From: Aureimonas flava
Lineage (GTDB): Bacteria > Pseudomonadota > Alphaproteobacteria > Rhizobiales > Rhizobiaceae
Length of the DNA stretch: 64,000 nt
Assembly: GCF_003583935.1 (NCBI RefSeq)
Contig: NZ_QYRN01000006.1
Location: 248,001-312,000 of the forward strand
Direction: 5' to 3'
Below the pieces are notes generated by a model. The model was not told the DNA's origin. It did not search any database and saw only the letters and a list, made by a program, of their open reading frames with translations. Made by a program: the position numbers and the translations under genes. Shown here piece after piece: positions 1-64,000 of the stretch. Every line of letters starts with the position of its first letter. The stretch's first letter is position 1.

Positions 1-540
1 ATCGCCGAACGCTTCGTGAAGAACTGGCGCAAGCGCCGCCGGCCGGACGGATCCGAGTGGGGCACGCCGCTCATCATCCTCGACCACAATCGCAAGGTGA
101 CGCCCGACGATCCGCGCGCCCACGAGGGCCGCATCGCCGGCGCCATCAACGGAGCAGGCAAGGCCATGGCCGGAGAGCTCGGCGCTGCCGTCCTGTTCCT
201 GAACCAGCGCAACGGTGGCGGCGCCCGCCGTGACGTGCCCCGGCCGATCGCCGCGGACCTCTTCGGCGGGGAGCAGGCGCGCGAGGACTACGACGCGATC
301 CTCTACCTCTACCGCGCCGAGCGCTGGATGAAGGAGAAGCTGAAGGTTGCCGGGTCCGCCTCGGAGGAAGACAAGATCAGGGCTCGCTTCCGGTTCGGCA
401 CGCGCGATCCCGAGGGGCTCGCCGAACTTGGTGCGCTGAAGGTCCGGTATGGCCAGGATGACGTCACCGAACTGCTGAAGTGGGAAGGGCGGTTCACCCG
501 CTATGCCTCGGAGCGCCGTGCCGCGCCGGAGCTGTTCTGA
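1..540 (+). CDS. DnaB-like replicative helicase, C-terminal part (5' truncated by window edge)
   Basis: The reading frame is open from base 1, so the gene begins outside the window; 179 residues are visible. They match the C-terminal RecA-fold ATPase domain of DnaB-type helicases: a Walker B stretch (LIILDH), a segment reading AVLFLNQRN like the DnaB sensor strand (usually ALSQLNR), and EDYDAILYLYR, where DnaB has the EQDADVV-LYR element. In the family this domain drives ring translocation on single-stranded DNA at the phage fork. The stop overlaps the next start (ATGA), so it heads a coupled early operon. Walker A must lie off the left edge. Confidence 0.85.
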   Translation: MAERFVKNWRKRRRPDGSEWGTPLIILDHNRKVTPDDPRAHEGRIAGAINGAGKAMAGELGAAVLFLNQRNGGGARRDVPRPIAADLFGGEQAREDYDAILYLYRAERWMKEKLKVAGSASEEDKIRARFRFGTRDPEGLAELGALKVRYGQDDVTELLKWEGRFTRYASERRAAPELF

Positions 541-893
541 TGCAGTACGAGACCGGCAAGAGCTACGCCTGGTTCATCGCATTCGGGCGGGGCTACGCTG
601 CCGTGTTCGCCTATCCCGGCAACAAGCGCACCCGCATGTTCTGCGAGGGCGGGAAGGTGGTCCAGTTCACCAGCGCCACCGACGCCATCGCGGCCGCGCA
701 GATGCAGGTCCGCAAGGTCTGCGAGCCCGAGATGCGCAGCACGATCGCGGAAGAGGCGCAGCCCGCCGCTGACGTGCTCGACGTTGCCGGCTGGCAGGCG
801 CGGAAGGTCGCGCAGCAGATCGAGGACCGGAAGGTGTTCCGCGGCCTCGGCAAGGGCTTTCTGACAGTTGAGACGAAGCGGAGGCGCGCGTGA
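540..893 (+). CDS. Hypothetical phage early protein (117 aa)
   Basis: I do not recognise this family. The start is set by the ATGA overlap with the helicase stop. The N-terminal half looks like a small beta-rich fold (GKSYAWFIAFGRGYAAVFAY), and the C-terminal 40 residues are basic and helical. The stop overlaps the next start (GTGA), so it is probably translated by coupling with its neighbours. The position suggests a replication or recombination accessory role, by context only. Confidence 0.7.
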   Translation: MQYETGKSYAWFIAFGRGYAAVFAYPGNKRTRMFCEGGKVVQFTSATDAIAAAQMQVRKVCEPEMRSTIAEEAQPAADVLDVAGWQARKVAQQIEDRKVFRGLGKGFLTVETKRRRA

Positions 894-1222
894 GCCGTCA
901 GCATCTACCCAACCGCCGCCCGGCCGAGAACGTAGACGTGCGCTTCCAGGGCATGGACGTCCAGGTCTCGTTCGGCTGGACCGACGACTGGCGGATCACG
1001 GAGGTCTTCGCCTCCACCCGCAAGGTCGGCACCGCGATCGACACGATGGTCCGGGACCAGTCCGTGCTTCTCTCGATTGCGCTCCAATACGGCGCCACGC
1101 CGAAGGTGCTCCTACGCTCGCTTACAATGACGGAGGAGGGCAACCCGGAGGGATTCGCTGGGCTTATCCTGCGCATGATTGTGGCCCGCGAGGCGGAGAT
1201 CCGCGAGGTCGATGCCGCATGA
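890..1222 (+). CDS. Small phage protein resembling a TSCPD domain
   Basis: 110 residues, GTG start overlapping the previous stop. The layout (a short beta sheet, then GTAIDTMVRDQSVLLSIALQ and YGATPKVLLRSL) resembles the TSCPD domain found next to the zinc ribbon of class II ribonucleotide reductases and as free-standing proteins in alphaproteobacterial phages. No cysteine pair is present, so any catalytic role is unlikely. It is coupled on both sides (GTGA and ATGA). The family assignment is by eye and moderate. Confidence 0.65.
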   Translation: MSRQHLPNRRPAENVDVRFQGMDVQVSFGWTDDWRITEVFASTRKVGTAIDTMVRDQSVLLSIALQYGATPKVLLRSLTMTEEGNPEGFAGLILRMIVAREAEIREVDAA

Positions 1223-1653
1223 CCAACGCCAAGGGTCATCTCGACACGTTCCTGGATGGCCTCGGCGTTCGCCTGCTTCCCGTCTGGCGCCGACGCAAGG
1301 GGGCGCAGAGCCACGCCCGCGGCAAGCTGCGCGAGATCGCCAAGCACCATGGCTGGGACCACCTCGGCTTGGTCGTGCGCTTCATCATCGAGAGCGAGGG
1401 GAACAAGACCGCGCTATGGTCCGAGACGGCGGGGGCACTGTCCGACGTTCTTGCGCAGCGGCCGGACTGGCAGGACCGCCCCTCGGACGTCTTCGCTGCC
1501 ATGGACACCATCGACCTCAACAAGATGCGCGAGCGCGCCGTGCGCCGCCGTCCCTGGCCGATCCGGCACACCATGCGGGCCTTCCTCTACGACGCGCTGG
1601 AGCAGCGCCTGGACACCGCGATCGACAAAGACCTGTTTGGAGAAGGCGCATGA
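1219..1653 (+). CDS. Hypothetical phage early protein (144 aa)
   Basis: Start chosen at the ATGA overlap with the preceding gene. The protein is basic and mostly helical (KLREIAKHHGWDHLGLVVRF near residue 35). A HAKxH-like segment and RRRPWPIRHTMRAFLYDAL near the C-terminus recall small DNA-associated phage proteins, but I recognise no named family. Both ends overlap neighbours, which places it in the early operon. Confidence 0.7.
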   Translation: MTNAKGHLDTFLDGLGVRLLPVWRRRKGAQSHARGKLREIAKHHGWDHLGLVVRFIIESEGNKTALWSETAGALSDVLAQRPDWQDRPSDVFAAMDTIDLNKMRERAVRRRPWPIRHTMRAFLYDALEQRLDTAIDKDLFGEGA

Positions 1654-2342
1654 CCGACCTCACCATCGAAGCGGCCGAGCTCGCCGACATCGAGATCATC
1701 GCCCGCCACCGCTTCGTCGAGGCGGCCGAGACCATGGCCTATCTCCAGGTCCGCGGCACCCGCCCGTCGGACAAAAGCGGAGCATGGCCCGGTGTGGCCG
1801 ACATCGTGGATGGGGACTACCTCGAGCGCTACCGACCATCGGCCGCCGCGATCTCGCGCGCTGAGGAGGTGATGCAAGATTGGCTGCTCGACTTCGTGCC
1901 GGATCAGGAGCAACGTGTCGTCATCTGCCGGTGGGCTGCAAGCCTCGCAGTGCCCCGGATGGTCGGCTCCTTCCGCTCGTTCTGCAAGAAAACGGGCCGA
2001 AATCGAACGACCGCAGATCGACGGGTAAATCTTGCATTCCAAAGCGTTGCCAGCGGGTTGCGAAAACTGTCTAAACCGTTGCGCGAGCCTGACTTCTCGC
2101 GGACTGGACCACTCCTGCCGGATTGGGGTACAGACTTCGATATGGTCGCGGAACGTGTGGCGGAGAGGCAGACAGCCTGGCACGCACCCGGAGCGATACC
2201 AACCAATCGACCGGATCTGCGAGACACGAGTTGGGCTGACGCTCAGGTCGCCCGTCGACGCGATCAGGAAGAGCGGCAACGTCGGGAGGCTGCCATGCGT
2301 CCCGCCGCTGTAATGGCGGCAGCAGGGAGTTCAGCCCGGTAG
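1650..2342 (+). CDS. DUF6362-like helix-turn-helix protein, possible late regulator
   Basis: 230 residues. Residues about 20-150 follow the pattern I recall for DUF6362 of Hyphomicrobiales phages: an opening with PxVR/TWP-type residues (here SGAWPGVADIV), an acidic helix with a conserved Trp (EEVMQDWL), then WAASLAVPRMVGSFRSF and KKTGRNRTTADRRVNLAFQ, a sigma-like helix-turn-helix. The C-terminal third is arginine- and alanine-rich and probably unstructured. It is the last gene of the early operon and sits just before a large noncoding stretch, consistent with a regulator of late or packaging transcription. That role is inference. Confidence 0.7.
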   Translation: MTDLTIEAAELADIEIIARHRFVEAAETMAYLQVRGTRPSDKSGAWPGVADIVDGDYLERYRPSAAAISRAEEVMQDWLLDFVPDQEQRVVICRWAASLAVPRMVGSFRSFCKKTGRNRTTADRRVNLAFQSVASGLRKLSKPLREPDFSRTGPLLPDWGTDFDMVAERVAERQTAWHAPGAIPTNRPDLRDTSWADAQVARRRDQEERQRREAAMRPAAVMAAAGSSAR

Positions 2343-2831
2343 GGCATGGAGATCGAGGCGCCTGCGCGGATAGCGGTCCCGTCCAAGCGGGGTTGCTTTG
2401 ACCCAAGCGGGCGCCTCGAAGCCATCAGGACGGCGGACGGACAAGGCTAAGGCCCGTGAGGTGAAGGCGGGGTGTGGGAGCCACGGGCTACGGTTCGCGG
2501 CCTCGACCACCGAAGCCAGATCCAAGCCGGGGTGGGAAGCGAGTGGTCCAGCCTCAAACTAACAGGGCGGAGGTCCGTGCGAGGTTTCTACGTCGCTAGC
2601 GGATAAGCCAAGGGCAAAGCAGGACGACGGTTCTGCGCCTCTCCCTGCCACCTAACAAGCAGCCCCGGTGGGCGCTTTGACAGCATCAGGACGTAGGCGG
2701 TCGCAGACGCCGAGGCAGGCCAAAGACTGCGCGAGTTGGGCCCGCCGAGTTGCATAAGCTGGGGCGGAATACCGCGTAGGCCTCGGCGCCGTCCAAGCGG
2801 CCGCGACTACGGTGCGTCCTGACCTATCGCA
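2343..2831 (+). ncRNA. Candidate structured phage RNA or cis-acting region, no gene seen
   Basis: No convincing reading frame is present in 489 bp, but inverted repeats are dense. GAGGCGCC (2355-2362) pairs with GGCGCCTC (2410-2417). GCCCGTG (2452-2458) pairs with CACGGGC (2482-2488). GGCG (2696-2699) pairs with CGCC (2708-2711). Two hairpins share the loop TCCAAG but have compensated stems: CCCG/CGGG at 2378-2391 and GCCG/CGGC at 2788-2801. Two further motifs recur: GCTTTGAC at about 2394 and 2673, and CATCAGGACG at 2423 and 2684. The stem compensation favours an RNA over an origin or pac site, but those remain possible. Strand is assumed. Confidence 0.45.
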
Positions 2832-2978
2832 TCAATGGCAGTGAGGGCTGCCGACCCGGTTGTCCATGTGGCAGCACTGGCCGGGAGGCGAGCTCTTCCG
2901 GCAGCCGCCACCGTGAGCTTGGGCGCCGCTGGTGAGCGCGAGGATGGCAGTCGCTGCCGACAAGATGATGGTTCGCAT
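2832..2978 (-). CDS. Small secreted YHYH-like Cys/His protein (48 aa)
   Basis: A short gene on the reverse strand: a clear signal peptide (about residues 1-21, ending GAQA before HGGG), then a 27-residue mature chain rich in Cys and His (CRKSSPPGQCCHMD and a C-terminal PHCH). This matches the end of YHYH-type secreted peptides, which typically finish in YHCH and are presumed metal-binding. A GGGGGA ribosome site sits just upstream of the ATG. It lies downstream of the XRE gene on the same strand and may be a lysogenic-conversion gene expressed with it. Its function is unknown. Confidence 0.75.
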   Translation of the reverse strand: MRTIILSAATAILALTSGAQAHGGGCRKSSPPGQCCHMDNRVGSPHCH

Positions 2979-3076
2979 GGTGATCCCCCGATGCTCACAA
3001 CGAGCATAGGAACTGGAACACGCGCGGATTGTGATTCGCCATAGGATTGTCGGAGTAGCCGTAAGCTGACCCCCGT

Positions 3077-3340
3077 CTAACCTGGTTGCGAGAGCGGCCT
3101 AAGCGCAGCGGCAGAACGCGCTTCCGCCAGCGCGGTAGGGTGGATCATCGACAAGTTGCCGAGTGCTGACCCAATGGACAGTGACAAGCGCTCGATTGCC
3201 AGAACATGGACGAGACGAAGCGCTGAGCGTCCGTTCTCAATGTCCTGAATGGCTCGTAGGGACATACCCAGGTAATTAGCGAGTTGGGTCTGCGTCAGGC
3301 CCAGGCGCTTGCGGAGTGCGATGAACTCTTCGACAGTCAT
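3077..3340 (-). CDS. XRE-family helix-turn-helix regulator (87 aa)
   Basis: Residues 10-40 form a textbook Cro/CI-type HTH (LTQTQLANYLGMSLRAIQDI, then ENGR). The remaining 45 residues carry no recognisable dimer domain, so the protein is shorter than full CI repressors and closer to Cro or antitoxin-sized regulators. It reads leftward between the 27-residue membrane peptide and the secreted peptide. The natural target is the pair of 18-bp sites at 3541-3590, which overlap the promoter of its own operon. That link is inference from proximity. Confidence 0.85.
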   Translation of the reverse strand: MTVEEFIALRKRLGLTQTQLANYLGMSLRAIQDIENGRSALRLVHVLAIERLSLSIGSALGNLSMIHPTALAEARSAAALRPLSQPG

Positions 3341-3379
3341 TGATCGAAACCCTTCCGCAGCCTATCTTAGATGCTGCAA

Positions 3380-3403
3380 CCGGGGGACCCGTAGGCCCCC
3401 CGG
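3380..3403 (-). terminator. GC-rich hairpin between membrane peptide and XRE gene
   Basis: CCGGGGG (3380-3386) and CCCCCGG (3397-3403) form a 7-bp stem. On the leftward transcript it is followed by only two U residues, so it is a weak terminator, attenuator or processing stem that could lower XRE expression relative to the 27-residue peptide. Confidence 0.4.
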
Positions 3404-3410
3404 CCGCTTC

Positions 3411-3494
3411 TTACCTCAGGCTGATGATCAGGCTTCCTAGGGCGATGATCACTGCCAAGGCTTGAAGGATCAGGCTGGCTGTCTCGTAGGACAT
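3411..3494 (-). CDS. 27-residue single-span membrane peptide, Hol_Tox-like
   Basis: The peptide opens MSYETASLILQ and continues with a hydrophobic span (ALAVIIALGSLIISL) ending in Arg, so it is almost entirely one membrane helix. An AAGGAG ribosome site lies 7 bases upstream. The opening YETxSLxLQ followed by one span resembles the Hol_Tox holin-like toxins of Firmicutes and other short phage membrane peptides. It is the first gene of the leftward operon, behind an operator-bearing promoter and a leader hairpin, as expected for a toxic or signalling peptide. Family membership is tentative. Confidence 0.7.
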   Translation of the reverse strand: MSYETASLILQALAVIIALGSLIISLR

Positions 3495-3510
3495 GGCCTT
3501 CTCCTTTGCA

Positions 3511-3530
3511 GTCAGGCGGAATTGCCTGAC
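3511..3530 (-). promoter_or_regulatory. Leader hairpin just upstream of the 27-residue ORF ribosome site
   Basis: GTCAGGC and GCCTGAC form a perfect 7-bp stem with a 6-base loop in the 5' leader of the leftward mRNA, ending 10 bases before the AAGGAG site. It could control translation or RNA stability, or serve as a DNA operator. Confidence 0.5.
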
Positions 3531-3536
3531 CCGTTC

Positions 3537-3565
3537 TTTATATGCACAAACTGCGTATGATGCAA
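3537..3565 (-). promoter_or_regulatory. Sigma-70 promoter of the leftward control operon
   Basis: On the reverse strand a -35 box TTGCAT (3560-3565) is separated by exactly 17 bp from a -10 box TATAAA (3537-3542). It points at the 27-residue peptide and XRE genes. The spacer is filled by the first operator-like repeat (3541-3558), so a bound repressor would block polymerase directly. Confidence 0.7.
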
Positions 3566-3590
3566 CGGAGAATATGCAATAAATGCGTAT
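3541..3590. promoter_or_regulatory. Twin 18-bp operator-like sites
   Basis: TATGCACAAACTGCGTAT (3541-3558) and TATGCAATAAATGCGTAT (3573-3590) share 14 of 18 bases. Each is an imperfect palindrome with half-sites ATGCA and TGCGTAT. Their starts are 32 bp apart, about three helical turns, so two dimers would lie on the same face. Site 1 sits in the leftward promoter spacer. Site 2 overlaps a rightward TATTAT -10-like box (3588-3593) facing the tmRNA. Confidence 0.65.
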
Positions 3591-3597
3591 TATTCGG

Positions 3598-3623
3598 GCC
3601 CCGTCAGCTTCGGCTGGCGGGGC
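3598..3623 (+). other. 11-bp UUCG-tetraloop hairpin at the head of the tmRNA transcript
   Basis: GCCCCGTCAGC (3598-3608) pairs with GCTGGCGGGGC (3613-3623) through 11 pairs, one of them G-U, capped by TTCG. It falls right where transcription from the TATTAT box would begin, so it is likely the 5' stem of the tmRNA precursor. It could also terminate or insulate. No U-tract follows. Confidence 0.5.
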
Positions 3624-3640
3624 TCGTCGTTTGAGCTTCG

Positions 3641-3908
3641 GCGTCCGCATAGCGCCGTTGGCAGATGAGCGTAACCCGGACAGATCAGAAAGCAGTCGGA
3701 CGCGGGGGCAGAGCCCGCCGGCTCCACCATTGCGGGGCCGACACAGGATCGACGCCTGCGGGAAGAGATGAACGCGCTCGGGCATGGCGCCACCCTCATC
3801 GGGCCGACCACGGAACTGTCAACGACAACGTTCCCGCTGAGGATCGTCGCATCGCGGCGTAACCCTCTTGGGCTCGCCCGGCGGCCTCGAAACAGAAGGC
3901 CGGGCACC
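3641..3908 (+). ncRNA. ssrA: Prophage-encoded circularly permuted (two-piece, alphaproteobacterial-type) tmRNA
   Basis: The element order is that of a permuted tmRNA. First comes the acceptor piece with T-arm stem GCGGG/CCCGC (3702-3706, 3714-3718), acceptor 3' strand CGGCTCC (3719-3725) and ACCA (3726-3729). A 4-base gap follows. Then come the 5' acceptor strand GGGGCCG (3734-3740), the D-region GGATCGACG (3747-3755) and a tag frame (3818-3862) encoding VNDNVPAEDRRIAA-stop. A post-tag hairpin GCCCGGC/GCCGGGC lies at 3876-3905. The acceptor stem pairs over all 7 positions, with G-U at the third pair (3736 with 3723) and discriminator A, the alanine identity set. tmRNA-SmpB rescues stalled ribosomes and tags products for proteolysis. 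The T-loop GGCAGAG lacks the usual TTC. Outer ends are approximate. Confidence 0.88.
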
Positions 3909-3951
3909 GATTGCCTCGGGCGTTTGAAAAACAATCAAAGGAAATCAAACG

Positions 3952-4320
3952 ATGGGACGCGGCGGAAAGCGCGCTGGCGCCGGCCGTCGAAAGGGCGCGC
4001 AGAACAAAGCAACAGCGCAGCGTGAGCGCGACGTTGCGAAGGGCGGCGACACCCCGCTCGACTACATGCTGAAGGTCATGCGCAACCCAAGGGCTGACGG
4101 CGAGCGCCGCGACCGGATGGCGGTGGCCGCCGCCCCCTACGTTCACCCCAAGCTCGCATCCATGCAGCACACCGGGCCGAAGGGCGGGCCGATCCAAACC
4201 GTCGACGTCGCCAAGCTCAAGGGCATGACGAACGAGGAGCTCGACCTTCTTGAACGTGCACTTGTCCAGATCGGAATTGTTGACGGCGATCCGGGCCGAG
4301 AGGGATGCGAGGAGGTCTGA
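3952..4320 (+). CDS. Terminase small subunit
   Basis: 122 residues. The N-terminus GRGGKRAGAGRRKGAQNK is the basic, glycine-rich opening typical of small terminase subunits in alphaproteobacterial phages, followed by a helical central part and an acidic C-terminal tail (NEELDLLERAL) that normally contacts TerL. An AAAGGAA ribosome site precedes the ATG. The gene overlaps the large subunit frame by about 70 bases, so translation is coupled. It binds the packaging site on phage DNA. Confidence 0.85.
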   Translation: MGRGGKRAGAGRRKGAQNKATAQRERDVAKGGDTPLDYMLKVMRNPRADGERRDRMAVAAAPYVHPKLASMQHTGPKGGPIQTVDVAKLKGMTNEELDLLERALVQIGIVDGDPGREGCEEV

Positions 4321-5764
4321 GGACGATCGGCTTGCCGAGCGCCGTCGGCTGCTCGCATCCCATCAGGTCTTCACCACCAAGTTCTTCCTCGAGAAGGAGG
4401 GGCAACCGTTCTCGGTCGCCGCCTTCCACAGGGTCATTTTCTACACGCTCGACCGGGTGTTCACCGGCGAGATCAAGCGCCTGATCATCAACGTGCCGCC
4501 GGGCTACGGGAAGACCGAGCTGGCGGTGGTGAACTTTATCGCCCGCGGCTTCGCGATCAACCCGCGCGCCCGCTTCATCCACGCCAGCTACGCCCAGGCG
4601 CTTGCGCTCGACAACTCGTCCAAGGTGAAGGACGTGATCGGGCTGGAGGGGTACCAAGCGCACTGGCCGGTGCGGATGCGGGCCGACACGAACGCGAAAG
4701 GCCTGTGGCGGACTACCGAGGGCGGGCATCTTCGCGCGGCCGCCGCGGGTGAACCGATCACCGGATTCCGAGCTGGCATTCTAGCCGAACCGGGGTTCAC
4801 TGGCGCTCTGGTCATCGACGATCCGCTGAAGCCGGACGACGCCTCATCGGACACGACACGGAAGTTCATCAACGCCCGGTGGGAGAATACCTTCAAGTCG
4901 CGCCTCGCGCACGAGGACGTGCCGGTCATCGTGATCATGCAACGGTTGCACGTCGACGACTTCGTGGCGCACCTTCTGGAGAACTCGGGCGAGCACTGGC
5001 ATCTGCTGAGGCTGCCCGTCCTCATAGAGGGCCCAGGAGAGGCGCCGGCCGGTGATGTGACGCTGGTCCCGCACGGGCTGCCCGACGGCCCCCTGTGGGC
5101 TCAGAAGCACACGCTGGCGCAGATCGCCACGCTGCAGGCCGCGCCGCATGTCTATGCCGGCCAGTACGCGCAGGAACCGACCGTCGCGGGTGGCAACTTG
5201 TTTAAGCCAGGACTAATGCCGCGCTATGTGGACGTGCCGCGCCTGTTGTGGCGCGCCATCTACGTCGACACGGCGCAGAAGACCAAGGAGCGCAACGACT
5301 ACACGGTGCTGGAGCACTGGGGCGCGGGAGCGGATGGGAAGGCCTATCTGCTCGACGTCGTGCGTGGCCGCTTCGAGGCGCCGGAACTGGAATCAACCGC
5401 AAAGACGCTGTGGGATCGATGCCGCGGATCGGAATGGCCGGTCGAACGCTTCGGGCACCTCCGCAAGATGGCGATCGAGGACAAGGTGTCGGGCACGGGC
5501 CTGATCCAGTCCCTAGCGCGCAAGTCGGTGCCGGTGATCGCCCTGCAGCGGGATCGAGACAAGTACACGCGAGCCCTCGACGTGGTGCCGAGCGCCGTCA
5601 CGGGGCTGGTGGTGCTGCCTGAGAGCGCGCCGTGGCTGAAGGCCTTCGAAAGCGAACTGGCGGCATTCCCTGACGGCTCGTTCGACGATCAGGTGGATCC
5701 GTTTGTCGACGCCGTGTCCGAGATATGCGGCGCGCCGAGCTACACCCTCGCCAACCTGGGATGA
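4250..5764 (+). CDS. terL: Terminase large subunit (packaging ATPase and nuclease)
   Basis: 504 residues from a TTG start. The true start is uncertain because no ATG lies nearby; a GTG at 4256 is also possible. The ATPase domain has Walker A NVPPGYGKTE at about residues 81-90 and Walker B ALVIDDP with D190/D191. The C-terminal RNase H-like nuclease shows IYVDTAQ and the closing GSFDDQVDPFVDA motif. The motor pumps DNA into the prohead and cuts it. It is followed by a 45-residue gene and then the portal gene, the usual packaging order. Confidence 0.93.
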   Translation: MNVHLSRSELLTAIRAERDARRSEDDRLAERRRLLASHQVFTTKFFLEKEGQPFSVAAFHRVIFYTLDRVFTGEIKRLIINVPPGYGKTELAVVNFIARGFAINPRARFIHASYAQALALDNSSKVKDVIGLEGYQAHWPVRMRADTNAKGLWRTTEGGHLRAAAAGEPITGFRAGILAEPGFTGALVIDDPLKPDDASSDTTRKFINARWENTFKSRLAHEDVPVIVIMQRLHVDDFVAHLLENSGEHWHLLRLPVLIEGPGEAPAGDVTLVPHGLPDGPLWAQKHTLAQIATLQAAPHVYAGQYAQEPTVAGGNLFKPGLMPRYVDVPRLLWRAIYVDTAQKTKERNDYTVLEHWGAGADGKAYLLDVVRGRFEAPELESTAKTLWDRCRGSEWPVERFGHLRKMAIEDKVSGTGLIQSLARKSVPVIALQRDRDKYTRALDVVPSAVTGLVVLPESAPWLKAFESELAAFPDGSFDDQVDPFVDAVSEICGAPSYTLANLG

Positions 5765-5768
5765 CACC

Positions 5769-5906
5769 ATGGCCTGCAAACCCTGCGCCCAGCGCCGCGC
5801 CATGATCGTTGAGGCCCAGCGCAAAGGCGGGCTGAAGGGCGTGGTCAAGGTTCTGCCGGCCGTCGGGCGTCATCTCGTCGCCCATCCCACGAAGCGCGCG
5901 AAGTAA
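5769..5906 (+). CDS. Small basic phage protein (45 aa)
   Basis: Starts 4 bases after the terminase stop and ends 9 bases before the portal start. It opens MACKPCAQRRAMI with a Cys pair and ends in a basic, helical tail (VAHPTKRAK). I do not recognise a family. Tight spacing supports a real gene. Confidence 0.6.
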   Translation: MACKPCAQRRAMIVEAQRKGGLKGVVKVLPAVGRHLVAHPTKRAK

Positions 5907-5915
5907 GGATCGGCG

Positions 5916-7724
5916 ATGCGCGTTTGGGATACGCTCTCCAACCTCATCACCGGAATGGGGACGGCCAAGGCCAAGAGCTCGGCCACGGTCTACGCCTATG
6001 CCCCCATGGCACCAGGCGAACTGGAGGCGGCTTATCGTGGCTCCTGGCTTGCACGCAAGGTGATCGACATCCCGGCGATGGAGATGTGCCGCGCCTGGCG
6101 CCTATGGCAGGCCGAAGACGACCAGATCGAAGCCATTGAGGCCGAGGAACAGCGCCTCGGGCTGAAGGCGAAGACGCTGGAGGCGAAGACCAAGGCCCGT
6201 CTCTACGGCGGCGCGGCGATCGTGATCAGCGACGGCTCGACCGAACTTACGGAAGAGCTGCGGCCGGATCGTATTCAGAAGGGTGGCGTGCGCTTTCTGT
6301 CGGTGCTGACGTGCCGCGCGCTCACTGCCGGCGAGATGGAGACGGACCCGCTGTCGCAGTGGGTCGGCCAGCCGAAATTCTACCACATGCGCTCGGATGG
6401 GCGGGATATCCGGATCCACCCGTCGCGCCTAGTGCGCCACATCGGTGTTGGGCTGCCCGAGGATGGCTTGGGCGGCGCGACTTCGGGCTGGGGGGACAGC
6501 GTTCTCGAGCCCGTGCACAAGGCGCTGAAGGACGCCGAGAGCGCGGCCGCGAACATCGCTGAGATGACGCACGAGACGAAGGTCGACGTCGTCAAGGTGC
6601 CGAACCTAATGGCCCACGCCGCCGATCCCGACTATGAGGCCCGCTTCCTCCGCCGCACGCAGCTCGCGATGACGGCGAAGTCCGTGAACAACACCCTGCT
6701 GCTCGACAAGGAAGAGGAGTTCGAGCAGAAGACGATGGCATTCGGCACGCTGCCCGATGTCCTCGACCGCTTCCTGCAGATCGCGTCCGGCGCAGCCGAC
6801 ATCCCGGCGACCCGCCTCCTGGGTCAGTCCCCAGCCGGCATGAACGCCACCGGTGAATCCGACCTGCGCAACTTCTACGACCGCATCGCCGCGGGGCAAG
6901 AGCTGGAGCTTCGGCCTGCCATGGCGCTGCTCGACGAATGCCTGATCCGCTCCGCGCTCGGCTCCCGCCCGCCCGAGATCCACTACAAGTGGGCCCCGCT
7001 CTGGCAGATGGGAGAGAAGGACCGGGCCGAGGTCAACCTGAAGAACGCCCAGGCCTTCCAGATCGACGCGAACTCGGGCCTGTTCCCCGATAGCGCGTTG
7101 TCGAAGGGGCGCATCAACCAGTGCGTCGAGGCCGGCACCTATCCGGGGCTGGAGAACGCGCTGGACGAGGCGGAGGGCGAGGGCGACGCGATCGACTTCT
7201 CGGCAAAGGCGGGAGAGCCCGAGGTGCAGCCTGCACCGGTGGTGCGGATGCAGGCCGCGGCGAACGATGCCGAACCGCGTCCGCTCTACGTCCACCGCAA
7301 GGTGCTGAACGGCGCTGCGATCCGGGCATGGGCCAAGACGCAGGGCTTCACCTCGACGCTCGAAGCCTCCGACCTGCACGTCACCATCGCATTCAGCCGG
7401 CAGCCGCTGGACTGGATGAAGGTCGGCGAAAGCTGGGAGGAAGAAATCAAGATCGCCGCCGGCGGGCCCCGTGTCATGGAGCAGTTCGGCGAGGCGACGG
7501 TGCTGCTGATCCCGAGCCGGTCGCTTCAGTGGCGGCACGAGGAGATCAAGGCGGCTGGCGCTTCGTGGGATCACGAGGAGTACCAGCCGCACATCACGAT
7601 CAGCTACGGCGGTGCACCTGCGGACCTGTCTGCGGTCGAGCCGTATCAAGGCGAGATCGTGCTGGGGCCCGAGGTGTTCGAGCCGCTCGATCTCGACTGG
7701 AAGGCGAAGGTGACCGAGGCATGA
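5916..7724 (+). CDS. Portal protein (DUF1073/Phage_portal_3) fused to an Acb1-like 2H phosphoesterase
   Basis: 602 residues. Residues 1 to about 400 are a portal of the DUF1073 type (early segments AYRGSWLARKVIDIPA and MEMCRAW, later GMNATGESDLRNFYDRI). After a charged linker, residues about 440-600 carry two HxT motifs, H488-V-T490 in LHVTIAF and H559-I-T561 in PHITISY, 71 residues apart, as in 2H phosphoesterases. Phage T4 Acb1 uses two HxT motifs at similar spacing to destroy the cyclic oligonucleotides that activate CBASS. Activity against such messengers is inferred. The next gene starts 4 bases before this stop. Confidence 0.9.
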   Translation: MRVWDTLSNLITGMGTAKAKSSATVYAYAPMAPGELEAAYRGSWLARKVIDIPAMEMCRAWRLWQAEDDQIEAIEAEEQRLGLKAKTLEAKTKARLYGGAAIVISDGSTELTEELRPDRIQKGGVRFLSVLTCRALTAGEMETDPLSQWVGQPKFYHMRSDGRDIRIHPSRLVRHIGVGLPEDGLGGATSGWGDSVLEPVHKALKDAESAAANIAEMTHETKVDVVKVPNLMAHAADPDYEARFLRRTQLAMTAKSVNNTLLLDKEEEFEQKTMAFGTLPDVLDRFLQIASGAADIPATRLLGQSPAGMNATGESDLRNFYDRIAAGQELELRPAMALLDECLIRSALGSRPPEIHYKWAPLWQMGEKDRAEVNLKNAQAFQIDANSGLFPDSALSKGRINQCVEAGTYPGLENALDEAEGEGDAIDFSAKAGEPEVQPAPVVRMQAAANDAEPRPLYVHRKVLNGAAIRAWAKTQGFTSTLEASDLHVTIAFSRQPLDWMKVGESWEEEIKIAAGGPRVMEQFGEATVLLIPSRSLQWRHEEIKAAGASWDHEEYQPHITISYGGAPADLSAVEPYQGEIVLGPEVFEPLDLDWKAKVTEA

Positions 7725-7861
7725 CTATCTACGAGGGCGCCTGGAAGCCACTGCGATTTCTCCCACTCATCGAGCGGCGTCTGGTTGAGGTGAGAAATTC
7801 AGTGACGGGCGCCATAGAGACCGGATGGATCCAGTATCGGATCCGCCGGTTCGGCTGGTGA
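7721..7861 (+). CDS. Small phage protein (46 aa)
   Basis: Begins in an ATGA overlap with the portal stop and ends in a TGATG overlap with the next gene. The sequence is aromatic- and arginine-rich (TIYEGAWKPLRFLPL, GWIQYRIRRFGW). No family is recognised. Its tight double overlap in the head operon argues that it is translated. Confidence 0.6.
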   Translation: MTIYEGAWKPLRFLPLIERRLVEVRNSVTGAIETGWIQYRIRRFGW

Positions 7862-8676
7862 TGCGCTACGAACTCGCCCGCCTCGCACCATCCCGCCGGG
7901 CGCGCACCGTCCTCCCGCCCATCTCGGCCAGCCGTGGCGCCGAGACCGACTACACCAATGCCCTGCGCGCCATGCTGCGGGGCTTGGCCGACGAGGTGCA
8001 AGCCACGATCCTGCCGGAAGTCGAGGCCGAAATGGCTCGGCAGAGGATGCTGACACAGGACGCGGTGCGGATGGGGATGTTCGATCGGCTCCTGGATGTC
8101 GCGCTTGGCCTCGCCTTGGTCGCGGAAAGGACGGTGACGCGCATTCTCGGTCTGGAGGTCGATCGGCACACCGAGCGCTGGAAAGCCTCTGTGCGGTCAA
8201 CCTTGGGCATCGACATCGCCACGGTCGTCCGCAACGAGGACTTGGGCGACTACCTGGAGACCGTTACGGACCGGAACGTCGGCTTGATCCGCAAGCTGGC
8301 GCGCGACACGAGCGAGAACGTCCGACAGGCTGTGCTGAACGCCATCCTGCAGGGGCGCACGGCCAAGCAGCTGCGCGGCGACCTGACGGATCAGTTCGGC
8401 ATTTCGCAGCGCCGGGCTAAAGTCATCGCGCGGGACCAGATCGCGAAGGTGACGAGCGACCTTAACCAGCGCCGGCACACGCAGGCTGGGATCACCCACT
8501 ACGTCTGGTCGACGAGCCATGACGAGCGAGTGAGGGCCCGGCATAGGGCGCTCGACGGCAACGAATACGAATACGGAAAGCCGACGGGTGCGGAGCAGGG
8601 GCTTCCGCCAGGTCAGCCGATCCAATGCCGGTGCGTCGGGCGCGCGATAGTGATTTTCGACGGGGAGAGGTTCTGA
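7861..8676 (+). CDS. Head morphogenesis protein (SPP1 gp7 / Mu F-like)
   Basis: 271 residues from the ATG at the TGATG overlap; an in-frame ATG at 7825 is an alternative. The C-terminal half is the Phage_Mu_F domain: a helical stretch (FGISQRRAKVIARDQIAKV), then HYVWSTSHDERVRARH and the closing QCRCVG cysteine motif. In the family it is a minor capsid protein linked to the portal and ejected or used during head assembly. The arrangement after portal and before protease/scaffold is standard. Confidence 0.88.
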   Translation: MRYELARLAPSRRARTVLPPISASRGAETDYTNALRAMLRGLADEVQATILPEVEAEMARQRMLTQDAVRMGMFDRLLDVALGLALVAERTVTRILGLEVDRHTERWKASVRSTLGIDIATVVRNEDLGDYLETVTDRNVGLIRKLARDTSENVRQAVLNAILQGRTAKQLRGDLTDQFGISQRRAKVIARDQIAKVTSDLNQRRHTQAGITHYVWSTSHDERVRARHRALDGNEYEYGKPTGAEQGLPPGQPIQCRCVGRAIVIFDGERF

Positions 8677-8930
8677 TGCGCGCAGGCCGGTCGTTCTGCC
8701 CTGGCTTCATGGGCCGACTCAAGCGCGTGGCGCGCACCGCTACCACCCCTGAACTTCGGGCTCGCTGGACGCGCGTTCTGGTGCATGAGTGCTGCTATCC
8801 CGGCAGCCTGACACATGCGGATCTTCGCGCCATCCAGAAGGCGGGCAGGCTGCAGGATGTGGAGAACGTTTTGCACCGCAGCCGAGTGCAGCAGTTGGAA
8901 CGCCTGATGCAGATGGGGCTGCCGTACTAG
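8676..8930 (+). CDS. Hypothetical phage protein (84 aa)
   Basis: Starts in a TGATG overlap with the preceding stop. It has three cysteines (C8, then CC in HECCYPGSL) and a helical C-terminus (RVQQLERLMQMGLPY). I recognise no family. Its last bases overlap the end of the convergent reverse-strand gene at 8927-9196, so the two terminate tail to tail. Confidence 0.6.
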   Translation: MRAGRSFCPGFMGRLKRVARTATTPELRARWTRVLVHECCYPGSLTHADLRAIQKAGRLQDVENVLHRSRVQQLERLMQMGLPY

Positions 8931-9196
8931 CCGCCGCTCTTCTTCAGGAACATTTCCAGCGCCGTCTTCAATCCTGGCGGCGTAGGCACGTGCTGCACAT
9001 CGGCGAACCGATCCACCTCGGCACGCAGCGCAGCCGGCGCACACCATTCGAACATCGCGTGATGGTGCCCCTTGGCGCCTTCCTCGATGAGCCGCAGCCG
9101 CAGGTCGATGTCATGCAGCCGCAGCTTCACGTCCTGCGTCGCCTTCAGGTTCGCGCGCAGTAGCGCTTCGATTTCGTCGAGCTGGGATCCGGCCAT
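8927..9196 (-). CDS. Reverse-strand coiled-coil protein inside the head operon (89 aa)
   Basis: Residues 1-40 have heptad-like spacing (LDEIEALLRANL, VKLRLHDIDLRLRLIEEGA), suggesting a short coiled coil, then a basic His-rich turn (KGHHH) and a C-terminal helix. It runs against the structural operon and ends exactly at the neighbouring stop codon. No strong ribosome site is seen, so it may be a weakly expressed accessory gene. Function unknown. Confidence 0.5.
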   Translation of the reverse strand: MAGSQLDEIEALLRANLKATQDVKLRLHDIDLRLRLIEEGAKGHHHAMFEWCAPAALRAEVDRFADVQHVPTPPGLKTALEMFLKKSGG

Positions 9197-9231
9197 CGGC
9201 GAGGAACATACACCAGACGAGGGCTTCGGCC

Positions 9232-10377
9232 ATGCAATTCATCGACACCACGGTGCTCGACAGCACGCGGCTGACCGGTGACGGCTATCTCGTGGCTGAG
9301 GCGCGCTGTGTGCGGACCGGCATCCAGGTCTACACCGGTGCGGAGGTTGGCAAGCCCGAGCTCGCCACGGTGCGCGTCTACAGGCCCGAGGCCGAGGTGT
9401 TCTCCAGCGACAGCCTCGCCTCGTTCAGCCACATCCCGATCACCGACGATCATCCCCGCGAAGCCGTCACCGCAGCGAACTGGCGCGATCTGGCGAAGGG
9501 CGAGACGTCCGGCGAGGTGCTGCGCGACGGCCACCGCCTGCGCATCCCGCTGATCGTCAAGGACGCGGCCACCATCCGGAAGGTGCAGGACGGCAAGCGC
9601 GAGCTCTCCGCCGGCTACACCTGCGACCTCGCCTTCGAAACGGGCACCACGCCCGCAGGCGAGGCCTACGACGCGGTCCAGAGGAACATCAGAGCCAATC
9701 ACCTCGCCATCGTCTCACGCGGACGGGCGGGCTCGGAATGCCGCATCGGCGATGAGGCCGGCGGTTCATGGGGCGTCGCCCCGATCAACGACGAAGCACC
9801 CAAGGAGGGCCGCATGGCCGATACCCGCAAGGTGATGGTCGACGGGCTGCAGGTCGAGACGACCGACGCGGGCGCCGCCGCCATCGAGAAGCTGACCAAG
9901 GATCGTGACGTCGCGCAGACCGCGCTGCTCACGGCCGAGGCCGACCACGTCAAGGCCATTGCGGCCAAGGACGCCGAGATCGCCAAGGCCCACGCCGAGC
10001 GCGACGACGCCAAGGGCAAGATCCTGTCCGACGCCGATCTCGACAAGCGCGTCCAGGCGCGGGCCGACCTGATTACGGTCGCCGCGACGATCGCCAAAGA
10101 TGTGAAAACCGCCGGGCTGTCCGACGCCGCGATCCGCAAGGCCGTCGTGATCGCCAAGCTCGGCGACGCGGCCGTGGCCGGCAAGGCCGACGCCTACATC
10201 GACGCGCGCTTCGACATCCTCGCCGAAGCGGCCGGTCAGCAGCAGGACGGCCTGCGCAACGCCATCATCGGCGACGGACGCGCCCCGGCGCCCACGCTCA
10301 CGACCGACGCTGCCTACGAGCAGATGAAGGAGCGTGATCGCAACGCCTGGAACCCGAACGCGAAGAAGGAGGCCTGA
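9232..10377 (+). CDS. DUF2213 prohead protease fused to scaffold
   Basis: 381 residues. Residues about 1-175 are DUF2213, with HIPITDDHP, KRELSAGYTCDL and NHLAIVSRGRAG, which match the conserved His and Ser positions of phage prohead proteases. Residues about 200-265 are alanine- and lysine-rich coiled coil (DHVKAIAAKDAEIAKAHAERD), a typical internal scaffold. The order just before the decoration and capsid genes fits. An in-frame ATG at 9813 could give a separate scaffold protein from the 3' part, as in lambda C/Nu3. That nested start is inference. Confidence 0.85.
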   Translation: MQFIDTTVLDSTRLTGDGYLVAEARCVRTGIQVYTGAEVGKPELATVRVYRPEAEVFSSDSLASFSHIPITDDHPREAVTAANWRDLAKGETSGEVLRDGHRLRIPLIVKDAATIRKVQDGKRELSAGYTCDLAFETGTTPAGEAYDAVQRNIRANHLAIVSRGRAGSECRIGDEAGGSWGVAPINDEAPKEGRMADTRKVMVDGLQVETTDAGAAAIEKLTKDRDVAQTALLTAEADHVKAIAAKDAEIAKAHAERDDAKGKILSDADLDKRVQARADLITVAATIAKDVKTAGLSDAAIRKAVVIAKLGDAAVAGKADAYIDARFDILAEAAGQQQDGLRNAIIGDGRAPAPTLTTDAAYEQMKERDRNAWNPNAKKEA

Positions 10378-10380
10378 TCC

Positions 10381-10839
10381 ATGGTCGCTCCCGTCGTTTC
10401 CTACACCCGCGAGCCCACCGCCAAGGGCTATCCCGGCATGGTCGCCACGACCGAGCCGCACTGGATCACGTCGATGATCGGCGAAGTCGGCACTGGCGAT
10501 ATCCCGTTCGGCTCTGCCGTCGTCTACGGCGCTACCGACGACACGGTGAAGAAGCCGACCGCAGGCGGCAAGTTCGCAGGCATCGCGGTTGCCGACCGCA
10601 CGGTGCTCTTCGCGCAGGGACTCGTGTTCCGGCAGTACGACCAGTTCGGCTGCATGCGCAACGGCACGATCTTCGTCACCGCGCTCGCCAACGTCGTCCA
10701 GGGCGACCCGGTCTACATGACCCCGACCGGCGGCCTGACCAACGCCTCGTCCGGCAACACCATCCTTGCCGACGCCGAATGGATGGACACCGCGGCGGCC
10801 AATGCCCCGGCGCGCATCCGCCTCAACGTCACCAAGTAA
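10381..10839 (+). CDS. Structural cement (decoration) protein
   Basis: 152 residues, mostly beta-strand and glycine-rich, starting 4 bases after the scaffold stop. Features such as GDIPFGSAVVYG, GKFAGIAVADR and VVQGDPVYMTPTGGL match the gp24-like structural cement family that sits on capsid junctions. Its position directly before the major capsid gene is characteristic. Confidence 0.82.
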   Translation: MVAPVVSYTREPTAKGYPGMVATTEPHWITSMIGEVGTGDIPFGSAVVYGATDDTVKKPTAGGKFAGIAVADRTVLFAQGLVFRQYDQFGCMRNGTIFVTALANVVQGDPVYMTPTGGLTNASSGNTILADAEWMDTAAANAPARIRLNVTK

Positions 10840-10851
10840 GGGGAGGGCCAC

Positions 10852-11790
10852 ATGCTCACCATGGACGCGCCTACCCTGGCGCTGAACTTCATGCGCACCG
10901 CGCAGTCGTACATCGAGCCGGGCATCTACGCCCGCCAGTACCCGGACTTCCAGTACCGGGAGCTGGTGCCCCTCGACAACTCGGCCCCCGAGTGGATCAC
11001 CCAGATCGAGTATTTCTCGATGGGCGACGACATCGGCGAGGCTCGCGAGTTCGCCCCCGAGGGTGACGATGTTCCGTTCGTCGACTTCCAGCTCGACAAG
11101 GGCGACGGCAAGGTGACGATGGCCTCGATCGGCTATCGCTACAACCTGCAGGAGCTCGCGCACGCTCAGGTCTACGGCATCCGCCTGACCGACGACCGTG
11201 CCGACGCTGCGCGCCGCGCCTACGAGCGCTACGTGGACAACACCGCCTTCCTCGGCCGCGCCAAGCTCGGCAAGACCGGGCTGGTGAACTCGGGCAACGT
11301 CACGGCGGTAGCTGCGGCCAACGGTGCCGCCGGCACGTCCACCTGGGCGACCAAGACAGCCGACGAGATCCTTCGCGACGTCAACGCGGCGCTCTCGGCG
11401 ATCTTCCTCGGGACCAACGGCATCGAGCAGGCCGACACGATCCTGCTTCCGCAGGCGCAGTACGAGCTGCTCGCCACGCGGCGCCTCGACCCGACCATGA
11501 CGACGACGATCATGGAGCATATCCAGCGCGTCAACGTCTACACGCTGCGCACCGGGCGTCCGCTGACGATCCGCGCCGTGTTCGGCCTCGAGACGGCGGG
11601 CGCCGGCGGCTCGGCCCGCATGGCCATCTACCGCCGCGATCCGTCGGTGGTGAAGCTGCATGTTCCCATGCCGCTGCGCTGGCTCCAGGCCGAGTCTCGC
11701 CTGCTGAAGGTCGAGATCCCCGGCATCTTCCGCCTCGGCGGTGTCGAGGTCCGTCGCCCCGGTGCGATGCGCTACGTGGATGGGATCTGA
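10852..11790 (+). CDS. Major capsid protein (DUF2184 family)
   Basis: 312 residues. Family hallmarks: an N-terminal arm, EWITQIEYFSMGDDIGEAREF, GYRYNLQELAHAQ, and a C-terminal domain with RMAIYRRDPSVVKLHVPMPL followed by VEIPGIFRLGGVEVRRPGAM. These are typical of the DUF2184 capsids with an HK97-like fold. A GGGGAGGG ribosome site lies upstream. It should be the most abundant virion protein of this phage. Confidence 0.92.
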   Translation: MLTMDAPTLALNFMRTAQSYIEPGIYARQYPDFQYRELVPLDNSAPEWITQIEYFSMGDDIGEAREFAPEGDDVPFVDFQLDKGDGKVTMASIGYRYNLQELAHAQVYGIRLTDDRADAARRAYERYVDNTAFLGRAKLGKTGLVNSGNVTAVAAANGAAGTSTWATKTADEILRDVNAALSAIFLGTNGIEQADTILLPQAQYELLATRRLDPTMTTTIMEHIQRVNVYTLRTGRPLTIRAVFGLETAGAGGSARMAIYRRDPSVVKLHVPMPLRWLQAESRLLKVEIPGIFRLGGVEVRRPGAMRYVDGI

Positions 11791-11793
11791 GCC

Positions 11794-12351
11794 ATGACCG
11801 ACATCACCAACAACTCGGGCGGGCCGATCGGCCTCCCCAACGGCCAGGTGATCCAGCCGAAGGCCACGGTTGATGTGCAGGATTGGGATGACCAGTCCGG
11901 GCACGTGGTCGTCAAGGCGTGGCTCAAGGCCAAGGTGCTGACGACCGGGAAGCCGGCAGAGCCCGAGCAGACGGGCGACGGCCGAGACGAGAACGGCGAC
12001 ACGCCCGAGATGGCCGAGATGCGCAAGCGCTTCGACGCATCCTACGCGCAGGCAGCCGGCGAGATCGAGCGTCTGAACGGCGAGCTTGCCGCGCGCGACG
12101 CCACGATCATGGAGCTGCAGGCGTCGCAGGCGTCGCAGGCATCGGCTGGTCCGGCTGCCGGCGGCGAAGGCGAGCAGGATCCGCCCAAGCCCACCTTCTC
12201 CGTGAAGGACAAGGGCCGCGGATGGTTCGCCATCGTCGACGCCGACGGCAACGAGGTGACCAAGTCGCTGCGTGACGACGCCGTGGAAGGCTTCGACGCC
12301 AAGTCCGACGAGGACAAGGCCGCCTTCGTCGACGCCAACAAGGCGGACTGA
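11794..12351 (+). CDS. Head-operon protein with LPNGQ domain, paralogue A (185 aa)
   Basis: The N-terminal 50 residues (LPNGQVIQPKATVDV, then DWDDQSGHVVVKAWLKAKVL) are closely related to those of the next gene. A coiled coil follows (about residues 70-110), then a repetitive SQASQAS linker and a C-terminal small domain (KGRGWFAIVDADGNEV). The pair looks like a tandem duplication that then diverged. Its place after the capsid gene suggests a minor head or decoration protein. Function unknown. Confidence 0.75.
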   Translation: MTDITNNSGGPIGLPNGQVIQPKATVDVQDWDDQSGHVVVKAWLKAKVLTTGKPAEPEQTGDGRDENGDTPEMAEMRKRFDASYAQAAGEIERLNGELAARDATIMELQASQASQASAGPAAGGEGEQDPPKPTFSVKDKGRGWFAIVDADGNEVTKSLRDDAVEGFDAKSDEDKAAFVDANKAD

Positions 12352-12354
12352 CCA

Positions 12355-12693
12355 ATGTCGGCCGCCAACGTCACGAACAGCCACACGGACACGCTCACGC
12401 TTCCGAACGGCCAGGCGATCAAGCCGAAGACGACCGTGCGCGTCGCCGATTGGGACAGCATGGCCGGTCATCCGGCGGTCAAGGCATGGGTGGCCGCCAA
12501 GGCGCTCGTCATCGACACGAAGTCCGCCCCCGTTCCGCAGGAAGGCCAGCCGATGACGGCGGCCGACCTGCTGGCGGCGGACGACATGCCCTGGCCGGCT
12601 TTCCGCGCGGAAGCGCGCCGGATTCTCGGCTCGGAGGCGCCCGACCGCAAGGACGAGATCGTCGCCGCACTCAAGGCCAAGACGGAAGCCTGA
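12355..12693 (+). CDS. Head-operon protein with LPNGQ domain, paralogue B (112 aa)
   Basis: Residues about 12-52 repeat the N-terminal domain of the preceding gene (LPNGQAIKPKTTVRV, DWDSMAGHPAVKAWVAAKAL). Instead of a coiled coil it ends in a short helical region resembling a SAP or Rho N-like fold (PWPAFRAEARRILGSEA). It begins 3 bases after the first copy stops. Probably a capsid-associated protein, by context. Confidence 0.72.
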   Translation: MSAANVTNSHTDTLTLPNGQAIKPKTTVRVADWDSMAGHPAVKAWVAAKALVIDTKSAPVPQEGQPMTAADLLAADDMPWPAFRAEARRILGSEAPDRKDEIVAALKAKTEA

Positions 12694-12696
12694 ACC

Positions 12697-13107
12697 ATGG
12701 CCTACAGCGTCCCGACCTACGACCAGTTCATCGCGCGCTATCCCGTCTTCCAGCCTGCGTCAGAGGCGCTGGTCCGCTCGGTGCTTGCGGAAGCTGCGCA
12801 GACGGTTGGGGCACCCGGCGAAACACGGTGGCTGGAGCGCGACTATGCCCCAGCCATTCGTCTCCTGACGGCGCACAACCTCATCGTCGAGGGCGTGCTG
12901 TCGGGTGGCAGCGGGTCTGCGGATGGCACCTACGCCGGTCCTATCACGAAGGAGCGCGTCGGCGACGTCGAGGTCACCTATGGCGGTTCGTCGTCTTCAT
13001 CCGATGACGGGGTGTCGAACTCGGCCAACCCGCTCGCCTCGACCTCCTACGGCCGCCAGTACCTCGCTCTGATGCGGGCGAACTTCGGCGGGCCGCTGGT
13101 GGCCTGA
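12697..13107 (+). CDS. Head-tail connector protein (DUF4054)
   Basis: 136 residues. The opening YDQFIARYPVFQ, then AQTVGAPGETRWLERDYAPA and HNLIVEG, and the C-terminal STSYGRQYLALMRANFGG match DUF4054 neck proteins, which resemble the gp6-type adaptor that bridges portal and tail. Its last base is the first base of the next start (TGATG). Confidence 0.85.
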   Translation: MAYSVPTYDQFIARYPVFQPASEALVRSVLAEAAQTVGAPGETRWLERDYAPAIRLLTAHNLIVEGVLSGGSGSADGTYAGPITKERVGDVEVTYGGSSSSSDDGVSNSANPLASTSYGRQYLALMRANFGGPLVA

Positions 13108-13580
13108 TGTTCAAGGGCGAGGTCATCCGGCATCGCCGCATCGACGTCTCGGACCTCGCCATCAAGCTGAAGGGCCCGACGAAGGTCAAGGTCGGCTTCC
13201 CGTCCGGCAAGGCGGGCGCCGACATTGTGCAGCGCGCTGTCTGGAACGAGTTCGGCACCCGCGGGGGCGCATCCGGCGGCGGCTGGGGCGGGCCCGTTCC
13301 CGAGCGCCCATTCATGCGCAACGCGATGCGGTCGAACCGCGGCAAGTATCAGCGGGCGATGGCAGCCGGCGCCCGTGAGGTGCTTCGGTCCTCAACCAGC
13401 TTGCGCAGCATTCTCCCGCGGCTCGGCGCGCTCGCGCAGGGCGACATCCAGGCCGAGATCACAGCACTCCGTTCGCCGCCGAACAGCCCGGTGACGATCG
13501 CCCTCAAGGGCTCGTCCAACCCGCTGATCGACACGGGCGAGATGCGGCAGCGCGTGACTTGGCAGGTGGAGGACGACTGA
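13107..13580 (+). CDS. Neck/tail completion protein (HK97 gp10-like)
   Basis: 157 residues with the classic order of the family: VWNEFGTRGG, PERPFMRNAMRSN, a helical middle, and NPLIDTGEMRQRVTW near the C-terminus. It completes the head-tail joint. A TGATG overlap couples it to the next gene. Confidence 0.85.
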   Translation: MFKGEVIRHRRIDVSDLAIKLKGPTKVKVGFPSGKAGADIVQRAVWNEFGTRGGASGGGWGGPVPERPFMRNAMRSNRGKYQRAMAAGAREVLRSSTSLRSILPRLGALAQGDIQAEITALRSPPNSPVTIALKGSSNPLIDTGEMRQRVTWQVEDD

Positions 13581-13918
13581 TGCTGAACGTCCAGCGTGCC
13601 ATCAACAACGTGACCGGCGGGACTGTGTCTCTTGTCCGCGAGAAAGGTTCGTGGGCGCGAGGGAAGTGGGTTTCCGTACCATCCGCCCCGCAACCCATCC
13701 GCGCCTCTGTGCAGCCTGTCTCGGGCCGGGAATACCAGAATTTGCCGGAAGGCATCCGCAACGAAGCGCAGGCCGTCATCTACTCGCCCGTCGCGCTGCG
13801 GTCCGATGACACGATCGTGGACGGCGAGACGCGCTACCGGATCCTGTCGATCGACGACTGGCTCGCGCGAGGCGGCTACTGCAAGGCGGTGCTCGGCGCA
13901 TTGAAAGCCACGGCATGA
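13580..13918 (+). CDS. Head-tail adaptor-like protein (112 aa)
   Basis: Start set by the TGATG overlap. Residues about 38-100 (SVQPVSGREYQNLPEG, AVIYSPVALRSDDTIVD, YRILSIDDW) follow the beta-barrel pattern of SPP1 gp16-like head closure proteins. It lies between two other neck genes. Family assignment rests on pattern and context. Confidence 0.75.
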   Translation: MLNVQRAINNVTGGTVSLVREKGSWARGKWVSVPSAPQPIRASVQPVSGREYQNLPEGIRNEAQAVIYSPVALRSDDTIVDGETRYRILSIDDWLARGGYCKAVLGALKATA

Positions 13919-14409
13919 CCGAGGACGACGTCGCCGATCGCCTCTGGCAGTGGCTGACCGAGCTGCTGGACACCACCGTCATTCACGCATTCCAGGGGGC
14001 ACAGGCTCCTGCCGAACCGTACATCGTCCTGAACCTGACGCTCGCCGGTTCGGTCCGGGCCAACCAGGCGGACTGGGAGTTCACCAGCACGGGAACGGGT
14101 GCCGACGAGGTCTGGAGACAGGCCCCGGTGCTCGAATGGTTCTGGCGTTTCTCGCTGAACTGCTACGGCGCCGGCGGAGCGACCATCCTCCGTCAGCTTC
14201 GATCGGCGCAGCATGTGCCGACGGTCCTCGCATCGCTCGCGCCGCTGTCCTTGTTCGAGGTCTCGGACGTCCGGAACGTGCCTGAGCTCGTCAACGAAGA
14301 GTACGTGCCGCGCGCCCAGGTCGACATCGAGCTTCGCGGCATCCTGCGGGACGGCTTCGTGGTCGACGTGGTCGACACCACCGAACCGATCGACCCGATC
14401 GCCCTCTGA
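13915..14409 (+). CDS. Phage neck terminator protein
   Basis: 164 residues, overlapping the previous stop by 4 bases. The sequence alternates strands and helices, with YIVLNLTLAG near residue 37, WFWRFSLNCYG near 80 and PRAQVDIELRG near 140, as in the neck terminator family that caps the tail before head joining. It directly precedes the sheath gene. Confidence 0.75.
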   Translation: MTEDDVADRLWQWLTELLDTTVIHAFQGAQAPAEPYIVLNLTLAGSVRANQADWEFTSTGTGADEVWRQAPVLEWFWRFSLNCYGAGGATILRQLRSAQHVPTVLASLAPLSLFEVSDVRNVPELVNEEYVPRAQVDIELRGILRDGFVVDVVDTTEPIDPIAL

Positions 14410-14455
14410 TCACCACCACCGGTAGCCCGTCGAGGGCGTTAAGAAAGGACGTCCC

Positions 14456-15619
14456 ATGACGGTGCCTATCAGCCGCTTTGTGAACGTCAACGTCAGCCGC
14501 TCCGACCGCTTTGCGACGGTCGAAGGGTTCGGCGTTGCGCTCCTCTTCCAGTCGAAGGCCGTGACGGGCCAGCTCGACGCCACCCACCGGACGAAGGTCT
14601 ATGGGTCCATGGACGAGGTCGCGGTCGACTTCGTCGGCACGGACGCCTTCTACAAGGCCGCCGAGCAAGCGTTCTCGCAACGCCCGTCGCCGACCCAGGT
14701 CAAGGCCGGCTTCGTCTCCCTGACGGCCTACACGGCGGCGAGCGGCGATCTGGCGAAGAAGGCCGCGTTCAAGCTCGAACTCGACGCGATCGAGGATGCC
14801 GACGGCGGCTGGTACTGGTCCGACGTCGAGGCCCCGCTGCGTGACACCGCCGCAGCGCAGGCGCTGATCGAATGGACGCAGGCGCGGCGCAAGTTCGCAT
14901 CCATCACGTCCAACGACGTGAAGCTCGAGGACGGCACCGACACCACGAACATCGCGGCCCGGAACAAGCTTTCGAGTTTCGACCGCACGCGCATTTTCTA
15001 TCACACCGACCCCGAGCAGTATCCGGGCTTCGCCAACGCGGCCAAGCTCGGCACCTTCAACTTCGACCAGGAGGGCGCCGGTTACACCGCCAAGTTCAAG
15101 GCGGTGGAAGGGCTGGCGCCGATCGACAAGCGGTCGTCGGTCGTCCAAGCGATCACTGGCTTCGTTCCGGCACTCGGCCGTGACCCGGCGGCGGGGCATC
15201 TGGCGGACACCTACGTCGACACGAAGGGCGTCGCGCTGGTCGTCGAAGGCGGCACGCTGGACAAGGACGTCTTCATCGACGAGACGCACGCCACCGACTG
15301 GCTGGCGGCCCGGATGGAGGAGGAGACGTTCAACGCGCTCCTTGCCAACAAGCGGGTGCCGATGGACAACCCGCGCGGCATGGCGATCCTCGCCGCGGCC
15401 GCCGAGGCGGTCATGGTCCGAGCCGATCGCGCCGGCATCGTCGCGCGCTACACCGACGACAACGGCGAGATCCAACCGGCCTTCACCGTTACGCCCGGCG
15501 ACGTCACCACGATCTCGGCCGCCCAGCGCAAGCAGCGCATCGCGCCCGCCACGCAGGTCACCTTCCGCTACGCGGGGGCTGTGCACTATGCTACGGTTAA
15601 CATAACGGTCGAGTTTTGA
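14456..15619 (+). CDS. Contractile tail sheath protein (DUF3383)
   Basis: 387 residues. DUF3383 sheath features: IPxS-type start ([13 protein letters not shown]), a central domain with [18 protein letters not shown] and [15 protein letters not shown], and a C-terminal domain ending [17 protein letters not shown]3383 is the sheath fold in many contractile-tailed phages. It establishes that this is a myovirus-type prophage. The 3' end overlaps the HNH gene on the other strand by 23 bases. Confidence 0.9.
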
Positions 15620-16133
15620 CCGAGCCTTTCGGGCGACGGTTGATCGCCTGCTGGCTCCTCGTCGCCCAACGGCAGTTGCCCGGCTCATAGTTGCCATCGT
15701 TGTCGATGCGGTCGATCGAATGACGGGGCGAGGGGCGAGGCCCCATGTCGGCGAAGAAAGCATCGAAGCTTTCCCGCCACCGCTCGCAAACGGAGATACC
15801 CCGAGCGCCATAGTAGGCGTATTCGCGGCTTTTCGCATCGTAGCAACGCTGCCGCATGCTGCACCACGCATACCACTCGGGCGTCTTCGTTCGGCGATGG
15901 GTGGACCGTCGCTCACTGTTCGCTTCTGCGCGTAAGCAACCGCAGCTTTGCACGAAGCCTCGCTGGAGCGCGGCGAGGTCGGCTTCAGTTGTGCCGCCGC
16001 AATCGCACTGACACAGCCAGCGAGAGCGGGAGCGCACTCGACCGGCATATGAGGTCGCGACGAGACGCCCATATCGGGCGCCCGCGATGTTCTTGAAATG
16101 CCAGTGTGCTGGCGTAGGAATGGCATCAGCCAT
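15597..16133 (-). CDS. HNH-type homing endonuclease-like moron
   Basis: 178 residues with an N-terminal zinc-ribbon-like cluster (CQCDCGG, then SCGC), then [16 protein letters not shown], and an HNH-like core [17 protein letters not shown] followed by [13 protein letters not shown]. This architecture is common in free-standing phage homing endonucleases. An AAGGAG site precedes the ATG on the reverse strand. It sits between sheath and tube genes in the opposite direction, a typical invasion site. DNA cutting is inferred from family. Confidence 0.85.
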
Positions 16134-16160
16134 AGCGATCGCTCCTTGATCGTGTGGTCA

Positions 16161-16204
16161 GGGCCGCACGGGAGTACCAGTCCCGTTTGCGGCCCGTTTT
16201 TATA
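16161..16204 (+). terminator. Rho-independent terminator upstream of the tail tube gene
   Basis: GGGCCGC and ACGGGA pair with TCCCGT and GCGGCCC (2-base bulge), followed by a run of five T residues. It reads for rightward transcription from the sheath gene. The tube gene then needs its own promoter or antitermination. Confidence 0.75.
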
Positions 16205-16243
16205 GCACAATCAACAACTAGACACACCAAGGAGTGAGCACGC

Positions 16244-16681
16244 ATGGGTGTCTCGAGCCTTCAGACCTCCTATTCGTTCGCCAACGTCGCGGCGACGCTC
16301 AACGGCCGTGAGGTGATCGGCCTCTGGGATGGCGACGACAGCATCACGGTCGAGCCGGGCGCCGATGTCGGCACCGGTCTCGTCGGCGCGGATGGATCCA
16401 CGATCTTCAGCCAGGCCGTCAACAACTCGGCCCGCATCACCCTGCGCGTCCAGCATCGCTCGCCGATCCACAACCAATTGCACCGCCTCCTGCTGGCGCA
16501 GCAGAACGGCGACATGACGGGTGTGCCCTTCACCGTCCGCGACAGCGACAGCAACGAGGGCGGCGCCTGCGACAAGGCTCACATCGTTCAGCAGCCCGGC
16601 TCGCAGAACGGCGTCAACGCCGCGGTCCGCACGTGGGTGCTCTGGACCGGCAACTACCAAGCCCGGCTTCCGAAGGAGTGA
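16244..16681 (+). CDS. Tail tube protein (DUF3277)
   Basis: 145 residues, typical size. LQTSYSFANVAATLNG at the start, WDGDDSITVEPGAD and GADGSTIFSQAVNNSARITLRV follow the DUF3277 tube pattern, a beta-barrel that stacks as the inner tail tube. The C-terminus ends RTWVLWTGNYQARLP. Its place after the sheath is standard. Confidence 0.88.
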   Translation: MGVSSLQTSYSFANVAATLNGREVIGLWDGDDSITVEPGADVGTGLVGADGSTIFSQAVNNSARITLRVQHRSPIHNQLHRLLLAQQNGDMTGVPFTVRDSDSNEGGACDKAHIVQQPGSQNGVNAAVRTWVLWTGNYQARLPKE

Positions 16682-16686
16682 TGTGA

Positions 16687-17130
16687 ATGGCTGAGAAGAA
16701 GATCGGCGGTCGCACGTTCCAGGTGAAGCAGCCGCTGGCGACCGATGCGCTCAAGCTGCAGTTTCGCGTCATGGGCATCCTGGCGAAGTCGTCGACCGAC
16801 CTCGCGAAGGTGCTCGGCGCAGTGCAGGCAGCGCAATCCGCCGATGGCGATGCGCGCGCGGCGGCCAACGCCAACGCGGTCACGGCCGTGCTCGGCATCC
16901 TCGGCAGCTTGTCGCCCGACGAGGGCACGGCGTTTATCTCCGACCTCGTGTCCATGGCGGAGGTGAAGGGCGACAACGGCCGCTTCGAGCAGGCGGACCT
17001 CGACGTCGAGTTCTCGTCCGATCCTTCCGGCCTCTATCAGCTCGTCGGGTTCGTCCTGCGCGAGGTGCTCGGCCCTTTTATCTCCGGGCTCGTGGGGAGT
17101 ATGGGGGACGCCAAGACGGCAAAAGCCTGA
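16687..17130 (+). CDS. Tail assembly chaperone, short form
   Basis: 147 residues, helical and acidic towards the C-terminus, located between tube and tape measure as chaperones are. Near its end are two possible slippage sites: a five-G run in ATG GGG GAC (17103-17107) and A-AAA-G in GCA AAA GCC (17121-17125), the latter just before the TGA. The -1 frame then stays open to 17321, so a longer product like lambda gpGT is expected. Confidence 0.8.
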   Translation: MAEKKIGGRTFQVKQPLATDALKLQFRVMGILAKSSTDLAKVLGAVQAAQSADGDARAAANANAVTAVLGILGSLSPDEGTAFISDLVSMAEVKGDNGRFEQADLDVEFSSDPSGLYQLVGFVLREVLGPFISGLVGSMGDAKTAKA

Positions 17131-17321
17131 CGGCGACCGAGGTCCAGCGGATCGCGCCGAATCTCGCCACGGAAATGATGCTGTGGCGGCCGGTTCTGGC
17201 CGAGCCGCCGATTTACACCCTGGCCGACCTTCGCCAGTGGGTGACCATCGCCGACGTCATGGACGCCAACGAGGCGCTCGACCTGAAGGCGGCCATGGCG
17301 GACCGCGTGAGGCGGGACTGA
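17121..17321 (+). CDS. -1 frameshift extension of the tail assembly chaperone
   Basis: In the -1 frame the sequence continues after the slippage site for about 66 codons. It includes ATEMMLWRPVLAEPP, IYTLADLRQWVTIADVMD and NEALDLKAAMADR, a composition and length typical of the T part of frameshifted tail chaperones. No ribosome site precedes the internal ATG codons, which supports expression by frameshifting from 16687. The exact slip codon is not certain. Confidence 0.7.
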   Translation, partial: KSLTATEVQRIAPNLATEMMLWRPVLAEPPIYTLADLRQWVTIADVMDANEALDLKAAMADRVRRD

Positions 17322-17503
17322 GGGCGCAACCGTCAACGGATGACGGTGAGGGGCTTCGCTGATGCATGCGTGTCAGGTTTTCAACAGGCTATGCCATTTC
17401 GTGATGTGGCCTTCGCCTGGATTCGACGTTTCAGCCGCCATAGCTTAGTGCTTGTTTGATTGGTTAGAGTGGCAGTCTCGCTGGCGTACTGCGGAGAACG
17501 TCG

Positions 17504-18154
17504 ATGCTGCATTTCATGAAGGAAGCTTTCGAGACAGCAGATGCGCTGTCCGTTCGCCACCCCTTGCCTTCAGCCAACGTCACCTCACGCGCCTTTCTCA
17601 GCAATCTCAAGGACCACGTGAGTAGCGAAGAGCGTAAGGGCCGCGAAATGCTGGCTCGCGCGCGCCAGCAGGCGGTGGATATGCGATCTGCAGCTCAACA
17701 GCTCATGTCCACCGAAGGATCGCTCGAATGGATTTGGCGTGCGCGTCAGCGCTTCGTTGTCCTGAACCAGCAGTTGGAGGGTGATATTCGCGTCATCGAC
17801 ATGCAGATGCGCGAATTCCTGCATCGCTTCGACGCACAAGCACGCGAGATCGGACGCCTGAATTCCGGTTTAGGACGCGCGATCAGGAAGCTGAATCGTC
17901 GGTACTATGCGGCTATCGGGATGTTCCGGACGGGGCAGATTGAACTGCTGCTGGAAGGAAAGCGTCTACAGGCCGATCTGGAGGTTCGTCTGCGGTCGGA
18001 TGGTTGGGAGGGCGAATCCTACGTCTTCACACACCGCGATCGGCGATTGACGGACGAGCGACAGTCACGCATCCGAAGCCGCATCGGCCAGCCTTCGCAG
18101 GAAGCGATCGCATGGGCAAAAGCTTCTGCAGATCGGCTGAAGCTCAACAGGTGA
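17504..18154 (+). CDS. Hypothetical helical moron protein (216 aa), possible partner of a RelE-like toxin
   Basis: Almost wholly helical, with long charged helices (MLARARQQAVDMRSAAQQ, FVVLNQQLEGDIRVIDMQ, REFLHRFDAQAREIG). No domain is recognised. It follows a 182-bp gap after the tail chaperone, overlaps the next gene by 43 bases, and base composition is a little lower in GC than its neighbours. Its coupling with a RelE/ParE-like gene raises the possibility of an antitoxin or toxin partner, but at 216 residues it is larger than usual antitoxins. Confidence 0.6.
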   Translation: MLHFMKEAFETADALSVRHPLPSANVTSRAFLSNLKDHVSSEERKGREMLARARQQAVDMRSAAQQLMSTEGSLEWIWRARQRFVVLNQQLEGDIRVIDMQMREFLHRFDAQAREIGRLNSGLGRAIRKLNRRYYAAIGMFRTGQIELLLEGKRLQADLEVRLRSDGWEGESYVFTHRDRRLTDERQSRIRSRIGQPSQEAIAWAKASADRLKLNR

Positions 18155-18462
18155 GACGTACTGTCGATATCTCATTCGTAGAGGATGCTGCTGTCACAGA
18201 CGCCTTGGACGGGGCATTGTTCGAATGGCAGGAGCCAGGGGTTAGGGCTTGGGAGGCGATCACCTGGGCCATCCTAGACAACCCGGAAGTGGGCATGCCA
18301 GTGACCGAATCCGGGAATCTGCGACTCGTGGAGTATCCCGGATCGGTTGACGATAATGAGCCGACCGTTTTCCTCCTGTACGAACGAACTGCGATCAACC
18401 GCATAACGCTCGTGGACGTGAAATTCACACAGTCCAAATATCAACAGGCGGGCAAAGCCTGA
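18112..18462 (+). CDS. RelE/ParE-like protein (116 aa)
   Basis: Start at ATG 18112 behind AGGAAG; a GTG at 18151 overlapping the upstream stop is an alternative. The C-terminal half has the order of RelE/ParE toxins: a helix pair ending AITWAILDNPEVGMPV, a strand with a central Arg (GNLRLVEYPG), then VFLLYERTAINRITLVDVKF, which resembles the closing beta-hairpin. RelE-type toxins cut mRNA at the ribosome, ParE types poison gyrase. Which applies here is unknown. It is followed by a strong terminator. Confidence 0.65.
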   Translation: MGKSFCRSAEAQQVRRTVDISFVEDAAVTDALDGALFEWQEPGVRAWEAITWAILDNPEVGMPVTESGNLRLVEYPGSVDDNEPTVFLLYERTAINRITLVDVKFTQSKYQQAGKA

Positions 18463-18472
18463 GGCATCGCAG

Positions 18473-18501
18473 AGCCGGCGGCATCCACCGCCGGCTTTTT
18501 G
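18473..18501 (+). terminator. Rho-independent terminator after the RelE-like gene
   Basis: AGCCGGCGG (18473-18481) and CCGCCGGCT (18488-18496) form a 9-bp stem with loop CATCCA and a T-tract. It closes the two-gene moron and separates it from the tape measure gene. Confidence 0.85.
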
Positions 18502-18525
18502 ATGCCTTGCCGTGAGTGGGGGTGG

Positions 18526-18861
18526 TCACCCTGGAACGACGCACTCCGCATAGCCGATCTCGGTCATTCGATCAGGCGTGACGTTGGCAGCGTCCCACAC
18601 GCGAATGAAGATGCGGCGCATCTCCGGCGTGCCTTCGACAAACTCAAGCGACCCGCATGCGGCTTTCGCTAAGCCGTCGCGGTTCTGCCCGTTGTTCTGA
18701 ACGAACAGCCAGAGAGACCCAGGCTGGCCCCAGCTTATGTCGCGGATCTGAGGAACCGACGACGGCAGTTTGGTTAGGACCGCCTCTTCCCATGCGCCAG
18801 CCATAGCCGGCGTTGCGGATGCGATTAGCACTGCGCCAAGCAGCCAAGATTTCATGCTCAT
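18526..18861 (-). CDS. Secreted hypothetical protein (111 aa)
   Basis: Residues 1-21 are a signal peptide (KSWLLGAVLIASATPAMA). The mature part has two cysteines (KAACGSLEF and YAECVVPG) that could form a disulfide, and no recognised domain. It reads against the tail operon immediately before the tape measure gene, so it is a moron, possibly a lysogenic-conversion gene acting in the periplasm. Confidence 0.7.
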   Translation of the reverse strand: MSMKSWLLGAVLIASATPAMAGAWEEAVLTKLPSSVPQIRDISWGQPGSLWLFVQNNGQNRDGLAKAACGSLEFVEGTPEMRRIFIRVWDAANVTPDRMTEIGYAECVVPG

Positions 18862-18882
18862 GTTCTCTCCGAGGTTCGCATC

Positions 18883-20844
18883 GTGATTGTCGACGAACTG
18901 ATCGCCGTCCTAGGATTCGATCTTAGGGGCAAGGGCGACCTCGACCAATTCAACAAGGGTCTGGAGAACGCCGAAGGCAACGCGAAGTCGTTCGTTGTCG
19001 GTCTGACGAAGCTCGCAGCTGCTGCTACGGCGGCGTTCGCAGCGATCGGCGGCATCTCCGCGCTCGGCGGGGGCATCTCCAGCTTTATCTCGGGCGCCAC
19101 GCAGACCGGCCGCACGTTCGAGGAGCTCGAAGTCCGCCTGAAGGCGCTTGAGGGCTCGTCCGAAGGTGCCAAGAAGGCGATGGACTGGATCGCGGACTTC
19201 GCGGTCCGGACGCCTCTGGAGTTGCAGCAGGTCATCGACGCGTACGCTGACATGAAGGCGTTCGGCCTCGACCCGACCAACGGCGCGCTTCAGGCAGTCA
19301 CGGACGCCATGGCGGCCACGGGCGGCGGCGCTGAGAAGCTTGGCGGCATCACTCTCGCGCTCGGGCAGGCGTGGACGAAGCAGAAGCTTCAGGGCGAAGA
19401 GGCCATGCAACTCCTCGAGCGCGGCGTGCCGGTCTGGGATCTGCTGTCGCAAGGCCTCGGCAAGACGGTCGCCGAGGTCCAAGAGCTGTCGTCGAAGGGC
19501 AAGCTCGGGCGAAAGGAGATCCAGCTCCTCATCGACATGATCGGGAAGCGATATGCCGGCGCCTCCGAGGACTACGCCCGGACGTTCAGCGGCATCCTGT
19601 CGAACCTCTCCGACAACTGGACACGGTTCCTGCGGACGGTCGCCGACGGGGGCTATTACGAAGACATCAAGCGCCGCCTGCAAGGGCTGCTCGACTTCGT
19701 AAACGCCGGCTGGGCGGACGGGACGTTCGAGCGTATCGGCCAGCGCATCTCTCGCGTGATGGTTCGGTCGATGGACATCGCCGCGCATGTCGCCACCCAG
19801 GCCTACCGGATCGGCCGCGGATTCTACTACGCCGCCGACGCCATCGTCTCGCTGACGGCCAAGATCAGCGGTCTGCCCAAGGCCTTCGCGGCCGCCGGCA
19901 TCGGTGCAGGCCTGATCGCATCCTCGGCGCTCGGTCGAGGTACGCTGATGGCGATCGCTCGTCGCGTGCCTGCCATTGCCGCCCTGCTGGTGATGGACGA
20001 CATCATTTCGGGCCTCTCCGGCGACAAGTCGATGACCGGCGCCATGCCCGGTGGTGAGGACGCTCTGCAGCACATCCGCGACCAGTTCGCCGAGGTCCGT
20101 GCGGCGGCGGACGAACTAGCCGGCACGCTGAACGGCGTCTTCGGCATCAACGTAGGAGCCGGGCAGGGACAGCTTGAGGCCTTCTTCGCGGCGGCCAAGG
20201 ACTTCGCTCAGGGCCGCGTGGTCCAGGCGTTCAACGACTTCGGCGATCGGATCGGCTACGTCGCGGACGCTCTCCGGGGCATCGCGCTGGCGATCCAGAA
20301 CCCGGAAGAGGCCATGACCCGCTTCGTCGATGCCGCGATCGCGCAGATCGACCGGCTGGTGGCGGCCATTGATGACAGCCTGGGTGGCGCCCTGACGAAG
20401 TTCGGTCTGATAGGCGAAATCAAAGTCGGCCCGGCGCTCCCGCCCACGCTCTCGGTCGGCGGCGGCGCGGGGAAATCAATGCCGGCGCCTGCCAACTTCG
20501 ACGCTGACGGAAGCCTTACACGGGATGGCATGGTCCAAGCCGAAGGTCTGAAACGAGACTACGGCGTCGATCCCTCGTCGCTCGCCGATGCCGCTTCGTG
20601 GGCGGCCAAAGCCATCTCGTCCGTTCAGGCCTTCCTTGAGCCCGCTGCGGCCGCGAAGTCCGCACTCATGGATCTAGAGCGGACTGTGCAGGCGCGCGCG
20701 GACCTCGACATCAATCCGATCCTGCAGAAGGTCGAGCAGGCAAAAGACGCCATCCGGTCGCTGCAGACGGTCGGCATGGTTGGAACCGGTGGGCACGGCA
20801 TCGCGCCTACAAGGACACAACCCAACGCCATCGGTGGCACATGA
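18883..20844 (+). CDS. Tape measure protein
   Basis: 653 residues from a GTG start 8 bases after GAGG. The N-terminal 250 residues carry the tape-measure domain (DFAVRTPLELQQVIDAYADM, FGLDPTNGALQAVTDAM, GEEAMQLLERGVPVWDLL), then hydrophobic segments (about 30-60 and 330-375) and a helical tail. The length fits a tail of roughly 95-100 nm by the usual 1.5 angstrom per residue rule. It lies between tail chaperone (plus moron) and baseplate genes. Confidence 0.92.
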   Translation: MIVDELIAVLGFDLRGKGDLDQFNKGLENAEGNAKSFVVGLTKLAAAATAAFAAIGGISALGGGISSFISGATQTGRTFEELEVRLKALEGSSEGAKKAMDWIADFAVRTPLELQQVIDAYADMKAFGLDPTNGALQAVTDAMAATGGGAEKLGGITLALGQAWTKQKLQGEEAMQLLERGVPVWDLLSQGLGKTVAEVQELSSKGKLGRKEIQLLIDMIGKRYAGASEDYARTFSGILSNLSDNWTRFLRTVADGGYYEDIKRRLQGLLDFVNAGWADGTFERIGQRISRVMVRSMDIAAHVATQAYRIGRGFYYAADAIVSLTAKISGLPKAFAAAGIGAGLIASSALGRGTLMAIARRVPAIAALLVMDDIISGLSGDKSMTGAMPGGEDALQHIRDQFAEVRAAADELAGTLNGVFGINVGAGQGQLEAFFAAAKDFAQGRVVQAFNDFGDRIGYVADALRGIALAIQNPEEAMTRFVDAAIAQIDRLVAAIDDSLGGALTKFGLIGEIKVGPALPPTLSVGGGAGKSMPAPANFDADGSLTRDGMVQAEGLKRDYGVDPSSLADAASWAAKAISSVQAFLEPAAAAKSALMDLERTVQARADLDINPILQKVEQAKDAIRSLQTVGMVGTGGHGIAPTRTQPNAIGGT

Positions 20845-21434
20845 GCGCGATCGCCTTCAACCGCGCCATCGGGCCGGTCGCCATCGACGTCGTGATCACG
20901 GAGCGGCACGAATCCACCCTGGAAATCGCAACCAACCCGATCGAGGCCGGCGCGGACATCGCGGATCACGCCTACATGGCGCCGCGCGTGCTGGTGCTCG
21001 ACATCGCGGACGAGAGCGCTGCGCTGACGTGGCAGGCGCTGCGGCGTCTTCAGGAAAGCCGGGTGCCGTTCACGGTCGTCTCGGGGCTCGACGTCTACAC
21101 GAACCTCCTGATCCGGAACATGAGCGCGGAGCGGAGCGCCGACTACGGCAACATCCTGCGCAACCGCATCGAGCTCCAGGAAGTGATCCTCGTCGACACC
21201 GGACAGGCTGCGGCATCGGACGGCGGCGGATCGCAGAAGAGCGAACGGGGCGGGAAAGCTGCTCCAGGCAGCAAGGGAAGCCGTAGGAGCGCGGTTCCGG
21301 CCTCGTCGCGCGCATCTGGGCAGGCGACGCAGGATCGCGCTGCACAGACTGTCCAGCGGGGCGACAGCGTGACCAAGCCGGTGGACGCACAACGCGGATC
21401 CTCGCTGCTGTTCCAGATTTTCGGGGGGACGTGA
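20841..21434 (+). CDS. Baseplate Dit-like protein
   Basis: 197 residues, ATGA overlap with the tape measure stop. Features VVITERHESTLEIATNPIE, ADIADHAYMAPRVLVLD and the region around SGLDVYTNLLIRNMSAERS match the gp27/Dit-like baseplate protein of Mu-type and related phages. The C-terminal 60 residues are a Ser/Gly/Gln-rich disordered tail. Confidence 0.82.
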   Translation: MSAIAFNRAIGPVAIDVVITERHESTLEIATNPIEAGADIADHAYMAPRVLVLDIADESAALTWQALRRLQESRVPFTVVSGLDVYTNLLIRNMSAERSADYGNILRNRIELQEVILVDTGQAAASDGGGSQKSERGGKAAPGSKGSRRSAVPASSRASGQATQDRAAQTVQRGDSVTKPVDAQRGSSLLFQIFGGT

Positions 21435-21757
21435 TGCGCGAGTTCGTCATCACCGACCTGCCGGACCAGCAGTTCACCGTCATCCTGAATGGCCGGCGCT
21501 GCACGATCCGGCTGCGCTACAACGTCTCCGCGGATCGCTGGATGATGGATCTGTCCATTGACGAGGCGCCCGTGCTGACCGGTCGCAAGCTGGTGCTCGA
21601 CACGGACTTGCTCGCGCCCTTCGACTTCGGGCTCGGTACGATCTTCCTGTCCGATCTCGGATCAGGGGCTCAGCCGGATCGCAAGGCGCTGCCGGAAGGC
21701 CGGGTGCGCATGTTCCACGCCACAGCCGAAGAGATGACCGCGGCGCGCGCGGCGTAG
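21434..21757 (+). CDS. Baseplate plug-like protein
   Basis: 107 residues from the ATG in the TGATG overlap. FVITDLPDQQFTVILNGRRC, RLRYNVSADRWMMDL and VLTGRKLVLDTDLLAPFDFG fit the phage baseplate plug family, a small beta-sandwich. The neighbours on both sides are baseplate proteins. Confidence 0.82.
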   Translation: MREFVITDLPDQQFTVILNGRRCTIRLRYNVSADRWMMDLSIDEAPVLTGRKLVLDTDLLAPFDFGLGTIFLSDLGSGAQPDRKALPEGRVRMFHATAEEMTAARAA

Positions 21758-21764
21758 AGGTTTC

Positions 21765-22691
21765 ATGCTGCAGTACCTTCGGAAGATCCGCGTCACCTTC
21801 CAGGGGGCGTCGGGCGGCTTCGTCGTGAACCCTGGCAACGAGACCGGGGACCAGCTTCGGGTATCGTTCTCGGTGTCGAAGGACATCTCGGGCGAAGCGA
21901 ACGAAGCCAGCATCGAAATCTGGAACCTCGCCAAGGATCACCGGAACGCCGTCGGCAAAGAGCTGGATCAGGTGACGCTTGAGGCCGGCTACATCCCGCC
22001 TGCGATGCTGGCCGGCGGTGGCGGGTCGTCGAACGTCGGCATCATCTTCAAGGGCCGGCTGCGGGACGTCGAGCACCGCCGCGAAGGCGCCGACATCGTC
22101 ACGCGCATATCATGCGGCGACGGCGACGCAGCGCTGCGCAAGGCCGTCATCTCGAAGACTTTCAAGGCCGGCACGCCGGTCAAGGAGGTGGTCGAAGCGC
22201 TGCAGAAGGAGTTCGAGAAGGAGGGCGTGGACCGCGGAGAGTGGAAGGGGCTCGACGATCTACCGCCTTTCAAGCGGCCTTATTCGATGTGCGGATCGTG
22301 CTCGCGCGAGATGGACCGGATCGGTCGCTCGCACCGCCTCTACTGGTCCTCGCAGAACGAGGCGATCGAGATCATCCCAAGCGACGCCGCGATCGAGTCC
22401 TCGGCCTTCATCAGCGCCCGCACGGGCATGGTCGACACGCCGACGATCACCGACAACGGCGTGCGCGTCACCGCGCTGCTGAACCCCGAGATCCGTCCGA
22501 ACCGCAAGGTCATCGTCGAGAGCGAGACCCTGGAGATGAACGGCGAGGGCGGCGCCTACCGCGTGTCCTCCGCCACCTACAACGGCGACAACCGAGACGG
22601 CGACTTCACCGTGACCATCGTCGGCGAGCGCTTCGAGAGCGGCAAGGTCGACGAGGGCATCGGTGTGCCGCCGCGCAAGAAAGGGGGCTGA
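21765..22691 (+). CDS. Baseplate hub protein
   Basis: 308 residues. RKIRVTFQGASGGFVVNPGN and DISGEANEASIEIWNLAKDH at the start are typical of hub proteins in this phage group, with a middle region VVEALQKEFEKEGV and a C-terminal beta domain (VIVESETLEMNGEGGAYRV). It should form the trimeric hub that holds the spike. Confidence 0.85.
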   Translation: MLQYLRKIRVTFQGASGGFVVNPGNETGDQLRVSFSVSKDISGEANEASIEIWNLAKDHRNAVGKELDQVTLEAGYIPPAMLAGGGGSSNVGIIFKGRLRDVEHRREGADIVTRISCGDGDAALRKAVISKTFKAGTPVKEVVEALQKEFEKEGVDRGEWKGLDDLPPFKRPYSMCGSCSREMDRIGRSHRLYWSSQNEAIEIIPSDAAIESSAFISARTGMVDTPTITDNGVRVTALLNPEIRPNRKVIVESETLEMNGEGGAYRVSSATYNGDNRDGDFTVTIVGERFESGKVDEGIGVPPRKKGG

Positions 22692-22692
22692 T

Positions 22693-23355
22693 GTGTCGGG
22701 CAACCTCGGCAAGACCACGAACAATCCGCAGACGGCGATCGGCGTGCTGGCGCAGGCAGAGCGCGAAGACCAGTGGGGCGAGATGCCCGGCCGGGTCGTG
22801 TCGTTCGATGCGGCGAAGCAGACCGCGACCATCCAGCCGCTGTATCGCAAGCGCCTGAACGGCACACCGACTGACTTACCCGAGCTGCTCGAGGTGCCAG
22901 TGCGCTTCCCGCGCGCCGGCGGCTTCGTCATCACCACCCCGATCAAGGCCGGCGACCCGGTGACGCTGCGCCCGCAGATGCGGTCGTCCGAGACCTACCA
23001 TGCGGCCGACGGCGCCTATGCCGCGTCCGACACCCGGTCCTTCAACCTGTCGGACATGGAAGCCTTCCTCGACGGCGGTGAAAGCCTGTCCGACCCGATC
23101 CCGAACTTCAACTCGCAGAACATGGAGATCCGGTCCGCCGACGGCCGCTTCGCCATGGAGATGAGCGAGGACGGCAAGTTCAAGATGCGCGGCGCGGCCG
23201 GCAACTGGTTCGATCTCATGGCGGCGCTGGCCGAGCTTCTCGCCGCCGACACGCTGGTCATCAAGTACGGATCCTCGGCCGGATCGGGCCACGCGCTGGA
23301 GAACCAGGCTGCCTACGCCGAGATCGCCGGCAAGCTGCGCGAGATGGCGCTGTGA
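22693..23355 (+). CDS. Membrane-puncturing spike protein (Gp138-like)
   Basis: 220 residues from GTG 22693, two bases after the hub stop. The N-terminal OB-like domain has MPGRVVSFDAAKQTATIQPL and VPVRFPRAGGFVITTPIKAGD, the Gp138_N signature, then a beta-helix-like stretch (MEIRSADGRFAMEMSEDGKF). The next gene overlaps its stop (GTGA). Confidence 0.85.
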   Translation: MSGNLGKTTNNPQTAIGVLAQAEREDQWGEMPGRVVSFDAAKQTATIQPLYRKRLNGTPTDLPELLEVPVRFPRAGGFVITTPIKAGDPVTLRPQMRSSETYHAADGAYAASDTRSFNLSDMEAFLDGGESLSDPIPNFNSQNMEIRSADGRFAMEMSEDGKFKMRGAAGNWFDLMAALAELLAADTLVIKYGSSAGSGHALENQAAYAEIAGKLREMAL

Positions 23356-23720
23356 CGCCGGTCGCGCGCGTCGGGCTGGCGCTGGACCCGGCAACGAACG
23401 ACCTCTTCCTGACGGCTTCCGGCGACCTCGCACTAGCGACCGACGCCCAGGCCGTCAGCCAGCACGCCAAGCAGCGGCTCATGACCTTCCAGGGGGAATG
23501 GTTCCTCGACACGACGGCGGGCGTGCCCTGGATCGAAGAGATCCTTGGTAAGAGGCCAGCCCTGACCTTGGCCGAGGGCGTCATCAAGGCCGAGATCCTT
23601 GATACCGACGGCGTGACGGCGATCAACGAGTTCGCCATCCGCTTCCGTGCCGGCGATCGGCGCCTGGACGTGCCCAAGGCGAACATCTCGACCGAATACG
23701 ATGAGGACCAGCCGCTATGA
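23352..23720 (+). CDS. Baseplate wedge protein (gp25 / Mu gp46-like)
   Basis: 122 residues, GTG start in a GTGA overlap. ASGDLALATDAQAVSQHAKQ, FQGEWFLDTTAGVPWIEEIL and GDRRLDVPKANI are typical of the gp25-lysozyme-like wedge family. It forms the wedge core with the next gene product. Confidence 0.87.
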   Translation: MTPVARVGLALDPATNDLFLTASGDLALATDAQAVSQHAKQRLMTFQGEWFLDTTAGVPWIEEILGKRPALTLAEGVIKAEILDTDGVTAINEFAIRFRAGDRRLDVPKANISTEYDEDQPL

Positions 23721-24619
23721 ACTTCGGGGTTCAGCCGACGGGCTTCGTCCGCAAGAACACTGCGCAGATCCTCGACGAGGTCGAGCAGCAGCTGGTGACC
23801 GAGTTCGGGCCCGGCGTCATCCAGACCCCGCAGTCGCCGCTTGGGCAGATCAACGGCCTGTTCGCTGACCTCGTTTCGGAGCTGTGGGAGCTCGGCGAGG
23901 ACATCTACCAGTCCTACGACCCCGATCAGGCGGAAGGCACGCGGCTGGACATCCTCGGCCGCTTGCGGCTGGTCGCGAGGCCCGGTGGACTGCCGGATGC
24001 CCGCTTCCGCAGCGCCATCACCAACGAGGGCACCGCACGGATCACCCTGGCCGATCTCGTGACCGCCGTGCGCGCGGTCGATGGTGTGACCTGGGGCGTC
24101 GCCTTCGTCAACGAGACGGGCGCCCAGGACGACAACGGCATGCCGCCGAACAGCATCGCGGTCGCGGCGTTGGGCGGGACGGACGAGCGCATTGCGGACG
24201 CCATCAACCGCTTCATTCCGCCGGGCATCTCCAGCTACGGCAATGTCCGGGTGCCGGTGGAAGAGGACGGCTACTGCCGGACGATCAAGATGATCCGCCC
24301 GGTCGAGACCGATGTCGAGCTCGTGGTGCGCGTGATCCGCGGCCAGACGCGCAAGGGGTGCCCGTCACCCGCGCCGATGGCGATCGGCCAACTGCTCTAC
24401 GACCACCTGACGGCCTCCGAGACCCGCCCTTGGAACGGCGAGAACATCACGCCGTACACAATCCGATCCTTCCTCGAGGCGAACTTCGACGGCGTCATCT
24501 ACGACAGCTTCCAGGCCCGGAAGGCTGAGTTCGACGAGGCCTTCGACAACGTGGTGCCGATCGACTTCTTCGAGATCGCGAACGTGACCTCAATCGGCAT
24601 CCAGGTGATCAGCGAATGA
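23717..24619 (+). CDS. Baseplate J-like protein (gp47 family)
   Basis: 300 residues, ATGA overlap. Family marks: GQINGLFADLVSELWELGED, GTRLDILGRLRLVARPGG with the usual YxxxQAEG-type element, and a late PIDFFEIANVTS. Baseplate J proteins form the wedge arms that carry tail fibres. Confidence 0.88.
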   Translation: MNFGVQPTGFVRKNTAQILDEVEQQLVTEFGPGVIQTPQSPLGQINGLFADLVSELWELGEDIYQSYDPDQAEGTRLDILGRLRLVARPGGLPDARFRSAITNEGTARITLADLVTAVRAVDGVTWGVAFVNETGAQDDNGMPPNSIAVAALGGTDERIADAINRFIPPGISSYGNVRVPVEEDGYCRTIKMIRPVETDVELVVRVIRGQTRKGCPSPAPMAIGQLLYDHLTASETRPWNGENITPYTIRSFLEANFDGVIYDSFQARKAEFDEAFDNVVPIDFFEIANVTSIGIQVISE

Positions 24620-25416
24620 CCTGCGTCGACGACTTCGAGTCCGTCAATCCGAGGCTGGACCGGATCCTCACGCAGTACCGGGAAAGCCCGAAGCTCATTC
24701 ACCTGATCCGCACGCAACTGCGGCAGGTGGAGATGGTGGCGCAGGCCATCTGCGACCTGCCGAGCTTCTTCGACATCGACACGGCCGTGGGCGACCAGCT
24801 GACCTTGCTCGGCAAGCGCCTCGGCTTCCCTCGCGAGCACTGCGTTTGCGTCACGCAGCCGGTGTTCGGTTTCTCCTGCGGGGACGATGACGGGCTGCAG
24901 ATCCTCGGCTTCTGCGAGGGCGCCTCCTGGCTCGACTGCGGCGTGCTCGGTGTCTCCTACGTGACGATCACCGACGACGAGCTCTACCGGAAGTTCCTGC
25001 GGTCGCGGATTTACCAGACGCAGGCCTATTTCGACACGGACAGCCTGAAGACCGTGGTCCGCATGTTCTGGGGCGACCAAGCCATGATCCTCGATCGCAA
25101 CCGGGGCAGGGTGGTGGTGGCGCCGGGGCGAGACCTGACCGCTGCCGAGAAGGCCGTACTGCAGCTCTACCCGCGCGTGTTGCCGGTGCCGCTCGGCATA
25201 GGGATTCGCTTCCACCTCTACTCGGTCACGGCCGTGTTCGGGTTCGGCACCGGCTGGCGAGGCTTCTGCCAGGGCGACGTGACGCCGGGCGATCCGATCC
25301 TCACCGAAGACGACAGCCCGATCCTGACCGAACGTGACCGCCCCCTTCTGACGGACGCCGTCGACACGAACCCCGTGTGGATGTGCGCCCTCGACGTCAA
25401 ACCTTACGATTGCTGA
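24616..25416 (+). CDS. DUF2612 baseplate-to-fibre adaptor
   Basis: 266 residues. FFDIDTAVGDQLTLLGKRLG is the signature of DUF2612, with ELYRKFLRSRIYQT and a C-terminal beta region. An unusually Cys-rich central part (HCVCV, FSCGDDD, FCEGASWLDCG) holds six cysteines. DUF2612 proteins connect the wedge to the fibre. The gene overlaps gp47 by 4 bases. Confidence 0.85.
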   Translation: MTCVDDFESVNPRLDRILTQYRESPKLIHLIRTQLRQVEMVAQAICDLPSFFDIDTAVGDQLTLLGKRLGFPREHCVCVTQPVFGFSCGDDDGLQILGFCEGASWLDCGVLGVSYVTITDDELYRKFLRSRIYQTQAYFDTDSLKTVVRMFWGDQAMILDRNRGRVVVAPGRDLTAAEKAVLQLYPRVLPVPLGIGIRFHLYSVTAVFGFGTGWRGFCQGDVTPGDPILTEDDSPILTERDRPLLTDAVDTNPVWMCALDVKPYDC

Positions 25417-25426
25417 GAGGCGCCAG

Positions 25427-26389
25427 ATGGCAAACTTTGACCCGCCGTTCGCGACAGAGGCCGTGAAGCGGTTCCCGACCAGCGACGAGCGCCAGGACGG
25501 TTTCGACTGCGGCCCCGCCGATCGCGAGCTTTTCGACGGCCTCTTTCACCGCATCGAGGCCGAGATCGGCGAGGTCATCAAGTATGCGGGCATCGAGCAG
25601 ACCGACACTGACCTGACGCAGCTGCGCAAAGCGATCCAGGCGATCATCTCAACGGCGCTGCCTTCGGACGATGGCGAAGAGATCGACCCGACGCAATTTG
25701 TACTGATGGCGCAGGCCCGCGCGCGCCTGCCGATCTTCCCCGAGATCAATACCTCGGACGGCCGCATCACGATCGTGGCGGCCGGGACGGGTACGGTGCG
25801 CCTGCCGGGAGGCGTGACGTTCACTCACCGCGGCATCTATCCGATCTCGACCACGCAGCAGGATTTCCCGACCGCGCCGAGCAAGGTCTACCACCTGCGC
25901 TGGACGCCGGGCGAAAACTTCCAGCTGCGCGATCTTTCGGACACGACGGTCTACAACCCCGGCAGCCTGCCCGAGACGTCCCCAGCGTTCGATAGCAAGT
26001 ACGACGACATGCTGATCGCGCGTGTGATCACCAACTCATCGAACATCGCGACGATCACGCCGTTGGCGAACAAGAACGTGCTCGCGGGCGAGTTCTTCAA
26101 CGAGTTTACGTTCCCTCAGCTTCGGCCCGGCGCCGTGTCGGATCCGATCCTGGCTTCGGCGATCGACATCAACTGGGCGCGCACGCCGATGGTCTCCTTC
26201 GGCCAGATGGGAGCGAACGGCACAATCTCGCTCGCTGGCAACGTCGACTTCGGCGTGACGGGCAACATTAACAACTTCAAGCGAAGCGAAACCAGCCGCT
26301 ACAACACGAAGACCGCGCTCCAGGCCTACAATCCGGGATCGCAGAACGCGACAATTTCCGCGCAGTATCAGATCGTGGCGAGGGCATAA
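25427..26389 (+). CDS. Tail fibre protein
   Basis: 320 residues. The N-terminal 70 residues are helical (ELFDGLFHRIEAEIGEVI), as in fibre attachment domains, followed by a beta-rich body (RITIVAAGTGTVRLPGG, HRGIYPISTT) and a C-terminal domain similar to other phage fibre tips (NINNFKRSETSRYNTKTALQ). The baseplate end binds the DUF2612 protein. Confidence 0.75.
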   Translation: MANFDPPFATEAVKRFPTSDERQDGFDCGPADRELFDGLFHRIEAEIGEVIKYAGIEQTDTDLTQLRKAIQAIISTALPSDDGEEIDPTQFVLMAQARARLPIFPEINTSDGRITIVAAGTGTVRLPGGVTFTHRGIYPISTTQQDFPTAPSKVYHLRWTPGENFQLRDLSDTTVYNPGSLPETSPAFDSKYDDMLIARVITNSSNIATITPLANKNVLAGEFFNEFTFPQLRPGAVSDPILASAIDINWARTPMVSFGQMGANGTISLAGNVDFGVTGNINNFKRSETSRYNTKTALQAYNPGSQNATISAQYQIVARA

Positions 26390-26392
26390 GCG

Positions 26393-26713
26393 ATGTCCAA
26401 CGTCACGATCGGCACACGCATCAGCGAACTGCCGGCGACGAGCTATCCGTCGCTCCAGCACCTCATCCCCGCGTCGAAGGACGGCGAGACGGTCAAGCTC
26501 ACCATCGAGCAGATCAAGAGCATCCTCGCGCTGGTGGCGGAGGACGTCGCGTTCCGGACCGGCACCGTGGAATCGGCCCTGGCCGCTCTCGTTGATGCGC
26601 CGGCGCCGGAGGACTTCACCCAGCAGATCGCCGACCTCTCCGCCGCGTTCGCCGCGCTCCCTGCCGCCGTCTCTGCTTCGGTCTACGAGACCCAGCGCTT
26701 CTACGGGATCTGA
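26393..26713 (+). CDS. Small fibre-region protein (106 aa)
   Basis: Opens TIGTRISELPATSYPSLQHL, a motif seen at the N-terminus of several fibre and tail proteins, then two helical stretches (VKLTIEQIKSILALVAED, FTQQIADLSAAFAALP). Three-base spacing to both neighbours. Possibly a fibre hinge or trimer-forming linker. Function not established. Confidence 0.65.
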   Translation: MSNVTIGTRISELPATSYPSLQHLIPASKDGETVKLTIEQIKSILALVAEDVAFRTGTVESALAALVDAPAPEDFTQQIADLSAAFAALPAAVSASVYETQRFYGI

Positions 26714-26716
26714 CCC

Positions 26717-27028
26717 ATGGCCGTTCGCCCTGTCATCATCACGAACAAGCCCACCACGACGCTCTCAGACGCCACGACTGTTCCGACCGGCAAGGAATGG
26801 ATCGCCCGAACCTTCCGCGCCTGCAACAAGTCGCTCAATGATAGCACGGCTACAGTCACGATTGCCGACAGCTACGTCGCCTTCAACGCGACCGTGGGGG
26901 TGGGGAAGGCCGTGAACGTGTTCGGACCCGACAGCGCCATCCTGCCAGCCGGCACGCTCATTCGCACCCGCGCGGGCGCCAACGACACGATCGACATCAC
27001 CATGTTCTTTGATGAGCGGGACGTCTGA
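26717..27028 (+). CDS. Small beta-rich fibre-region protein (103 aa)
   Basis: Beta-strand rich with many Thr (TTTLSDATTVPTGKEW, LNDSTATVTIADSY, ILPAGTLIRT). It resembles small tail-tip or cement proteins and shares style with the gene at 29217, but no named family is recognised. Its stop overlaps the next start. Confidence 0.65.
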   Translation: MAVRPVIITNKPTTTLSDATTVPTGKEWIARTFRACNKSLNDSTATVTIADSYVAFNATVGVGKAVNVFGPDSAILPAGTLIRTRAGANDTIDITMFFDERDV

Positions 27029-27684
27029 TGCAGGGCCATGTAGCACAGAGCGTCGGCGGCGCGCTGCCGAGCGGGCTTCAGGCGGCCATCGGCGTCTCCC
27101 TGCGTCCAACGGAGCATTATCGCTACGAGCAAGGCTCACACACGTGGACCGCCCCGCGTGACGGGTTCGTGGATCTCACGGCAATTGGGCCGGGGGCTAG
27201 TGGTGTATCAACTGGCTCTTCAACAAACGGTCAAGGTGGTGGGTCGGGGGCAACAGGTCGAAGCACGAATATTACAATCTCGGCGGGACAACAAATTCAA
27301 GTTGCTGTTGGTGCACCCGGCGCGAGCACTAGTCCGAGCTCGAATCGCCCCGGTCTTCCCGGTGGGGACGTAACATTCACGTTGCCTAGTGGTGCGGTTC
27401 TTCGTGCACAGGGTGGGGTCATTGCGTCAAACGCAACCCCTGCCGCTGCCACCGGTTTTCAAGAGAATCGATCCGGTGTTGCTGCTGAAACTGGAAACCG
27501 TATTGGCGGGTCGTCTCCAGGCGTCGGGGTATCCGGCTCGCAGATTGAATTTGCAGCGAATAGGGCCGTTGCGACCCAACCCGTTACCCCCGGGAACGGT
27601 GGCAACGGAAGCTTGACGAATACTGGCGGCGGAGCTGAAGGCGGCGAAGGCCTCGCACTAATCGATTTTGTGAGCTTCCTATGA
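27028..27684 (+). CDS. Glycine-rich tail-tip adhesin, likely receptor binding
   Basis: 218 residues. After YRYEQGSHTWTAPRDGFVDL the chain is dominated by Gly/Ser/Asn (GGGSGATGRS, GNGGNGSLTNTGGGAEGG), as in T4 gp38-like adhesins and glycine-rich tip domains. From about 27190 codon use shifts to A/T-ending codons (many ACA, TCA, GGT, CAA), unlike the flanking genes. That mosaic pattern points to recent acquisition of a host-range determinant. Confidence 0.7.
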   Translation: MQGHVAQSVGGALPSGLQAAIGVSLRPTEHYRYEQGSHTWTAPRDGFVDLTAIGPGASGVSTGSSTNGQGGGSGATGRSTNITISAGQQIQVAVGAPGASTSPSSNRPGLPGGDVTFTLPSGAVLRAQGGVIASNATPAAATGFQENRSGVAAETGNRIGGSSPGVGVSGSQIEFAANRAVATQPVTPGNGGNGSLTNTGGGAEGGEGLALIDFVSFL

Positions 27685-28301
27685 CCGATCTATACCGCCG
27701 GAATCGCGGCGCCCCTGCGGCTCTTCCGCCCGTTGCCTACGACCTCGACAACAACGCCTATACCGCGCCCTACGGGACGGCGGATTTAGCCATGCTCGGG
27801 TTCGTCAAGGCGCCGAAGAAGCCGGATGACACCGACACGCAGACGGCCGCTTGGGATGCGAGTGCCGAGAAGTGGGTCATGGTCGACCGGCCGCCCGTCC
27901 TAGAGCCATCGCCACCGACTGCCGACGAAGTCGAGGCGGAAAAGGTGCGCCGCATCGAGATCGGTTTCCCATTCATGGGCAAGACGATTCAAAGCCGGCA
28001 GGAAGACCGCGAGAACATCGCCGGGGCCAAGTCGGCCGCACAGGACGCCAAGCTTCTCGGTGCTGAGCCCGGCGAACTCAGTTGGCAGAAGCGGCTAGAT
28101 ACGGACAAGGGCGCGGAAATCTTCGCCTGGATCACGGCCGACAACTCCCTGCTGCAGCTTGACGCCGACGCGATGATCGCCATGGGCTACGCCGCCATGC
28201 TGCACAAGCAGCGGCTGATCTTCGTGGCGAAGGGGATCAAGGATCGCGTAGCTGCAGGCGAGAGGATCGCCGACGTCACGGCCGACGCGCTTTGGGAGTA
28301 A
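27681..28301 (+). CDS. DUF4376 fibre-associated protein
   Basis: 206 residues, overlapping the adhesin by 4 bases. The C-terminal 110 residues are the DUF4376 helical domain (FPFMGKTIQSRQEDRENIAG, FAWITADNSLLQLDADAM, GYAAMLHKQRLIFVAKGIKD). DUF4376 is found in fibre proteins and fibre-assembly factors, so this may chaperone or cap the adhesin. Confidence 0.8.
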   Translation: MTDLYRRNRGAPAALPPVAYDLDNNAYTAPYGTADLAMLGFVKAPKKPDDTDTQTAAWDASAEKWVMVDRPPVLEPSPPTADEVEAEKVRRIEIGFPFMGKTIQSRQEDRENIAGAKSAAQDAKLLGAEPGELSWQKRLDTDKGAEIFAWITADNSLLQLDADAMIAMGYAAMLHKQRLIFVAKGIKDRVAAGERIADVTADALWE

Positions 28302-28304
28302 GTC

Positions 28305-28796
28305 ATGACGGGCGAGCGATATAAGCGCATAGCGCAGCCCGGAGACTGCAAGCCCGGCCTACAAGCGGGCGACCATGACGGCTGGCTGCTCTTGGACGGA
28401 CGAACGATCCGGCGGGCGGCCTATCCGTATTTCTTCACCAAGCTGAAGCTGCCAGGAGACGAGGCGGTGTTGCCGGACGTGCGCGATCGGCTCCTGATGG
28501 GAGCTGGCGGCAGGTTGAATGTCGGGGAGAAAGGCGGATCGTCCACCCTGACGCTGACGGCCGATCATCTGCCGGCGCATCGCCATGCGACCGAGAAGGT
28601 TACGGCGTCCGCCACACAGCCACAGAAGGCCCTCCTGACAGGTATCGGCGTCGGAGACGTGACGAAGCCGCCAACCGTCTCGATCGCTGCTGGCGGAGCA
28701 GAGACGGGCGAGGTCGGCGGCGGCATACCGATCGACCTTCCAACGCCGCCGCATTTGGCGCTCGCCTGGTTCGTATTCACCGGGCAGAGCGGTTAG
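28305..28796 (+). CDS. Tail collar-domain protein
   Basis: 163 residues. DGWLLLDGRTIRRAAYPYFF, VLPDVRDRLLMGAGGRLNVG and LTADHLPAHRH are hallmarks of the phage tail collar family (also called microcystin-dependent protein-like). The end PTPPHLALAWFVFTG is also typical. It forms a fibre tip knob. Confidence 0.85.
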   Translation: MTGERYKRIAQPGDCKPGLQAGDHDGWLLLDGRTIRRAAYPYFFTKLKLPGDEAVLPDVRDRLLMGAGGRLNVGEKGGSSTLTLTADHLPAHRHATEKVTASATQPQKALLTGIGVGDVTKPPTVSIAAGGAETGEVGGGIPIDLPTPPHLALAWFVFTGQSG

Positions 28797-29147
28797 GTGA
28801 GCGCCTACACCGACGCCCCGATCGTCTTCGAGCGGCTGGACGGCATCTTCTACCGCCAGCACGGGCGCACGAGCTGGGAACTCGGGCACAAGGGCTCCGG
28901 CCATTGGGAGCATGTCGAGGACGGGACGGTCTTCGACGTCTCGATCCCGTGGTCGCTGCGATGGGCCTTCTCGCCGCGCGATCCACGATACCTGAAGGCG
29001 GCCGCGCTCCATGACGAGCTGCTGCGCCGGGGCTTCGACCGCGTCACGGCGGCCGGAGCCTTCAACGAGGCGCTGAAGGCTGACGGCGTGTCCGCCGCGC
29101 GCCGACTGGCGATGGTCTCTGCCGTCGCGTTCTACCGCTGGTCCTGA
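28797..29147 (+). CDS. DUF1353 protein
   Basis: 116 residues from GTG directly after the collar gene stop. RWAFSPRDPRYLKAAALHDEL and AAGAFNEALKADGVSAARRL match DUF1353, a small domain often found near phage tail and lysis genes, distantly like M15-type peptidases. The catalytic set is not clear, so function is unknown. Confidence 0.75.
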   Translation: MSAYTDAPIVFERLDGIFYRQHGRTSWELGHKGSGHWEHVEDGTVFDVSIPWSLRWAFSPRDPRYLKAAALHDELLRRGFDRVTAAGAFNEALKADGVSAARRLAMVSAVAFYRWS

Positions 29148-29179
29148 CGGGCCGAACCCACAATCCGATCCACTGCCAG

Positions 29180-29201
29180 GGCGCCCGCGAGGCGCCTTTC
29201 T
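29180..29201 (+). terminator. Short terminator after the DUF1353 gene
   Basis: GGCGCC (29180-29185) and GGCGCC (29191-29196), self-complementary, form a 6-bp stem with loop CGCGA, followed by TTTCT. Short stem, so moderate strength. Confidence 0.55.
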
Positions 29202-29216
29202 AATAGGAGCATCTCC

Positions 29217-29534
29217 ATGGCCCTCTCTGGTCTCCATGTCGCCTTCGGCTACGCCGGGTTTGCCGGCCCTCTGAGCGCTCGCGCCGCGGCGCTCGCTCGC
29301 AAGCCTGTGTCCTCGCAGACCCTCGCGTCGGCGGGCACCAGCACCATCGTCGCTCCGCCTGTCGAGGTCTCGTCCGGTTCGGCGATCGTCAGCCTGCGTT
29401 GCTCACAGGACGCGTGGATCGCTGTTGGATCCGCACCGGATGCGACCAACGGGCCGCGTCGTTTCTTGGCCGCGAACACCGATCTCGATCTCCTGTGTTC
29501 GGAGAATGACCGGGTCGCCTGGATCGCCGCCTAA
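29217..29534 (+). CDS. Small virion-region protein (105 aa)
   Basis: A beta-rich C-terminal half (STIVAPPVEVSSGSAIVSL, AWIAVGSAPDATNGPRRFL) resembles the small proteins placed beside tailspikes in other alphaproteobacterial phages. A TAGGAG ribosome site precedes the ATG. No named family. Confidence 0.65.
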   Translation: MALSGLHVAFGYAGFAGPLSARAAALARKPVSSQTLASAGTSTIVAPPVEVSSGSAIVSLRCSQDAWIAVGSAPDATNGPRRFLAANTDLDLLCSENDRVAWIAA

Positions 29535-29570
29535 CTCGCCTCCGAAGCCATCCCGATATCGAGGACAGCT

Positions 29571-31667
29571 ATGCCCCTGAACCTCCCCAAGTCCATCCGC
29601 CCCGCCTTGGGGGGCATTCCAGCCTACATCGGCGCCGGTATCGTCGCGCCGGGCGGGGGTGGCATCCTCGGCCCCCTGACGGCATCCTTCACCGCTGGCG
29701 CGCCCGCGGGAACGCTGGTAGCTGCCATCACCGGCCTGGCGCAGAACGAGACCATCACCTCCATCACGCCGAACGACGGGAGGCTGGCGCTGGACGGCAC
29801 ACGCAGGAACCTGCTCGTTGGTCTGAGCGCCTCGGCCGCCGGTACGATCGCAGCCACGTTGACAACGAGCCTGGGGCGGGCTTTCGCGATCAATCTGACC
29901 GTCACCGGGGCCATTCCCGTCGTCCTCGGCCTCGTCACCAAGACCGCCGACGGCTCGGTGGGGCAGACCTACACCGGCCCGGCCTGGTCGTCGCCACAGT
30001 GGTATCGTGAGACGCTGGCGAGCCCGAAGACGCGCACCGCGATCGAGGGCGCGACCGCCCGGACCTACGTCGCCACCGCCGACGACGTCGGCTTCCGCCT
30101 CGTGATGGCCGGCACGGACGCCGGCACGGCGAAGGTCGCCGCGCCCTACGCCGTGGTGCTCGCGGCCCCGATCGTGCTGGAGAGCTTCGACAGCGTGGCG
30201 AGCCTCTCGGTGTCCACGGCGGGCAATCCGGCGCTCGCGGTGGATACGGCCGACAAGGTGCAGGGCACCGGATCGGTGGTGGCGACCGGCCAGGGCTCCG
30301 GCAACCGCCTGATGCGCACGCTCGGCGCCCTGACCGGGATCGCAGGCGTCGGCAACCTCGCCGGGCTCGGCACCCTTGCATGGCTGCGGGAGGAGCTGAA
30401 CCCCTACGCGTCCCTGGGCGGCGAGGGGTCGATCCGCGTGGACCAGACCACGGGCACGCCGGCTGTCGGTGGGCAGTTGAGCGGTGCGCAGTTTCTGAAC
30501 GCGCACAAGGGCAAGGTCTGGAACAGCGTCCGGCCGGACCAGCTCGCCTATCTCCAGGCGAAGGACCCGGCCGCCTCATGGAAGGTGTCATTCGACCGCT
30601 CGTCTTCCACGAGTGCGCCGCACGTCCAGCGCACACGCTATGACGCACTGATGGCGAAAGCGGGATGTCGCCCGACCCTGATCCTCGGCTTCGATGACGG
30701 CCTCAACATCGATGACGCCGTAGCCGAGATGGCAGCCCGCTCGATCGGCGCCACCCTCTACATCCCTTCGGAGGTCATCGACAATCGCTCGTCGTCCAGC
30801 ATCCTGACCTGGGATGCGGTGAAGGCCTACCAGGCGCAGGGCATGGACATCCAGGCGGACGGCACGCCGGGCGACAGCAGCATGGTGACCGGCAAGGCGA
30901 ACCCCGCCGAGACCATCGCGCTGCTGAAATCGGGCCGCACGCGCATCATGGAGATGGTGCCGGGGTCCGACCCTCGCCATTTCTGCTACCCCAACGGCCA
31001 CACGGACGCCTACGTGGCGAACAGCCCGAACTCGATCCCCGACCACCGCGTCTACAAGGGCGGCGCGGCGACGGGAACCAGCGGCTCGTCGGTGCTCACC
31101 GGGCTCACCGACACGGCCGGGCTGGCGGCGGGCATGGCGGTGTCGGGCTTCGGCGTGCCCGCCGGCACCCGGATCGCCTCCGTGGACAGCGCCACCCAGA
31201 TTACGCTGACCAACGCGCTGACGGCGGCGCTCACGACGCTCGCCGTCTGGGACGACAGCGGGCCGTTCTTCCTGGACAAGCTCCAGGACGCGATCCGGGC
31301 GGACGGGACGTTCCGCACCGGGCGCACCACCAACTTCGACACGTTCCACTCGCGCTTCGGCATCGCCGGGCGGGACTTCCTGATGCCTGCCTACTCGATG
31401 TCGAACGGGACAACCGGGAGCCTAACGCCGGAGCAGCTTGCGGACCAAGCCGTTGCCCGTCTCGACGCAGCGATTGCCCGCCGAGAGAACATCGAGTTCT
31501 ACCTCCACGCAGTCAAGGAGAACGGCCGCCAGACCCTCGACACGCCGCTCTCCACGTTCAAGACGTTCCTGGACGCCGTCGTGTCGCGGCGGGACGCTGG
31601 CTCGCTCGACGTCCTCACCAAGGCGCAGTGGTGGGCGCGCGACGGCGCCGCGAGCTGCCCGGTCTGA
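29571..31667 (+). CDS. Tailspike-like protein with a NodB-type polysaccharide deacetylase domain
   Basis: 698 residues. The N-terminal 200 hold Ig-like beta repeats. From about 365 a NodB-type fold appears: GFDDG (373-377, motif 1), FCYPNG (471-476, usual RxPY region) and YLHAVKENG (around H646). The motif-2 metal ligands, normally HxxxH, are replaced: the aligned segment reads DIQADGTPGD (426-435). An adhesin-like insertion (SSVLTGLTDTAGLAAGMAV) interrupts the fold near residue 510. It probably binds or modifies surface polysaccharide. Catalysis is doubtful as it stands. Confidence 0.75.
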   Translation: MPLNLPKSIRPALGGIPAYIGAGIVAPGGGGILGPLTASFTAGAPAGTLVAAITGLAQNETITSITPNDGRLALDGTRRNLLVGLSASAAGTIAATLTTSLGRAFAINLTVTGAIPVVLGLVTKTADGSVGQTYTGPAWSSPQWYRETLASPKTRTAIEGATARTYVATADDVGFRLVMAGTDAGTAKVAAPYAVVLAAPIVLESFDSVASLSVSTAGNPALAVDTADKVQGTGSVVATGQGSGNRLMRTLGALTGIAGVGNLAGLGTLAWLREELNPYASLGGEGSIRVDQTTGTPAVGGQLSGAQFLNAHKGKVWNSVRPDQLAYLQAKDPAASWKVSFDRSSSTSAPHVQRTRYDALMAKAGCRPTLILGFDDGLNIDDAVAEMAARSIGATLYIPSEVIDNRSSSSILTWDAVKAYQAQGMDIQADGTPGDSSMVTGKANPAETIALLKSGRTRIMEMVPGSDPRHFCYPNGHTDAYVANSPNSIPDHRVYKGGAATGTSGSSVLTGLTDTAGLAAGMAVSGFGVPAGTRIASVDSATQITLTNALTAALTTLAVWDDSGPFFLDKLQDAIRADGTFRTGRTTNFDTFHSRFGIAGRDFLMPAYSMSNGTTGSLTPEQLADQAVARLDAAIARRENIEFYLHAVKENGRQTLDTPLSTFKTFLDAVVSRRDAGSLDVLTKAQWWARDGAASCPV

Positions 31668-31739
31668 CGAAACGTAACGACAAAGTACAATCCGCAAACA
31701 CCTGCGTGATAAGGGTAAATCTGCGGCAATATGCGCCTT

Positions 31740-31768
31740 TCTCCGATTTTGAATCGACTTATCGGAGA
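31740..31768. promoter_or_regulatory. Inverted repeat in the promoter region of the 56-residue gene
   Basis: TCTCCGAT (31740-31747) and ATCGGAGA (31761-31768) are perfect inverted repeats with 13-bp spacing. A TACAAT -10-like box follows at 31775-31780. The local sequence is AT-rich compared with the flanks. It looks like an operator over a -35 region. Confidence 0.5.
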
Positions 31769-31811
31769 TACAGATACAATTCTGCGTTGTTGACGGCAGG
31801 CGGAGAAAAGT

Positions 31812-31982
31812 ATGTGTGGCGTACAAGTTCCAGATGCGAGCAAACGTATCATCCGCTCGATCATTCGTGCGCAACGGGAAGCCATGATGCTTGGGTTGGA
31901 GCCCGTTGTACTCAGTCTTGATATCGCGCTGCACTCGGCAGAGCGCGCAGCGGCAGGCAGGACGCCTGATCCCGACCGCTAA
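31812..31982 (+). CDS. Small hypothetical protein (56 aa) before the lysis module
   Basis: ATG preceded by GGAGAAAAGT. A helical, basic N-terminal half (SKRIIRSIIRAQREAMMLGL) and a short acidic-basic tail (RTPDPDR). It lies between its own promoter-like repeat and a strong terminator, so it is a self-contained single-gene unit. No family recognised. Confidence 0.65.
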   Translation: MCGVQVPDASKRIIRSIIRAQREAMMLGLEPVVLSLDIALHSAERAAAGRTPDPDR

Positions 31983-32004
31983 CACGGATCGCACCCTCAC
32001 ACAG

Positions 32005-32033
32005 AAGGCCGCCCACTGAGGCGGCCTTTTTCT
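32005..32033 (+). terminator. Rho-independent terminator before the endolysin
   Basis: AAGGCCGCC (32005-32013) and GGCGGCCTT (32020-32028) with loop CACTGA, followed by more T residues. A strong canonical terminator that closes the 56-residue gene. Confidence 0.88.
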
Positions 32034-32053
32034 TTGCCCGAAAGGATCATCCC

Positions 32054-32929
32054 ATGGACCACGCGGCCTTCTTCTCGGCCATTCGCCAGCGCCCGTTCGG
32101 CGGGACCTTGTCGCAGCCGGTCGTGACGGGCTGCTCGGCGCTGCTGACGGCCTTCACCGAGTATGGCGACGGCGACCGCCAGAAGCTCGCCTACATCCTC
32201 GGGACGGCGTACCACGAGGCCGACCGCTTCCGCACGCTGGAGGAGTATGCGTCCGGCGCGGCCTACGAGGGGCGCAAGGACCTCGGCAACACGCAGCCCG
32301 GCGACGGGAAGCGGTACAAAGGGCGCGGGTTCGTACAGGTCACGGGCCGGCGGAACTACACGGACTGGTCACAGCGGCTCGGGCTCGATCTCGTGGGCAA
32401 CCCGGACCTGGCCGAGCAGCCGGCGATTGCCGCGCGCATCTGCGTCGAGGGCATGATGCTCGGCACCTTCACCGGCAAGAAGCTGGGCGACTACATCGGC
32501 AATGGCCGGCTCGAGTTCACCGCCGCTCGGCGCGTGGTCAACGGCACGGATCGGGCCGACCTGATCGCGGGCTACGCCAAGACGTTCGACGCGGCGCTGG
32601 TGGCGGCCGGGTACGGCGGAGCGGAGATCGTCATGCCCGTTCCGGTGCCGACCGCTCGGCCCGATCCGGTGGCGCCGATCGGGCACAACGGCGGGCCGGC
32701 GCTGGACGAAGCTGCATCGGTTCCGACCGGTGGCCCCAACTCGAAAGCCAATGGCGCGGCGCTCGGCCCCATAGTTGTCGCCCCGCTCCTGCTCCTGGCT
32801 GCGAAGTTCGGATGGATCCCGCAGGACGTGGCGTCTGACCCGGAGACGGTGATCCTGCTCACCGCGGCCGTTGCGGCGATCGGCGCCCGCATCACGGCCT
32901 GGTACGCGCCGCGCAACGCCGGCGCCTGA
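32054..32929 (+). CDS. Endolysin: GH19-like muramidase with C-terminal membrane spans
   Basis: 291 residues. Residues 1-195 have the chitinase-class-I/GH19-like lysozyme fold: AYHEADRFRTLEEYA with the presumed catalytic Glu, GDGKRYKGRGFVQVTGRRNY and NPDLAEQPAIAARI. A Pro-rich linker with GHNGGPALDE follows, then two hydrophobic spans (about 236-255 and 266-284). Membrane attachment suggests a signal-anchor or signal-arrest route to the periplasm that does not need a large-hole holin. Confidence 0.88.
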   Translation: MDHAAFFSAIRQRPFGGTLSQPVVTGCSALLTAFTEYGDGDRQKLAYILGTAYHEADRFRTLEEYASGAAYEGRKDLGNTQPGDGKRYKGRGFVQVTGRRNYTDWSQRLGLDLVGNPDLAEQPAIAARICVEGMMLGTFTGKKLGDYIGNGRLEFTAARRVVNGTDRADLIAGYAKTFDAALVAAGYGGAEIVMPVPVPTARPDPVAPIGHNGGPALDEAASVPTGGPNSKANGAALGPIVVAPLLLLAAKFGWIPQDVASDPETVILLTAAVAAIGARITAWYAPRNAGA

Positions 32930-32957
32930 CACGAGACACCCCCTGAAAGGCACGCCG

Positions 32958-33269
32958 GTGACGAACGAAGGCGATCCGCCGCGCCGGCAGGGCGGGCGCA
33001 TGATCCACGACGGCTCGAACGTTCCGCAGGTCGGACGGGGCGATCCGTTCTACCCACCCAACCCCGGAGCCGTGCAATGGCTGGACGAGGACGACAGGGA
33101 GAAGGTCGAGAGCCTGATCCGAATGGAACCGGACCTGGCGCAGATGGTGCAGGCGAGGCGCTCCTGGGCGCTGGTACTCGCGACGCTCAAGACCATCGCC
33201 GTCTGGCTGACCGCGATGTCGGGCGGCCTCCTGGTGATGCGCGAACTTCTCAAGGCGATGCAGCAATGA
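32958..33269 (+). CDS. Holin-like small membrane protein (103 aa)
   Basis: GTG start with GAAAGG upstream; ATG 33001 is an alternative. An N-terminal soluble region (residues 1-70, including REKVESLIRMEPDLAQMVQA) is followed by one membrane span (WALVLATLKTIAVWLTAMSG). The place behind the endolysin, one span and a short charged tail fit a pinholin-like or lysis accessory protein. Confidence 0.65.
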   Translation: MTNEGDPPRRQGGRMIHDGSNVPQVGRGDPFYPPNPGAVQWLDEDDREKVESLIRMEPDLAQMVQARRSWALVLATLKTIAVWLTAMSGGLLVMRELLKAMQQ

Positions 33270-33781
33270 TGCGCATCCGCCGCTTCTTCACCTTCCCGAA
33301 CACGGTTGCCGCGATCGTCTGCGCGCTGATGCTGCCCCCGGCCTACTGGCTAATCGTCGATCGAGAACCGGTCGCGTCCAGCGTTTCCGAGGTACTCAGT
33401 CGAGACGTCCGGCAGGGTGACTTTCTCCAGATCGACTATGACGTCGTGTGGGCTTCCCGCTGCGAGATCGTCGCGTTTCGGTACATCATCGACGAGATGC
33501 AGGTCGAATGGCCGATCTCGCGCTCGGAGCGGGTTGTCGAGAAGGGTCGGCAGAAGTTCACGATCCGGGTGCCCGTGCCGATGGCGGCTGCCCCCGGCAA
33601 GGCCGTCTACAAGGGCACGCTGCGCTTCGCCTGCAACCCGATGCAGCGGCTCTTTCCACTGGAGCAGGATCTCCGGGCGCGCGAGTTTACGATCCTGGTG
33701 AACGAGGAACTGGCGTGGCGTCGTCGGAAGGATGCGTCGGGGCGTTCGCCGGCGCTGCGTCGGTTTGCGGGGCTGGGTTAG
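33266..33781 (+). CDS. Lysis-region membrane-anchored protein (171 aa)
   Basis: Starts ATGATG in an overlap with the previous gene. A single N-terminal span (about residues 9-31) is followed by a beta-rich soluble domain with two cysteines (ASRCEIVAFRYI and RFACNPMQ). It could be a spanin-type component, but no lipobox partner is seen, so the role is uncertain. The 3' 95 bases overlap the end of the reverse-strand gene at 33687. Confidence 0.6.
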   Translation: MMRIRRFFTFPNTVAAIVCALMLPPAYWLIVDREPVASSVSEVLSRDVRQGDFLQIDYDVVWASRCEIVAFRYIIDEMQVEWPISRSERVVEKGRQKFTIRVPVPMAAAPGKAVYKGTLRFACNPMQRLFPLEQDLRAREFTILVNEELAWRRRKDASGRSPALRRFAGLG

Positions 33782-33932
33782 CCATGCGCCGCATCTCGAG
33801 CTCGATGTTCTCCACGGCCCGCTCCCAGGCTTCCTGACGCTGTTCATCCGAGATGACGGTCGGGATATGCGGGCCGCGAACGCCGTGCGATCTACGGGCC
33901 AGGAAGGTGCGCCAGGGGTTGTCGTCGGTCAT
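33687..33932 (-). CDS. Hypothetical protein (81 aa) of the leftward accessory cluster
   Basis: Start at the ATG overlapping the next gene's stop (ATGA). Opens MTDDNPWRTFLARRSHGVRG and has a helical middle (DEQRQEAWERAVENIELEMR), ending in a Pro/Ala tail. The tail overlaps the lysis gene on the other strand. No family recognised. Confidence 0.55.
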   Translation of the reverse strand: MTDDNPWRTFLARRSHGVRGPHIPTVISDEQRQEAWERAVENIELEMRRMANPAPQTDAAPANAPTHPSDDATPVPRSPGS

Positions 33933-34225
33933 GGCGTATGGCTGTGCCCCAGGGTCTTGCGATCTTCTCTGCCGCTCATGCCGATGATCCAACTGATGCG
34001 GTTGCTCCCGCAGACCTGGCACTTGATCCGCGGTTTCCGCTCGACGAAAGGCCAGTCGGGGCCGAAGATGCGGATGAGGTCTTCAAGCGTGACGGCAAGC
34101 GGCCGGCGGCTGCAACCAAATCCCTCGCATGTGGCGGAAAGGGTGTAGCCGAACTCGGCGTAGTCGCCGAGCTTCGAGACCGTAATGCTGCCGTCTGGAT
34201 TGTGGCCCATGTGCCCAGAGAACAC
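33929..34225 (-). CDS. Zinc-ribbon-like phage protein (98 aa)
   Basis: CEGFGCSRRPLAVTLEDLI and IKCQVCGSNRISW provide two Cys pairs, and the pattern (Cys-x4-Cys, FGPDW, then a CxxC ribbon) recurs in short alphaproteobacterial phage proteins with a presumed zinc site. It overlaps the neighbour by 4 bases. Function unknown. Confidence 0.6.
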   Translation of the reverse strand: MFSGHMGHNPDGSITVSKLGDYAEFGYTLSATCEGFGCSRRPLAVTLEDLIRIFGPDWPFVERKPRIKCQVCGSNRISWIIGMSGREDRKTLGHSHTP

Positions 34226-34249
34226 ATGGGAAACGGGGAGGGCAAGGGG

Positions 34250-34438
34250 TTAGGCGGGAGCCTCCGCGATAACCCGATAGGCGAGTATGTCTAAGCCGGG
34301 TGATTGACGATCCCACCGCCAGTTCATGCCTTTCGAACGGCCAGAGACGATTGATCCGTCACGGCATTTGCACTCGACGTACGCATCAACTGGCCGACGC
34401 CCGCCCCTGTGAAGCGTCCATTGCGGTTCCTCGCTCAT
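34250..34438 (-). CDS. Small phage protein (62 aa)
   Basis: VECKCRDGSIVSGRSKGMNW and DILAYRVIAE are features of a short protein common in phages of this group. The ATG overlaps the upstream gene's stop (34435). No function known. Confidence 0.65.
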   Translation of the reverse strand: MSEEPQWTLHRGGRRPVDAYVECKCRDGSIVSGRSKGMNWRWDRQSPGLDILAYRVIAEAPA

Positions 34439-34665
34439 TCACCTTCTTCCTTGCTGGAGGCGGGAGCCTCGGGGGAGAGGAGGGCGGCTTGTCCGGCAGG
34501 AGTGATCTGCCATTGGCGTTTCAGCCCCCTAGCCTCTGCCAATCCGTCGCGCTTCAGCTTCATGCGAAGATATCCAGACACCAAGGCACCCTGATTGGCT
34601 TTGGCTTCGCCTGTTGCGATCTCTTGAAGCGCGTCACGCATTTCTCGCGTCAGCTTCACCGTCAT
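34435..34665 (-). CDS. Small DNA-binding-like protein (76 aa)
   Basis: TREMRDALQEIATGEAKANQ, then LKRDGLAEARGLKRQWQITP and AGQAALL resemble the wing and recognition helix of short winged-helix proteins. Start at the ATG whose first bases overlap the upstream stop. Possible regulator of the leftward cluster. Confidence 0.6.
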   Translation of the reverse strand: MTVKLTREMRDALQEIATGEAKANQGALVSGYLRMKLKRDGLAEARGLKRQWQITPAGQAALLSPEAPASSKEEGE

Positions 34666-35003
34666 GGCTTGTCCTCCTGGGGATGAGGGCGGGGGAGATC
34701 CGGGTTGGCAATCTGGAGAAGAATGTCGGCGTGGCAGGGCTCCCCGGGCTTGCACCAGCATGCTAGGTTCTTCCCTGCTAGTTCGCGCCGAACGTCAGCT
34801 TCCGTTATCTCGAGCTGGCCGCGCACCAGCTTGTCGACAAACCGCTCGACAGCGCCGTGCGCGTCGAATGGAATGTAGCGGCGCCGGTCCATGTTTCCGA
34901 CGCGGAACGGGTTGCCCCACTTCCCCGGGCGCGTCACCTTCACCGTCCCGGGCGGCATCCTCCAGCCCTTCGTGCGCTTCAGTTGGATGCGTTCGGGGCT
35001 CAT
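34662..35003 (-). CDS. DUF4326 protein (113 aa)
   Basis: MPPGTVKVTRPGKWGNPFRV and ELAGKNLACWCKPGEPCHAD are the DUF4326 signature, a small domain common in actinophages and alphaproteobacterial phages. The Cys-rich CWC and PCHAD segment suggests a metal or nucleotide site. No experimentally known role that I can recall. Confidence 0.82.
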   Translation of the reverse strand: MSPERIQLKRTKGWRMPPGTVKVTRPGKWGNPFRVGNMDRRRYIPFDAHGAVERFVDKLVRGQLEITEADVRRELAGKNLACWCKPGEPCHADILLQIANPDLPRPHPQEDKP

Positions 35004-35254
35004 TCGCTCCCTCCCTGTCTCTGTCTCCAGCCAATCTCTGAGGGAGTGGGCATCACCTCGTACGGGTCCAGTCCGCGCTCATAGAGGGCATCTTCGGGCG
35101 TAAGCGCTCCATGCGATGGGCTGTATTCAGCAGGGTCGCCCATGTCGTAGCGATAGACCTCCTGGCCCGTCAGAAGATCGATGCACCAGCATTCGTCGTG
35201 ATGGTCGGCCGTGCGCCATTCGTAGCGGGGTCTGACGCGGGGTGCCTCGCTCAT
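35000..35254 (-). CDS. Hypothetical phage protein (84 aa)
   Basis: An acidic, aromatic protein (RYEWRTADHHDECWCIDLLT, EDALYERGLDPYEVMPTPSE). The stop is shared with the next start. No family recognised. Lies directly downstream of the methyltransferase gene. Confidence 0.6.
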   Translation of the reverse strand: MSEAPRVRPRYEWRTADHHDECWCIDLLTGQEVYRYDMGDPAEYSPSHGALTPEDALYERGLDPYEVMPTPSEIGWRQRQGGSE

Positions 35255-35315
35255 CTCTCCACCTCTTGTTCATCTCGCCAAGACCAGCCGCAGGGGACGG
35301 ATAGGGGGAAGGGGA

Positions 35316-36038
35316 TCATGCGGCGGCCCTCGCTTGCTGGATGGCCTCGCCAATCACCTGCGGGATCAGCGGGACGACGGCGTTGCCGAGAGCGCGGCGT
35401 CGGGGTCGGTCCACCCCTCGGGGAAGCCCATCAGCCACTCCAGATACTCCGGGCTGGCTGGGCCACCGAGGACGAAACTCAGAGCTCGCCCGCCTTGCGC
35501 ATATGGCTTCGTGCGATGCCCGCAGTCGTCCGCCACAGGTGTCGGCAAGAACCCATGTTCGCCGTCGCTCATGGGGGAAGCCGAGATCGTGGGCGCTGAT
35601 CTCCATCGCAATGGCTTCGAAACCGAGGGCGCCGAGGTCGGATATGACTGCCGGGAGCCAATGCCGTCGACCGTGCGACGAGTTCTCGATGATAACGTGC
35701 TCGGGGGCGCACTCTTCGATGAGGCGTCGCATTTCGCTCCAGAGCCCGCTTTTGGCTCCGTCGAGCCCGGCGCGTCGTCCAGCGTTGCTGATGTCCTGGC
35801 AAGGGAACCCGCCGCAGACGAGGCCGATGTCGGCGCCGCCGTGGGGAACAAGTTCGTTTGCCGATAGGGTTCGAACGTCGTCATGGCAGGGCACCTCGGG
35901 CCAGCGCTTGGTAAGGATGGATCGGGGGAACTCGTCGATCTCGCAGAAGGCAGCAGTTTGGCACCCGGCGCGCTCCAGCCCGAGGCTAAAACCGCCGATG
36001 CCGCTGAACAGATCAAGGACGCGCAGAGGCGCGCTCAT
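35316..36038 (-). CDS. DNA (cytosine-5) methyltransferase
   Basis: 240 residues from ATG 36038. Motif I LDLFSGIGGFSLGLERAG, motif IV GGFPCQDIS with the catalytic PC dipeptide, VIIENSS at motif VI (usual ENV changed to ENS), and RRALGNAVVP at motif X. At 240 residues it is short because the target-recognition domain is small. Phage C5 methylases protect DNA from host restriction. No partner endonuclease is next to it. Confidence 0.87.
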   Translation of the reverse strand: MSAPLRVLDLFSGIGGFSLGLERAGCQTAAFCEIDEFPRSILTKRWPEVPCHDDVRTLSANELVPHGGADIGLVCGGFPCQDISNAGRRAGLDGAKSGLWSEMRRLIEECAPEHVIIENSSHGRRHWLPAVISDLGALGFEAIAMEISAHDLGFPHERRRTWVLADTCGGRLRASHEAICARRASSEFRPRWPSQPGVSGVADGLPRGVDRPRRRALGNAVVPLIPQVIGEAIQQARAAA

Positions 36039-36171
36039 GCTGCACCTCCAGCATAGAGGGCAGAGCCGTCCGAAATCCCTTTGCAAATGCGGCGCAAGCC
36101 ATTGATCGGCTTAGGCGCTGCGGTGAACCGTTTTGCGAAATTCATCAGCAAAAACAACGGCCCGCATCTGC

Positions 36172-36216
36172 TTCCTAATCTGGGGGTCGTAGGTTCGAAT
36201 CCTACTGGGATCACCA
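36172..36216 (+). other. attR: displaced 3' half of a tRNA gene, probably tRNA-Arg(CCU)
   Basis: From the anticodon loop TTCCTAA (36172-36178, anticodon CCT) the sequence runs through TCTGG, a 5-base variable loop, T-arm GTAGG-TTCGAAT-CCTAC and acceptor strand TGGGATC to ACCA (36213-36216). The bases upstream of the loop (GCATCTGC) cannot pair with TCTGG, so no intact tRNA is present. This is the scar expected at the far end of a prophage integrated into a tRNA gene, and it sets the phage-host boundary. Confidence 0.8.
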
Positions 36217-36397
36217 AACGGTATCACGGGCGATCGATGAGCTTTCGGCCTCCGCATCGGCGCGTGGCCTCACGTGCTGTCGAAGGCGTTCCGCCTCCGT
36301 CGCGAGCCCTGTTGGTCACGGCCGGGACTGCGCGGCGCTCGCCCGCACCTTGTCGCGACACCGGCTTCTCTTCGGGCGGGCGGAGCGGCGGTTCGCG

Positions 36398-36987
36398 TCA
36401 GCAGAGACGAGCGGGCGTGGCGAGGTCCTCGCCGCGCCAGAGATAGAGGGCGAGCAAGGGCTCGGCCCGGGTCCGGGTGGCGTGGACGACATGGGGCGGG
36501 TGGTGGATGAGCGTGCCCGGCGCGCGGACGCTCCAGCTTGCGCCCTTAAGCCATCGCGCTCGGCCGGAAACGGGAATGTAGATCTCTTCGGCGGCATGCC
36601 GGTGCGGGGGATAGGCCGTGTCGGGCCCCAGCATCAGAAGACCGGCCGCAAGGCTTTCGCTCGTCAGGAGACCTCTCCGGCCGACGAGTTCGGTCCAGCC
36701 GTAGCGATCGAGGAAACGGCGGTCGACCTGCGGCTCGGCATAGGTCTGGCGCCAGACGAGGCGGCGCGCGAGGGCGCGGGCGAGATCCAGCACCGCGTCG
36801 GCCGCCGGGATGCCCGACCGCTCGAGCGCGGGAAGGAACGCCAGGACCGGCAGGCCCGGCACTGCTTCCGGCGATGGCGCGGCGGCGCCCGCGTCGCCGG
36901 CCGGCCAGTGCGCGAGGAACGGGGCGGCGGCGGCGTGGAGCGCCGCCAGCCCTCGGAGGGCTTCGGCGAGGTTTGCCGCGGTGGCGC

Positions 36988-36991
<4 letters not shown>
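36398..36991 (-). CDS. Cupin of the DMSP-lyase (DddL/DddQ-like) family
   Basis: 197 residues from a TTG start that overlaps the upstream stop (TTGA). The C-terminal cupin has H130, H132 and E136 in AYPPHRHAAEEIYIPVSG and a late His in HHPPHVVHAT (H170), the metal set of DMSP-lyase-like cupins. Family enzymes cleave dimethylsulfoniopropionate to DMS and acrylate, but many relatives act on other substrates. As the last gene of an ABC import operon it may process the imported compound. Substrate unproven. Confidence 0.72.
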
Positions 36992-38561
<1,570 letters not shown>

Positions 38562-38565
<4 letters not shown>

Positions 38566-39422
38566 GAGCGCCTCGCTTGGGCTTCGGCGACCTCCTTCAG
38601 GCCGTCCGCCAGAAGGCTGAGGCCGAGCATCAGCGAGGAGATCGCGATGCAGGGGAAGATCACGAGCGTCGGAAAGGCGAGCGCCATGGCGCGGCCCTCG
38701 TTGACCATCGTGCCCCAGTCCGGCGTCGGCGGCGGCAGGCCGAGGCCGAGGAAGCCGAGCGTGCCGAGCGTGATCGCGGTGTAGCCGAGGCGCAGGCACG
38801 CATCCACCGCGATCGGACCCGAGGCGTTGGGCAGGATGTCCAGGAGCATGATGCGCCAGTCGCTCTCGCCCTGCGTGCGCGCGGCGGCCACGAAGTCGCG
38901 GCTGGCGACGTCGATGGTGAGCGCGCGCACCAGACGGAAGATCACCGGCGCGCTGCCGAAGGTGACGGCGAGCACAATGTTGGCAGCGGACGGCCCGATC
39001 ACGACGATGATCACGATGTAGAGGACGAGCACCGGAAAGGAGAGGACGACGTTGGCGACGAAGGACAGAACCTGGTCGACCCGGCCCCGGCGGTAGCCGG
39101 CGAGAAGCCCCCCGGCGATGCCGACGAGATAGGCGACGAGGGTCGCGAGCGTCGCGTAGATCACCACCGTGCGCGCGCCGTAGATCAGACGGGACAGGAC
39201 GTCACGTCCCAGAAGGTCGGTGCCGAGCCAGAACGTGCCGCCGCCCAGCGGGTTGGCGGAGAGCGGCGAGGCGAGCGGCAGGAGGGTCTGCAACGGGTCG
39301 AAGGGGGCGATCAGCGGGGCGAGCGCGGCGACGAGCAGCCAGCCGAGCGACACGAGGCCGCCGAACACCACCGCCGGGTTGCGCAGATAGGGGCCGACCG
39401 CCGCGCGGAACGCGGCGCTCAT
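38562..39422 (-). CDS. Oligopeptide-type ABC permease (DppC-like)
   Basis: 286 residues. About six membrane spans, an LGTDLLGRDVLSRLIYGART element shortly after the first span, and an EAA loop region (AAARTQGESDWRIMLLDILP). The start overlaps the upstream permease stop (ATGA). It forms the translocation pore with the next gene product. Confidence 0.93.
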
Positions 39423-40381
39423 GCCTCGGCCCGCGCGGTCGCCACGGAGAACGAGATCCGGGGATTGATCCATGTGTAGGCGATGTCCGACAGGATTTGC
39501 GTGAGGACGACGGCCGCGACGCTGACCATCGCGCAGGCCTCGATGAGGTAGACGTCGCTGTTGAGCGCCGCCTCGTAGAGAAGGGTCCCGAAGCCCTTGT
39601 AGGCGAAGAACACCTCCACCACGATCACGCCCGACAGAAGCCAGCTGATATGGAGGAGGATCACCGTCACCGGCGCGATCAGGGCGTTGCGCAGCGCGTG
39701 CCGCCAGACGATGCGCAGGCGCGAGGCGCCCTTGAGGCGCGCCGTGCGCACGTAAGGCGCGGCCATGACCTCGGCCATCGAGGCGCGGGTGATGCGCACG
39801 ACGTAGCCGGTGAAGTAGAGCGACAGCACGACCACCGGCAGGACGAGTTCGCGCAGGTCGAGGCCGGTGAGCATGGTGCTCGCACCCGGCAGCCAGCCGA
39901 GCCAGAACACGAAGATCGCCGACAGGAACACGGCCGAGGCGAAGTCGGGGATCGAGGTGGTGAGCACGGAGAAGACCGACACGGCGCGATCGGTTGGCGA
40001 GCCGACGCGCATGCCCGCCAGAACGCCCAGGACAAGCGAGACCGGCACGATCACGAGGAGCGCGCCCCCCGCCAGGATCGCCGATGCCCGGAGACGGTCG
40101 GCGATCAGATCGGCGATCGGCGCGCGGTAGTAGGTCGAGACGCCCCAGTCGCCGGTCACGAAGTCGCCCAGCCAGCGCGCGTAGCGCAGGAGGAACGGGT
40201 CGCGGTAGCCGTTCGCAAGGAGCCAGGCGGCACGCTGGTCGGCCGTCGAGAACTGGCCGAGCACCTTCACGGCGACGTCGTTGACATTCACTTCGAGGGC
40301 CAGGAAGACCAGGAACGAGACGGCCAGCATCGTGGCCGCCGCCAGGCCGAGCTTGCGCGCGAGAAAATAGGCGATGGTCAC
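39419..40381 (-). CDS. Oligopeptide-type ABC permease (DppB-like)
   Basis: 320 residues from GTG 40381, chosen because the only upstream ATG (40423) lies in the loop of a strong hairpin. It has the N-terminal span, VSTYYRAPIADLIADRL, GYVVRITRASMAEVM and EAA-loop residues ARLKGASRLRIVWRHALRNA typical of DppB. It pairs with the DppC-like subunit. Confidence 0.92.
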   Translation of the reverse strand: MTIAYFLARKLGLAAATMLAVSFLVFLALEVNVNDVAVKVLGQFSTADQRAAWLLANGYRDPFLLRYARWLGDFVTGDWGVSTYYRAPIADLIADRLRASAILAGGALLVIVPVSLVLGVLAGMRVGSPTDRAVSVFSVLTTSIPDFASAVFLSAIFVFWLGWLPGASTMLTGLDLRELVLPVVVLSLYFTGYVVRITRASMAEVMAAPYVRTARLKGASRLRIVWRHALRNALIAPVTVILLHISWLLSGVIVVEVFFAYKGFGTLLYEAALNSDVYLIEACAMVSVAAVVLTQILSDIAYTWINPRISFSVATARAEA

Positions 40382-40413
40382 GACGGAGCGGTCCTTCGCA
40401 CGAGGAACGGGAT

Positions 40414-40437
40414 GGGGGCCCATGGGTCCGGGCCCCC
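40414..40437 (-). other. Intercistronic hairpin behind the first binding-protein gene
   Basis: GGGGGCCC (40414-40421) and GGGCCCCC (40430-40437) form a perfect 8-bp stem with an 8-base loop. It lies between the binding-protein stop and the permease start. Such stems protect the upstream message and lower downstream expression. Confidence 0.65.
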
Positions 40438-40451
40438 GCTCGATGCCCGGC

Positions 40452-42098
40452 TCAGGCGAGCCAGACGCCGTCCATGCGGAAGTAGTCCGACGGATGAAGC
40501 GGGAAGTTCTTCACCCGGTTCGAGCAGGCCGAGAAACGCTTCGGCCAGTAGGGCTGCACCATCACCGCCGCATCCCGCAGGATCTGCTCCACGTCCTGCA
40601 TGGCCACGGCGCGTTCCTTCGGATCGACGATCGCCATCGCCTTGTCCAGCGCGGCGTCGAATTCGGGACTGGCGAAGTTCGTCTCGTTCCACGCCCCGCC
40701 CGAACGATAGGCGAGGTCGAGCGTCATCACGCCCAGCGGACGGTGCGCCCAATAGGTCAGGCCGAAGGGCACCTTGTTCCAGACCGGCCAGTACTGCGAG
40801 GCCGGAAGGACGTTGAGCTGGAGGCGGATGCCGGCCTCGGCGAGGTTCTGCTGGAGGACCTGCGCGGTGTCCTGCTCCCACTTGCCCTGGGTGTTGCCGA
40901 GCGTCAGCTCGAGGTCGATGCCGTCGGGATGGCCGGCCTCGGCGAGAAGCGCCTTGGCCTGCGCGACGTCGCGGCCCATGGGGGGGAGCGCGAAGTAGTC
41001 GGGCTGGGTCGGCGCGACATGGAAGTTGTCGGCGACCGTTCCCTCGCCGCGATAGGCCACCTGCAGCATCTGCGCGTTGTCGGCCGCGAGCTGGACCGCG
41101 CGGCGCACCCGGATGTCGTCGAACGGCTTCTGGTCGACCTGCATGCGCATCACCAGAGTCTGCGCCGGGTCGGCCGATAGCAGGGTGACGTTGGGAAGGC
41201 GCTTGATGAGGTCGGTGTCGGTGATGGCGGCGCGGTAGATCACGTCGATCTGCCCGCCGGCCAGCGCGGCGATCTGCGTGGTGATGTCCGTGCCGACGTC
41301 GATGTAGTGCAGCTTGTCGAGGAGGGCGGGCGTGCCCCAGTAGTCGGCGCGCTTCTCGAACACGGCCTGCCGGCCCACCTCGTAGCCCGTGAGCGCGTAG
41401 GGCCCGGTGCCGATCGGGTTCTTCGGCCAGTCGCCGCCCGACTTGACGAAGTCGCGATGCAGCATAGGGCAGGTGTAGGCATAGAGCTGCTCGGCCAGCG
41501 AGACGACGCCGCGCGACAGGGTGATGCGCAGCGCGTGGTCGCCCGTCTTCTCGACCTTCTCGACGGCCGCGAAGGCGGTCTTGTTCGAGGACTGGGAGTC
41601 GGGCGCGATCCAGCGCTCGACGTTGAAGATCACGTCCTCGGGCGTGAAGGCGTCGCCGTTCGACCATTTGGCCCGCTCGTCGAGCTCGATGTCCCAGACC
41701 TTGAGATCGTCCGAGGGCGTCCAGCTCTTGGCGAGATAGGGATGGGTGATGTTGTCGGCGTCGACATAGGTCAGGAATTCGAGGCTGTTGCGGTAGAGGT
41801 TGGACGCCTCGATCCAGTTCGACACGGCCGGGTCGGTGATCTCCTGGATCGCGCAGCCGAAGCGCAGCTCCCCGCCGGGCTTGGGCTGGGCGGCCGCATC
41901 CTGGGCGCTCGCCGGTCCGGGCAGGGCGCCGGCGAACGCGCTGGCGGACGCGGCGGTGACGCCGAGCCAGGCGAGCGTGCGCAGGAAGGAGCGGCGGTCG
42001 AGCTGGCCGCGGCCGAACTCCCGGCACAGGTGCGGCACGTCCGGATGGACGGGGCGCCCGCTCAGGGTCTGGAGAGTCCCGGTCTTGGAATTCGTCAT
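40452..42098 (-). CDS. Extracellular solute-binding protein family 5, Tat exported
   Basis: 548 residues. The N-terminus has a twin-arginine motif (LDRRSFLRTLAWLG) followed by a hydrophobic stretch and AxA-like site. The mature part shows family 5 features: EITDPAVSNWIEASNLYRN, GDAFTPEDVIFNVERWIAPD and PIGTGPYALTGYEVGR. It should capture the ligand in the periplasm and deliver it to the adjacent permeases. Tat export suggests folding before export. Confidence 0.92.
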   Translation of the reverse strand: MTNSKTGTLQTLSGRPVHPDVPHLCREFGRGQLDRRSFLRTLAWLGVTAASASAFAGALPGPASAQDAAAQPKPGGELRFGCAIQEITDPAVSNWIEASNLYRNSLEFLTYVDADNITHPYLAKSWTPSDDLKVWDIELDERAKWSNGDAFTPEDVIFNVERWIAPDSQSSNKTAFAAVEKVEKTGDHALRITLSRGVVSLAEQLYAYTCPMLHRDFVKSGGDWPKNPIGTGPYALTGYEVGRQAVFEKRADYWGTPALLDKLHYIDVGTDITTQIAALAGGQIDVIYRAAITDTDLIKRLPNVTLLSADPAQTLVMRMQVDQKPFDDIRVRRAVQLAADNAQMLQVAYRGEGTVADNFHVAPTQPDYFALPPMGRDVAQAKALLAEAGHPDGIDLELTLGNTQGKWEQDTAQVLQQNLAEAGIRLQLNVLPASQYWPVWNKVPFGLTYWAHRPLGVMTLDLAYRSGGAWNETNFASPEFDAALDKAMAIVDPKERAVAMQDVEQILRDAAVMVQPYWPKRFSACSNRVKNFPLHPSDYFRMDGVWLA

Positions 42099-42138
42099 GC
42101 TGCTGCTCCCTCTCGTGTTTTGCCTGACGTTCCGAGCT

Positions 42139-43101
42139 TCAGCCCGCGTTGCGGACCAGGGCGAGCGATGGCGCCTCCCGCGCCCCGCGCCCTTTCGGCT
42201 CGGCCGTCTTGAATCGTTGGATCAACCAGGACCGGAAGGCCGATATCAGCGGATCCGCGAGGCCCTCGGCATCGATCTTGAGATAGTAGCCGAAACCCTC
42301 GTAGTGGCTGGCGGCGACGGGCGCGGCGAGCGCCCCGCTCGCGATCTCGCCGGCGAACAGAACCGGGTCGGCGACCACGAGGCCCTGGCCCGACAGCACG
42401 TATTCCACCGCCAGCGAAGCGCTGTCGAAGGACAGGCCGCGTTGCACGGTCGACGGGGCGAACCCGTTCTGGCGGGCGAACTCGAGCCAGGAATGGTGCG
42501 CGCCGTGATCCACGATCCGCACGTGGACGACCTCGTTCTCGGCCACGAAGGCGGCGAGCGGGCGTTCCGCCGCCTGCGCGCCGACGGCGGGATGGCACAG
42601 GATCGTCGGCCGCTCCTCCCACAGGAGGTCGGTCACCGCGTCGTCCACAACGGGGCGCGAATAGACCACGGCGACCTCGACGTCCGTGGCCGGACCGCCG
42701 TAGGGCGTCGAGATCTCCAGGACGACGTCCGGGAAGCTCTGGCGGAAGTCGTTGAGCAGCGGCACGGCGAGCTTCATCGCGAAGCTCGGCGGCAGATGCA
42801 CGCGCAGCCGCCGCGAGCGCGTCGTCCCGTTGGGCGCGCAGACGACGTCCAGCGTCTGCTCCAGCCGCTCGAAGGCCTTCATCACGCCGCCCAGCAGCGT
42901 CTCGCCGCTCTCGGTGAGCGTCAGCGCGTTGCGGCGGCGCTCGAAGAGCTTGTGGCCGATCAGCTCCTCCAGCCCGATGACGTGGCGCGACAGGGCGCTC
43001 TGCGAGATGTTGAGGGCCGTAGCCGCCGCCGTGAAGGAGCCGTGATGCGCCACGGCCTCGAAGGCGCGCAGGGCGTTGAGCGGCAGACGGCGGCGATCCA
43101 T
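42139..43101 (-). CDS. LysR-type regulator (GcvA-like)
   Basis: 320 residues. N-terminal HTH LNALRAFEAVAHHGSFTAAA, then LNISQSALSRHV, and an effector domain with LRVHLPPSFAMKLAVPLL. The GcvA-like PLNALRAFE opening is clear. It lies just upstream of the binding-protein gene on the same strand, 40 bp away, so it may control both itself and the operon. Confidence 0.92.
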   Translation of the reverse strand: MDRRRLPLNALRAFEAVAHHGSFTAAATALNISQSALSRHVIGLEELIGHKLFERRRNALTLTESGETLLGGVMKAFERLEQTLDVVCAPNGTTRSRRLRVHLPPSFAMKLAVPLLNDFRQSFPDVVLEISTPYGGPATDVEVAVVYSRPVVDDAVTDLLWEERPTILCHPAVGAQAAERPLAAFVAENEVVHVRIVDHGAHHSWLEFARQNGFAPSTVQRGLSFDSASLAVEYVLSGQGLVVADPVLFAGEIASGALAAPVAASHYEGFGYYLKIDAEGLADPLISAFRSWLIQRFKTAEPKGRGAREAPSLALVRNAG

Positions 43102-43141
43102 CAGCGGAAGCCTCCGAACCTTGAGGGGAATGGGGCTTTCG

Positions 43142-44590
43142 TCATGCGGCGAGGCCTCCGAACAACACGTACTTGGTCTCCAGATACTCTTCCAGGCCTT
43201 GCGCGGCGCCCTCGCGCCCGAGCCCCGACTGCTTGACCCCGCCGAACGGCGCGACCTCGGTCGAGATCACGCCCTCGTTGATGCCGACCATGCCCGCCTC
43301 GAGCCGGCGCGCGACGCGCCAGGCGCGGGCGAGGTCGCGGGTGAAGAAGTAGGCCGAGAGGCCCGTTTCCGTCGCGTTGGCGAGGCGGATCGCCTCGTCT
43401 TCGGTCTGGAAGCGGAAGAGCGCGGCGACCGGGCCGAACGTCTCCTCGTCGGCCAGCGCCATCTCGGGCGTCGCGTCGGCGATCACCGTCGGCTGGAAGA
43501 ACAGGCCGCCTTGCGCGTCGGGCTGGCCGCCCGCGAGGATCCGCCCGCCCTTGGCGCGCGCATCGGCGACGTGGCGCTCGACCTTGGCGAAGCCGGCGCG
43601 GTTGATGAGCGGCCCCTGCGCGGCGCCTTCGACGGTTCCCGGCGCGACCTTCAGCCGGCGCACGGCCTCGGCCAGCGCCTCGGCGTAGCGGTCGTAGATC
43701 GCGTCCTCCACGAGGATGCGGTTGGCGCAGACGCAGGTCTGCCCGGTGTTGCGGAATTTCGACGCCAGCGTGCCGCGCACCGCGACGTCGAGGTCAGCGT
43801 CGGCGAAGACGATCAGCGGTGCGTTGCCGCCGAGTTCCAGGCTCAGACGCTTCACGGTCTCCGCGCTCTGGCGCATCAGGAGCTTGCCGGTCGCCGTGGA
43901 GCCGGTGAAGGACAGCTTGCGGACCGTCGGCGAGCGCATCAGCGCGCCGACGACGCTCGGCGCGTCGCGCGTCGTCACGATGCTGACGACGCCGGCGGGA
44001 ACGCCGGCCGCTTCGCCGAGGCGCGCGAGCGCCAGCGCCGACAGCGGTGTGTCCTCGGCCGGTTTGACGACGATGGTGCAGCCGGCGGCGAGCGCCGGGC
44101 CGACCTTGCGCGTGATCATCGCAAGGGGGAAGTTCCACGGCGTGACGGCGGCCACGACCCCGACGGGCTCCTTCAGGACCACGACCTCCGCGTCGGCCCG
44201 GTGCGCGGGCACGACCTGGCCGTAGGCGCGCCGCGCTTCCTCGGCGAACCACGACAGGAACGATGCCGCATAGGCGACCTCGCCGCGCGCCTCGGCCAGC
44301 GGCTTGCCCTGCTCGGACGTCAGGAGGCGGGCGAGTTCCTCCTGCCGCTCCATCATCAGGTCGTGCCAGCGGCGCAGGACACGCGAGCGCTCCAGCGCCG
44401 TGGTGCCGCGCCAGCTCTCGTAGGCGATCGCGGCCTCTGCGATCGCGGCCTCCGCCTCGGCCTCGCCGCAGTCGGCCACTTCGGCGATCGTCTCGCCCGT
44501 CGCCGGGTCGAGCACGGGGAAGCGTCGCAGGTCTCCGGCGCCCCGCCACGCGCCGCCGATGAAGGCCTCGTGCTGCCAGAGCGTGTCCAT
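43142..44590 (-). CDS. NAD(P)-dependent aldehyde dehydrogenase (succinate-semialdehyde type)
   Basis: 482 residues from ATG 44590, overlapping the Fae-like stop; GTG 44593 is possible. Catalytic Glu in LSLELGGNAP, Cys in NTGQTCVCANR, cofactor motif FTGSTATGKL, and the C-terminal GMVGINEGVISTEVAPFGG typical of GabD-like semialdehyde dehydrogenases. It would oxidise the aldehyde from substrate breakdown. Its place with a Fae homologue suggests a role in aldehyde detoxification. Confidence 0.92.
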   Translation of the reverse strand: MDTLWQHEAFIGGAWRGAGDLRRFPVLDPATGETIAEVADCGEAEAEAAIAEAAIAYESWRGTTALERSRVLRRWHDLMMERQEELARLLTSEQGKPLAEARGEVAYAASFLSWFAEEARRAYGQVVPAHRADAEVVVLKEPVGVVAAVTPWNFPLAMITRKVGPALAAGCTIVVKPAEDTPLSALALARLGEAAGVPAGVVSIVTTRDAPSVVGALMRSPTVRKLSFTGSTATGKLLMRQSAETVKRLSLELGGNAPLIVFADADLDVAVRGTLASKFRNTGQTCVCANRILVEDAIYDRYAEALAEAVRRLKVAPGTVEGAAQGPLINRAGFAKVERHVADARAKGGRILAGGQPDAQGGLFFQPTVIADATPEMALADEETFGPVAALFRFQTEDEAIRLANATETGLSAYFFTRDLARAWRVARRLEAGMVGINEGVISTEVAPFGGVKQSGLGREGAAQGLEEYLETKYVLFGGLAA

Positions 44591-45096
44591 CACGACGCCT
44601 TCGGCGTGAAGAACGGATTGCCGACGGTCCGCAGCCCTTCGGCGAGGTCGTCTCGCGTCGGCCAGCCCTTCTGCAGGGCGCGGCTGGCGGCGACGAACGT
44701 CGCCTCGCGGTTGTTGCGGTAGACCTCGTCGGCGTCGTCGGCCTCCGGGTTCACCCAGACGGCCGCGATGCTCAGCCAGTCGTCCTCAGCCTCGGCCGGC
44801 AGCACGCCCTCGATCAGGGCACGGGTGATGCCCGCCGCCACCCCCGCCTGCGCGGGGCCCCAGGTCATCGTCTCGTGCCGGCCCGGCTGGAGCACCGCCT
44901 TGGCGATGAAGAGCGTCACGGGCTTGGCCGGCAGGTTGGGCTTGAGGATCGCCTGGAACGGCAGGTGGCCGGGCCCGGGGCTCGCCGCGGCGGTGGCGAG
45001 CGCGCCGCTGATCGGGCCGCTCTTCGGGCCGATGTAGAGGTTGATGTGCGCCGCGTTGGGGCCGGAGCCCTCGAAGCCTTCGCCGATGAAGAGCAT
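44590..45096 (-). CDS. fae: Formaldehyde-activating enzyme (Fae) homologue
   Basis: 168 residues, normal Fae length. FIGEGFEGSGPNAAHINLYI carries the catalytic His at residue 17, as in Methylorubrum Fae, followed by IGPKSGP and ILKPNLPAKPVTLFIAKA. TWGPAQAGVAAGITRAL and EDDWLSIAAVWVNPEADD match the family, though FGPAQHG is changed to WGPAQAG. Classical Fae condenses formaldehyde with tetrahydromethanopterin. Paralogues of unknown substrate are also widespread. Context with aldehyde dehydrogenase and aldo/keto reductase fits C1 or aldehyde handling. Confidence 0.87.
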   Translation of the reverse strand: MLFIGEGFEGSGPNAAHINLYIGPKSGPISGALATAAASPGPGHLPFQAILKPNLPAKPVTLFIAKAVLQPGRHETMTWGPAQAGVAAGITRALIEGVLPAEAEDDWLSIAAVWVNPEADDADEVYRNNREATFVAASRALQKGWPTRDDLAEGLRTVGNPFFTPKAS

Positions 45097-45122
45097 GGTA
45101 CGGTGTCCTGGTCGTTGGGGCG

Positions 45123-46142
45123 TCAGGCGACGGCGGAGAGCGGGGCGGCGGGCACGGAGAGGGCGCGGGGGCGCCGGACCGCGTTGTAGTCGTTGATCAT
45201 GTCCCGCGGGCGGTACGGCTCGTCGAGATAGGCCATCTCGGTGGGATCGAGCCGGATCGTCGTCGCGTCGAGCACGGCCTCGACATGCTCCGGCTGGTCG
45301 GCGCCGATGATCGGCACGGTGACGTTGCCGGTGTTCATCACCCAGGCCTGCGCGATCTGCGAGGAGGTCTTGCCGTGGGCGCGGGCCACCTCGGCGACGC
45401 GCCGGGCGATCTCGCGGTCGATCTCGTCGCCGAACCAGTCGAGGAACATGTCGTGGGCGACGCGCGCCTGCGAGCCGCCGCCTGCGAGATATCCGCGCGC
45501 CAGTGGCGAGAAGGTCGTCACGGCGATCCCCTCGTCCTGGCAGTAGGGCATCATCTCGCGCTCCTCCTCGCGGTAGAGGAGGGAGTACTGGCACTGCATG
45601 TTGACGAAGCGCGTCCAGCCGTTCTTCTCGGCCACGTGGTTCATCTTGGCGAACTGCCAGGCATACATGGTGGATGCGCCGATGTAGCGGGCCTTGCCGG
45701 CGCGCACGATGTCGTGGAGCGCCTCCATCGTCTCTTCGATCGGGGTCTGCGGATCGAAGGCGTGGACGATGTAGAGGTCGACATGGTCGGTGCCGAGGCG
45801 CTTCAGCGAGCGGTCGATCGAGCGCATGAGGTGCTTGCGCGACAGGCCCTGGTCGTTGGGATCGTCGCTCATCGCATAGAAGGCCTTGGTGGCGAGCACC
45901 AGACGGTCGCGCTCGGTCATCGACAGGAGCGCGCGGCCGACGACCTCCTCGTTGAGACCGGTGGAGTACCAGTCGGCCATGTCGAAGAAGGTGACGCCGA
46001 CGTCCAGCGCCTTTCGGAGGATCGGGCGCGAGCGATCCTCGTCGAGGACCCAGCCCTTCCATTTCGATGAGCCGATGCCCATCGTGCCGAGGCAGAGCTG
46101 CGACGTCTTGAGGCCCGTCCGGCCGAAGCGGATGCTGTCCAC
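45123..46142 (-). CDS. Aldo/keto reductase
   Basis: 339 residues from GTG 46142, preceded by GGGGGTGG. It has the TIM-barrel family landmarks: LGTMGIGSSKW near the start, FFDMADWYSTGLNEEVVGRA with the catalytic Asp-Tyr pair, and GTDHVDLYIVHAFDPQTPIE, with cofactor segment VPIIGADQPEHVEAVLDAT. Family members reduce aldehydes or ketones with NADPH. Starts the leftward operon and is divergent from a LysR gene. Confidence 0.92.
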   Translation of the reverse strand: MDSIRFGRTGLKTSQLCLGTMGIGSSKWKGWVLDEDRSRPILRKALDVGVTFFDMADWYSTGLNEEVVGRALLSMTERDRLVLATKAFYAMSDDPNDQGLSRKHLMRSIDRSLKRLGTDHVDLYIVHAFDPQTPIEETMEALHDIVRAGKARYIGASTMYAWQFAKMNHVAEKNGWTRFVNMQCQYSLLYREEEREMMPYCQDEGIAVTTFSPLARGYLAGGGSQARVAHDMFLDWFGDEIDREIARRVAEVARAHGKTSSQIAQAWVMNTGNVTVPIIGADQPEHVEAVLDATTIRLDPTEMAYLDEPYRPRDMINDYNAVRRPRALSVPAAPLSAVA

Positions 46143-46369
46143 TGTTCCACCCCCGATGATGGTCCGGAACCTGTCCTGCCGGTTCCTTGCCGGCGCTTTC
46201 GAGCGCGCCGGGTGTTCGATGCGGGGAGGGTGTCGTCGCACCGGCGGAAACGCAAATTCCCAAATTCGATGCCGCTATCTCAAAAAGGCATGGACGAAGC
46301 GGCGGCTTCCAAGCCGCTCCCGCCTGTGCGAGACCCGGACCGCTTCCAACGACATGCGGAGCCCATTCC
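46143..46369. promoter_or_regulatory. Divergent promoter region between aldo/keto reductase and LysR genes
   Basis: A 227-bp gap separates divergent genes. It contains an AT-richer stretch (about 46250-46290) and GCCGG/CCGGC repeats near 46180-46195. No clear -10/-35 pair was found. Placement suggests that the LysR protein acts here. Confidence 0.4.
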
Positions 46370-47260
46370 ATGCGCAGGCTGCCCGCGCTGAGTTCGCTGA
46401 AGGTGTTCGAGGAGGTCGGCCGCAGCGGCTCCTTCACGCGCGCCGCCGAACGGCTGAACCTGACCCAGAGCGCGGTGAGCCGGCAGGTGCGCCGCCTTGA
46501 GGACGAACTCGGCGAGCCGCTCCTGATCCGCCGCCACCATCGACTGGAGCTGACCGCCTCGGGCGCGCGCCTGCTGCGGGCCCTCGGCCGCGCCCTGCAC
46601 GAGGTCGAGACCGCGGTGCGGGCGATCCGCGAACGCACCGACCCGGCGCGGCTGCGCGTCAACGTTCCGCCGACCCTGGCCAAGCGCTGGCTGATGCCGC
46701 GCCTCGGCGCCTTTCGCGAGGCCCATCCCGAGATCGACCTCAGCGTGACGACGCAACTGTCGGACTCGCTCGCCGACAGCGGCCTCCTCGATTGCGCGAT
46801 CCGCTTCGGCGACGGCGAATGGCCCGACGTCCAGTCGCAGCGCCTGATGACCGAGCGCCACATCGCGGTCTGCGCCCCGGCGCTGGCGGAGCGGGCGGGC
46901 GATCCGCCGGACCTCCGGCGCTTCACGCTGATCCATGTCCTCGCCGATGCCGACCGCCGCTACCTGACCTGGGCGCGCTGGCTGGACGCCGCCGGCCTCC
47001 CGGACCTCCCGGATGCCGGCGGACTGGAGTTCGACCTACTCGACCTGTCCGTGGAGGCCGCCTGCCAGGGGCTCGGCGCTGCCGTGGTCGACCGGGGAAT
47101 GGTGGCGCGGGAACTCGCGCGCGGCGAGCTCGTGCAGCTCGGCTCCGTCGCGGCGGAGGGGCACGAGTCCTACTGGTTCGTCACCCATCGCGGCGAAGGC
47201 GATCCGCCGAAGGTCGCGCTGTTCCGGCAATGGCTGCTCGGCGAGGTCGAGCGCGCCTGA
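46370..47260 (+). CDS. LysR-type regulator (GcvA-like)
   Basis: 296 residues. HTH LKVFEEVGRSGSFTRAAERL, LTQSAVSRQVRRLEDEL, then a GcvA-type effector domain (RLRVNVPPTLAKRWLMPRLG). Divergent from the aldo/keto reductase operon and just ahead of the rightward catabolic genes, so it can control both directions. Confidence 0.92.
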   Translation: MRRLPALSSLKVFEEVGRSGSFTRAAERLNLTQSAVSRQVRRLEDELGEPLLIRRHHRLELTASGARLLRALGRALHEVETAVRAIRERTDPARLRVNVPPTLAKRWLMPRLGAFREAHPEIDLSVTTQLSDSLADSGLLDCAIRFGDGEWPDVQSQRLMTERHIAVCAPALAERAGDPPDLRRFTLIHVLADADRRYLTWARWLDAAGLPDLPDAGGLEFDLLDLSVEAACQGLGAAVVDRGMVARELARGELVQLGSVAAEGHESYWFVTHRGEGDPPKVALFRQWLLGEVERA

Positions 47261-47367
47261 AGCATTCCTCCCGGGAATGCTCGGCCCGACCAGAAGTCGT
47301 TTGCCCCTCGGCGATCCCCGATCCTAACTCGCACGGCGCCGATGGGGCGAGCCGAGGGCCGATCCGC

Positions 47368-48792
47368 ATGTCCGAACTCCGCAATCTCGTGGCCGGCCGT
47401 TTCCTCGGCGAGACCGAGGCGGGCGGCCTCGACGTCGTGTCGCCGGCGACGGGCCGGGCGGTCGCCCGCGTCCCGCTGGCCGGCCCCGCCGAGGCGATCG
47501 AGGCCGTGGACGCCGCACGGCGGGCGCAGGCTGACTGGCGACGCCGCCCCGCGATCGAGCGCGGCGACGCGTTGCGGCGGCTCGCCGACGCGATCGCGGC
47601 CGAGGCGGCGGAGATCGGCGCATGGCTGGCGGCCGAAAGCGGCAAGAGCCTGGAGGATGCGCGCGGCGAGGCGATCTACGGCGCCGAACTGATGCGCTAC
47701 CATGCCGAATGGGCCCGGCGCATCGAGGGCGAGGTGATCCCGAGCGACGCGCCGGACGAAACGCTGATGCTGAAGCGCGAGCCGATCGGCGTCGTCGCCT
47801 GCCTGATCCCCTTCAACTATCCGGTCTACACGCTCGTGCGAAAGATCGCACCGGCGCTGATCGCGGGCAACGCGGTGGTCGTGCGCCCGAGCAACTCGAC
47901 CCCCTGTTCCGCGCTGGCGATCGCCCGGCTGGTCGCCCGAGCCGCGCTGCCGGAGGGGCTCGTCAACATCCTCGCGACGACCCACGAGGGGGCGCGCGCC
48001 GTCTGCACCCATCCCCATGTCGGCATGGTCACGCTCACCGGCAGCCTCGGCGCCGGGCGCGCCGTTCTCGAATACGCCAAGGAGAACATCGCCAAGTCCT
48101 CGCTGGAGCTCGGCGGCAAGACGCCCGTCGTGGTGGAGCCCGACGCCGACCTCGACGAGGTCGCCCGCCTCGTGGTGGCGGCCAAGACCACCCATTGCGG
48201 CCAGATCTGCACCGGTCCCGAGAGGCTCTACGTCCACGAGAGCGTCCACGACGCGCTCCTGGCCCGGCTGCGCGAGGGCTTTCTCGCCCGCGCCTTCGGC
48301 GATCGGGCCGCCGACGCCTCGCGCATGGGGCCGCTCCAGAGCGAACGGGCCCGCGGGGACGTCCACGCCATGGTGCGGCGCGCCGTCGAGGCCGGCGCCG
48401 TGCTGGAGGCGGGCGGCACGATCCCCGAGGGCCCCGGCTGGTTCTACCCGCCGACCCTTCTGTCGGCCTGCCGCCAGGACATGGAGATCGTGCGCGAGGA
48501 GGTGTTCGGCCCCGTGCTCGCCGTGCTGCCCTACCGCGACGCGGAGGAGGCGCTGCGCCTTTCCAACGACCACCAGTACGGCCTGTCTTCGGTGCTCTTC
48601 ACCGAGAACTACCGCACCGTGATGCGCTTCGCCGACGCCGTCGAGGCGGGCGAGCTCTACGTCAACCGCTTGCCGGCCGATCCCTACCAGGGCTTCCATG
48701 CCGGCTGGAAGCGCTCCGGCCTCGGCGGCGACGACGGCAAGCACGGCATGCTGGAGTTCACGCAGACCCGGCTCGTGATCCTGAAGCACTGA
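47368..48792 (+). CDS. Aldehyde dehydrogenase
   Basis: 474 residues. Catalytic Cys in HCGQICTGPERL, Glu in SSLELGGKTP, and EEVFGPVLAVLPYRDAEEAL near the C-terminus. Similar to lactaldehyde and other broad-range dehydrogenases. ATG 47368 follows GCATCC rather than a good ribosome site, so start choice rests on homology. Its place beside the enolase-superfamily dehydratase suggests oxidation of an acid-derived aldehyde. Confidence 0.92.
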   Translation: MSELRNLVAGRFLGETEAGGLDVVSPATGRAVARVPLAGPAEAIEAVDAARRAQADWRRRPAIERGDALRRLADAIAAEAAEIGAWLAAESGKSLEDARGEAIYGAELMRYHAEWARRIEGEVIPSDAPDETLMLKREPIGVVACLIPFNYPVYTLVRKIAPALIAGNAVVVRPSNSTPCSALAIARLVARAALPEGLVNILATTHEGARAVCTHPHVGMVTLTGSLGAGRAVLEYAKENIAKSSLELGGKTPVVVEPDADLDEVARLVVAAKTTHCGQICTGPERLYVHESVHDALLARLREGFLARAFGDRAADASRMGPLQSERARGDVHAMVRRAVEAGAVLEAGGTIPEGPGWFYPPTLLSACRQDMEIVREEVFGPVLAVLPYRDAEEALRLSNDHQYGLSSVLFTENYRTVMRFADAVEAGELYVNRLPADPYQGFHAGWKRSGLGGDDGKHGMLEFTQTRLVILKH

Positions 48793-48836
48793 GCCCCACC
48801 CGCCTGCCCGCAGTCCTGGTCCCGGAGGGCCCGTCC

Positions 48837-50054
48837 ATGAAGATCGCCGATCTCGACATCCACGTCGTCGCCGTCCCGCCGCCCCATGTCGGCGGCATGT
48901 ACTGGATCTTCGTGCGCCTGCGCACGGATTGCGGGATCGAGGGGGTCGGCGAGATCTATGCGACGGCGTTCCACCCGCGCGCGCTGGTGCCGCTCGTGCG
49001 GGACGTCTTCGAGCGCCATCTCCTCGGCCACGATCCGCACCGCGTCGAGCGGTTCTGGCGTGCCGCCTATTCCTCAGGCTTCACGCAGCGGCCCGACCCG
49101 ACGATGATGGGCATCGTCTCCGGGCTCGAGATCGCCTGCTGGGATATCGTCGGCAAGGCGGCGGGACAGCCGGTCCATGCGCTGCTCGGCGGCCTCGTCC
49201 ACGAGCGACTGCGCGCCTACACCTATCTCTACCCGAAGAATGCGGCGGGCGAATTCGACTTCAACGATCCGGACCTCGCCGCCGAATGCGCGGCCGAGAT
49301 GGTGCGCCAGGGCTTCACGGCGGTGAAGTTCGACCCGGCCGGCCCCTACACCCAGTATTCCGGTCACCATCTCTCGCTCGGCGTCATGGACCGCTGCGAG
49401 ACCTTCTGCCGGCGCGTGCGCGAGGCTGTCGGATCGTCCGCCGACCTCCTCTTCGGAACGCACGGACAGATGGTGCCCTCGTCCGCGATCCGTCTCGCCA
49501 GGCGCCTGGAGCGTTACGACCCCCTGTGGTTCGAGGAACCCGTTCCGCCGGGCCAGGAAGCGGCCATGGCGGAGGTGGCGCGCGCGACCTCGATCCCGAT
49601 CTCCACCGGCGAGCGCCTGACCACCAAGTACGAGTTCGCCCGCGTCCTGGAACACAAGGCGGCCTCCATCCTCCAGATGAACGTCGCGCGCGTCGGCGGC
49701 CTCCTCGAAGCCAAGAAGATCGCCGCGATGGCCGAGGCGCACTACGCGGAGGTGGCGCCCCATCTCTACAACGGGCCGGTGGGCGCCGCCGCGTCGATCC
49801 AGCTCGCCGCCGCCACGCCGAACTTCCTGATCCACGAGGCGATCGGCGACTTCTCGGGCTTCCATGCCGAGATCCTGAAGCGCAAGCTCGCCGTCGAGGA
49901 CGGGTACATCGTCCCCTCGCGCGAGCCGGGCCTCGGGATCGAGCTCGACCTCGATGTCGTCGCCCGCCACTCGCCCTACGAGGGCGACCGCCTGCATCTG
50001 CAGATGGCGGCCGAGCCGGCGGACGTGAAGCAGTTCGCCCCGGCACGCGGGTGA
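48837..50054 (+). CDS. Enolase-superfamily (mandelate racemase/muconate lactonising type) dehydratase
   Basis: 405 residues. Capping domain with RTDCGIEGVGEIYATAFHP, then the barrel: VKFDPAGPYTQYSGHH near residue 160, WFEEPVPPGQE, STGERLTTKYEF and AAASIQLAAATPNFLIHEA. The metal ligand set (D-E-E) typical of the superfamily lies in DLLFGTHGQ, WFEEP and STGERL. Resembles sugar-acid dehydratases of the ManD/RspA type. Substrate not readable from sequence. Confidence 0.88.
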   Translation: MKIADLDIHVVAVPPPHVGGMYWIFVRLRTDCGIEGVGEIYATAFHPRALVPLVRDVFERHLLGHDPHRVERFWRAAYSSGFTQRPDPTMMGIVSGLEIACWDIVGKAAGQPVHALLGGLVHERLRAYTYLYPKNAAGEFDFNDPDLAAECAAEMVRQGFTAVKFDPAGPYTQYSGHHLSLGVMDRCETFCRRVREAVGSSADLLFGTHGQMVPSSAIRLARRLERYDPLWFEEPVPPGQEAAMAEVARATSIPISTGERLTTKYEFARVLEHKAASILQMNVARVGGLLEAKKIAAMAEAHYAEVAPHLYNGPVGAAASIQLAAATPNFLIHEAIGDFSGFHAEILKRKLAVEDGYIVPSREPGLGIELDLDVVARHSPYEGDRLHLQMAAEPADVKQFAPARG

Positions 50055-51676
50055 GCGGCGTGGAAGCGTTCGACTTCGTCGTGGTGGGCGCCGGCTCGGC
50101 CGGCTCGATCGTCGCCGCCCGCCTGTCGGAATCGGGGCGGCACAGCGTCCTGCTTCTGGAGGCGGGCGGACCGGACCGTTCGTTCTGGTTCAAAATCCCG
50201 GTAGGCTACGCCCGAAGCTACTACGACCCGGCGGTCAACTGGATGTACAGCACGGAGCCGGAGGCCGAACTCGGCGGCCGGCGCATCTACCAACCGCGCG
50301 GCAAGGTGCAGGGCGGCTCGGGCTCGATCAACGCGATGATCTTCGTGCGTGGCGCGCGCGAGGACTTCGACGACTGGCGCGCGGCCGGCAATCCGGGCTG
50401 GGCCTACGAGGACGTCCTGCCCGCCTTCCGCAAGCTGGAGACGCACGAGACCGGCGAGGGCCCTTGGCACGGAGGCGACGGGCCGATCCGGGTGACGCCG
50501 ATGCGGCCCGGCATCCATTCCATCTCGAAGGCCTTCCTCGCCGGCTGCCGCGAGACGCAACTGCCCGAGAACGAGGACTTCAACGGCGAGCGGATCGAGG
50601 GCGCCGGCGTCTACGACGTCAACACGCGGTCCGGCCTGCGCTCGTCCTCCTCGCGCGAATATCTGCATCCCGCCCGCCGCCGCCCGAACCTCAAGCTGCT
50701 TCACGGCGTCGAGGTCGACCGTCTCGTCTGGCGGGACGGGCGCATTGCCGGCGTCGAGGCGCGGCAGGGGGGACGGGCCGTGTCCTTCGCGGCGCGTCGC
50801 GAGGTGGTTCTCTGCGCCGGCGCCTTCGCGAGCCCCAAGCTCCTGCAACTGTCCGGCATCGGCGACGGGGCGCATCTCGGCGCCATCGGCGTGGAAACCC
50901 GCCGGCACCTTCCCGCCGTCGGGCGCAACCTCCAGGACCATGTCTGCGCCAGCTTCTACTACCGCTCGCGCGTGCCGACGCTCAACGCCGCCTTCGCGTA
51001 TCCGGCGGGGCAGGCGCGGCTCGCATTGCAATGGCTCCTTACGCGGCGCGGCCCCTTCGCCATGAGCGTCAACCAGGCCGGCGGCTTCTTCCGGGGCCGT
51101 CCGGATCGCACGCGCGCGAACCTCCAGCTCTACTTCAATCCCTTGTCCTACCGCATTCCGGACGATCCGAAGGCGGGACTCGCTCCCGAGCCCTATCCGG
51201 GTTTCCTCCTGTGCTTCAACCCGTGCCGGCCGACGAGCCGGGGCGAGGTGTCGGCCCAGTCCCCCGACCCCGCGGCGGCGCCGGCGATCCGCCCGAACTA
51301 CCTGTCGACGGAGCACGACCGGGAGGAGGTGGTGGAAGGGGGGCGTCTCGTGCGTCGCATCATGGAGGCCCCGGCGCTGCGCGCGATCACCGCCGAGGAA
51401 CTGGAGCCTTCGCGCTCGGCCCGGAGCGACGAGGAACTCCTCGACTACTTCCGCCACAACTCGGGCTCCATCTACCATCCCTGCGGCAGCGCCGCGATGG
51501 GACCCGACCCGGCGCGCTCCGCCGTGGATGCGCGCCTGCGCGTCCACGGCGTGGAGGGATTGCGGGTGGTGGATGCGTCGATCTTCCCCAACATCACGGC
51601 GGGCAACATCAACGCGCCGACCATGATGGTGGCCGAGAAGGGCGCGGCGATGATCGTCGAGGACGCGCGATCCTGA
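50051..51676 (+). CDS. GMC-family flavoprotein oxidoreductase (choline dehydrogenase type)
   Basis: 541 residues from GTG in a GTGA overlap. N-terminal FAD motif FVVVGAGSAGSIVAARLSE, PRGKVQGGSGSINAMIFVRG and VVLCAGAFASPKLLQLSGIG are GMC signatures, and the catalytic His lies in SIYHPCGSAAMG near the end. The family oxidises alcohols, choline and polyols. It ends the rightward operon. Confidence 0.93.
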   Translation: MSGVEAFDFVVVGAGSAGSIVAARLSESGRHSVLLLEAGGPDRSFWFKIPVGYARSYYDPAVNWMYSTEPEAELGGRRIYQPRGKVQGGSGSINAMIFVRGAREDFDDWRAAGNPGWAYEDVLPAFRKLETHETGEGPWHGGDGPIRVTPMRPGIHSISKAFLAGCRETQLPENEDFNGERIEGAGVYDVNTRSGLRSSSSREYLHPARRRPNLKLLHGVEVDRLVWRDGRIAGVEARQGGRAVSFAARREVVLCAGAFASPKLLQLSGIGDGAHLGAIGVETRRHLPAVGRNLQDHVCASFYYRSRVPTLNAAFAYPAGQARLALQWLLTRRGPFAMSVNQAGGFFRGRPDRTRANLQLYFNPLSYRIPDDPKAGLAPEPYPGFLLCFNPCRPTSRGEVSAQSPDPAAAPAIRPNYLSTEHDREEVVEGGRLVRRIMEAPALRAITAEELEPSRSARSDEELLDYFRHNSGSIYHPCGSAAMGPDPARSAVDARLRVHGVEGLRVVDASIFPNITAGNINAPTMMVAEKGAAMIVEDARS

Positions 51677-51805
51677 GGTCTCGCCATTCCCCGGGACGGC
51701 CGGGGGCTCGCGGTCGGCGGCGCGTGGGACCGCGCAGCCGTATCGCGCCGGTGTTCGGGCGCGTGACGGACCGACCCGCGAGGCGTCGATCCCCAGGCCG
51801 GGAGC

Positions 51806-52645
51806 CTAGCGGAACAGGCTGATGTGCTTCCGGGACCACTCGGGCGGCGTGCCGTGGAAGCCGCCGGCCAGGGCATTGCCGCAGTTGCAGGTGCGGTCCG
51901 GCGAGACGCTCCCGATCGCGGCGATCAGCGTGCGCTCGATGAGATCGTGCAGGCCGCCGCGATAGTAGGTGTCGTTCATCGAGCCGGGACCGAAATGCAC
52001 CACCGCGGGAGCCATGCCGGCTCCGAAGTTGATGACCGGCGCGATCGAGGCGAAGCACATCTCGGCCTCGCGGGCGAACACCACTTCCGGCACCATCGGC
52101 GTGCCGACGATGTCGCCGCCCTCGCGTTGGAAGGCTCGGATCTCGGCCGGGGTCTCGAAGCGCGGACCCTCCGTGCACACGAAGACGCCACGCTCGATCA
52201 CCCGTTCGCTGTGGGCCTTGGCGGCCGCGATCAGGTCGGCCCGCAGGCGGGGGCAGAACGGATCGGTGAAATCCACCCGGACCCAGCAGTCGCTTCCGTC
52301 GAAGAGCGATTGGGGGCGCGCACGGGTGCGGTCCAGGAAGTCGTCGGAGATCACGATGTCGCCCGGCCGGATCGCCGGATTGACCGAGCCGATGGCGTTC
52401 TGCGAGATGATCGACTCGACGCCCAGCTCGCGCAGCGCCCAGATGTTGGAGCGATAGTCGATCTTGTGGCTGGGAACCGTGAGGTTGGGCCCGTAGCGCA
52501 GGATCACGGCGGCGGAGCGCTGGGCGATCGTGCCGAGAAGGACCGTGGCGGTTCCGAAGGGCGTCTTGACCTGCTCCTCTTTCCGGTTCTCCAGAAGACG
52601 CTCGGATGCGGCGCTGGTGATGAGGCCGATGGGCGCTTGGGTCAT
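51806..52645 (-). CDS. MTAP/purine nucleoside phosphorylase-family protein with altered substrate pocket
   Basis: 279 residues. Overall close to methylthioadenosine phosphorylase: DYRSNIWALRELGVESII, PGDIVISDDFLDRTRARPQS, TEGPRFETPAEIR and VPEVVFAREAEMCFASIA. But key positions differ from human MTAP as I recall it. The GGTG phosphate loop is replaced by TSAAS (10-14), RHGRQH by RYGPNL (50-55), NMTTVPE by GTPMVPE (181-187), and TDYD by INFG (205-208). So base and phosphate recognition may be changed. The neighbouring MTA-deaminase-like amidohydrolase is overlapping, so both may act on one nucleoside. Confidence 0.8.
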   Translation of the reverse strand: MTQAPIGLITSAASERLLENRKEEQVKTPFGTATVLLGTIAQRSAAVILRYGPNLTVPSHKIDYRSNIWALRELGVESIISQNAIGSVNPAIRPGDIVISDDFLDRTRARPQSLFDGSDCWVRVDFTDPFCPRLRADLIAAAKAHSERVIERGVFVCTEGPRFETPAEIRAFQREGGDIVGTPMVPEVVFAREAEMCFASIAPVINFGAGMAPAVVHFGPGSMNDTYYRGGLHDLIERTLIAAIGSVSPDRTCNCGNALAGGFHGTPPEWSRKHISLFR

Positions 52646-53949
52646 GCGATTGTTCCTGTTGGGTGGGAGGTGCCGCGGCGGGGGGATGGGCGGGTCTCGC
52701 GGTCGTCCGCGAGCGTGAGAGCGCCGTGCTCCACCACGAAGCGGCCCGCCACCATGACGTCGCGGACCTCGCGGGGGGTGATGCGGTAGACGAGATCCGA
52801 GACGACGCGTTCGGGCGTCAGTCCTTCGGGGTGGTCGATCTCCAGGACCACGAGATCGGCGGCCATGCCGGGCAGGAGGCGGCCGGTCTCCCGCTCCATG
52901 CCGAGGGTGCGCGCGCCTTCGCTCGTCGCCATCCGGAAGGCGTCCGCGGCGTTCATCGCAAACCCGTCGAGGCTGGAGACGCGCTGCAGGAGCACGGCCA
53001 GCTTCATCTCTTGGAACAGGTCGAGCCGGTTGTTGGAGACGACGCTGTCCGTGCCGAGGCCCACCGGGACGCCCGCGCGGCGCAACGCCGACACGGGCGC
53101 GATGCCGCTTGCGAGCTTGGCGTTGGAGGCGGGGTTGTGGACGACCGCCGCGCCCGTCTCGGCCAGGATGTCGATCTCCTCCTCGTCCACCCAGACGCAA
53201 TGGGCGAGGACGGTCGATCGGTCGAGCAGGCCCAGCCGGTGGAGGTGGCGGATCGGCGTCGCGCCGTAGCGCTCCAGGGTGATCCGCGTCTCCGCCCGGT
53301 TCTCGGAGGCATGGATGACGAAGGGCAGGCCGCGTTCGCGGGCCGCGGACTTGACCTCGATCAGGAGGTCGGGCGTGCAACTGTAGGGGGAATGCGCGCC
53401 GAGATAGAAGCGGGCGAGACCGTCCGCCCCGTGCCGGGCCATGGCCTCGTCCGTTTCGTCGAGCGCCAGCGGCCAGTTGGGACGACCGGCCGGCCGCAGT
53501 TCGGGCGAGTTGGCCAGCGCACCGGACAGGGACCGCAGGCCCATCTCGCTGGCGACCTCGGCGAAGACGCCCGCGCCGTAGCGCGTGCAGTCGCAGGCGG
53601 TGGTGATCCCGTTGCGCAGCATCTCCGCCACCGCGAGGCGGCAGCCCTGTCGATTGTCCTCGATCGTCAGGTGCGAGGTCTGGGACCGGAGCGCCGCCGC
53701 CCACTGGAACAGGTCGCCGTCGTCGCAGGCGCAACGGCATGCCGACAGGCCGCCATGGGTATGCGCGTTCACGAGACCCGGTATGACGACGCGCCCGCCG
53801 AGGTCGCGGCGCGTCGCCGCGGTCCGGTCGGGCGGCAGGTCGGCGAGTGCGCCGCTCCACGCGACGCGCCCGTCCTCGATCAGGATCGCCCCGTTCGCGA
53901 ACGCCGCCTCGCCGGTGTGGACGAAGGCGTTGTGAAGGAGAAGGCTCAT
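52642..53949 (-). CDS. TRZ/ATZ-type amidohydrolase, MTA/SAH-deaminase-like
   Basis: 435 residues, ATGA overlap with the next upstream gene. Metal motif NAHTHGGLSACR (TRZ/ATZ HxH), FVIHASENRAETR, VLAHCVWVDEEEIDILAE and LGTDSVVSNNRLDLFQE give the full set of the amidohydrolase barrel. Similar to methylthioadenosine/S-adenosylhomocysteine deaminases. A deaminated nucleoside would be the input for the phosphorylase at 51806. Confidence 0.9.
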   Translation of the reverse strand: MSLLLHNAFVHTGEAAFANGAILIEDGRVAWSGALADLPPDRTAATRRDLGGRVVIPGLVNAHTHGGLSACRCACDDGDLFQWAAALRSQTSHLTIEDNRQGCRLAVAEMLRNGITTACDCTRYGAGVFAEVASEMGLRSLSGALANSPELRPAGRPNWPLALDETDEAMARHGADGLARFYLGAHSPYSCTPDLLIEVKSAARERGLPFVIHASENRAETRITLERYGATPIRHLHRLGLLDRSTVLAHCVWVDEEEIDILAETGAAVVHNPASNAKLASGIAPVSALRRAGVPVGLGTDSVVSNNRLDLFQEMKLAVLLQRVSSLDGFAMNAADAFRMATSEGARTLGMERETGRLLPGMAADLVVLEIDHPEGLTPERVVSDLVYRITPREVRDVMVAGRFVVEHGALTLADDRETRPSPRRGTSHPTGTIA

Positions 53950-54662
53950 CGGGCGACCTCCAGCGCGATCGCGCGACCATCGAGGTTCACGGTCACCGTC
54001 TCGGCCAAGGCGCCGGCCTCGACCACGCGTCCGTCGCGGATCGTCAGCGGGGCGTCGTGACCCGGCAGGACGATGTCCGCCAGTTCGAGGATGCGAGCGA
54101 TGCTGCGGGCCGAGGCGGCCTCGTTGAAGCTGCCGGGCGCGCGCCCCGACACCGCATCGCCGCGATGCTTGAGAGCGTCCTGGGCGAGCACGACGCGAAC
54201 GCCGTCCTGCACCATCCGCAGCGAGGCATGTCCGCCGGTATGGCCGGGGGTGGGGAAGAAGGTGACGCCCGGCAGGGGCTCGAACTCGCCTTCGACCACG
54301 CGAAGGCGCGCATGGGCGAGCAGCCCCTCCACGAGGTAGCGCGGCACGGCCGGGTCGCGGTGCTTCTCGCGCTCGAAATACGCGATCTCGTCGGCATGGA
54401 CGACGACCTCGGCATCCGGAAAGCATTCGACGTTGGCGACGTGGTCGAAATGCAGGTGGCTGAGGATCACCCTGTCGATCTGCGCGGGCGTGAGGTTTCT
54501 TTCCGCCAGCGCCGCGAGCAGGCCCGGGCGGTCGCCCGGACCACCGGTGTCGAACAGGGCGTGCCGGCCCTCGCTCGACAGGAGGATCACGGAACTCCAG
54601 CCGAGATAGCCGCGGGACGTGCGGCCGGGAAACCCGACCAGGAGAGGGTCGAAGCGGGTCAT
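53946..54662 (-). CDS. Metallo-beta-lactamase-fold hydrolase
   Basis: 238 residues, with metal motif LSHLHFDHV, later [12 protein letters not shown], and AQDAL plus LPGHD for the remaining ligands. Resembles N-acyl-homoserine-lactonase-like and related hydrolases. Fits between the amidohydrolase and the ABC ATPase genes. Substrate unknown. Confidence 0.9.
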
Positions 54663-55641
54663 GGGGCGGCTCGGTCGAACAGATGGCAGGAGACGCGGTG
54701 TCCGGGCGACAGCTCGACGGAACGGGGGGCCTCCTCGCGGCAGCGGGGGCCGACCTCCGCCATGCGCGGGCAGCGCGTGTGGAAGCGGCAGCCGGTCGGG
54801 GGATCGATCGGGGAGGGGACGTCGCCCTCCAGGACGATGCGCGTGCTGCGCGCACGCGGGTCGGGCCGCGGGATCGCGGAGATCAGAGCCTGCGTATAGG
54901 GATGGGCGGGCGCCGCGAAGAGACGCTCCTTCGGCGCGATCTCGACGAGCTGGCCGAGATACATGACCCCGATCTCGTCGGAGATGTGCTTCACCGCCGC
55001 AAGCCCGTGGGCGATGAAGAGATAGGACAGGCCCATCTCGCGCTGGAGGCGTTTGAGGAGGTTCAGCATCTGTGCCTGGATCGAGACGTCGAGCGCCGAG
55101 ACGGGCTCGTCGCAGACGATGAGCTTGGGCCGCAGCGCCAGGGCGCGGGCGATGCCGATGCGCTGGCGCTGGCCGCCGGAGAACTCGTGGGGAAAGCGGC
55201 CCGCGTGGGCGGCCGGGAGCCCCACCGCTTCCAGGAGCGCGGGAACCTTCTCCTTCGCTCCCGCGACGCCGTGGATGCGAAAGGGCTCCCCGAGGATCTC
55301 CCGCACGGTCATGCGCGGGTTGAGGGACGCGTAGGGGTCCTGGAAGATGATCTGGATCTGGCGGCGCAGGCGACGCAGGCTTGCGCCGTCGATTTCGGCC
55401 ATGGTCCGGCCCTCGAAGGCGATCGCGCCGGCGGTCGGCTCCTCGAGGCCGACGACGAGGCGGCCGAGCGTGGACTTTCCGCAGCCGCTCTCGCCCACGA
55501 GGCCGAGCGTCCGTCCGGCGCACAGCGGGACGCTGACGCCTTCCACCGCGTGAACCCGCTCGCGGGCTCGCCGCAGGAAGCCCCGACCTTTGACCGGGTA
55601 GTGCTTGACGAGATCGCGGATCTCCAGAAGGGGGGCGTCGG

Positions 55642-55645
<4 letters not shown>
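54659..55645 (-). CDS. Oligopeptide ABC ATPase (OppF/DppF-like)
   Basis: 328 residues. Walker [10 protein letters not shown], signature [10 protein letters not shown], Walker [13 protein letters not shown]-loop and the C-terminal [11 protein letters not shown] Cys cluster of the OppF-type C-terminal domain. A His in [10 protein letters not shown] replaces usual THDL (IAHG), a minor change in the H-loop. Confidence 0.93.
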
Positions 55646-56655
<1,010 letters not shown>

Positions 56656-56657
56656 GG

Positions 56658-57512
56658 TCAGTTCTCCACCTGCGCGAGACGCGGATCCAGGAGGTCGCGC
56701 AGGCGATCGCCCACGAGATTGATGCCCACCACGGTGACGAAGATCGCGATGCCGGGAAACGCGGCCACCCACCACGCATTGCCGATGTAGTTCCGGCCGT
56801 CGGCGATCATCGTTCCCCAGGTCGGCGTCGTCGGCGGAACGCCGAGGCCGAGGAAGCTCAACGAGGATTCGAACAGGATCATCTTCGCCACGAGCAGGCT
56901 CGAGATCACGATCACGGAGGACATGATGTTGGGCAGGAGATGCCGCACGAGGATGTACGGCGTCGAGGCACCCAGCGAGCGTGCGGCCTGCACGTATTCC
57001 CGCTGCTTCAGGATGAGGCATTCGGCCCGCACCACGCGAACGTATTGCACCCAGTTGGTGAGCCCGAGGACCAGGATCAGGTTCCACAGGCTCGGCCCGA
57101 GAACCGCCACCACCGCCAGCGCGAGCACCAGGAAGGGGATCGCGAGCTGGATGTCGGTGAAGGCCATGATGACGCGGCCGGAGCGGCGGTCGTCGTAGCC
57201 GGCCACCAGCCCGAGCGCGATGCCGACCGTGGCGGAGACGGCGACGGATGCGACGCCGACCAGGACCGAGACGCGCGCGCCGACGACGAGGCGGCTGAAG
57301 ACGTCGCGGCCGAGCGCCTCGGTCCCCAGGAGATGGAGGCCGCCGCGCCCCTCCCACATCGGCGGCTTCAGCCGTTGCAGGATGCTCTGGGCCTCGGGAT
57401 CGAAGGGAACGATCCACGGCCCGGCGATCGCCGCCAGGACGACCACCGCGACGATCGCGAGGCCGAGGCCCGCCAGCCGGGAGCGGAAGAAGCGGCGAAG
57501 GAAGATCCCCAT
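56658..57512 (-). CDS. Oligopeptide ABC permease (DppC-like)
   Basis: 284 residues. [23 protein letters not shown] loop [20 protein letters not shown], and [20 protein letters not shown] are typical. About six spans. Confidence 0.93.
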
Positions 57513-57515
57513 GGC

Positions 57516-58433
57516 TCACCCCTTCCGAAGGCGCGGGTCGAGCAACCCGTAGGTCGCGTCGACCAGGAGGTTGATCGAGACGATCAGCGACGCCATCAGA
57601 AGGACGAAGGCCTGGACCACGGTGAAGTCCCGGTTGGAGATCGCCTGTATGGCCAGACGCCCGATGCCCGGGTAGGCGAAGATCTCCTCGGTGATCACCG
57701 CGCCGCCGAGCAGAGCGCCGACCTGGAGGCCGATCACGGTCAGGGTCGGGATCGCGGCGTTGCGCAGGGCATGGCCGAAGACCACTCCGTTTTCCGGCAC
57801 CCCCTTGCCGCGAGCCGTGCGGATATAGTCGGACTGCAGCACCTCGATCATCGAGGAGCGCAGGAGCCGCGTGATGATCGCCGTGGAATAGGCCGCAAGG
57901 GCGATCGATGGCATGACCAGGTTCTGCCATCCGTCCCGGCCCGAGGGCGGCAGCCATTGCAGATGTTCGGAGAAGATCAGGATCAGCATGATCGCGAGCC
58001 AGAAGGTCGGGAAACTCTGGCCCACCAGCGAGACCAGGAGACCGACGCGGTCCAGGAGCGAGCCGCGGTAGACGGCCGCCGCGATGGCGAGCGGCAGCGA
58101 GACCAGAAGCGACAGCGCCAGAGCCGACGCGCTCAGCTCGAGCGTCGCGGGCATGCGGTCCAGGACGAGCTGCATGGCGGGCTGGTCGTAGCGCAGGGAG
58201 CGCCCGAAATCGCCCTGGAGCGCCTTGGCGAGGAACTCGAGATACTGGACCGGCAGCGGGCGGTCGAAGCCCATCTGCGTGCGGAAGCGCGCGATCTCCT
58301 CGAGCGAGGTCTCGGGCGGAAGGTAGAGGGCCGACGGATCGCCGCCGAGCCGCACGAGCAGGAAGACGGCCACCGATACGCCCAGCAGGACCGCGGCGGC
58401 GTAGACCAGTCGGGATAGGATGTAGGCGATCAT
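57516..58433 (-). CDS. Oligopeptide ABC permease (DppB-like)
   Basis: 305 residues. N-terminal span, [40 protein letters not shown] and EAA-loop [20 protein letters not shown]. Start at ATG following the SBP and a strong hairpin. Confidence 0.93.
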
Positions 58434-58450
58434 GGCGATCTCTCGTCTTT

Positions 58451-58482
58451 CGCCGGGCAAGGCGGGCGCGCCTTGCCCGGCG
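58451..58482 (-). other. Intercistronic hairpin behind the second binding-protein gene
   Basis: CGCCGGGCAAGGCG (58451-58464) and CGCCTTGCCCGGCG (58469-58482) form a perfect 14-bp stem with loop GGCG between the binding-protein stop and the permease start. It is expected to stabilise the binding-protein message. Confidence 0.75.
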
Positions 58483-58492
58483 CTCGCGGCGG

Positions 58493-60007
58493 CTACTCGA
58501 AATGCGCCTTGCGCAGGTCGATCATGCTGTCCGTCCTCGGGTGCCAGTCGAGCGTGCGGTCGAGCGCGTAGATGAGCGGGGGTTGGATCATCGGCAGGTG
58601 GGGTGCCTCTTCCTTGATGATCGCGGCGGCCGCCTCGTAGGCCGAACGGCGCTGCGCCGGGTCGAGCGTGGAGCGGCCCGCCTCCAGCAGGCGGTCGAGC
58701 TCGGGATTGCCGTAGTAGCTCTGGTACTGGCCCGAGTGCAGGAGCGGGTACCAGACGAGATCGGGATCGCGCCCGCTCCAGCCCGGGAAGGTGATGCCCT
58801 CGCGGCCCTTCTGCTCCGACACCTGGGCCCAGACGCCGGGTTCGAGATACTCGATCTGCGCCGTGATGCCGACATCGGCCAGGAAGCCCTGCGTCGCGGC
58901 GATGATCTCGGCATCCTTCAGGAACCGGCCCTGGCGCGACATCAGCTTGACGGTGAAGCCGTCGGGGTAGCCCGCCTCGGCGAGCAGCTGCCTGGCCTTG
59001 CCCGGATCGTAGGGATAGGCCTCCCAGGCGGGATCGTAGAAGGCGGAGCTGGCGGGAAGGGTCAGCGCGATCCGCTCCCCCAGCCCGTTCAGGAGCGCCT
59101 CTTGGATCGCGTCGACGTCCACGGCGTAGTTGATCGCCTGACGCACGAGCTTGTTCTGCAACGGCCCCTCGCGCGTCGTGTCGAAGGCCAGGAAGTAGAG
59201 GAAGTCGCTGGCGATGTTCTCGATCTTGCCGCCGTTGCGCTCGACCGAGGGAATGTCCTCGGGCGGAACGTCGACCGCGATGTCGACCCCGCCCGACGAC
59301 AGCTCGGCGATGCGCGTGCGCAGTTCCTTGATCGGCCGGAAGATCGCATGCCGGATCGCGGGCGCGCCGCCCCAGTAGTCCGGATTGGCCTCCAGGACCA
59401 AGCGGTCGTCCTTGCGCCATTCGACGAACTTGTAGGGACCGGTGCCGACGGGCCGGCTCGCGAGGATATCGGGACCGTTCTCCGCGACGTACTTCGGCGG
59501 CACGATCAAGGCCGCGAAGGAGGCTTCGTAGAGCGAGAAGAGCATCGTGGGGAACGGCTTCTCGGTCTTGAAGTCGACCGTGTGGTCGTCGACGACCTCG
59601 ACCGACTTGATCTGCGCGATCCGCGAGAGGTAGGGGGCCTTGAACGCCGGATCGAGCGCGCGGTCGAACGAGAACTTCACGGCCTGAGCGTCGAAGGGCT
59701 CTCCGTTGTGGAAGCGCACGCCCTCGCGCAGATGCAGGCGCCAGGTCAGCGGGTCCGGGTTCTCCCAGGACGTCGCGAGCGCGGGCCTGAACTCCCCCTT
59801 CTCGTCGATGGTGACGAGCGCGTCGTAGATCTGGAACAGGATGTTCGCGGTCGGAAAGGCCGAGTGCTTGGCCGGATCCAGCGTGTAGGCGTCGGCGGGC
59901 TGGGCCACGACGATCGTGTCCTTCGGCGCCGCCGTCGCGGGGCCCGATAGGCAGGCGGCAAGGCCGATCGATAGGGAAGCGAGGCCGGTCCTCGTCAAAC
60001 GGAACAT
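58493..60007 (-). CDS. Extracellular solute-binding protein family 5
   Basis: 504 residues with a Sec signal peptide (about 26 residues ending GPATA). Family 5 features: [40 protein letters not shown] and [19 protein letters not shown]. It supplies the second importer, whose permeases and ATPases follow. Ligand unknown. Confidence 0.93.
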
Positions 60008-60011
60008 GCGG

Positions 60012-62096
60012 TCACCTTTCTTCGGCGGGGGCGCCAGCGGCGTTGGGAAGCCGGGCGGTGGGGTCTGGGATGAGCGCCATCGCGGCGAAGGTGTCGAGCT
60101 TCGCGATCTCGATGACCAGCTCGTCGCCTTCGCGCCAGGCGGCCGGCGCGTCGTCCGCGTCGAGGCGGACCACCTGCGTCGCGGCGCAGCGCACGCGGAT
60201 TTGGAAGCCCGCCAGCGAAGAGGTTCGCGTGTGGGGCGCCAGAGCCGGCGCGGCGCCGTTCAGGAGATGCAGCAGCCAGCCGTCGCGGTGGCTCTGCAGG
60301 GCGAAGTCCACCGTGGCCGGTGCCGAACCTCCGATCGGGGACGGCCCGCAGCACCGCGCGACGAGGGCCTCGAACACGGCGGCATGGTCCGGGCTGCCGT
60401 ATCGCGCGAAGAGCCCTCCGATCCGCCACGTGATCCAGGCGTGGTGGCCGAGGCCGACCGTGCCCTCGAGCAACCCCGGTTCGCGCCCTTCGCTCGGCAC
60501 GACGGTGAACTCGGGCGCGTTGTTGGCGAAGGGGCCGATCAGCCGCATGTCGCCATCGGCGGGCGTGTCGGGCGTCCAGAAGTCGCCGGCGACGCCGAGC
60601 AGCTCCACGCCGCCGATCGCCGCGCGGAGGTCGTCGCGACGAAGGCTGAGATAGGCGCCGTCGGCGTCGCGCGGCTGTCCGGGAAGGGCGCCGAGCGCCG
60701 TCAGCACGGGGTGCGCGCGCGGCCTGCCCCAGGCGTCGCATCCGCCCGTGTCGGCCGTTGCCAGGAGCGTCTTGCCGCGCTGTGCGGCAAAGGCGTCGAG
60801 GGCGGCGACGTCCGCGTCGCCGAGGCAGGATACGGCGGGCAGTATCACGAGGTCGTAGCGTTCCAGCTCCCGCGCGCACAGCCCGCCGGCGGCGAGGACG
60901 TCGAACGGGCGCCGGGCCGCCGACAGCATCTGCACGACACCGCGGAACTCGGCGACATGGCCCATTGCGGGGCCCCGGTCGGACAGGCGCGCCGCGTCCG
61001 GCCCCCAGGCCACGCTCTCGGGCGAGCGGACCACCGCGATCCGCGCGACGGATTCCAGCCCCTCGTACCAACCGGCATGACGAGACTGGTAAGCGCCGAA
61101 ACCTTCCAGCGCCCCGACGAAGCGCGCGTCGCCGCTGCGAAGCCGTCCGTTGGCCGCTGCGGCCGGCACGGCGCGATGGGCGATCGCCTCCGCCATGTTC
61201 CGCACGAGCCGATCGCTCGGCATGGCGGTCTGACGGCTGGCGAAAAACTGCGACGTGGTCTGGATCAGGAGGGGCGGAACGTCCGGCTTCAGGGCCCTCG
61301 CGAACAGGGCCTCCTCGGTCGTCCAGTGGCTCCAGACCGGCTGCGGATCCACGGGGTTGGGGATCACGGGGTTGGAGATCTGGACGCCGACGATGTCGGA
61401 CGCGGCCGCCATGGCGCGGGCGTCCCAGCCGTCCCGCAGGTGGTGGTAGGGCACCAGCGCCGCCTCCGGCCGATGGGCGCGGATGAAGCGTTGCAGGCGG
61501 TGCGTGTAGTCCGCCAGCGTGCGCTGCCGCCATGTCTCGTAGGCGGGGCTGCGCAGGCCTTTGGGGGGAACGTCCTCGCCGGTCGCCTCGCGCACCAGGC
61601 GGCGGCATCGCTCGCACCAGCAGCGCGCGATGTGGAAATAGTTGTAGAAGAAGCCGTCGGGACGATAGCCGGACAGGATCTCGCGCACGATCTCGAAGTT
61701 CTCTTCCTGCCAGAGCGGGCCGGTGGCGCAGATCATCGGCATCGCCCAGACCTCGACGAGCTCGCCCGCCGCATCGTGCACGTACCAGTCCTCGTGCTCC
61801 GCGACGGCGCTGCGGGCCTTGCTGATGTCCATGCGCACGAAGGTGCGAAGGCCGGCCCGCGCCGAGGCGTCGAGATAGTTGCCGAGGAAGTCCCCTTGCA
61901 TGAAGGGGTTGATCGTCTGGGAGCGGCGCCGGGTGGGATACCAGGCCGAGAAGCCGCCGCCCATGGCGATGGTCGCGGTGGCGCCCACCGACTGCGCCTC
62001 GGCCACCAGATCGGCTGGGTCCAGACCCACGGCATCCTGCTCGCGCAGGAGGTGCTGGAAGAAGCGTTGCGGGCGGCGGGTCCAGTCGAGGGTCAC
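60012..62096 (-). CDS. Glycoside-hydrolase-like protein (GHL6 with beta-galactosidase-trimer-like region)
   Basis: 694 residues from GTG 62096 in a GTGA overlap. ATATIAMGGGFSAWYPT and then GFFYNYFHIARCWCERCRRL, with the two-Cys RCWCERC element, are hallmarks of hypothetical glycosyl hydrolase 6 and related GH29/42-like barrels. A second domain (about residues 390-580) resembles the trimerisation domain of beta-galactosidases. The C-terminal 100 residues are a beta sandwich. It lies between an amidohydrolase and a binding-protein gene, unusual company for a glycosidase. Confidence 0.72.
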   Translation of the reverse strand: MTLDWTRRPQRFFQHLLREQDAVGLDPADLVAEAQSVGATATIAMGGGFSAWYPTRRRSQTINPFMQGDFLGNYLDASARAGLRTFVRMDISKARSAVAEHEDWYVHDAAGELVEVWAMPMICATGPLWQEENFEIVREILSGYRPDGFFYNYFHIARCWCERCRRLVREATGEDVPPKGLRSPAYETWRQRTLADYTHRLQRFIRAHRPEAALVPYHHLRDGWDARAMAAASDIVGVQISNPVIPNPVDPQPVWSHWTTEEALFARALKPDVPPLLIQTTSQFFASRQTAMPSDRLVRNMAEAIAHRAVPAAAANGRLRSGDARFVGALEGFGAYQSRHAGWYEGLESVARIAVVRSPESVAWGPDAARLSDRGPAMGHVAEFRGVVQMLSAARRPFDVLAAGGLCARELERYDLVILPAVSCLGDADVAALDAFAAQRGKTLLATADTGGCDAWGRPRAHPVLTALGALPGQPRDADGAYLSLRRDDLRAAIGGVELLGVAGDFWTPDTPADGDMRLIGPFANNAPEFTVVPSEGREPGLLEGTVGLGHHAWITWRIGGLFARYGSPDHAAVFEALVARCCGPSPIGGSAPATVDFALQSHRDGWLLHLLNGAAPALAPHTRTSSLAGFQIRVRCAATQVVRLDADDAPAAWREGDELVIEIAKLDTFAAMALIPDPTARLPNAAGAPAEER

Positions 62097-63568
62097 GCGG
62101 CGATCTCGCATGAGGAAAGAAGACGTCGGCGCATGCGGCGGATCGGTCCGTCGAGGCGCGAGGCCGCCGCGTAGACGTCCTGGTTGTCCCGGCGCCTGCG
62201 GTCGGAGAGCTCCTGTGCCTCGGCGAACAGGGAAGGCTCGTCGACGCTCGTGCATCGACCGTCGCGCAGGACAGCGCGGCCGTCCACGAAGACATGACGT
62301 ACCGCTCCCCCGGTTTCCGACAGGACGAGCTGGCGGACGGGATCGCTCAGCGGCACGAAGGCGGTGGTATCGAGATCGAGGAGGCAGACGTCGGCCGCCA
62401 TGCCCGCATCGAGGCGTCCCGCGACCTTGCCGAGCCCGATGGCGTCGGCGCCCCCCTCGCAGGCGAGGCGCAAGGCCGTTCCGGGCTGGATCCAGCGCGC
62501 CGGATCCTCCGCCTCGTCGTTGTGGAGGATCGCGGCCCACTTGAGCGTTTCCAGCATGTTGCCGCTGTCGTTGCAGCAGGCGCCGTCGGTGCCCAGGCCG
62601 ACCCGTATGCCCGACCGCAGGAGCCGGGGCAGGGGGCATCGGCCGCTTGCGAGGCGCACGTTGGAGACCGGATTGTGGATCACGGCCGCGTCTCTCTGCG
62701 CGATGCGTTCCACGTCGCCCTTCGCCAGCCAGTTCGCATGGACGAGGTTGCTGCGCGAACTCAGGACGCCCAGGTCGTCGAGATAGGCCAGCATGCCGCC
62801 GGGATGCAGCCGACGCCCCATCTCGGCCTGGGCTCGGGTCTCCAGCACATGCATGTGGGCGATCGTCTCGTGGCGCCGGGCGAAGTCCTCCGCCATGACC
62901 AGCAGCTCGGGCGTGCAGCGCTGGGGGCCCGACGGTCCGATGCCGACGGAGACGAGAGGGTCGTCGCGCCAGCGCGCGGCGAAGGCCTCCACGATCTCCA
63001 CCTGACGTCTGGCCGGAAGCGTCGGGCGCGCGGCGTAGCCGGCGACCTCCTCGCCGCCGAAGTCGGCGGAATCGAGCGGCAGGGTCTCCAGGAGCGGCTT
63101 GTCGGCCACGACCGGCGCGATCACCGCGCGCATGCCGGCATGCCGATAGGCCTCGGCCGTCGCGTCGAGAAGGTCGCCCTCGATGTCGGGAGCGATGCGG
63201 ATGTGATCGAGGACGGTGGTCGTCCCCGTCCTCAGCATCTCCACCGCGCCCAGCAGCGCGGAGACTTCCACCTCCCGCGCCGTGCGCCGCTCGCTGCCCG
63301 CCGACGCATGAAGCGACCAGAGCTCGAGGGGCAGCATGGGCGCCGAGCCGCGAACGAGATTGTAGGGCGAGTGGGTGTGGGCGTTGACGAAGCCCGGAAC
63401 CGCAAGAAGCCGACGGCCGTCGATGCGCTCGTCCGCCTGGTCCGGCACCACGGCGTCCGCCGGCAGAAGGGCTGCGATCTGGCCCTTCTCGAACACCATC
63501 GTCAACCGCTCCGGCGCGGAGGCCTGCCCGCCTCGAAGGCAGAGAGTGTTGGAGATGACGGTTCGCAT
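62093..63568 (-). CDS. TRZ/ATZ-type amidohydrolase
   Basis: 491 residues from ATG 63568. Metal motif FVNAHTHSPYNLVRG, then MHVLETRAQAEMG, LVHANWLAKGDVERIAQ, VIHNPVSNVRLASGRC and GLGTDGACCNDSGNMLETLK. First gene of the second operon, transcribed divergently from a LysR gene. It differs from the amidohydrolase at 52642 and may act on a different step of the same pathway. Confidence 0.9.
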   Translation of the reverse strand: MRTVISNTLCLRGGQASAPERLTMVFEKGQIAALLPADAVVPDQADERIDGRRLLAVPGFVNAHTHSPYNLVRGSAPMLPLELWSLHASAGSERRTAREVEVSALLGAVEMLRTGTTTVLDHIRIAPDIEGDLLDATAEAYRHAGMRAVIAPVVADKPLLETLPLDSADFGGEEVAGYAARPTLPARRQVEIVEAFAARWRDDPLVSVGIGPSGPQRCTPELLVMAEDFARRHETIAHMHVLETRAQAEMGRRLHPGGMLAYLDDLGVLSSRSNLVHANWLAKGDVERIAQRDAAVIHNPVSNVRLASGRCPLPRLLRSGIRVGLGTDGACCNDSGNMLETLKWAAILHNDEAEDPARWIQPGTALRLACEGGADAIGLGKVAGRLDAGMAADVCLLDLDTTAFVPLSDPVRQLVLSETGGAVRHVFVDGRAVLRDGRCTSVDEPSLFAEAQELSDRRRRDNQDVYAAASRLDGPIRRMRRRLLSSCEIAA

Positions 63569-63739
63569 GACGGTTGGGGCCAAGGTCGCAGGAGTTGAAC
63601 GGGGTCAGGGGACGCCAGAACGAACGGCGTGATAAGGTGTCCAAACGAAAATCTCTATTTCCGCGGCCGAGCGCATGGAACGGTCCCGGATGGTATGCTT
63701 GTTGCACCCCCGCGCGCACCGGACATTGGATGGCGGTAA

Positions 63740-63760
63740 TCTGCACAGTATCTATGCAGA
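63740..63760. promoter_or_regulatory. Candidate LysR-type binding site
   Basis: TCTGCA (63740-63745) and TGCAGA (63755-63760) form an inverted repeat with 9-bp spacing and the inner TGCA-N9-TGCA pattern. It lies between the divergent amidohydrolase and LysR genes, 60 bp upstream of the LysR start, where autoregulatory sites of this class are found. Confidence 0.6.
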
Positions 63761-63819
63761 AGCGGAAACGGATGCTTCTCGTGGGGCGTCGGGAGTATTA
63801 TGGAGGCAGAGGCGACTAC

Positions 63820-64000
63820 ATGCCCGCCGATCGCTTACACGACATCGAAGCCTTCGTCCGCGTGGCGGAACTGGAGAGTTTCACGGCTGCGGCCGAGGTT
63901 CTCGGCGTTTCGGTCTCCAGCGCGACCAAGGCGATTCGTCGGATCGAGACGGGACTGGGTGTCGAACTCTTCCATCGCTCGACACGGCATTTGCACCTGA
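63820..64000 (+). CDS. LysR-type regulator, 5' end (3' truncated by window edge)
   Basis: Sixty codons are visible from ATG 63820: RLHDIEAFVRVAELESFTAA, then AEVLGVSVSSATKAIRRIET and GVELFHRSTRHLHL, an unmistakable LysR HTH. AGAGG lies 7 bases upstream. It faces away from the second ABC operon, and its likely site is at 63740-63760. Confidence 0.9.
   Translation, partial: MPADRLHDIEAFVRVAELESFTAAAEVLGVSVSSATKAIRRIETGLGVELFHRSTRHLHL

Follow-up and report, generated by a model that had tools for sequence, protein, structure and literature searches.

Phage-borne tmRNAs, two-piece forms among them, are already in print. As far as the accessible text of the reports goes, early cases were listed together with a tag-less form in DS6A (PMC4131195), a two-piece tmRNA was described in the Methylophilales phage Melnitz, in a paper that also assigns the two-piece form to 53 of the 133 unique structures of phage tmRNAs obtained from 18,146 genomes (PMC9004378), 79 phage tmRNA sequences were listed, and the permuted sequences of the tmRNA database put at 11,946, in the work in which Rfam family RF04321 was built (PMC11915505), and a tmRNA with a proposed role in rescue was reported in phages of Bradyrhizobium elkanii (PMC12656738).

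The stretch of DNA analysed here (64 kb, bases 248001–312000 of contig C23, hereafter the window) carries a prophage-borne permuted two-piece tmRNA gene at 3641–3908 of its forward strand, recognised by reading of the sequence and by Rfam. To judge from the accessible description, it resembles the Melnitz gene in being phage-borne, two-piece and of the alphaproteobacterial type; the Melnitz authors, however, found no integrase and report a glutamine riboswitch (PMC9004378), whereas the phage of the window is integrated and no riboswitch family was found above cut-off in the window by cmscan. The likeness to the B. elkanii phages, again by description, lies in a tmRNA carried by phages of Rhizobiales hosts, but those phages are virulent according to the title of the report (PMC12656738). 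Three isolates, Mesorhizobium phage Cp1R7A-A1, Erythrobacter phage XM05 and vB_EliS-L02, carry permuted tmRNAs which cluster with that of the window (UFBoot 99) and are unannotated in the record stretches examined; they differ in insert length (93, 94 and 88 nt, respectively), in genome size (131–152 kb) and in having no terminase annotated in those stretches. Compared with the Rfam models RF01849 and RF04321, the gene has in common the permuted order, the G-U third pair, T arm, D-region, tag frame and closing hairpin, and differs by its 4-nt insert (28 nt in the host gene), mismatches in the long P2 helix and a lower score.

No publication on this prophage, itself without a name to search by, was recognised in a literature search. 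The novelty assumed in an earlier first-pass annotation of this DNA is lower than was taken, phage two-piece tmRNAs having been published as far as the accessible text describes them (PMC9004378); it is well supported that the present case adds a compact form in a temperate phage.

Detection and architecture of the tmRNA gene

The whole window was scanned with cmscan at gathering cut-offs, and the only two matches both fell at the tmRNA locus on the forward strand: RF01849 (alpha_tmRNA) at 3654–3862 (72.8 bits, E = 6.8e-18, cut-off 50) and RF04321 (tmRNA_permuted) at 3667–3862 (95.8 bits, E = 2.6e-17, cut-off 47). The above-cut-off RF01849 match lies on the strand for which the first-pass annotation had predicted it. 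The interval 3641–3908 is a fair span for the gene. Its parts follow one another as previously read, in split-tmRNA order (acceptor 3′ strand and ACCA ahead of the 5′ strand, then D-region, tag and hairpin), and the perfect 7-bp acceptor stem with a third-pair G-U claimed at that time is indeed present (Table 1). The G3-U70 pair is an identity mark for alanine. The tag ends in IAA, and its frame is open to the stop codon.

A composite of 7-bp acceptor stem, G-U beside CCACCA and 5-bp T stem occurred once in the window and not at all in 100 dinucleotide-shuffled windows searched on both strands. These shuffled windows, together with the pair covariation described below, rule out a chance fold as the source of the tmRNA signal. 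ARAGORN detected no tmRNA anywhere in the window; among viral relatives (denoted by locus labels), it recovered the tmRNAs of L112 and L142, each with the tag anticipated for it, and missed those of L118 and L123.

Table 1. Coordinates of the tmRNA parts and neighbouring features in the window
Feature	Position	Strand	Remarks
Prophage portion within window	1–36188		Left att ~15.4 kb before window; right att 36172–36188
XRE-type HTH regulator gene	3077–3340	-	Divergent from tmRNA; PF01381, 1.6e-10
Near-palindrome ATATGCA-N5-TGCGTAT, two copies	3540–3590		Copies at 3540–3558 and 3572–3590; candidate operators
14-bp hairpin upstream of tmRNA	3595–3626	+	4-nt TTCG loop; -29.3 kcal/mol over 3595–3640
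Acceptor (3′) piece	3641–3729	+	Transcribed first; encoded CCA at end; Rfam alignments begin at 3654 and 3667; 5′ limit approximate
Outer helix arm GAGCG	3667–3671	+	Pairs with CGCTC 3775–3779; 100% paired in six viral tmRNAs
P2 strand GCAGTCG	3692–3698	+	Pairs with CGCCTGC 3753–3759; one U-C mismatch
T arm	3702–3718	+	Stem GCGGG/CCCGC (3702–3706/3714–3718); loop GGCAGAG
Acceptor stem 3′ strand CGGCTCC	3719–3725	+	Followed by ACCA 3726–3729
Intervening segment TTGC	3730–3733	+	4 nt; 28 nt in host ssrA by the same script
Acceptor stem 5′ strand GGGGCCG	3734–3740	+	Coding piece begins; third pair G-U
Conserved D-region GGATCGACG	3746–3754	+	
Tag frame VNDNVPAEDRRIAA + TAA	3818–3862	+	14 codons; resume codon GTC inferred by alignment with other alpha tags
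Closing hairpin	3876–3905	+	7-bp stem 3876–3882/3899–3905; loop with AACAGAA
Terminase small subunit	3952–4320	+	phrog_641 (terminase small subunit), 2.3e-7; overlaps next gene
Terminase large subunit	4262–5764	+	phrog_38, 3.7e-97

Conservation of the fold

Six short-insert viral tmRNAs (window, L137, L112, L123, L118 and L142) were aligned (alignment A1), and a structure of 26 pairs in five helices (156 pair cells), drawn from the window sequence, was scored on them. Standard pairs occupied 95.5% of the cells and both-side changes were seen at 11 of the 26 pairs (24 cells), neither value being equalled in any of 500 shuffles, which indicates that the tmRNA fold is under selection. A count of pair types was weaker, with 16 of 500 shuffles reaching the observed value. 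Slid-structure controls gave at most 48.1% standard pairs and at most three both-side pairs, a comparison in which the origin of the structure in the window sequence favours the true fold.

Both-side changes affected four of the five pairs of the outer helix GAGCG/CGCTC, and 86.1% of P2 cells were paired in the six sequences when the position of the U-C mismatch was excluded. The third-pair G-U was conserved in all six. A closing hairpin of 6–7 bp was located by script in five, and in L137, where the script misplaced it, one of 7 bp was found by eye on A1. In the long P2 helix as modelled in RF01849, the middle 7-pair block and the inner block carry mismatches in the window; on A1, the inner and outer blocks of the long helix are paired and covary, with the RF01849 middle block mismatched. 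The T loop reads GGCAGAG here and in phage XM05, versus GGCAGTA in L118, L123 and L142. The L118 tmRNA (3913–4204) belongs to a viral contig of 120 kb, of which the 7.7 kb examined contain 26 tRNA genes; the tag frame of this tmRNA ends in RRKY rather than AA, either because the tag differs or because the sequence contains an error.

Prophage setting and the slot upstream of the terminase genes

A 17-base att repeat was found at -15454 and 36172–36188 (window coordinates), the left copy lying within a tRNA-Arg(CCT) gene. The prophage delimited in this way measures ~51.6 kb, in agreement with a 51,439-base IMG/VR record, and has an integrase gene at its left end. Because the att repeat belongs to the tRNA-Arg(CCT) gene and the tmRNA lies ~19 kb inside the left end, the tmRNA is not the attachment site, and the earlier view of it as a gene inside the phage, rather than a host gene used for attachment, holds. 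An att-site fragment of host ssrA was also ruled out, the repeat being in tRNA-Arg and the host ssrA matching the model end to end.

Downstream of the tmRNA, and in its orientation, come genes for terminase, portal, head protease, capsid and sheath. The terminase small subunit gene, previously placed 80 bp away, starts 44 nt after 3908; its top match is phrog_15261, a family of unknown function (1.8e-19). The C-terminal stretch of the portal protein (5916–7724) matches the anti-CBASS family Acb1 (PF23474, 1.7e-44). On the reverse strand, a frame for a hydrophobic 27-aa peptide (3411–3494) adjoins the XRE gene; its Hol_Tox match (E = 0.076) is below cut-off.

Related terminase small subunits were found at 28 viral loci, 23 of which were scanned with Rfam (all except L022, L026, L027, L029 and L030); a tmRNA was present only in L003, the IMG/VR record of the same prophage. 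None was detected in 17 of 19 genome loci scanned likewise, L147 and L149 having been left out because they gave the same matches as L005 and L008. Altogether, 39 other terminase-related loci contained no tmRNA in the scanned stretches, which covered up to 3 kb upstream (less in some), with the same phage possibly present in both sets. This rules out the tmRNA as a fixed feature of the phage group and makes it look like swapped-in cargo. L005 and L006 share the sequence just before the terminase small subunit start and have different open frames upstream which, taken with the 39 loci lacking a tmRNA, indicates that what precedes the terminase genes is variable, the tmRNA occupying this place in the window. 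Further upstream, L005, L006, L010, L147 and L148 match the frame at 1179–2342. Among tmRNA-bearing relatives, that of L112 precedes two genes, one for a head-tail adaptor and one for head morphogenesis, and for the gene beside that of L137 the sole match is to a family without known function.

Short inserts among viral and bacterial tmRNAs

The insert measures 4 nt in the window and 2–3 nt in L112, L118, L070/L123, L137 and L142, as against 13–53 nt in 40 further sequences of the host's family (the 30 with the highest scores and those of the nine multi-match genomes, out of 148) and 74–106 nt in five isolate phages. An exact-pattern survey found inserts of ~6 nt or less in one genome out of 396 others in the order and in nine out of 384 others in the class, G068, the source of the L070 contig, being outside the genomes listed. 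In all ten short-insert genomes, the short-insert gene was the sole above-cut-off tmRNA, which rules out the tiny insert as a phage-only trait: short inserts are rare, and they are not a phage invention. In nearly insert-free tmRNAs, release of the CCA end becomes a question of its own.

Host ssrA and placement of the phage gene

RF01849 matched the host genome twice, at the phage copy and, with 297.1 bits, at a full-length ssrA on contig C5. The comparison with host ssrA proposed in the first-pass annotation was thereby possible: the C5 gene is separate and complete, 59–60% identical to the phage RNA, and encodes a different tag (ANDNYAEARLAA versus VNDNVPAEDRRIAA in the phage). A single smpB match was found, on contig C21. 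One lysogen can, in other words, carry two diverged ssrA genes, one of phage lineage and here in a form overlooked by a widely used gene finder.

Permuted tmRNA matches were present in 148 of 151 genomes of the host's family. A DNA search of these 151 genomes with the window tmRNA placed G068 at the top of nine others (71% over 147 bases), and a plasmid search returned no match. In the phage collection, the top blastn match was XM05 (80.6% over 35% of the query). L137 and L112 are 76% and 70–71% identical to the window tmRNA, respectively; blastn of the L137 tmRNA against phages gave no match. Pattern searches of viral contigs gave 54 and 41 matches, with chance matches and possibly host contigs among them.

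The first tree comprised 101 sequences, L191 and L210 having been removed for length from the 103 rows extracted; XM05 (L167), vB_EliS-L02 (L169) and a Bordetella phage (L174) were absent, being unmatched by the extraction pattern. In it the window grouped with L137, L112, Cp1R7A-A1 (L168), the G068 contig (L070), L118, L142 and Lacusarx (L170) (UFBoot 98, FastTree 0.94), and the host gene fell in a separate 38-member chromosomal clade (UFBoot 90). A second tree of 104 rows, with L167, L169 and L174 added, recovered a clade of the window, L137, L112, L168, L070, L167, L169 and L174 (UFBoot 99), with the host gene again in a separate clade (UFBoot 99) and L118, L142 and L170 attached with low support (52 and 44). 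With these 104 rows, FastTree supported a phage group of nine members at 0.92 and the trio of window, L137 and L112 at 0.95. L168 fell within the window-L137-L112 group in the 101-sequence tree and outside it in the 104-sequence tree, and L174, at 50% identity, was perhaps drawn in by a long branch. The phage company of the window tmRNA is stable across trees, its exact clade membership is not.

Proposed function and alternative explanations

We consider it likely that the locus is the complete permuted ssrA of a temperate tailed phage, giving rise to a working two-piece tmRNA that relies on host SmpB and alanyl-tRNA synthetase and supplements rescue in lytic growth. The gene, its conserved fold, its tag frame, the prophage around it and the separate host ssrA and smpB are established here; the expression, processing, charging, rescue activity and timing of this RNA we infer. 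A single transcript would lose the 4-nt insert between the CCA and the 5′ acceptor strand, and its two parts, kept in contact through the acceptor stem and P2 arm, would make up a tmRNA that the host synthetase would charge with alanine. With host SmpB attached, this tmRNA would enter ribosomes stalled on broken messages, add alanine followed by VNDNVPAEDRRIAA and free the ribosome, and the AA end of the tag would direct the product to host proteases. Because the gene occupies a slot of variable cargo ahead of the terminase and other late genes, it is a probable supplement to rescue in lytic growth; as the phage tag keeps the AA end, nothing here favours redirected proteolysis. With two distinct tags per cell, mass spectrometry could tell tagging by the phage RNA from tagging by the host RNA. 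The Rfam matches, the composite missing from shuffled windows, the covarying pairs, the closing hairpin, the phage company in both trees, the separate host ssrA and smpB, the integrase, att repeats and structural genes, and the additional tmRNA of G068 described below all speak for a working phage tmRNA. On the other side stand the ARAGORN miss, the unpaired parts of the long helix with the U-C mismatch in P2, the T loop unlike that of L118, L123 and L142, the lack of a sigma-70 promoter-like site in 3300–4300 and the 39 related loci in which the slot holds no tmRNA.

The region upstream bears on a different reading, in which a working tmRNA would chiefly control the lysogeny switch or the start of late genes, and supplementing rescue would not be its main use. 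Between the divergent XRE gene and the tmRNA lie two near-palindromes, possibly operators, which are the only such sites in the window (both strands, up to two mismatches; chance mean 0.05), and host tmRNA reportedly affects phage growth and repressor stability (PMC12656738, citing others, in its accessible text). Since the operators are putative and phage relatives of the tmRNA occur in other contexts, we regard this regulatory role as unlikely, although it survives best among the alternatives. No sigma-70 promoter-like site was found in 3300–4300, and the hairpin at 3595–3626 is not followed by a T run.

A bolder extension of the rescue reading would have an XRE switch with paired operators control the phage tmRNA, the altered tag and near-absent insert serve phage-run rescue and tagging in lytic growth, and a downstream phage peptidase in some relatives complete a phage-owned tag-and-degrade system; we hold this to be speculative and rather doubtful.

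Could the gene instead be a decaying copy of host-type ssrA with no present function? Its score, far below that of host ssrA (72.8 versus 297.1 bits), and the long-helix mismatches point that way, but the acceptor and T stems are perfect, the tag is intact, pairs covary with diverged viral relatives, identity to host ssrA is just 59–60% with tree placement among phages, and the att site is tRNA-Arg rather than ssrA, all of which renders decay quite improbable. Least probable, and only barely worth entertaining, is a decoy that ties up SmpB and so inhibits trans-translation in the host, a role proposed for the tmRNA of mycobacteriophage DS6A, which lacks a tag: an inhibitory phage form barely extending beyond the tRNA-like domain has precedent in the accessible text of PMC4131195 and PMC11915505, but the full tag frame with stop, the AA end and the closing hairpin are all kept here.

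Further tmRNA loci in related genomes and phages

Nine non-host genomes of the family had more than one match at first, and on re-search an extra above-cut-off match was found in three of them (G043, G068 and G100). G068 has its own ssrA, and its extra tmRNA lies on a 55,892-base contig also listed as viral in IMG/VR, where a record of equal length bears the same tmRNA, with a terminase small subunit gene ~2 kb downstream. At one locus of G100 (contig C3, 5143–5766; L144), tmRNA matches occur in tandem (151.7 and 87.8 bits).

All eight phage isolates chosen from the blastn matches carry an above-cut-off permuted tmRNA, annotated only in Lacusarx in the record stretches examined. In XM05 (1714–2982 of L167) and vB_EliS-L02 (2421–3764 of L169), the unannotated permuted tmRNA lies 0.4–0.5 kb upstream of a gene annotated as an HslV-family peptidase or proteasome subunit; Pfam gave no above-cut-off match for these annotated genes, leaving the annotation unconfirmed. 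In Roseobacter phage DSS3P8 (L173, 1843–2276), a GOLLD RNA match (150.7 bits, cut-off 150) lies just upstream of an unannotated permuted tmRNA.
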